From an uncultured Clostridia bacterium (GTDB lineage: Bacteria > Bacillota > Clostridia > Oscillospirales > Ruminococcaceae), in contig CALDJI010000291.1 of assembly GCA_937901805.1 (NCBI GenBank), positions 1 to 15,724 on the forward strand: 15,724 bases of DNA, in the 5' to 3' direction. Made by a program: the position numbers and the translations under genes. Below, in pieces: positions 1 through 15,724 of this stretch. The notes under the pieces are model-generated. The model made no database searches. It saw only the letters and a program-made list of their open reading frames with translations, and was not told the DNA's origin. Numbering within the stretch: the first letter of the stretch is position 1; each line of letters starts with the position of its first letter.

Positions 1-96
1 ATTCGTAAAAGCAAAATATACGATCATCGCCAGAGGGACGATGATGAAGATGGCCATCCAGATAAGATAGGGGTAAGAAGCTGCTTTTGATTTCAT
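1..96 (-). CDS. potB: Spermidine/putrescine ABC transporter permease PotB, N-terminal part (cut by window edge)
   Basis: Only the first 32 codons are visible. They begin [17 protein letters not shown] and run into a hydrophobic segment (about residues 9-30) that looks like the first membrane helix of a PotB-type permease. The ATG lies at 96-94 and overlaps the potA stop in an ATGA arrangement (4 bases, 93-96), typical of a translationally coupled ABC-importer operon. The family passes polyamines through the cytoplasmic membrane using ATP hydrolysed by PotA. Identity rests on position after potA and the hydrophobic start; the substrate is inferred from family context. Confidence 0.75.
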
Positions 97-1145
97 TGCA
101 CATCCCCCATCTTTTTCATGATATGGATTTCATCCGGCCCAATCAGCATCCCAACGCGCTCCCCCGGCTGGCTTGCATCCGTGGACTGCACCATCCAGGT
201 AAAGCTTCCGTCATCGACCATCATCTCGTAGTGAACGCCTTTGAAGGTTGTTGTCTGGACAATGCCGGTGAGCTGACCCTTTTCCGGAGTTGTGATATCA
301 ATATCCTCCGGGCGGACAATCACCTGAATTGGTTCATCTTTGGCAAACCCTTTGTCCACGCAGGGAAATTCACGCCCTGCAAACTCCACTCGGAAATCCT
401 CATGCATAATGCCGTCAATAATATTGCTTTCCCCGATAAAATCGGCAACAAAGGCGTTGACTGGCTCGTTATAGATATCCTGCGGCGTCCCAATCTGCTG
501 GATGGTGCCGTTATTCATGACAACCACGGTGTCGGACATGGTCAGAGCTTCTTCCTGATCATGCGTAACGTAAATAAAGGTAATTTCCAGCCGCTGCTGG
601 ATTTTTTTGAGTTCTATCTGCATTTCTTTGCGCAGCTTCAGATCCAATGCGCCCAGCGGTTCATCGAGCAGCAGCACCTTTGGATGGTTGACAAGCGCCC
701 TGGCAATCGCCACACGCTGCTGCTGTCCGCCTGACAGGTTTGCAATGTTCCTGCGTTCAAACCCTCGCAGATTGACTAAAGAGAGCATTTCCAGCACGCG
801 CTCTTTGATTTCCTTTGGCGGCAGTTTTTGGATTCTCAGGCCGAACGCAACGTTTTCAAATACGTTTAGATGCGGAAAAAGCGCGTACCTCTGAAAGACC
901 GTATTGACCGGACGCTTATACGGGGCAAGATCATTGATCCGCTTGCCGTCAAAAATGACATTCCCTTCGTCGGGTGTCACAAAGCCGCCGATAATCCGAA
1001 GCGTTGTCGTTTTACCGCAGCCTGACGGGCCGAGCAGCGTCACAAATTCCTTGTCTCGTATGGTAAGGTCAATGCCTTTGAGTACACGCTCACCATCGAA
1101 TGCCACGCTGATGTTTTGAAGATTGATTAACTGATTGTCACCCAC
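93..1145 (-). CDS. potA: Spermidine/putrescine ABC transporter ATP-binding protein PotA
   Basis: A 350-residue ATPase that would energise polyamine uptake at the inner face of the membrane. Visible motifs: Walker A GPSGCGKT (residues 39-46), a Q-loop in FQRYALFP near 85-92, the ABC signature LSGGQQQR (137-144), Walker B LLLDEP (158-163) and the switch histidine in VTHDQEEA (H195). The last ~110 residues match the TOBE-type regulatory domain of the PotA/CysA group (for example IVRPEDI). Length is normal. The start is a GTG at 1145, seven bases after a GGGGG Shine-Dalgarno; no in-frame ATG fits better. potB follows with a 4-base overlap. Related importers for other small solutes share this layout, so the polyamine substrate is a family-level inference. 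Confidence 0.9.
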
Positions 1146-1428
1146 TCTACATCCCCCTTTGCGGATTTAAGCCGGCCGTGTTTGCATTTTCGCCAACACC
1201 GGCGGGCTCCGTAGAGGCTTTTGATACCGCTTCCCGCAAAAGGATTTTTCATGGGCCGGTTCTGCTTTTGCATAACGCCCCGGGCGGTACATACGACTCC
1301 ACGCGATTGATGTGTTATTTTTGTGCGTTTCTGCACATAACAAAAGCCCCCCAGCCAAATCCGATTTGGATTTTGACCAGCAAAGGGCGATGCAGCAAGC
1401 TGCTCATGATTACATACAGAAAACAACA
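1146..1428 (-). promoter_or_regulatory. Long 5' leader of potA, possibly structured, with a 30-codon upstream ORF
   Basis: The predicted transcription start near 1428 leaves about 280 nt before the potA GTG, long for this window. The leader holds several short hairpins (minus-strand sequence): CCAAATC/GATTTGG around 1352-1366, TGTGC/GCACA with a 6-nt loop around 1322-1337, and GCCGG...CCGGC further down. An open frame of 30 codons (ATG at 1407-1405, TAA at 1317-1315) starts about 20 nt into the leader; its product begins MSSLLHRPLLVKIQIGFGWG. It has no clear Shine-Dalgarno, so translation is uncertain. I could not match the leader to a riboswitch class I know. It may be an attenuator or regulatory leader, or simply a long untranslated region. 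Confidence 0.4.
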
Positions 1429-1434
1429 ATAACT

Positions 1435-1462
1435 AATATAGAGGTTTTTTAAAAAAAGTCAA
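1435..1462 (-). promoter_or_regulatory. Sigma-A promoter for potAB
   Basis: Reading the minus strand, a -35 TTGACT (1462-1457) and a -10 TATATT (1440-1435) are separated by 16 bases. Upstream (about 1463-1560) is a run of phased A/T tracts that could act as an UP element, including an imperfect palindrome at 1465-1489 with arms TTTTTTC/GAAAAAA. The predicted start is near 1428. Confidence 0.65.
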
Positions 1463-1489
1463 TGTTTTTTCAGAAATTTTCCGAAAAAA

Positions 1490-2170
1490 GTACGATTTAT
1501 TTGAATTTTTCCTGATTTTTTTCGATTTTTTTCATGGTTTGCTCAAAAAAACTTGATTTTCCTCCTGAATCCTCTTTCTGATTTCTCAGAGAATTTGAAA
1601 ACTCTCCCCATACAAAAATTACTGTCTTAGTCTACAAATGCTGCGTCCGACCGCAGACAAGGGAAACTCATCATCCGTTTATCATGACTCCATAGAATTT
1701 AAAATCTCCCAAAAGGCTGCCGCTTGAAAGAACTGATTTATACCGTGAAAACATTCAAAGTATTTTTTCATGCTAAGGGATTCGGTTATCCGCAAAACCA
1801 GCAGTCTCTTAAGTATCGGCAAGTCCTCATGGATGGAAATGACTGAAGAACACAAACGACGATAGCACTTTCTCAGTACAGATGCGGAGAACCCGGGCAA
1901 AATTCCGGTTATTTCAAAGTCATAACCGTCTGTTCAACCGATGGCTTGGGCGAGCCTTAGAAGGGCATATCACCGGCAAGCACCTCGCGGCGCTGAAATT
2001 CACTCCGTTTGCAGCATCTGCCCCGCAGCCTGTAAACGGGTGATGTGCTGCCCGGACAAAACTCTCCTATTTTCAGAAGATTTCTGTCGGCAGCCCCCGC
2101 TTCGCCCGACGCTTGAAGTGAAAGCCGTTTACGGGGGATTTCCACCGGATAAACGGGTGATTTCCGGAAA
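1490..2170. other. Gene-poor spacer with no recognisable gene
   Basis: About 680 bases without a convincing gene. The first 130 bases are A/T-rich. A minus-strand open stretch at 1682-1942 has no Shine-Dalgarno and no ATG near its front end, and I do not recognise its translation; it may be a gene remnant. At 2125-2157 the arms CCGTTTA/TAAACGG could form a hairpin. The 12-mer TAAACGGGTGAT occurs twice (2033-2044 and 2150-2161), and GATTTCCGGAAATC at 2159-2172 is a perfect 14-base palindrome. No tRNA, rRNA or known riboswitch core is visible. Confidence 0.5.
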
Positions 2171-2210
2171 TCAAGAAAACCGCCCGACAAAAGTCGGACG
2201 GTTTTCTTGA
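2171..2210. terminator. Bidirectional terminator-like hairpin after the lipoprotein gene
   Basis: TCAAGAAAACCG (2171-2182) pairs perfectly with CGGTTTTCTTGA (2199-2210). After one mismatch, CCGAC/GTCGG adds five pairs around an AAAA loop. The stem carries A-rich and T-rich flanks on both strands, and it sits 11 bases past the stop codon of the minus-strand lipoprotein gene. Confidence 0.8.
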
Positions 2211-2221
2211 TTGGACAGAAT

Positions 2222-2629
2222 TTATTTTGCTGTGAATTCCTGAGAATAAATTTCCTTACCATCGCTGTCGACATATTGCACCACGACAACCGGGTTATCC
2301 ACCTGTACTTCCTGTTTCAAGGCTTCTGCAAGTTCCTCAAATGTGCTGGCCTGAGCGGTAAGGCTGGACTCCAGCTGGGAAGCGACTTCGTCTGGAACAT
2401 CGTTGATATCCAGGGTATAAACATAGATAAACTTATTGCCTTCTCCTTTCACTTCAATCTGCATACCGGCGCTTTCCACTTCCTCTTTTACAGAAGCGAT
2501 TTGCTCCTGTACCTCAGAGGAGTTCACATAATCCTGCATGGTCTTGTATTTGCTGGAACATGCCACCAGAGACAACGCCATCAGAACTGCTAAAACACCA
2601 GCCAATAACCTTTTTAAGTGCTTTTTCAT
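2222..2629 (-). CDS. Small secreted lipoprotein, DUF4854-like
   Basis: A 135-residue protein with a lipoprotein signal peptide: a basic start (MKKHLKR), a hydrophobic core at 8-20 and a lipobox LVAC with the modifiable cysteine at position 24. The mature part is acidic and resembles the DUF4854 lipoproteins of gut Clostridia: a helical stretch with MQDYVNS near 31-37, a central strand around GNKFIYVYTLDIND, and a C-terminal VVVVQYVDSDGKEI. It should be anchored on the outer face of the cytoplasmic membrane; its function is unknown. The start follows an AAGGGGAA Shine-Dalgarno. It is monocistronic, with its own consensus promoter and a terminator hairpin. Family assignment is from memory of the pattern. 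Confidence 0.75.
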   Translation of the reverse strand: MKKHLKRLLAGVLAVLMALSLVACSSKYKTMQDYVNSSEVQEQIASVKEEVESAGMQIEVKGEGNKFIYVYTLDINDVPDEVASQLESSLTAQASTFEELAEALKQEVQVDNPVVVVQYVDSDGKEIYSQEFTAK

Positions 2630-2668
2630 AAAAATTCCCCTTTAAAGTTTTTTGATTTGATAAATTTC

Positions 2669-2697
2669 ATTATATAATCCTTGCACAATAATGTCAA
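2669..2697 (-). promoter_or_regulatory. Consensus sigma-A promoter of the lipoprotein gene
   Basis: On the minus strand, TTGACA (2697-2692) and TATAAT (2674-2669) both match the consensus exactly, with an optimal 17-base spacer. The start point would be near 2662, giving a short leader with the Shine-Dalgarno. Confidence 0.85.
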
Positions 2698-2707
2698 TGG
2701 ATTGACA
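2692..2707. promoter_or_regulatory. Palindromic candidate operator over the -35 element
   Basis: TGTCAATGGATTGACA is a perfect inverted repeat (7-base arms, 2-base centre) whose left half is the -35 hexamer of the lipoprotein promoter. A second dyad, ACAAAATGACTTTTGT, lies just upstream at 2718-2733. The position suits a repressor site, but TTGACA itself can produce chance symmetry. No regulator gene is adjacent. Confidence 0.45.
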
Positions 2708-2813
2708 AAAAATATTTACAAAATGACTTTTGTGACCAAATCCCCAAAATAATCGCATTCCAAAACGACAATTTATCGATGAGGCTTTTGGCAAAACGGA
2801 TTATGCCCCCCTT

Positions 2814-4490
2814 TTACCCTTTATCCGATGAGAAAACCGACGCTTTTGGCAGTCCTCTGAGATGGCGGCGGATAATTTTTCCAGAGGCGGTCTTTTTCAA
2901 ATAATCGGTATACTCAACCACACGGGGATACTTATAAGGCGCAGTCATCCGTTTGACATATTCCTGAATCTCTTTTGTCAATCCCTCCGATCCCCGATAA
3001 CCCTCGCTGAGCACAATGGTCGCCTTCACCACCTGTCCCCGGACCGGATGCGGGGCTCCGGTAATTGCACATTCCCGCACTGCGGGATGAGTCATCAGAA
3101 CGGATTCTATTTCAAAAGGCCCGATTCGATACCCGGAACACTTGATTATATCGTCATTACGGCCGATAAACCAAAAATATCCCTCTTCATCCTGCCAGGC
3201 GATATCCCCCGTATGGTAAATGCCCTGTTCATCACAGGCCGGACGGAGTTTTCCCTCCTCCCAATAACCCCGCAAAAGTCCTTCCGGGTAATCCGTGTTG
3301 AGACCGAGGACAACCAGTTCCCCCTGTTCACCCGGAGCACAGGGAGTCCCATCTTCCCTAATCAGGGCCAGATGATACAGAGGGCTGGGTTTCCCCATAG
3401 AGCCCGGTTTTATCTGAAACCAGGGGAAATTTGCTACCAGGACACTGGATTCAGACTGGCCAAATCCCTCATGAATGGAAAGGCCGGTAATCTTTTGAAA
3501 GTCCTGGATAATCTCCGGGGCAATCGGTTCCCCAGCGGTACAGCAATGCGTCACAGAGGAAAAATCCTCTTTAGAAATTCCCTGACGCATCAAAAAACGG
3601 TAGACCGTTACAGGAACGCACAGACTGGTTGGGCGTTTTTGCCGAATCACCTGCAAAAACTCATCCGCATGGAACTTATGACCGCCGTCATATCCCAAAA
3701 CCGCGCACCCAGCAATCCATTGCCCATAAATACATCCCCAGCCAAATTTTGCCCAACCGGAATCCACCCCTGTCAGATGCAGTCCGTTCTCCTGTACTTT
3801 TTGCCAGTAGACAGCTGTCACCAAATGCCCAAGCGGATAGGAATAATCGTGAACCACCATTTTGGGCATTCCAGAAGTACCGGAAGTAAAATACATCAGC
3901 ATATTATCCCGTACCGTCAATGTCTCATCCGCTTCGAATTCCCCGACCGGATTTTCCAGAGCCGCAGAATAATCCTGCCAGTTCTGCCGTTTCCCTCCTG
4001 CAAGCACCAAATAGCGCAGAGACGGACAGTCCGGTGCCGCAAGTTCCACTTGGGTTATCGTAAAATCCTCCGCAAAAGCCACGATCATCCGCACCTGGGC
4101 TGCCTGAACACGGTAACGGATATCCTTTGCCGTCAATTGGCAGGACGCAGGGACCAGTACTGCGCCAATCCGGTGCAGGGCGACCGCTGTAACCCAATAT
4201 TCCCAGCGGCGCCCCAGCAGAACCATAACCCGATCGCCCTTTTCAATCCCCAGGCTTTTGAAAAAGAAAGCGGCCCGTTTGGAAAGAGCAGAAATATCTG
4301 CAAAGGAAAATGTTTTGGACTCTCCGCGCCGGCTGCACCATTCCAATGCGCGTTTTTCGGGTTCCCGTCTGGCCCATTCATCTACGACATGCGTGGCAAA
4401 ATTAAAGTCTTCCGGATAATGAAGGGCATACTGATTCCGAAAATCTTCATAGGAATCAAACTGTGTTTTTGCTAGAAACTGTTCTTTCAT
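2814..4490 (-). CDS. Acyl-CoA synthetase (AMP-forming), medium/branched-chain acid type, under T-box control
   Basis: A 558-residue adenylate-forming enzyme of the acetyl-CoA synthetase/MACS group, which joins a carboxylic acid to CoA through an acyl-AMP intermediate. Motifs: the phosphate-binding loop YFTSGTSGMPK (200-210), EGFGQSE (341-347), the TGD at 427-429, the hinge region near 444-451, and the C-terminal KTASGK (533-538), whose last lysine is the adenylation-step lysine. Length is normal. The ATG at 4490 is preceded by GGAGG nine bases upstream and starts the family-typical N-terminus; upstream in-frame codons fall inside the T-box leader and are not coding. The valine-type T-box suggests the substrate is a branched short-chain acid such as isobutyrate, usable for valine by reductive carboxylation. 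That substrate is inference. No clear terminator follows, only a weak hairpin at 2760-2791. Confidence 0.88.
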   Translation of the reverse strand: MKEQFLAKTQFDSYEDFRNQYALHYPEDFNFATHVVDEWARREPEKRALEWCSRRGESKTFSFADISALSKRAAFFFKSLGIEKGDRVMVLLGRRWEYWVTAVALHRIGAVLVPASCQLTAKDIRYRVQAAQVRMIVAFAEDFTITQVELAAPDCPSLRYLVLAGGKRQNWQDYSAALENPVGEFEADETLTVRDNMLMYFTSGTSGMPKMVVHDYSYPLGHLVTAVYWQKVQENGLHLTGVDSGWAKFGWGCIYGQWIAGCAVLGYDGGHKFHADEFLQVIRQKRPTSLCVPVTVYRFLMRQGISKEDFSSVTHCCTAGEPIAPEIIQDFQKITGLSIHEGFGQSESSVLVANFPWFQIKPGSMGKPSPLYHLALIREDGTPCAPGEQGELVVLGLNTDYPEGLLRGYWEEGKLRPACDEQGIYHTGDIAWQDEEGYFWFIGRNDDIIKCSGYRIGPFEIESVLMTHPAVRECAITGAPHPVRGQVVKATIVLSEGYRGSEGLTKEIQEYVKRMTAPYKYPRVVEYTDYLKKTASGKIIRRHLRGLPKASVFSSDKG

Positions 4491-4520
4491 GGTACTTATC
4501 CTCCAGTATTTCTTTCCGGC

Positions 4521-4556
4521 AAAAAGAAAACGCCCTGCTGCCAATGCAACAGGGCG
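4521..4556 (-). terminator. T-box terminator
   Basis: On the minus strand, CGCCCTGTTGC pairs with GCAGCAGGGCG (11 pairs, one G-U) around an ATTG loop, followed by TTTTCTTTTT. Its 5' arm contains the CGCCCT needed by the antiterminator, so the two folds exclude each other. Confidence 0.92.
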
Positions 4557-4821
4557 TAGATACAGTACGCGGTACCACCTGAATTCGGATAAAAAATCCG
4601 CACTTTGCCAAAACGGAGACTGACAGGCAGCTCGATTTTGCTTCCGTTGTAACGTGTGGAATTCACGTCGGAGCCTACTTAGAAGAACATACTCCCGTTC
4701 GGTCCGCGACTCTGAGGCTACTTTCCAACAGGTTCCAATACGGCGCTCCCACCACCGGCCGCTCTCTAAAAATGGAAATCCTGTTATACTTCTCCTCTTC
4801 ACTGTCTTTTGCCGTTATATT
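4521..4821 (-). promoter_or_regulatory. T-box riboswitch (specifier read as GUA, valine) upstream of the acyl-CoA synthetase
   Basis: On the minus strand a complete T-box leader is visible. Stem I: GAGG (4797-4794) pairs with CCTC (4717-4714), followed by the conserved AGAAGTA; AACAGG (4785-4780) pairs with CCTGTT (4732-4727), and TTCCA (4777-4773) with TGGAA (4737-4733). The conserved AGAGAG is at 4767-4762. A GAAAGTAG segment immediately before CCTC places the specifier GTA at 4721-4719, followed by a purine. The T-box AGGTGGTACCGCG (4580-4568) forms an antiterminator: AGG/CCT with the 7-nt bulge TGGTACC, then GCGTA/TACGC. It competes with the terminator at 4531-4556. The bulge UGGU matches a tRNA ending ACCA, as tRNA-Val does. 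Uncharged tRNA would favour readthrough into the synthetase gene. Confidence 0.92.
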
Positions 4822-4827
4822 TTGTTT

Positions 4828-4857
4828 ATCATAGCACCGTATTAAATCAACTGTCAA
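4828..4857 (-). promoter_or_regulatory. Sigma-A promoter of the T-box/acyl-CoA synthetase unit
   Basis: On the minus strand, TTGACA (4857-4852), an 18-base spacer, then TATGAT (4833-4828) preceded by TGC, giving an extended -10. The start falls near 4821, just before stem I. Confidence 0.8.
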
Positions 4858-4885
4858 TCGGTAGATTCAAAAATCGGAAATTTTA

Positions 4886-5068
4886 CTAAAAATCCTCTTC
4901 CTCTTCTTCCAAGTTTGCCAACGCCACACGGACAGCTTCGATGACAAATGCTGAAAAAGTGCAGTCTTTGCCCGCAATGGATTCCTCAATCTTTTCTACC
5001 ATCGGAATGGGAAAGCGAACTGTCTTGGTCATTGTAGGCGGCTGAGATGGTATTCTGAATTTTTCCAT
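4886..5068 (-). CDS. Small ribbon-helix-helix-like DNA-binding protein (putative)
   Basis: A 60-residue protein. Residues about 13-18 (MTKTVRF) look like the DNA-contacting strand of a ribbon-helix-helix repressor, followed by two predicted helices (PMVEKIEESIAG and TFSAFVIEAVRVALANLE) and an acidic tail of five glutamates before DF. Proteins of this fold bind DNA as dimers and often repress their own promoter. The ATG at 5068 follows GGGGG with a 9-base gap. No toxin gene sits next to it, so it is not an obvious antitoxin. Repeated ATAATAGAA sequences lie in its leader and over the -10 of the divergent RNA candidate. Fold assignment is by pattern; targets are inference. Confidence 0.7.
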   Translation of the reverse strand: MEKFRIPSQPPTMTKTVRFPIPMVEKIEESIAGKDCTFSAFVIEAVRVALANLEEEEEDF

Positions 5069-5117
5069 AAGCTTTTTCCCCCTTTCTCTGTATTTCTATT
5101 ATGCACAAAATTGACGT

Positions 5118-5146
5118 ATTATAATAGAAGACAATTGATGGATAAA
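5118..5146 (-). promoter_or_regulatory. Probable promoter of the ribbon-helix-helix gene
   Basis: On the minus strand there is a perfect -10 TATAAT (5123-5118) with a poor -35 TTTATC (5146-5141) and a 17-base spacer. The start would be near 5111, about 42 nt before the ATG. Confidence 0.45.
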
Positions 5147-5173
5147 AGATTTATAATATTTTAAACAAATATA

Positions 5174-5202
5174 TTGCTATAGAATTTTAAAAATGATATA
5201 AT
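5174..5202 (+). promoter_or_regulatory. Sigma-A promoter for the candidate small RNA
   Basis: TTGCTA (5174-5179), a 17-base spacer and TATAAT (5197-5202) on the plus strand, in a very A/T-rich stretch. The start would be near 5209. A/T richness raises the chance of a false match. Confidence 0.55.
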
Positions 5203-5208
5203 AGAAAT

Positions 5209-5461
5209 ACCAATTTATAAATTCTGTATTCTCTCCAAATTCAGTACAGAACCCATGAATTGGCAATTGGGTTTTTCAGCAGTTGGTTTTCGCATTTCCA
5301 ACAAAAATGAAAAACCCATACACCTGTCTGCTGGATTCTCTCCATAAAATCCAGCATCTTCCAAAATAGGGCATGCCGATTCTCCCATACTTGTCGGCAT
5401 GCCCTCCTTCCTTTTTACAAAAAACTCCCCTCAGTTCAATACTGAAGGGAGTTTTTTGTTT
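5209..5461 (+). ncRNA. Candidate structured small RNA with repeated C/U-rich hairpin loops
   Basis: This stretch has no convincing protein gene but folds into consecutive hairpins: 5222-5251 (TTCTGTA/TACAGAA), 5268-5318 (TGGGTTTTTC/GAAAAACCCA with an inner GTTGG/CCAAC), 5329-5356 (TGCTGGAT/ATCCAGCA) and 5369-5404 (11 pairs, GGGCATGCCGA/TCGGCATGCCC), then a strong terminator. ATTCTCTCCA starts the loop side of hairpin 1 (5228-5237) and hairpin 3 (5335-5344), and ATTCTCCCA that of hairpin 4 (5379-5387). Pyrimidine-rich loops are known in Gram-positive small RNAs that pair with Shine-Dalgarno sequences; that role here is inference. On the minus strand the same loops would read GGAGAGAAT, so the orientation needs testing. 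Promoter and terminator favour plus. Confidence 0.55.
5417..5460. terminator. Strong bidirectional intrinsic terminator
   Basis: ACAAAAAACTCCC (5417-5429) pairs with GGGAGTTTTTTGT (5447-5459), with a further TCAGT/ACTGA inside around a TCAAT loop. The A-rich and T-rich arms allow function in both directions: for the candidate small RNA on the plus strand and for the long minus-strand operon ending with the acetyltransferase gene. Confidence 0.88.
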
Positions 5462-5511
5462 TCAATCTATATGCTTATCCCCTGCTATCAGTGACAATGG
5501 GGATATCCAAA

Positions 5512-5784
5512 TTATTTAAGCAGTTCGCGGTATTCCCCATGCTTTTCAAACCATTTCACCGCATAGGAACAGGTTGGAAAAATCTGTTTTCCATTTGCTT
5601 TGGCGTAATCCACAACTGCCTGCATGAGTTTCCCCGCAGCGCCCTGGCCGCGGAGCGATTCATCTACAAAGGTGTGGTTGAGATGAAGCACTCCCGGCGT
5701 TTCTTCCGGAAACGTCACCTCAGCCACTGTTTTTCCCTGCGCATCGGCCTGATAAATCCTGCCTGTCTGAACTTGAAATTGCAT
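5512..5784 (-). CDS. Small GNAT-family N-acetyltransferase, YjdJ-like
   Basis: A 90-residue protein that closely follows the pattern of E. coli YjdJ (GNAT-like acetyl-CoA-binding family). Seen: a short N-terminal beta region with AEVTF, then HTFVDESLRGQGAAGKLM (about 37-54), which carries the RGQGAAG acetyl-CoA pyrophosphate-binding loop, then VVDYAKANGKQIFPTCSYAVKWFEKHGEY. These minimal acetyltransferases lack a known substrate. The ATG at 5784 is preceded by GGAGGGG. It lies 18 bases after mutS2 and is probably the last gene of that operon, before the terminator at 5417-5459. Confidence 0.85.
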   Translation of the reverse strand: MQFQVQTGRIYQADAQGKTVAEVTFPEETPGVLHLNHTFVDESLRGQGAAGKLMQAVVDYAKANGKQIFPTCSYAVKWFEKHGEYRELLK

Positions 5785-5802
5785 GACGGCCCCTCCTGCC
5801 TG

Positions 5803-8187
5803 TTATTTGAGTTCTACAATCGTTACGCCGCTTTCGCCTTCGCCATAGGTTCCCAGGCGGAAGGTGCGGACATGTTTGTTCCTGCGCAAAAAAGTCTGCA
5901 CTGCGGTACGGAGCACGCCGGTTCCCTTTCCGTGGATCACAGTGACGACGTTGATTCCCGTCATGACTGCATTATCCAGAAACTGATCAAGTTCCATCAC
6001 GGCTTCTTCGGCATTCATCCCGCGCAGATCAAGTTCTGTACTGACTTTCCGAGTGGCTTTGGTCTTAGCCGTCGTATAGCCGCCCCGTTTCTGTTTTGGT
6101 TTTTCCGGCTGGCCTTCCACCAGCTGGAGATTTAACTGTTTCACCGTCGTGCGGATAAGGCCTGCCTGTACCAGGACATTCCCGCTATTATCCGGGAGTT
6201 CCAGAACAGTCGCTTTTTTGTTTAAATCCACAATGAGAACCGTATCCCCAATTTTGAGCGCACGGGGAAGCACATATCCTTCATTGCTGCGCTGAGCAAC
6301 CGGATCGGCTTTGGAGGAAAGCTCCTTGAGTTTCTGGCGGGTTTTTCCCCTTGCCATGGCGGTGAGTTCCCCGAACTGCTCTTTATTTTTCTGTTTGCGG
6401 ATTTCTTCGAGTTCTTCGAGCAGTTTTTGGGACTGGAGCTGGACGTCCGCCACAATTTTTTTTGCCTGGGCGCGCGCGCGTTCCATTTCCTGTTCGCGGA
6501 TATTCTCGAGATTTTTCCTCAACTTCGCGGCTTCCGCTTTCAGGCGGGCCGTCTCCCGCTCCTGTTCGGCAACGGATGCACGCTCGTTTTCCAGTTTCTG
6601 GCGCGTAGCTTCCAATCCCTCCACAACATCCTCAAAACGGGCGCTATCCGAGGAAACCAGTTCTCTTGCGCGGTCAATAATCTGATCCGAGATACCAAGC
6701 CGTTTGGAGATGGCAAAGGCATTGGATCGCCCGGGCACTCCGATAAGCAGACGGTAAGTGGGGCGCAGAGTTGCCACATCAAATTCACAGCAGGCGTTTT
6801 CTACGCCAGGCGTTTGCAGGGCAAAAATCTTCAGTTCCGCATAGTGGGTGGTCGCCGCAATCTTGCAGCCAAAGGCGCGCAGCTGTTCCAGAATGGAAGT
6901 GGCGAGCGCCGCGCCTTCCACCGGATCGGTTCCGGCACCGAGTTCATCAAGCAGGACAAAACTCTCGTCATCCGCATCTTCCAAAATGGTCCGGATATTC
7001 GTCATATGTGCGGAAAAAGTGGAGAGATTCTGCTCAATGCTCTGTTCGTCCCCGATATCCACCAGCACATGAGAGAAATAGGAAAGGCGGCTGCCCTCTG
7101 CGGCAGGGATCATCAGGCCGCACATCGCCATCAGCGTGAGCAGGCCAAGCGTCTTGATAGAAACGGTTTTACCTCCGGTATTCGGCCCGGTGATGACAAG
7201 AGTATCAAATTCTTCTCCCAGGCGGATATCTGTCGGCACAATCTGGCTGTCCGGGATGAGCGGATGACGCGCCTTGCGGAGATCGATTTTCCCCTCCTGG
7301 TTGAGTTCCGGGACGACGGCGCGCATTTCGTCCGCAAGTTTTGCCTTGGCAAAGAGCAGATCAATTTCCAGAATCGTGTCGTAATCCGCAAGGATGGTCT
7401 GTGCATATGCGCCGACTTCCTCGGAAAGCTGGCGCAAAATCCGTTCAATTTCCTGCCGCTCCTTCTGTTCCAGGACGCGGATTTCATTGTTTGCCTCCAC
7501 CACTGCCATCGGTTCGACGAACACGGTAGCACCGCTCGCAGAAGTGTCGTGAACCAGGCCCTTGATTTCCCCTCGGCACTCCGCGCGCACAGGTACGACA
7601 AAGCGCCCGTCGCGGATGGTGACGATCTGATCCTGCAGAAACTTGGCATAGGCGGAGGAATGTATCATCTTATCCAGCTGATCGCGGGCACGCGACTGGG
7701 CGCGTTTGATCTTCCTGCGGATCTGATACAAGTCGTCCGAGGCGTCGTCCGCCATCTCTTCTTCAGACAGGATACAGCTAGTCAGATGGGTTTCCAGCGG
7801 TTTGTTCGGCGTCAGTGAGGAAAACATCTCATCCAGAATAGAATCCGCCGCTTCCTCCTTGCGGCGGTACTGGGTCAGGCCGCGCACAGTACGCAGCACC
7901 TCGGCAATCCGCAGCAGTTCCAGCATGGTCAGCTGTGCGCCCGCCTCGGCCCGTTTGAGCGAGTTAACCGGCGACTTAACGGCAAGCAGGGCCGGCGCGG
8001 AAAAGCGCTTGAGCATACTGTATGCCTCGTTGGTCATCGCCATATCCCGGCAGGCCTGTGCATAGGAGCGAGCCGGCTCTATTTCCAGGGCGCGCTGCTG
8101 CGTATCTGCGCAGACTGCCAGATTGGCCAGGCGTTCGAGGATTTTCCCCAGTTCGAGCGCCTTTATTGTCTTTTTATGATCATACAT
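5803..8187 (-). CDS. mutS2: Endonuclease MutS2
   Basis: A 794-residue protein (family about 780-790) of the MutS2 group. Seen: an N-terminal helical clamp/lever region, the ATPase Walker A GPNTGGKT (334-341) and Walker B DELGAGTDP, a long charged coiled-coil (roughly 510-640), and a C-terminal Smr nuclease domain (about 715-794) with LDLRG and HGKGTGVLR. MutS2 proteins are cytosolic and have been linked to limiting recombination and to rescue of collided ribosomes. I chose the ATG at 8187 (MYDHKK), which overlaps the recO stop by 8 bases and follows GGGGG; the longer in-frame extension lies inside recO and is not coding. It is downstream of recO and upstream of the acetyltransferase gene in one tight run. 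Confidence 0.95.
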   Translation of the reverse strand: MYDHKKTIKALELGKILERLANLAVCADTQQRALEIEPARSYAQACRDMAMTNEAYSMLKRFSAPALLAVKSPVNSLKRAEAGAQLTMLELLRIAEVLRTVRGLTQYRRKEEAADSILDEMFSSLTPNKPLETHLTSCILSEEEMADDASDDLYQIRRKIKRAQSRARDQLDKMIHSSAYAKFLQDQIVTIRDGRFVVPVRAECRGEIKGLVHDTSASGATVFVEPMAVVEANNEIRVLEQKERQEIERILRQLSEEVGAYAQTILADYDTILEIDLLFAKAKLADEMRAVVPELNQEGKIDLRKARHPLIPDSQIVPTDIRLGEEFDTLVITGPNTGGKTVSIKTLGLLTLMAMCGLMIPAAEGSRLSYFSHVLVDIGDEQSIEQNLSTFSAHMTNIRTILEDADDESFVLLDELGAGTDPVEGAALATSILEQLRAFGCKIAATTHYAELKIFALQTPGVENACCEFDVATLRPTYRLLIGVPGRSNAFAISKRLGISDQIIDRARELVSSDSARFEDVVEGLEATRQKLENERASVAEQERETARLKAEAAKLRKNLENIREQEMERARAQAKKIVADVQLQSQKLLEELEEIRKQKNKEQFGELTAMARGKTRQKLKELSSKADPVAQRSNEGYVLPRALKIGDTVLIVDLNKKATVLELPDNSGNVLVQAGLIRTTVKQLNLQLVEGQPEKPKQKRGGYTTAKTKATRKVSTELDLRGMNAEEAVMELDQFLDNAVMTGINVVTVIHGKGTGVLRTAVQTFLRRNKHVRTFRLGTYGEGESGVTIVELK

Positions 8188-9001
8188 TTCCCATTTCCCC
8201 CTTGTGGTCGGCCTTTTCCGATTCGCCGCGGGGATATGTAGGCTGTTGTGCAAGCGAATGGTAAAATTCCAGCGCCGGATAACTCTTTCCTGTCTGGGCA
8301 AGCAAAAAGCGCTCGCACACAAGGGCAAGACTTTTGAGCGATGGCTCCGGAATGGAAAAGGCAAATAATTTTTCAAAATCGCTGTAGATAATATGGCGCA
8401 TCCCGGCAAGCACCGTCCGATCGACGGCAATCCGGTATCCCGCCTGTCCGGAAGAGGCGTTCATATAGCAGGAATCACAGAACATATCGCCCTGCACCGG
8501 GGAAAAATAAAAACGCGCGCTGTCATAGTCCCCACACTGGGCACACCCTACTAAATCCGGCATAAATCCGGAGATCGCAAGCAGGCGCAGTTCAAACACC
8601 GCCTTAATCAGAGAGGGAGGGCGCTTGTCCTTTTCCAGATAGTGCAGGGCGTTGAGCAGAAGGCGCAGCGGTTCCTCCGCCGGTTCTTCCGGCGGAATCA
8701 TATAATAGGCAAGCTGCGCAAAATAGCCGCCTAATGCAATTTTTTCAATATTCCCGCGCAAGCCAAAAAAAATTTCCCGTACCTCAGCAGAGTTGAGGGA
8801 ATACCGCTCCTTATGATAAAACAATTCCAGCTGGGAATAGCAGAGCAGATCCGTCGCCGTACCGAATTTGGAACGCGCCCGCCTGGCGTTTTTTGCCCAG
8901 ACCGAAAGAACACCCCTGTCACGGGTAAGCAACGTGACAAGGATGTCGGACTCACCTATCGTTTGCTGGTGGATGACAATCCCATCGGTGCGAAGCTGCA
9001 T
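8180..9001 (-). CDS. recO: DNA repair protein RecO
   Basis: A 273-residue protein that loads RecA onto SSB-coated DNA with RecR in recombinational repair. Residues 1-80 match the N-terminal OB-fold (MQLRTDGIVI start, typical of RecO), followed by a helical domain with a four-cysteine zinc site: C153 and C156 (CAQC), C175 and C178 (CDSC). The ATG at 9001 has an AGGAGA site six bases upstream; the 20-codon extension further upstream overlaps yqzL and is unlikely. The start lies inside yqzL in another frame, suggesting coupling, and the end overlaps mutS2 by 8 bases. Confidence 0.95.
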   Translation of the reverse strand: MQLRTDGIVIHQQTIGESDILVTLLTRDRGVLSVWAKNARRARSKFGTATDLLCYSQLELFYHKERYSLNSAEVREIFFGLRGNIEKIALGGYFAQLAYYMIPPEEPAEEPLRLLLNALHYLEKDKRPPSLIKAVFELRLLAISGFMPDLVGCAQCGDYDSARFYFSPVQGDMFCDSCYMNASSGQAGYRIAVDRTVLAGMRHIIYSDFEKLFAFSIPEPSLKSLALVCERFLLAQTGKSYPALEFYHSLAQQPTYPRGESEKADHKGEMGNV

Positions 9002-9119
9002 TTTGCGTCTCCTTTTGTACAGTGCCCATCTTTGCGGGATGTTCTGCCTGCCGGTATGCAAGATAGGCGTTTACGCTTCCGGTCCTCTCAAAGATTTTCC
9101 ATGCTGTCTTTTCTTCCAC
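8952..9119 (-). CDS. yqzL: YqzL family small protein, overlapping recO
   Basis: A 55-residue protein with a GTG start at 9119, seven bases after a strong GGAGAGGGGG site. Residues 6-25 (AWKIFERTGSVNAYLAYRQ) match the short YqzL pattern (W-x-x-F-x-x-TGs-x-AYL) known between era and recO in Firmicutes. The function is unknown. The tail runs 50 bases into recO in a different frame, so the recO ribosome binding site lies inside this gene; the tail beyond about residue 35 is probably shaped by that overlap. The longer open frame upstream starts before the promoter-like region and is rejected. Confidence 0.8.
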   Translation of the reverse strand: MEEKTAWKIFERTGSVNAYLAYRQAEHPAKMGTVQKETQNAASHRWDCHPPANDR

Positions 9120-9182
9120 AGCAGATCCCCCTCTCCGTTTTTTTGAAAAATACCTGTACAAAAATTGTGTGCAGATATTTTC

Positions 9183-9188
9183 ATTATA
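9183..9188 (-). promoter_or_regulatory. Possible promoter -10 for yqzL-recO-mutS2
   Basis: TATAAT on the minus strand at 9188-9183 lies about 60 bases upstream of the yqzL start. No good -35 is seen. A small hairpin AGGAA/TTCCT with a T-run (9196-9213) just upstream might end era transcripts. Both are weak. Confidence 0.35.
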
Positions 9189-9270
9189 TGACCGGAAAAA
9201 GGAACCATTTCCTATAAAATGCGCCAAACAATTTTTTGAATATTAGAAATTCTGCCTGTCCTTCCCGCTA

Positions 9271-10164
9271 TCATAGATAACCGAAGGAGCGGAGAATCCC
9301 CTCTTTATTGCGCCAGTCGTCTTTTACTTTCACCCAACACTGCAAGTTCACGCGAATTCCCAGAAAACGTTCGATATCCACCCTGGATTCGCTCGCAATT
9401 TTTTTGAGCATTTTCCCGCCTTTTCCGATAATCATACCCTTATGGCTGTCCTTTTCGCAGAAAATCGTCACGTCGATATCCATCATATCGGATTGCTCGC
9501 GCTCGCGCATTTTTTCCACAGAAACCGCTGTCCCGTGCGGGATTTCATCGCGCAGGTTGCGCAGGAGCTTTTCCCGTACAATTTCCGAGACGATGACGCG
9601 CTCAGGCTGATCGGTCAAGGTATCCTCCGGGAAAAAATGCGGGCCTTCGTACAAATACCCTTTGATCTGCGCAAGCAATTCCTCAACGCCCTCTCCAGTC
9701 TGCGCGGACACAGGGATAACCGCGTCAAACGCATATAAAGCGCTGAGCTGCGCAATACGTGCAAGGAGCCTTTCCTTTTCCAGTATGGTGTCGATTTTAT
9801 TGATTACCAGCACAACGGGCACGCCCAGTTTTCCGAAAGTATCCACAAGATCGCGCTCGGATGCAGCGATCTCTCCTTCCGGTTCTGCAACAAAGAGGAC
9901 GGCGTCTACATCCGCAACCGAATCATGCACCTGTTCGACCATGTATTCTCCAAGTTTTGTCCTCGGTTTATGCAGGCCCGGCGTATCGATAAAGACAATC
10001 TGATCCCTGCCGTCCGTTAAAACCCCCGTAATCCGGTTGCGGGTGGTCTGCGGTTTTGAGGATACAATAGCCAGTTTTTCCCCTAAAAAGCGATTCAGCA
10101 ACGATGATTTTCCAACATTTGGCTTTCCGACAATGGCGACAAAGCCGCTGCGTGTCTGTTCCAT
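9271..10164 (-). CDS. era: GTPase Era
   Basis: A 297-residue GTPase that binds the 3' end of 16S rRNA and checks small-subunit assembly. GTPase motifs: G1 GKPNVGKS (13-20), the switch I region around PQTTRNR (38-44), G3 DTPG (60-63) and G4 NKID (122-125). The C-terminal KH domain carries the GKGG turn in IGKGGKMLKKI, followed by the conserved LQCWVKVKDDWRN tail. The ATG at 10164 is one base past the dgkA stop, and its GGGAG site lies within the end of dgkA. The 73-residue upstream extension reads through dgkA in another frame and is not coding. Confidence 0.96.
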   Translation of the reverse strand: MEQTRSGFVAIVGKPNVGKSSLLNRFLGEKLAIVSSKPQTTRNRITGVLTDGRDQIVFIDTPGLHKPRTKLGEYMVEQVHDSVADVDAVLFVAEPEGEIAASERDLVDTFGKLGVPVVLVINKIDTILEKERLLARIAQLSALYAFDAVIPVSAQTGEGVEELLAQIKGYLYEGPHFFPEDTLTDQPERVIVSEIVREKLLRNLRDEIPHGTAVSVEKMREREQSDMMDIDVTIFCEKDSHKGMIIGKGGKMLKKIASESRVDIERFLGIRVNLQCWVKVKDDWRNKEGILRSFGYL

Positions 10165-10165
10165 A

Positions 10166-10660
10166 TTACACTCCCTTTTTCCTGCGCTCCCCCGCATAGA
10201 TACGGTTTGGCAGAAAGATAAATACAAGCGCTGCCGCAAACACCAGCAAAAAGGCAATCCAGCGGAAAGGGCTTGCAAGAAAATAATCCCATATTCCAGA
10301 AATGACTGCCGGCTGCCAGAACAGCACAACCCCCACAGCCACTGCAAAAATTGCGGACAGCAAAACCGCGCCCGCAGCGGCATCTTTTGCGATGCGGGCG
10401 TTTTCGTGGTATTCCCGGGTATAGAGATCCACCGTTGCTTCCACCGAGGTATTCACTGCCTCGCATACCATGACCAGGACAATGACACCGAGCAAAAGCA
10501 GGAGCTCCCCCCGATCAAAGTGGTAAAACCGTGAAAAATACAGGGTATACCCTGCGGCAACCAAGTGAAAGCGCATATTCCTTTCATGGACAATACAATA
10601 CCCGATCCCGCGCAGGGCATAGACAAAACTCTTTAAAAAAGCGAGAAATGATTGTCCCAT
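10166..10660 (-). CDS. dgkA: Diacylglycerol/undecaprenol kinase DgkA with C-terminal membrane extension
   Basis: A 164-residue membrane kinase; in Gram-positives this family phosphorylates mainly undecaprenol, feeding the cell-wall lipid carrier. Conserved features are HERNMRFH (25-32), the catalytic block EAVNTSVEATVD (67-78) and AKDAAAGAVL (91-100), within three membrane helices. After the usual end (around residue 120) there is an additional stretch with one more hydrophobic segment (about 132-152) before a basic tail. The ATG at 10660 is three bases after the ybeY stop and has no clear Shine-Dalgarno, so it probably depends on translation of ybeY. It ends one base before era. Confidence 0.92.
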   Translation of the reverse strand: MGQSFLAFLKSFVYALRGIGYCIVHERNMRFHLVAAGYTLYFSRFYHFDRGELLLLLGVIVLVMVCEAVNTSVEATVDLYTREYHENARIAKDAAAGAVLLSAIFAVAVGVVLFWQPAVISGIWDYFLASPFRWIAFLLVFAAALVFIFLPNRIYAGERRKKGV

Positions 10661-10663
10661 AAT

Positions 10664-11164
10664 TCAGTTCGGGTCAGAATAGCCTTCCAGCCGGGAAAGT
10701 CCCAGACTTTGCATGACTGCTTCCTCTTTCTCCCGCATCTTCATCGCCTCGATATCGTTGCCGACATGGTCGTAACCGAGCAGATGCAGCATGGAGTGGG
10801 CAGTCAGATATCCAATTTCCCGGCGGAAAGAATGCCCGTACAGCTTTGCCTGTGCATTGGCTTTTTCCAACGAAATGACCACATCGCCGAGCATATAAGC
10901 CCCCGTCTCATAGTTTTTATCATAGACGCCGTTTTCCCCCAGCGGGAAAGAGAGCACATCCGTTTCGGAGTCGACGTTGCGATGGGTGCGGTTGAGATCC
11001 CGGATCTGTTCGTTATCCACAAAAGTCACAGTTACTTCTGCCGGTTTTCCAAACCCCTCCATCGTAAGCACCGCATTGCAGCAACGGCGGATAAGCAGTC
11101 TTGTCCCCGTTGGCACCTTAAACGCTTTTTGTTTGTTGATGATTGTCACTTTTAATCCGTCCAT
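10664..11164 (-). CDS. ybeY: Endoribonuclease YbeY (rRNA maturation)
   Basis: A 166-residue metalloprotein for 16S rRNA 3'-end maturation and ribosome quality control. The metal site is HSMLHLLGYDH (123-133), with H123, H127 and H133 as the expected zinc ligands; the second position is Ser where most relatives have Gly. The region ETDVLSFPL (67-75) is also typical. I prefer the ATG at 11164, about 12 bases after an AGGGGAAA site. A TTG at 11173, overlapping the phoH stop, would add three residues but sits only three bases from that site. dgkA follows three bases later. Confidence 0.93.
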   Translation of the reverse strand: MDGLKVTIINKQKAFKVPTGTRLLIRRCCNAVLTMEGFGKPAEVTVTFVDNEQIRDLNRTHRNVDSETDVLSFPLGENGVYDKNYETGAYMLGDVVISLEKANAQAKLYGHSFRREIGYLTAHSMLHLLGYDHVGNDIEAMKMREKEEAVMQSLGLSRLEGYSDPN

Positions 11165-11169
11165 TTTGA

Positions 11170-12147
11170 TCAATTTCCCCTATCCTGTTTATTCCTTTTT
11201 TCGTAGGCCTTTTCATAAGCCTTTACAATTTCCTGAACCAAATGATGGCGCACAACATCCTTGTCAGTAAAATAGACGATGGAAATGTCATTGATTCCCT
11301 TTAAAATCTTGGTCGCGTCGACAAGACCGCTCCGTTTGGAATCAGGAAGGTCGATTTGAGTAATATCCCCAGTGACAACCGCCTTGGAATTGATACCCAG
11401 GCGGGTCAAAAACATCTTCATCTGTTCCGGGGTCGTATTCTGCGCTTCATCCAGGATAATAAAGGAATCATCCAGTGTGCGCCCTCTCATATAGGCGAGC
11501 GGCGCAACCTCGATATTCCCCTTTTCCAGATAACGCTGGTAGTTTTCCGCGCCGAGCATATCAAACAGCGCGTCATACAGCGGACGCAGATAAGGATCCA
11601 CCTTATTTTGCAGATCGCCCGGCAAAAATCCAAGCTTTTCCCCCGCTTCCACAGCCGGGCTGGTCAGTACAATGCGGTTGACCTCATGCGCGCGGAATGC
11701 GCGCACCGCCATAGCCACGGCAAGGTAAGTTTTTCCGGTTCCGGCCGGTCCCACGCCGAAAACAACCGTATTTTTTGCAATTGCATCGACATAGCGCTTT
11801 TGTCCAAGGGTTTTCGGCTTGAGCGGGCGTCCCTTTGCAGTGATGCAGATACAGTCGTCGGAAAGGATGGAGATCTTGTCCTCGCTCCCCTCTTCGACGA
11901 GGCTCATCACATAGCGGACATTCTGCTCATTGAGCTGTTCGCCTTTGTTAATCAGGGTAAGCAGGCCTTCAATACACTTGACAGCCTTGGAAATCTGTTC
12001 TTCCTCCCCGGTAATTTTGACATCGCCCCCGCGTGCAACAATGCTTACGCCGTATGTTTCTTCCAGCATTTTTACATTTTCGTCAAAGCTCCCGAACAGA
12101 TTGAGAGCATGCTCCATTCTGTCAATCGTAATGATGTGTTCGTGCAT
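11170..12147 (-). CDS. phoH: PhoH-like ATPase
   Basis: A 325-residue cytosolic ATPase of the PhoH family, linked to RNA metabolism and regularly found beside ybeY. Residues about 1-105 form an N-terminal RNA-binding-like domain. The ATPase has Walker A GPAGTGKT (133-140), SPAVEAGE, and Walker B FIILDEAQN (229-237), followed by TGDITQIDLP. The ATG at 12147 (MHEHIITIDR) follows AAGGCGG with a 7-base gap; an upstream in-frame ATG at 12183 lacks a site. Its exact role is unsettled. Confidence 0.94.
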   Translation of the reverse strand: MHEHIITIDRMEHALNLFGSFDENVKMLEETYGVSIVARGGDVKITGEEEQISKAVKCIEGLLTLINKGEQLNEQNVRYVMSLVEEGSEDKISILSDDCICITAKGRPLKPKTLGQKRYVDAIAKNTVVFGVGPAGTGKTYLAVAMAVRAFRAHEVNRIVLTSPAVEAGEKLGFLPGDLQNKVDPYLRPLYDALFDMLGAENYQRYLEKGNIEVAPLAYMRGRTLDDSFIILDEAQNTTPEQMKMFLTRLGINSKAVVTGDITQIDLPDSKRSGLVDATKILKGINDISIVYFTDKDVVRHHLVQEIVKAYEKAYEKRNKQDRGN

Positions 12148-12242
12148 AGCAACACCGCCTTTTCCCTGAAAATTGATGGACACACCGGGCTGCCAACCGA
12201 ATTGATATGCAATTCTCGATATTACTCCATCGTATTGAGGAC

Positions 12243-12251
12243 ATTATACCA
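12243..12251 (-). promoter_or_regulatory. Extended -10 promoter of the phoH-ybeY-dgkA-era unit
   Basis: TGGTATAAT on the minus strand (12251-12243) is an extended -10 with a perfect hexamer. No good -35 lies 16-18 bases upstream, which extended -10 promoters tolerate. Transcription would start near 12236, about 90 bases before the phoH ATG. It would let housekeeping genes be expressed independently of the sporulation genes upstream. Confidence 0.65.
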
Positions 12252-12270
12252 TATTATTTTGGAAAAGTCC

Positions 12271-13452
12271 TTACTCTTTTGTAAAAATTTCTTGCTGGAC
12301 TGCAATATTTTCTTCACAACTTATCTTTGCAGTGAGCACATACTCCCCGTTTTCCAGTCTTCCATCCATCTGTTCCCCCACAATTTCCGCTTCTCCTAAT
12401 TCCTGCGTCTTTTTCTCTTCCAGCCGGCGCAGCGCCTCCTGTTCTGCTTCCGTCTCTGAAAAACTAATCTGTTCCTCAGTATATTCCCGGTAAGTCAGCG
12501 TATAGAGCTTCATCGGCAGGGAAAACCCAAAGAGGGTGACCGGCTGTTCCGTCTGGTCAAGTTCATATTGCCCGCGTAATTCTGTAGCGAGAAACAAAGG
12601 AAACTGCGTCCCGAATACTCCCAGATAACGCCTGGTAACCACTTTTCCAGTGGACTCCCGTTTGGTCTGTTCCAGAGGCACCCGGATTTCGTAGGTATTC
12701 TGCGTCAGGGCGATGACCTTCCCCCTGGCGTGCCGCAGCATATTCTGCCCCAGGGAATCCGTGAGAATCCCGCTGACCAGCAAATCTCCCTTTTTTACCC
12801 CCTGGTTGAGTTTGACCACTGTCTGCCCATCATATGCTTCCACCCGTTTTATCTGCCCTTCTTTCGAGGCAATCAGATTGCAAGGGGTATCCTCCGGGAT
12901 GATATCCGGCGGGACGACCCGTTCCTTGAGCTGAATGACCGCCTTTGTCCCATTCAGATAAATGGAAATCCAAGAGACCTCCGGCAAATCGAGCATGGCC
13001 TGTTTTTGCAGTTTCCCCGGCTCCACTTTGGAGCGAAGGATCCCCGGTTTGATCCCGTACCCTTCAAAGAGTTCCAGCACCTGCTGTGTGCTCAAAGCCT
13101 GGTTGCCCACCACTTCCACATCCCAGACAAAACAGGACATAGCCGCCATTACGCCCAGTGCCAGCAGGACGCCGACCACAATCCCTTTGCGGCGGCGGTA
13201 TTTGTGCAATAGTACCGGCGCGCCGTGTTTTGCAATTACATGCGCCGTCACTCCGGATTTACGGACAAAGGGCCTGATTTTTTTATAGTCCCTGCGCGCC
13301 ATGCACAAAAACAGGCAGCTGCCCTCTTTTCTTAAATTCCACACGCCGATCCGGTTGCGGTTGAGAAGATTTAAAAAGCGTTCCGGATACCCTCCGGAAA
13401 CCTGCAATTCCACCGTACCGGCAAAAGTACGGAGCAATGTTGTCACAATCAT
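12271..13452 (-). CDS. yqfD: Sporulation protein YqfD
   Basis: A 393-residue membrane protein of the YqfD family, conserved in endospore formers and expressed in the mother cell in Bacillus (sigma-E regulon). A cytoplasmic N-terminal domain of about 85 residues ends in a basic cluster (KYRRRKG), then one membrane helix (about 90-109), then a large external domain that opens with WDVEVVGNQALS, a short POTRA/FtsQ-like strand-helix element. The C-terminal part is rich in Glu. The ATG at 13452 follows GAGGTGG and lies nine bases after yqfC. Confidence 0.93.
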   Translation of the reverse strand: MIVTTLLRTFAGTVELQVSGGYPERFLNLLNRNRIGVWNLRKEGSCLFLCMARRDYKKIRPFVRKSGVTAHVIAKHGAPVLLHKYRRRKGIVVGVLLALGVMAAMSCFVWDVEVVGNQALSTQQVLELFEGYGIKPGILRSKVEPGKLQKQAMLDLPEVSWISIYLNGTKAVIQLKERVVPPDIIPEDTPCNLIASKEGQIKRVEAYDGQTVVKLNQGVKKGDLLVSGILTDSLGQNMLRHARGKVIALTQNTYEIRVPLEQTKRESTGKVVTRRYLGVFGTQFPLFLATELRGQYELDQTEQPVTLFGFSLPMKLYTLTYREYTEEQISFSETEAEQEALRRLEEKKTQELGEAEIVGEQMDGRLENGEYVLTAKISCEENIAVQQEIFTKE

Positions 13453-13461
13453 AGCGCCACC

Positions 13462-13779
13462 TCACAGGGAAAACTCAATGGAGGTAAAAAAGCCCTCAAT
13501 TTCCGCATTGTCACAGTTCATACAGCACAGGCTCAGGTTTCTTCCAGTAAATTTGACCATCATTTTCCCCGTGCTGATCCGGATGTGATCCGTTTCGTAT
13601 TCCAAAATTCCCTTACAGCCTTCAATCAAAACGCGGGAATTGCCCGCAATCTCAATATGGGAGACATTCCCGATGGTATCGGGCGGGATATCCAGGACAT
13701 GCGCCAGTTTTTCTGACAACGGGCGCTTTTCCTGAGGCTCCGGCTCCTGTCCGCGTCTGGAGGTTCTCGCCACAAGCAC
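13462..13779 (-). CDS. yqfC: Sporulation protein YqfC
   Basis: A protein of about 105 residues of the YqfC family, always paired with YqfD in sporulating Firmicutes. The conserved core is LDIPPDTIGNVSHIEIAGN, followed by LIEGCKGILEYE and the strand TGKMMVKFTGRNLSL. The tail here contains CCMNCDN, which is cysteine-richer than expected. The start is not certain: GTG at 13779 has an AAAGGG site 4-5 bases upstream, while GTG at 13773 and TTG at 13782 are alternatives, differing by a few residues. It diverges from ylbJ. Confidence 0.9.
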   Translation of the reverse strand: MLVARTSRRGQEPEPQEKRPLSEKLAHVLDIPPDTIGNVSHIEIAGNSRVLIEGCKGILEYETDHIRISTGKMMVKFTGRNLSLCCMNCDNAEIEGFFTSIEFSL

Positions 13780-13808
13780 CAATCCCTTTCCAATCAGATT
13801 TTCCCTTT

Positions 13809-13837
13809 ATCTTTATGCAGCGGCGCCTTCAAATAGT
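13809..13837 (-). promoter_or_regulatory. Possible sigma-E-type promoter of yqfCD
   Basis: On the minus strand ACTATTT (13837-13831) and CATAAAGAT (13817-13809), 13 bases apart, loosely resemble the sigma-E consensus (ATATT, CATACAnT). The match is partial; I report it because yqfC belongs to that regulon in Bacillus. A 10-base palindrome GGCCTAGGCC (13844-13853) sits upstream, between the divergent genes. Confidence 0.3.
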
Positions 13838-13893
13838 AGTACTGGCCTAGGCCTCTGAGCGCATAAGCATAGAGGGAAAAGGAGTGAAAAAAC

Positions 13894-15036
13894 ATGGAAG
13901 CTGCCCACAACAATAGACGGCGCATGCCAAAAGCCCTGGGACTGTGCGCCGGGGTCTGCCTTGTTACCCTGTTGTTTCTGTTTTACCCGGAGGTCATCTC
14001 TGCCGGGGCGTCCACCGGGCTTTCCCTATGCGCGGGCGTCCTGATCCCGTCCCTGTTTCCGTTTATGGCTCTCTCCTCGTTCGCATTATATTCCGGGGCG
14101 GACTATCCCATTGTACGCCTGCTCGGAAAAGGGGCGGTCAAACTTCTGCGCCTGCCTGCGCGCAGTGTGAGTATTTTCCTGTTCAGCCTGCTTGGAGGGT
14201 ACCCCATTGGGCCGAAGCTGATCGCCTCCTGCGTCGAGCGTGGGGAGCTTGATACACACCAGGCACAGCGGATGCTCTCCTTCTGCTCCAATGCCGGCCC
14301 CGCCTTTGTGGTAAGCGCCGTAGGGTTTGGGATTCTCGGCAATGTGGCCGCAGGGCTGGTTCTGCTCGGCGCGCAGGTGCTCTCCGCTTTCATAATTGCC
14401 CTGGGTTCCTCCCTGTTTGAAAGAGAGCGTCCCGTTTATCGGCCGATGAAACCGCCCGCCGCACCAATTGGGCTGTCCTTTGTCCGGGCGGTCACGGACA
14501 GCGCGTCGTCCATGATGGCCCTGTGTGCATTTGTCGTCATATTCGCTGTGATCCTGCGCATGATGGATGGGTTTGGGGTATTTGCCGCCCTTGCTTCCCT
14601 GCTGCATCTGGATACGGCTTTTGTAACCGCATTGATATCCGGTTTTCTGGAGGTGACCTCCGGCTGCAAGGCAGCCGCCGCATGTACCGGGACGGCATCC
14701 ATCCTGCTCTGCTGCCTGTTCACAGCATTTTCCGGGCTGTCCGTCCTGTTCCAGGTGCGCTCCATCCTGCAGCATGTGGAGATCCGCTTCGGCCCCTATC
14801 TGCTGTCCAAGTTCCTGCACTGCGTGCTCTCAACCGGATTTGTACTACTGTTTTTCCAGCTGTTTCCCCCGATAGCGGACGTCTTCGGGCCTTCCCATCT
14901 CCCTTTGGGGAGTGAAATCCGTCCTTTTTCTTTTTCCGCATGGACCACCCTCCTGTTTTTCCTCGCCTGCCTGACTCTGATCATTGGAACCGGGAAGAAA
15001 AAACACAGCCGGTTTTCCGGAAAAAAGCGCCGGTAA
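13894..15036 (+). CDS. ylbJ: Sporulation integral membrane protein YlbJ
   Basis: A 380-residue polytopic membrane protein of the YlbJ family, needed for spore cortex formation in Bacillus and expressed in the mother cell. About eight hydrophobic segments are visible. Family marks are LGGYPIGPKLI (about 105-115), the NAGPAF stretch (about 134-139) and the second-half repeat SGFLEVTSG, consistent with the nucleoside-recognition/GATE-type fold. The tail is strongly basic (KKKHSRFSGKKRR). The ATG at 13894 follows AAAAGGAG with a suitable gap. It is transcribed away from yqfCD; a CATA-type -10 may lie at 13862-13870. Confidence 0.93.
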   Translation: MEAAHNNRRRMPKALGLCAGVCLVTLLFLFYPEVISAGASTGLSLCAGVLIPSLFPFMALSSFALYSGADYPIVRLLGKGAVKLLRLPARSVSIFLFSLLGGYPIGPKLIASCVERGELDTHQAQRMLSFCSNAGPAFVVSAVGFGILGNVAAGLVLLGAQVLSAFIIALGSSLFERERPVYRPMKPPAAPIGLSFVRAVTDSASSMMALCAFVVIFAVILRMMDGFGVFAALASLLHLDTAFVTALISGFLEVTSGCKAAAACTGTASILLCCLFTAFSGLSVLFQVRSILQHVEIRFGPYLLSKFLHCVLSTGFVLLFFQLFPPIADVFGPSHLPLGSEIRPFSFSAWTTLLFFLACLTLIIGTGKKKHSRFSGKKRR

Positions 15037-15072
15037 CACCTGTTCCCGCTGGTTTTTTTCTGCCGGATTTGG

Positions 15073-15078
15073 TATGAT
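15073..15078 (+). promoter_or_regulatory. Extended -10 promoter of the four-cysteine protein gene
   Basis: TATGAT at 15073-15078, preceded by TGG, forms an extended -10. The -35 region is poor. The start would be near 15085, just upstream of the Shine-Dalgarno. Confidence 0.45.
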
Positions 15079-15101
15079 GGGAATCAGAGAGGATGAATTT
15101 T

Positions 15102-15323
15102 ATGTTTTCCAGACGCAAATTTTTCGGAAACCAGATCGAACCGGCCTGCGAGTACTGTGCCAACGGTAAAAAAAGCAAGGATGGGGAGAGTATTTTGTGC
15201 GAACGCCAGGGCATCGTAGCCCCTTATTACTCCTGCCGCAAATTCTCCTACGATCCGCTCAAGCGGGTTCCCAAACGGACGCCGAAACTCCCGGAGTACG
15301 ATGCAGAGATGTTCAAACTATAA
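15102..15323 (+). CDS. Small four-cysteine protein of unknown function
   Basis: A 73-residue basic protein with cysteines at 16, 19, 33 and 45 (CEYC, then ILC, then YSC), a pattern that could bind zinc. The C-terminal part (KRVPKRTPKLPEYD) is rich in Lys, Arg and Pro. I do not recognise a named family, though the compact conserved look argues for a real gene. I chose the ATG at 15102 because GAGAGG ends nine bases before it; the ATG at 15093 directly abuts that site. It has its own promoter-like element and a strong terminator, so it may be transcribed alone. No membrane segment is seen. Confidence 0.75.
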   Translation: MFSRRKFFGNQIEPACEYCANGKKSKDGESILCERQGIVAPYYSCRKFSYDPLKRVPKRTPKLPEYDAEMFKL

Positions 15324-15330
15324 GAACCCA

Positions 15331-15367
15331 AAAAGGCTTCCCCATTGGCAAGATGAGGAAGCCTTTT
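15331..15367 (+). terminator. Intrinsic terminator after the four-cysteine gene
   Basis: AAAAGGCTTCC (15331-15341) pairs with GGAAGCCTTTT (15357-15367), with CAT/ATG adding three pairs inside. The stem starts 8 bases after the stop codon and ends in TTTT; the A-run on the other arm allows function in both directions. Confidence 0.85.
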
Positions 15368-15636
15368 CAGTATAGGCAGTTTATAGTATTTTCCAGAGTA
15401 TCCGGCTTTCCTACGGGAGATTGGCGTACCGCTCAGGCAGGAGGCTGCATGGGACAAGCAGCCTCCTTTCGGAAAAGATGGGATTTTCTGCACAGAAGGA
15501 TGACATCGTCCGTGCAAAGTGGGAAAAATACGATTTCTGTAAAAGCGTTGGACATTTTGCCACCGGTATTGTAAAATAGTCCTAGCAAATTACGGGAAGG
15601 GCTTTCTTTTCCGGATGGAAAGAGGGGCGCGATTCT
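15368..15636. other. Intergenic stretch with a strong GC-rich hairpin and a promoter
   Basis: No convincing gene. A perfect 10-pair hairpin AGGAGGCTGC/GCAGCCTCCT (15439-15448 and 15458-15467, 9-nt loop) is followed by TTTC. A weaker GCAC/GTGC hairpin lies further on, near 15490-15520. A minus-strand open frame (15248-15517) crosses the terminator and looks spurious. Confidence 0.5.
15548..15577 (+). promoter_or_regulatory. Sigma-A promoter of the gene at the right edge
   Basis: TTGGAC (15548-15553), an 18-base spacer and TAAAAT (15572-15577). The start would be near 15584, about 50 nt before the ATG. Confidence 0.5.
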
Positions 15637-15724
15637 ATGAAAGAAATTCGTGTAACGGATTTTGAGACGGACTGGGGGACGTTTACCTCCTTTTTCGAGG
15701 ATGGGCGCTTGATCTGCCTGTCCC
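15637..15724 (+). CDS. Start of a gene, possibly methylated-DNA--protein-cysteine methyltransferase (cut by window edge)
   Basis: Only 29 codons are visible, beginning MKEIRVTDFETDWGTFTSFF and continuing EDGRLICLS. The pattern (a strand, then T-x-WG-x-x-T, then a short D/G-x-L strand) resembles the N-terminal domain of Ogt/MGMT proteins, which remove alkyl groups from O6-alkylguanine. The catalytic PCHR motif lies beyond the window, so the call is tentative. The ATG at 15637 follows GAGGGG with a 9-base gap, good evidence that the gene itself is real. Confidence 0.5.
   Translation, partial: MKEIRVTDFETDWGTFTSFFEDGRLICLS

Follow-up and report, generated by a model that had tools for sequence, protein, structure and literature searches.

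Among the growth factors of gut and rumen anaerobes are branched short-chain acids. To our knowledge, little is known of how their use is regulated. The window, which is the whole stretch of 15,724 nucleotides analysed here from an uncultured Clostridia bacterium (contig CALDJI010000291.1), holds a T-box riboswitch ahead of a gene for an AMP-forming acyl-CoA synthetase. The question raised by this arrangement is which tRNA the T-box reads, and why an acid-activating enzyme should be placed under its control.

The T-box and the gene behind it

That a T-box stands in front of an acyl-CoA synthetase gene had been proposed from the letters of the window. The proposal was borne out by the covariance match, the motifs and the intact reading frame. 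The Rfam search returned RF00230 over the full model (positions 1-219) at 4811-4547 of the minus strand, with an E value of 1.4e-27 and a score that exceeded the gathering score of 93, and this was the sole RNA family found in the 15.7-kb window at gathering thresholds. It is confirmed that a complete transcriptional T-box sits between a promoter-like site and an intact synthetase gene. The features, all on the minus strand, are the following.

5512-5784: small GNAT protein (Acetyltransf_CG), upstream neighbour of the synthetase
4828..4857: promoter-like site TTGACA-18-TATGAT, sigma-70-type, 11 of 12 consensus positions
4547..4811: T-box leader, from stem I to the antiterminator (RF00230, 123.8 bits)
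4797-4794 with 4717-4714: lower stem I, GAGG pairing with CCUC (read from the sequence)
4767-4762: AGAGAG motif (read from the sequence)
4719..4721: specifier GUA (valine) in the loop GAAA-GUA-G (read from the sequence; the same rule gives GUA in the valS T-box of the relative G282)
4577-4574: UGGU, contained in the T-box sequence AGGUGGUACCGCG (read from the sequence)
4581-4550: antiterminator, with a 7-nt UGGUACC bulge
4571..4577: the antiterminator bulge UGGUACC, whose UGGU is complementary to A73-CCA; the tRNA-Val of relatives has A73
4521..4557: intrinsic terminator and U tract, with the stem ACGCCCUGUUGC/GCAGCAGGGCGU at 4557-4530, overlapping the 3' strand of the antiterminator
9 nt before the ATG at 4490: GGAGG (read from the sequence)
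2814..4490: AMP-forming acyl-CoA synthetase, 558 aa, MacsMa/MbcS-like, an intact open reading frame with PF00501 and PF13193
2225-2629: DUF4854 protein, downstream neighbour of the synthetase

The antiterminator and the terminator are mutually exclusive, bases 4557-4550 being common to both. Against shuffled sequences the terminator stands out (-23.2 kcal/mol, z -4.6). The isolated antiterminator is no more stable than its shuffles (z 0.0), and folding the leader upstream of it by free energy brought no improvement either (z +0.8). The T-box call therefore rests on the covariance match and the motifs, and free energy gives it no support. The promoter-like site is the single one in a 501-base stretch, for which shuffles gave a mean of 0.5. 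In the raw list of open reading frames the gene starts at 4802 and encodes 662 aa; this start falls inside the leader and was rejected. Apparently the same GNAT frame lies upstream of the synthetase in G282.

Distribution of the T-box and reading of its specifier

Relatives of the synthetase were located at 80 genome loci, and 12 of these have the T-box (L001-L011 and L080), eight of them above the Rfam gathering score and the other four at 78 to 91 bits in a whole-genome search. In 394 genomes sampled from a single order, 5 of 30 loci have the T-box, and some of the rest carry weak motifs but nothing else of a leader. Three of the five were new and added the T-box genomes G282, G049 and G091; the leaders of the latter two score 92.6 and 91 bits, just below 93. 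At 51-56% identity, the motif was absent from the upstream 900 bases in 66 of 68 loci, two of which (L062 and L063) have an upstream stretch shorter than 200 bases. The weak motifs in the remaining 2 of these 68 distant loci compare with 2 in 340 random stretches, and Rfam found no T-box in the 11 of the 68 that were scanned. Since 66 of the 68 distant relatives have no motif and the other two have motifs of a kind that random stretches also give, T-box regulation of this enzyme belongs to one clade.

With one nucleotide placed between the codon and lower stem I, the specifier of the window is GUA at 4721-4719. The same position was surveyed in 16 leaders of the clade, which are the window, the 12 loci named above, and G282, G049 and G091. 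All 16 read as valine (14 GUA and 2 GUC), with no non-valine codon among them, and all 16 carry the UGGU bulge; they are not independent, because G003, G049 and G091 are near-identical. A control came from G282, the closest relative found, whose enzyme is 78% identical to the window synthetase: its valS T-box (L276) carries a GUA loop identical to that of the window leader. Together with the covariance match and the exchange of GUA for GUC across homologues, this control upheld the valine codon assigned in the sequence-only reading. The companion claim, that UGGU fits A73 of tRNA-Val, agrees with six printed tRNA-Val sequences, all from relatives, that end in A73-CCA. A strict tRNA-Val pattern matched in 7 of 12 genomes. 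No tRNA-Val was recovered for G008 and G010, where the specifier is GUC, and for G001 and G002, where it is GUA, the anticodon recovered was GAC only and no UAC. The survey of leaders, the valS control and the A73 match support the reading that the window T-box would recognise tRNA-Val.

The synthetase family and its likely substrate

The nearest solved sequence to the window enzyme is MacsMa (PDB 3etc), with an E value of 3.9e-175 over residues 3-545. The synthetase motifs YFTSGTSGMPK, YHTGD and KKTASGKI are present, as is Trp251, which we take to be the pocket residue Trp259 of MacsMa on the basis of the 3etc alignment and an assumed numbering offset that comes from the PDB title. Trp251 occurs in all 58 rows counted; if the equation is off, the neighbouring invariant Trp246 would be the next candidate. 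The best NCBIfam model is MbcS (NF047394), at 411.9 bits and short of its cut-off of 850, so the enzyme is not classed as MbcS itself.

The available sections of PMC10455477 describe MacsMa as preferring 2-methylbutyrate, with Trp259 being critical, and as forming acyl-adenylates from C3 to C8 acids. MbcS is described, in the available part of PMC10026030, as selective for 2-methylbutyrate and isobutyrate and poor on isovalerate, and in Staphylococcus aureus it serves branched-chain fatty acid synthesis. The window enzyme is predicted to activate isobutyrate, possibly also 2-methylbutyrate. For isobutyrate activation, which had been put forward from the sequence, the evidence is indirect and comes from the family, from the isoleucine and leucine counterparts and from the ilvC searches, both described below; the score short of the MbcS cut-off speaks against it.

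In precomputed Pfam annotation, a set of relatives that are 62-69% identical to the window enzyme (P0006-P0015, P0020, P0021 and P0028) have GNAT domains too, which perhaps points to control by lysine acetylation.

Sister T-boxes and their enzymes

At least 130 T-box loci from twelve genomes were read, together with 16 from G282. In G282 and in at least 10 of the twelve genomes, an isoleucine T-box (AUC) lies ahead of an MbcS-like synthetase, which, G004 excepted, either follows an HTH-cupin protein or is fused to one. For leucine, at least 9 of 15 genomes have a T-box (CUC or CUG) ahead of a PRK12583-like synthetase that either stands alone or carries a TIM barrel as its fusion partner. Tryptophan T-boxes precede IorA and then an apparent IorB in at least four genomes (G006, G009, G010 and G011), a phenylalanine T-box precedes IorA in at least one (G001), and tyrosine T-boxes precede acyl-CoA ligases in at least two (G006 and G011), an IorA-like match lying about 3.7 kb downstream of the tyrosine T-box in G011. 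Ten of the proteins (3 Ile, 3 Leu, 2 Tyr, 1 Trp and 1 Phe) were scanned with Pfam and NCBIfam and the rest were judged by their reading frames; the tryptophan, phenylalanine and several of the isoleucine and leucine specifiers were read by eye.

By a fixed rule, the 40 parsed leaders of MbcS-like enzymes (16 of the valine clade and 24 of the isoleucine-type branch) gave 21 valine and 19 isoleucine specifiers and nothing else, and all 9 parsed leaders of PRK12583-like enzymes gave leucine. Three leaders (C_G006, C_G191 and C_G300) were left unparsed by the rule and read by eye as AUC. The rule is imperfect, because three of the six parsed valS controls (G006, G008 and G009) were misread as Arg, Gly and Ser; the G011 control was unparsed, and an earlier scoring had given GUC for all four. 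In a further set of 40 stretches, chosen upstream of HTH-cupin-type and lower-scoring relatives from the 394-genome match list, a motif filter found the T-box core in 16 and the fixed rule found one more, in G327. As the filter missed G327, the number of leaders without a T-box in that set is an upper bound. The division by which valine and isoleucine specifiers fall on MbcS-like enzymes and leucine specifiers on PRK12583-like enzymes agrees with the preference of MbcS for isobutyrate and 2-methylbutyrate over isovalerate.

Several loci in this collection have features of their own. At L224, L129 and similar loci, the HTH-cupin protein lies upstream of, or is fused to, the isoleucine-type synthetase behind an isoleucine T-box, possibly giving two layers of control. 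A xylose-isomerase-like TIM barrel is fused to the PRK12583-like synthetase behind leucine T-boxes at L151, L092, L164, L219, L267 and L268, the fusion being assigned by Pfam and NCBIfam at L219 and by a similar start at the other five. An iron-containing alcohol dehydrogenase family protein follows T-boxes at L135 and L139 (both G002) and L199 (G011), where the specifiers read by eye are Val (GUC), Ile (AUC) and Leu (CUC), with a Pfam assignment for L135 alone. The next gene at L135 encodes an SBF-type sodium symporter and L139 has a similar frame; these alcohol dehydrogenase loci are possibly a second branched-chain route or a transport system. Tyrosine T-boxes (L162, L174, L149 and L160; L099, L102, L103 and L200) precede proteins that resemble, by sequence alone, sodium:solute symporters and aminotransferases, and these loci may belong to an arylacetate route. 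In G282, a leucine T-box (L266; CUC, by eye) precedes an open frame of 457 aa.

A residue that follows the specifier

A tree of the enzymes was built from 65 rows after the short rows cG005 and cG282 had been dropped. Rows cG007 and cG010 are wrong reading frames with very long branches and cG009 has an odd composition; residue counts were made without these three and without four HTH-cupin rows lacking a parsed T-box. All 16 members of the valine clade group together (97/100). Nested inside the isoleucine group are five enzymes that are fused to an HTH-cupin protein and have a GUA specifier, which would most simply be explained by a switch from AUC to GUA within that group.

Position 247 is Ala in all 21 rows with a valine specifier, the window enzyme included (Ala247), and in the 17 rows with an isoleucine specifier it is Gly in 15 and Met in 2. 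Located by motif in 22 isoleucine enzymes, it is Gly in 17, Met in 1 and unreadable in 4. MacsMa has Gly at this position, which is presumed to lie close to the acyl pocket. Fifteen columns distinguish the nested valine enzymes from the isoleucine enzymes, and 247 is the only one of them where the nested enzymes also match all 16 rows of the main valine clade. The difference was noticed post hoc, and two lineages underlie it. Ala is also found at 247 in 20 of 20 relatives without a T-box.

Pathway genes in the relatives

The sequence-only reading had isobutyryl-CoA carboxylated by a ferredoxin-dependent oxidoreductase, in a genome where ilvC or ilvD would be missing. Both points were followed in the relatives, and we infer that the window's own genome resembles them. 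The oxidoreductase step is plausible, with VorB over its cut-off in 12 of 15 T-box genomes, but the other three (G003, G007 and G010) have no VorB match over cut-off, and the direction of the step is presumed; VorB also exceeds the cut-off in 30 of 34 relatives without the T-box. Among the T-box matches listed, none has VorB downstream, so the VOR step is apparently not co-regulated.

For ilvC there is no match over cut-off in any of the 15 T-box genomes, which are MAGs of unstated completeness; the sub-threshold matches in G002, G003 and G010 score 19-24 bits against a cut-off of 226. Relatives without the T-box have ilvC over cut-off in 8 of 34 and lack it in 26, so that its absence is a weak mark of T-box genomes. 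For ilvD, one of 12 T-box genomes (G001) and 8 of 34 others are over the cut-off, and G007-G012 have full-length matches of 495-531 bits against a cut-off of 618, which possibly belong to another dehydratase. IlvE is present in all 12 T-box genomes examined. From the ilvC and VorB counts in genomes without the T-box, the route from acid to amino acid appears possible in these organisms generally, with T-boxes added in some lineages. A precedent exists in rumen methanogens, for which the available part of PMC10658910 describes branched volatile acids as precursors of isoleucine and leucine.

Proposed mechanism and alternatives

We put the probability at roughly 0.77 that the locus carries out a tRNA-Val-gated scavenging of isobutyrate to valine, as one arm of a tRNA-sorted regulon. 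In a shortage of valine, uncharged tRNA-Val would pair with the leader twice, at the GUA of stem I and, through its A73CCA end, at UGGU, upon which the antiterminator would form and the synthetase would be made. The enzyme would then couple isobutyrate, and possibly 2-methylbutyrate too, to CoA as a thioester, a 2-oxoacid:ferredoxin oxidoreductase (VOR) would carboxylate isobutyryl-CoA to 2-oxoisovalerate, and a branched-chain aminotransferase would turn this into valine. The salvage regulon as a whole would have separate valine, isoleucine and leucine T-boxes on separate synthetases, and tryptophan, phenylalanine and tyrosine T-boxes on arylacetate-type enzymes. We lean, with some reserve, towards a wider reading in which such a regulon makes amino acids from branched and aromatic acids excreted by other gut microbes. 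Every amino acid would have a T-box of its own on a separate acid-activating enzyme, and the specifier would predict the substrate: Val would go with isobutyrate, Ile with 2-methylbutyrate, Leu with isovalerate, and Trp, Phe and Tyr with arylacetates. The RNA sensor would then have co-evolved with the active site, the change from AUC to GUA in a lineage of isoleucine enzymes going with that from Gly to Ala near the acyl pocket. The ilvD matches and the assumed residue numbering leave us slightly less confident in both readings.

It is unlikely, in our estimate, that the synthetase, induced by valine shortage, instead supplies isobutyryl-CoA as a primer for branched-chain fatty acids, valine being spared and imported, as for MbcS in Staphylococcus aureus. 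That MbcS is the best NCBIfam model and serves branched-chain fatty acid synthesis (PMC10026030, as far as its available part goes) would favour such a role, and the matching of Val, Ile and Leu fits it equally well, since any of isobutyryl-, 2-methylbutyryl- and isovaleryl-CoA could act as a primer. However, the tryptophan and phenylalanine T-boxes on indolepyruvate:ferredoxin oxidoreductase and the tyrosine T-boxes on ligases fit amino-acid synthesis and not primers, and none of the 15 T-box genomes has ilvC over its cut-off. It seems to us distinctly improbable that the switch works as proposed but controls a broad short-chain acyl-CoA synthetase that feeds mainly energy or lipid metabolism, with valine as a general starvation cue. 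The C3 to C8 range of MacsMa (PMC10455477, in its available sections) would permit it, but matched substrates are favoured by the way in which specifiers and enzyme families pair up, and by a Gly/Ala difference that goes with the specifier.

The specifier itself could in principle be serine (AGU) or lie in another frame, with the enzyme serving another pathway. TBDB considers specifier frames of -1 and +1 (according to the available text of PMC7778990), and AGU is found in 14 of the 16 clade leaders, the window among them, the other two reading CGU. Over the 40 parsed leaders, though, frame -1 yields a mixture of seven residues (Ser, Arg, Tyr, Asn, Asp, Cys and His) and frame +1 gives a stop or Ser, whereas frame 0 gives solely Val or Ile. 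The serine and +1 frames were rejected, a consistent reading coming from frame 0 alone, and as UGGU matches A73 of tRNA-Val as well, we regard a shifted frame as very improbable indeed.

Meaning and comparison with known systems

If scavenging of isobutyrate under tRNA-Val and its sister arms are true, the codon of a T-box would reveal, from sequence alone, which substrate is taken by an acyl-CoA synthetase that otherwise looks generic. Fermentation products of the community would be linked to the translation apparatus of the organism that feeds on them, and pairs of enzyme and riboswitch would be at hand for testing. Among the papers listed by the literature searches, no report was found of a T-box before an acyl-CoA synthetase. 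None appears in the available parts of PMC2494555, PMC3766115, PMC7438776, PMC7583486, PMC9045289 and PMC11477304, and the available text of PMC2494555 contains neither 'CoA' nor 'ferredoxin'. The riboswitch class is known; as far as those papers go, the class of target, the sorting by tRNA and the way in which the specifier and a residue beside the pocket changed together appear to be new.

Known T-boxes (RF00230, for example valS leaders) have in common with that of the window stem I, the specifier loop, the AGAGA motif, the UGGN bulge and the alternation of antiterminator and terminator. The window T-box differs in its target, an acid-activating enzyme and not a tRNA synthetase, a standard biosynthesis gene or a transporter. 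The Macs of Methanosarcina acetivorans (3etc) is homologous to the window enzyme over residues 3-545, with Trp251 equated to its Trp259; unlike it, the window enzyme has Ala247 where Macs has Gly, is bacterial and stands behind a T-box. MbcS (NF047394) is the best model for the window enzyme and has 2-methylbutyrate and isobutyrate as known substrates (PMC10026030, available part), whereas the window enzyme falls far under the equivalog cut-off and the role of MbcS is in fatty acid synthesis. The proposed route resembles one in rumen methanogens, where volatile fatty acids with branched chains are precursors of branched-chain amino acids (PMC10658910, available part); here the organisms are gut Clostridia, in which amino-acid-specific T-boxes stand before the activating enzymes.
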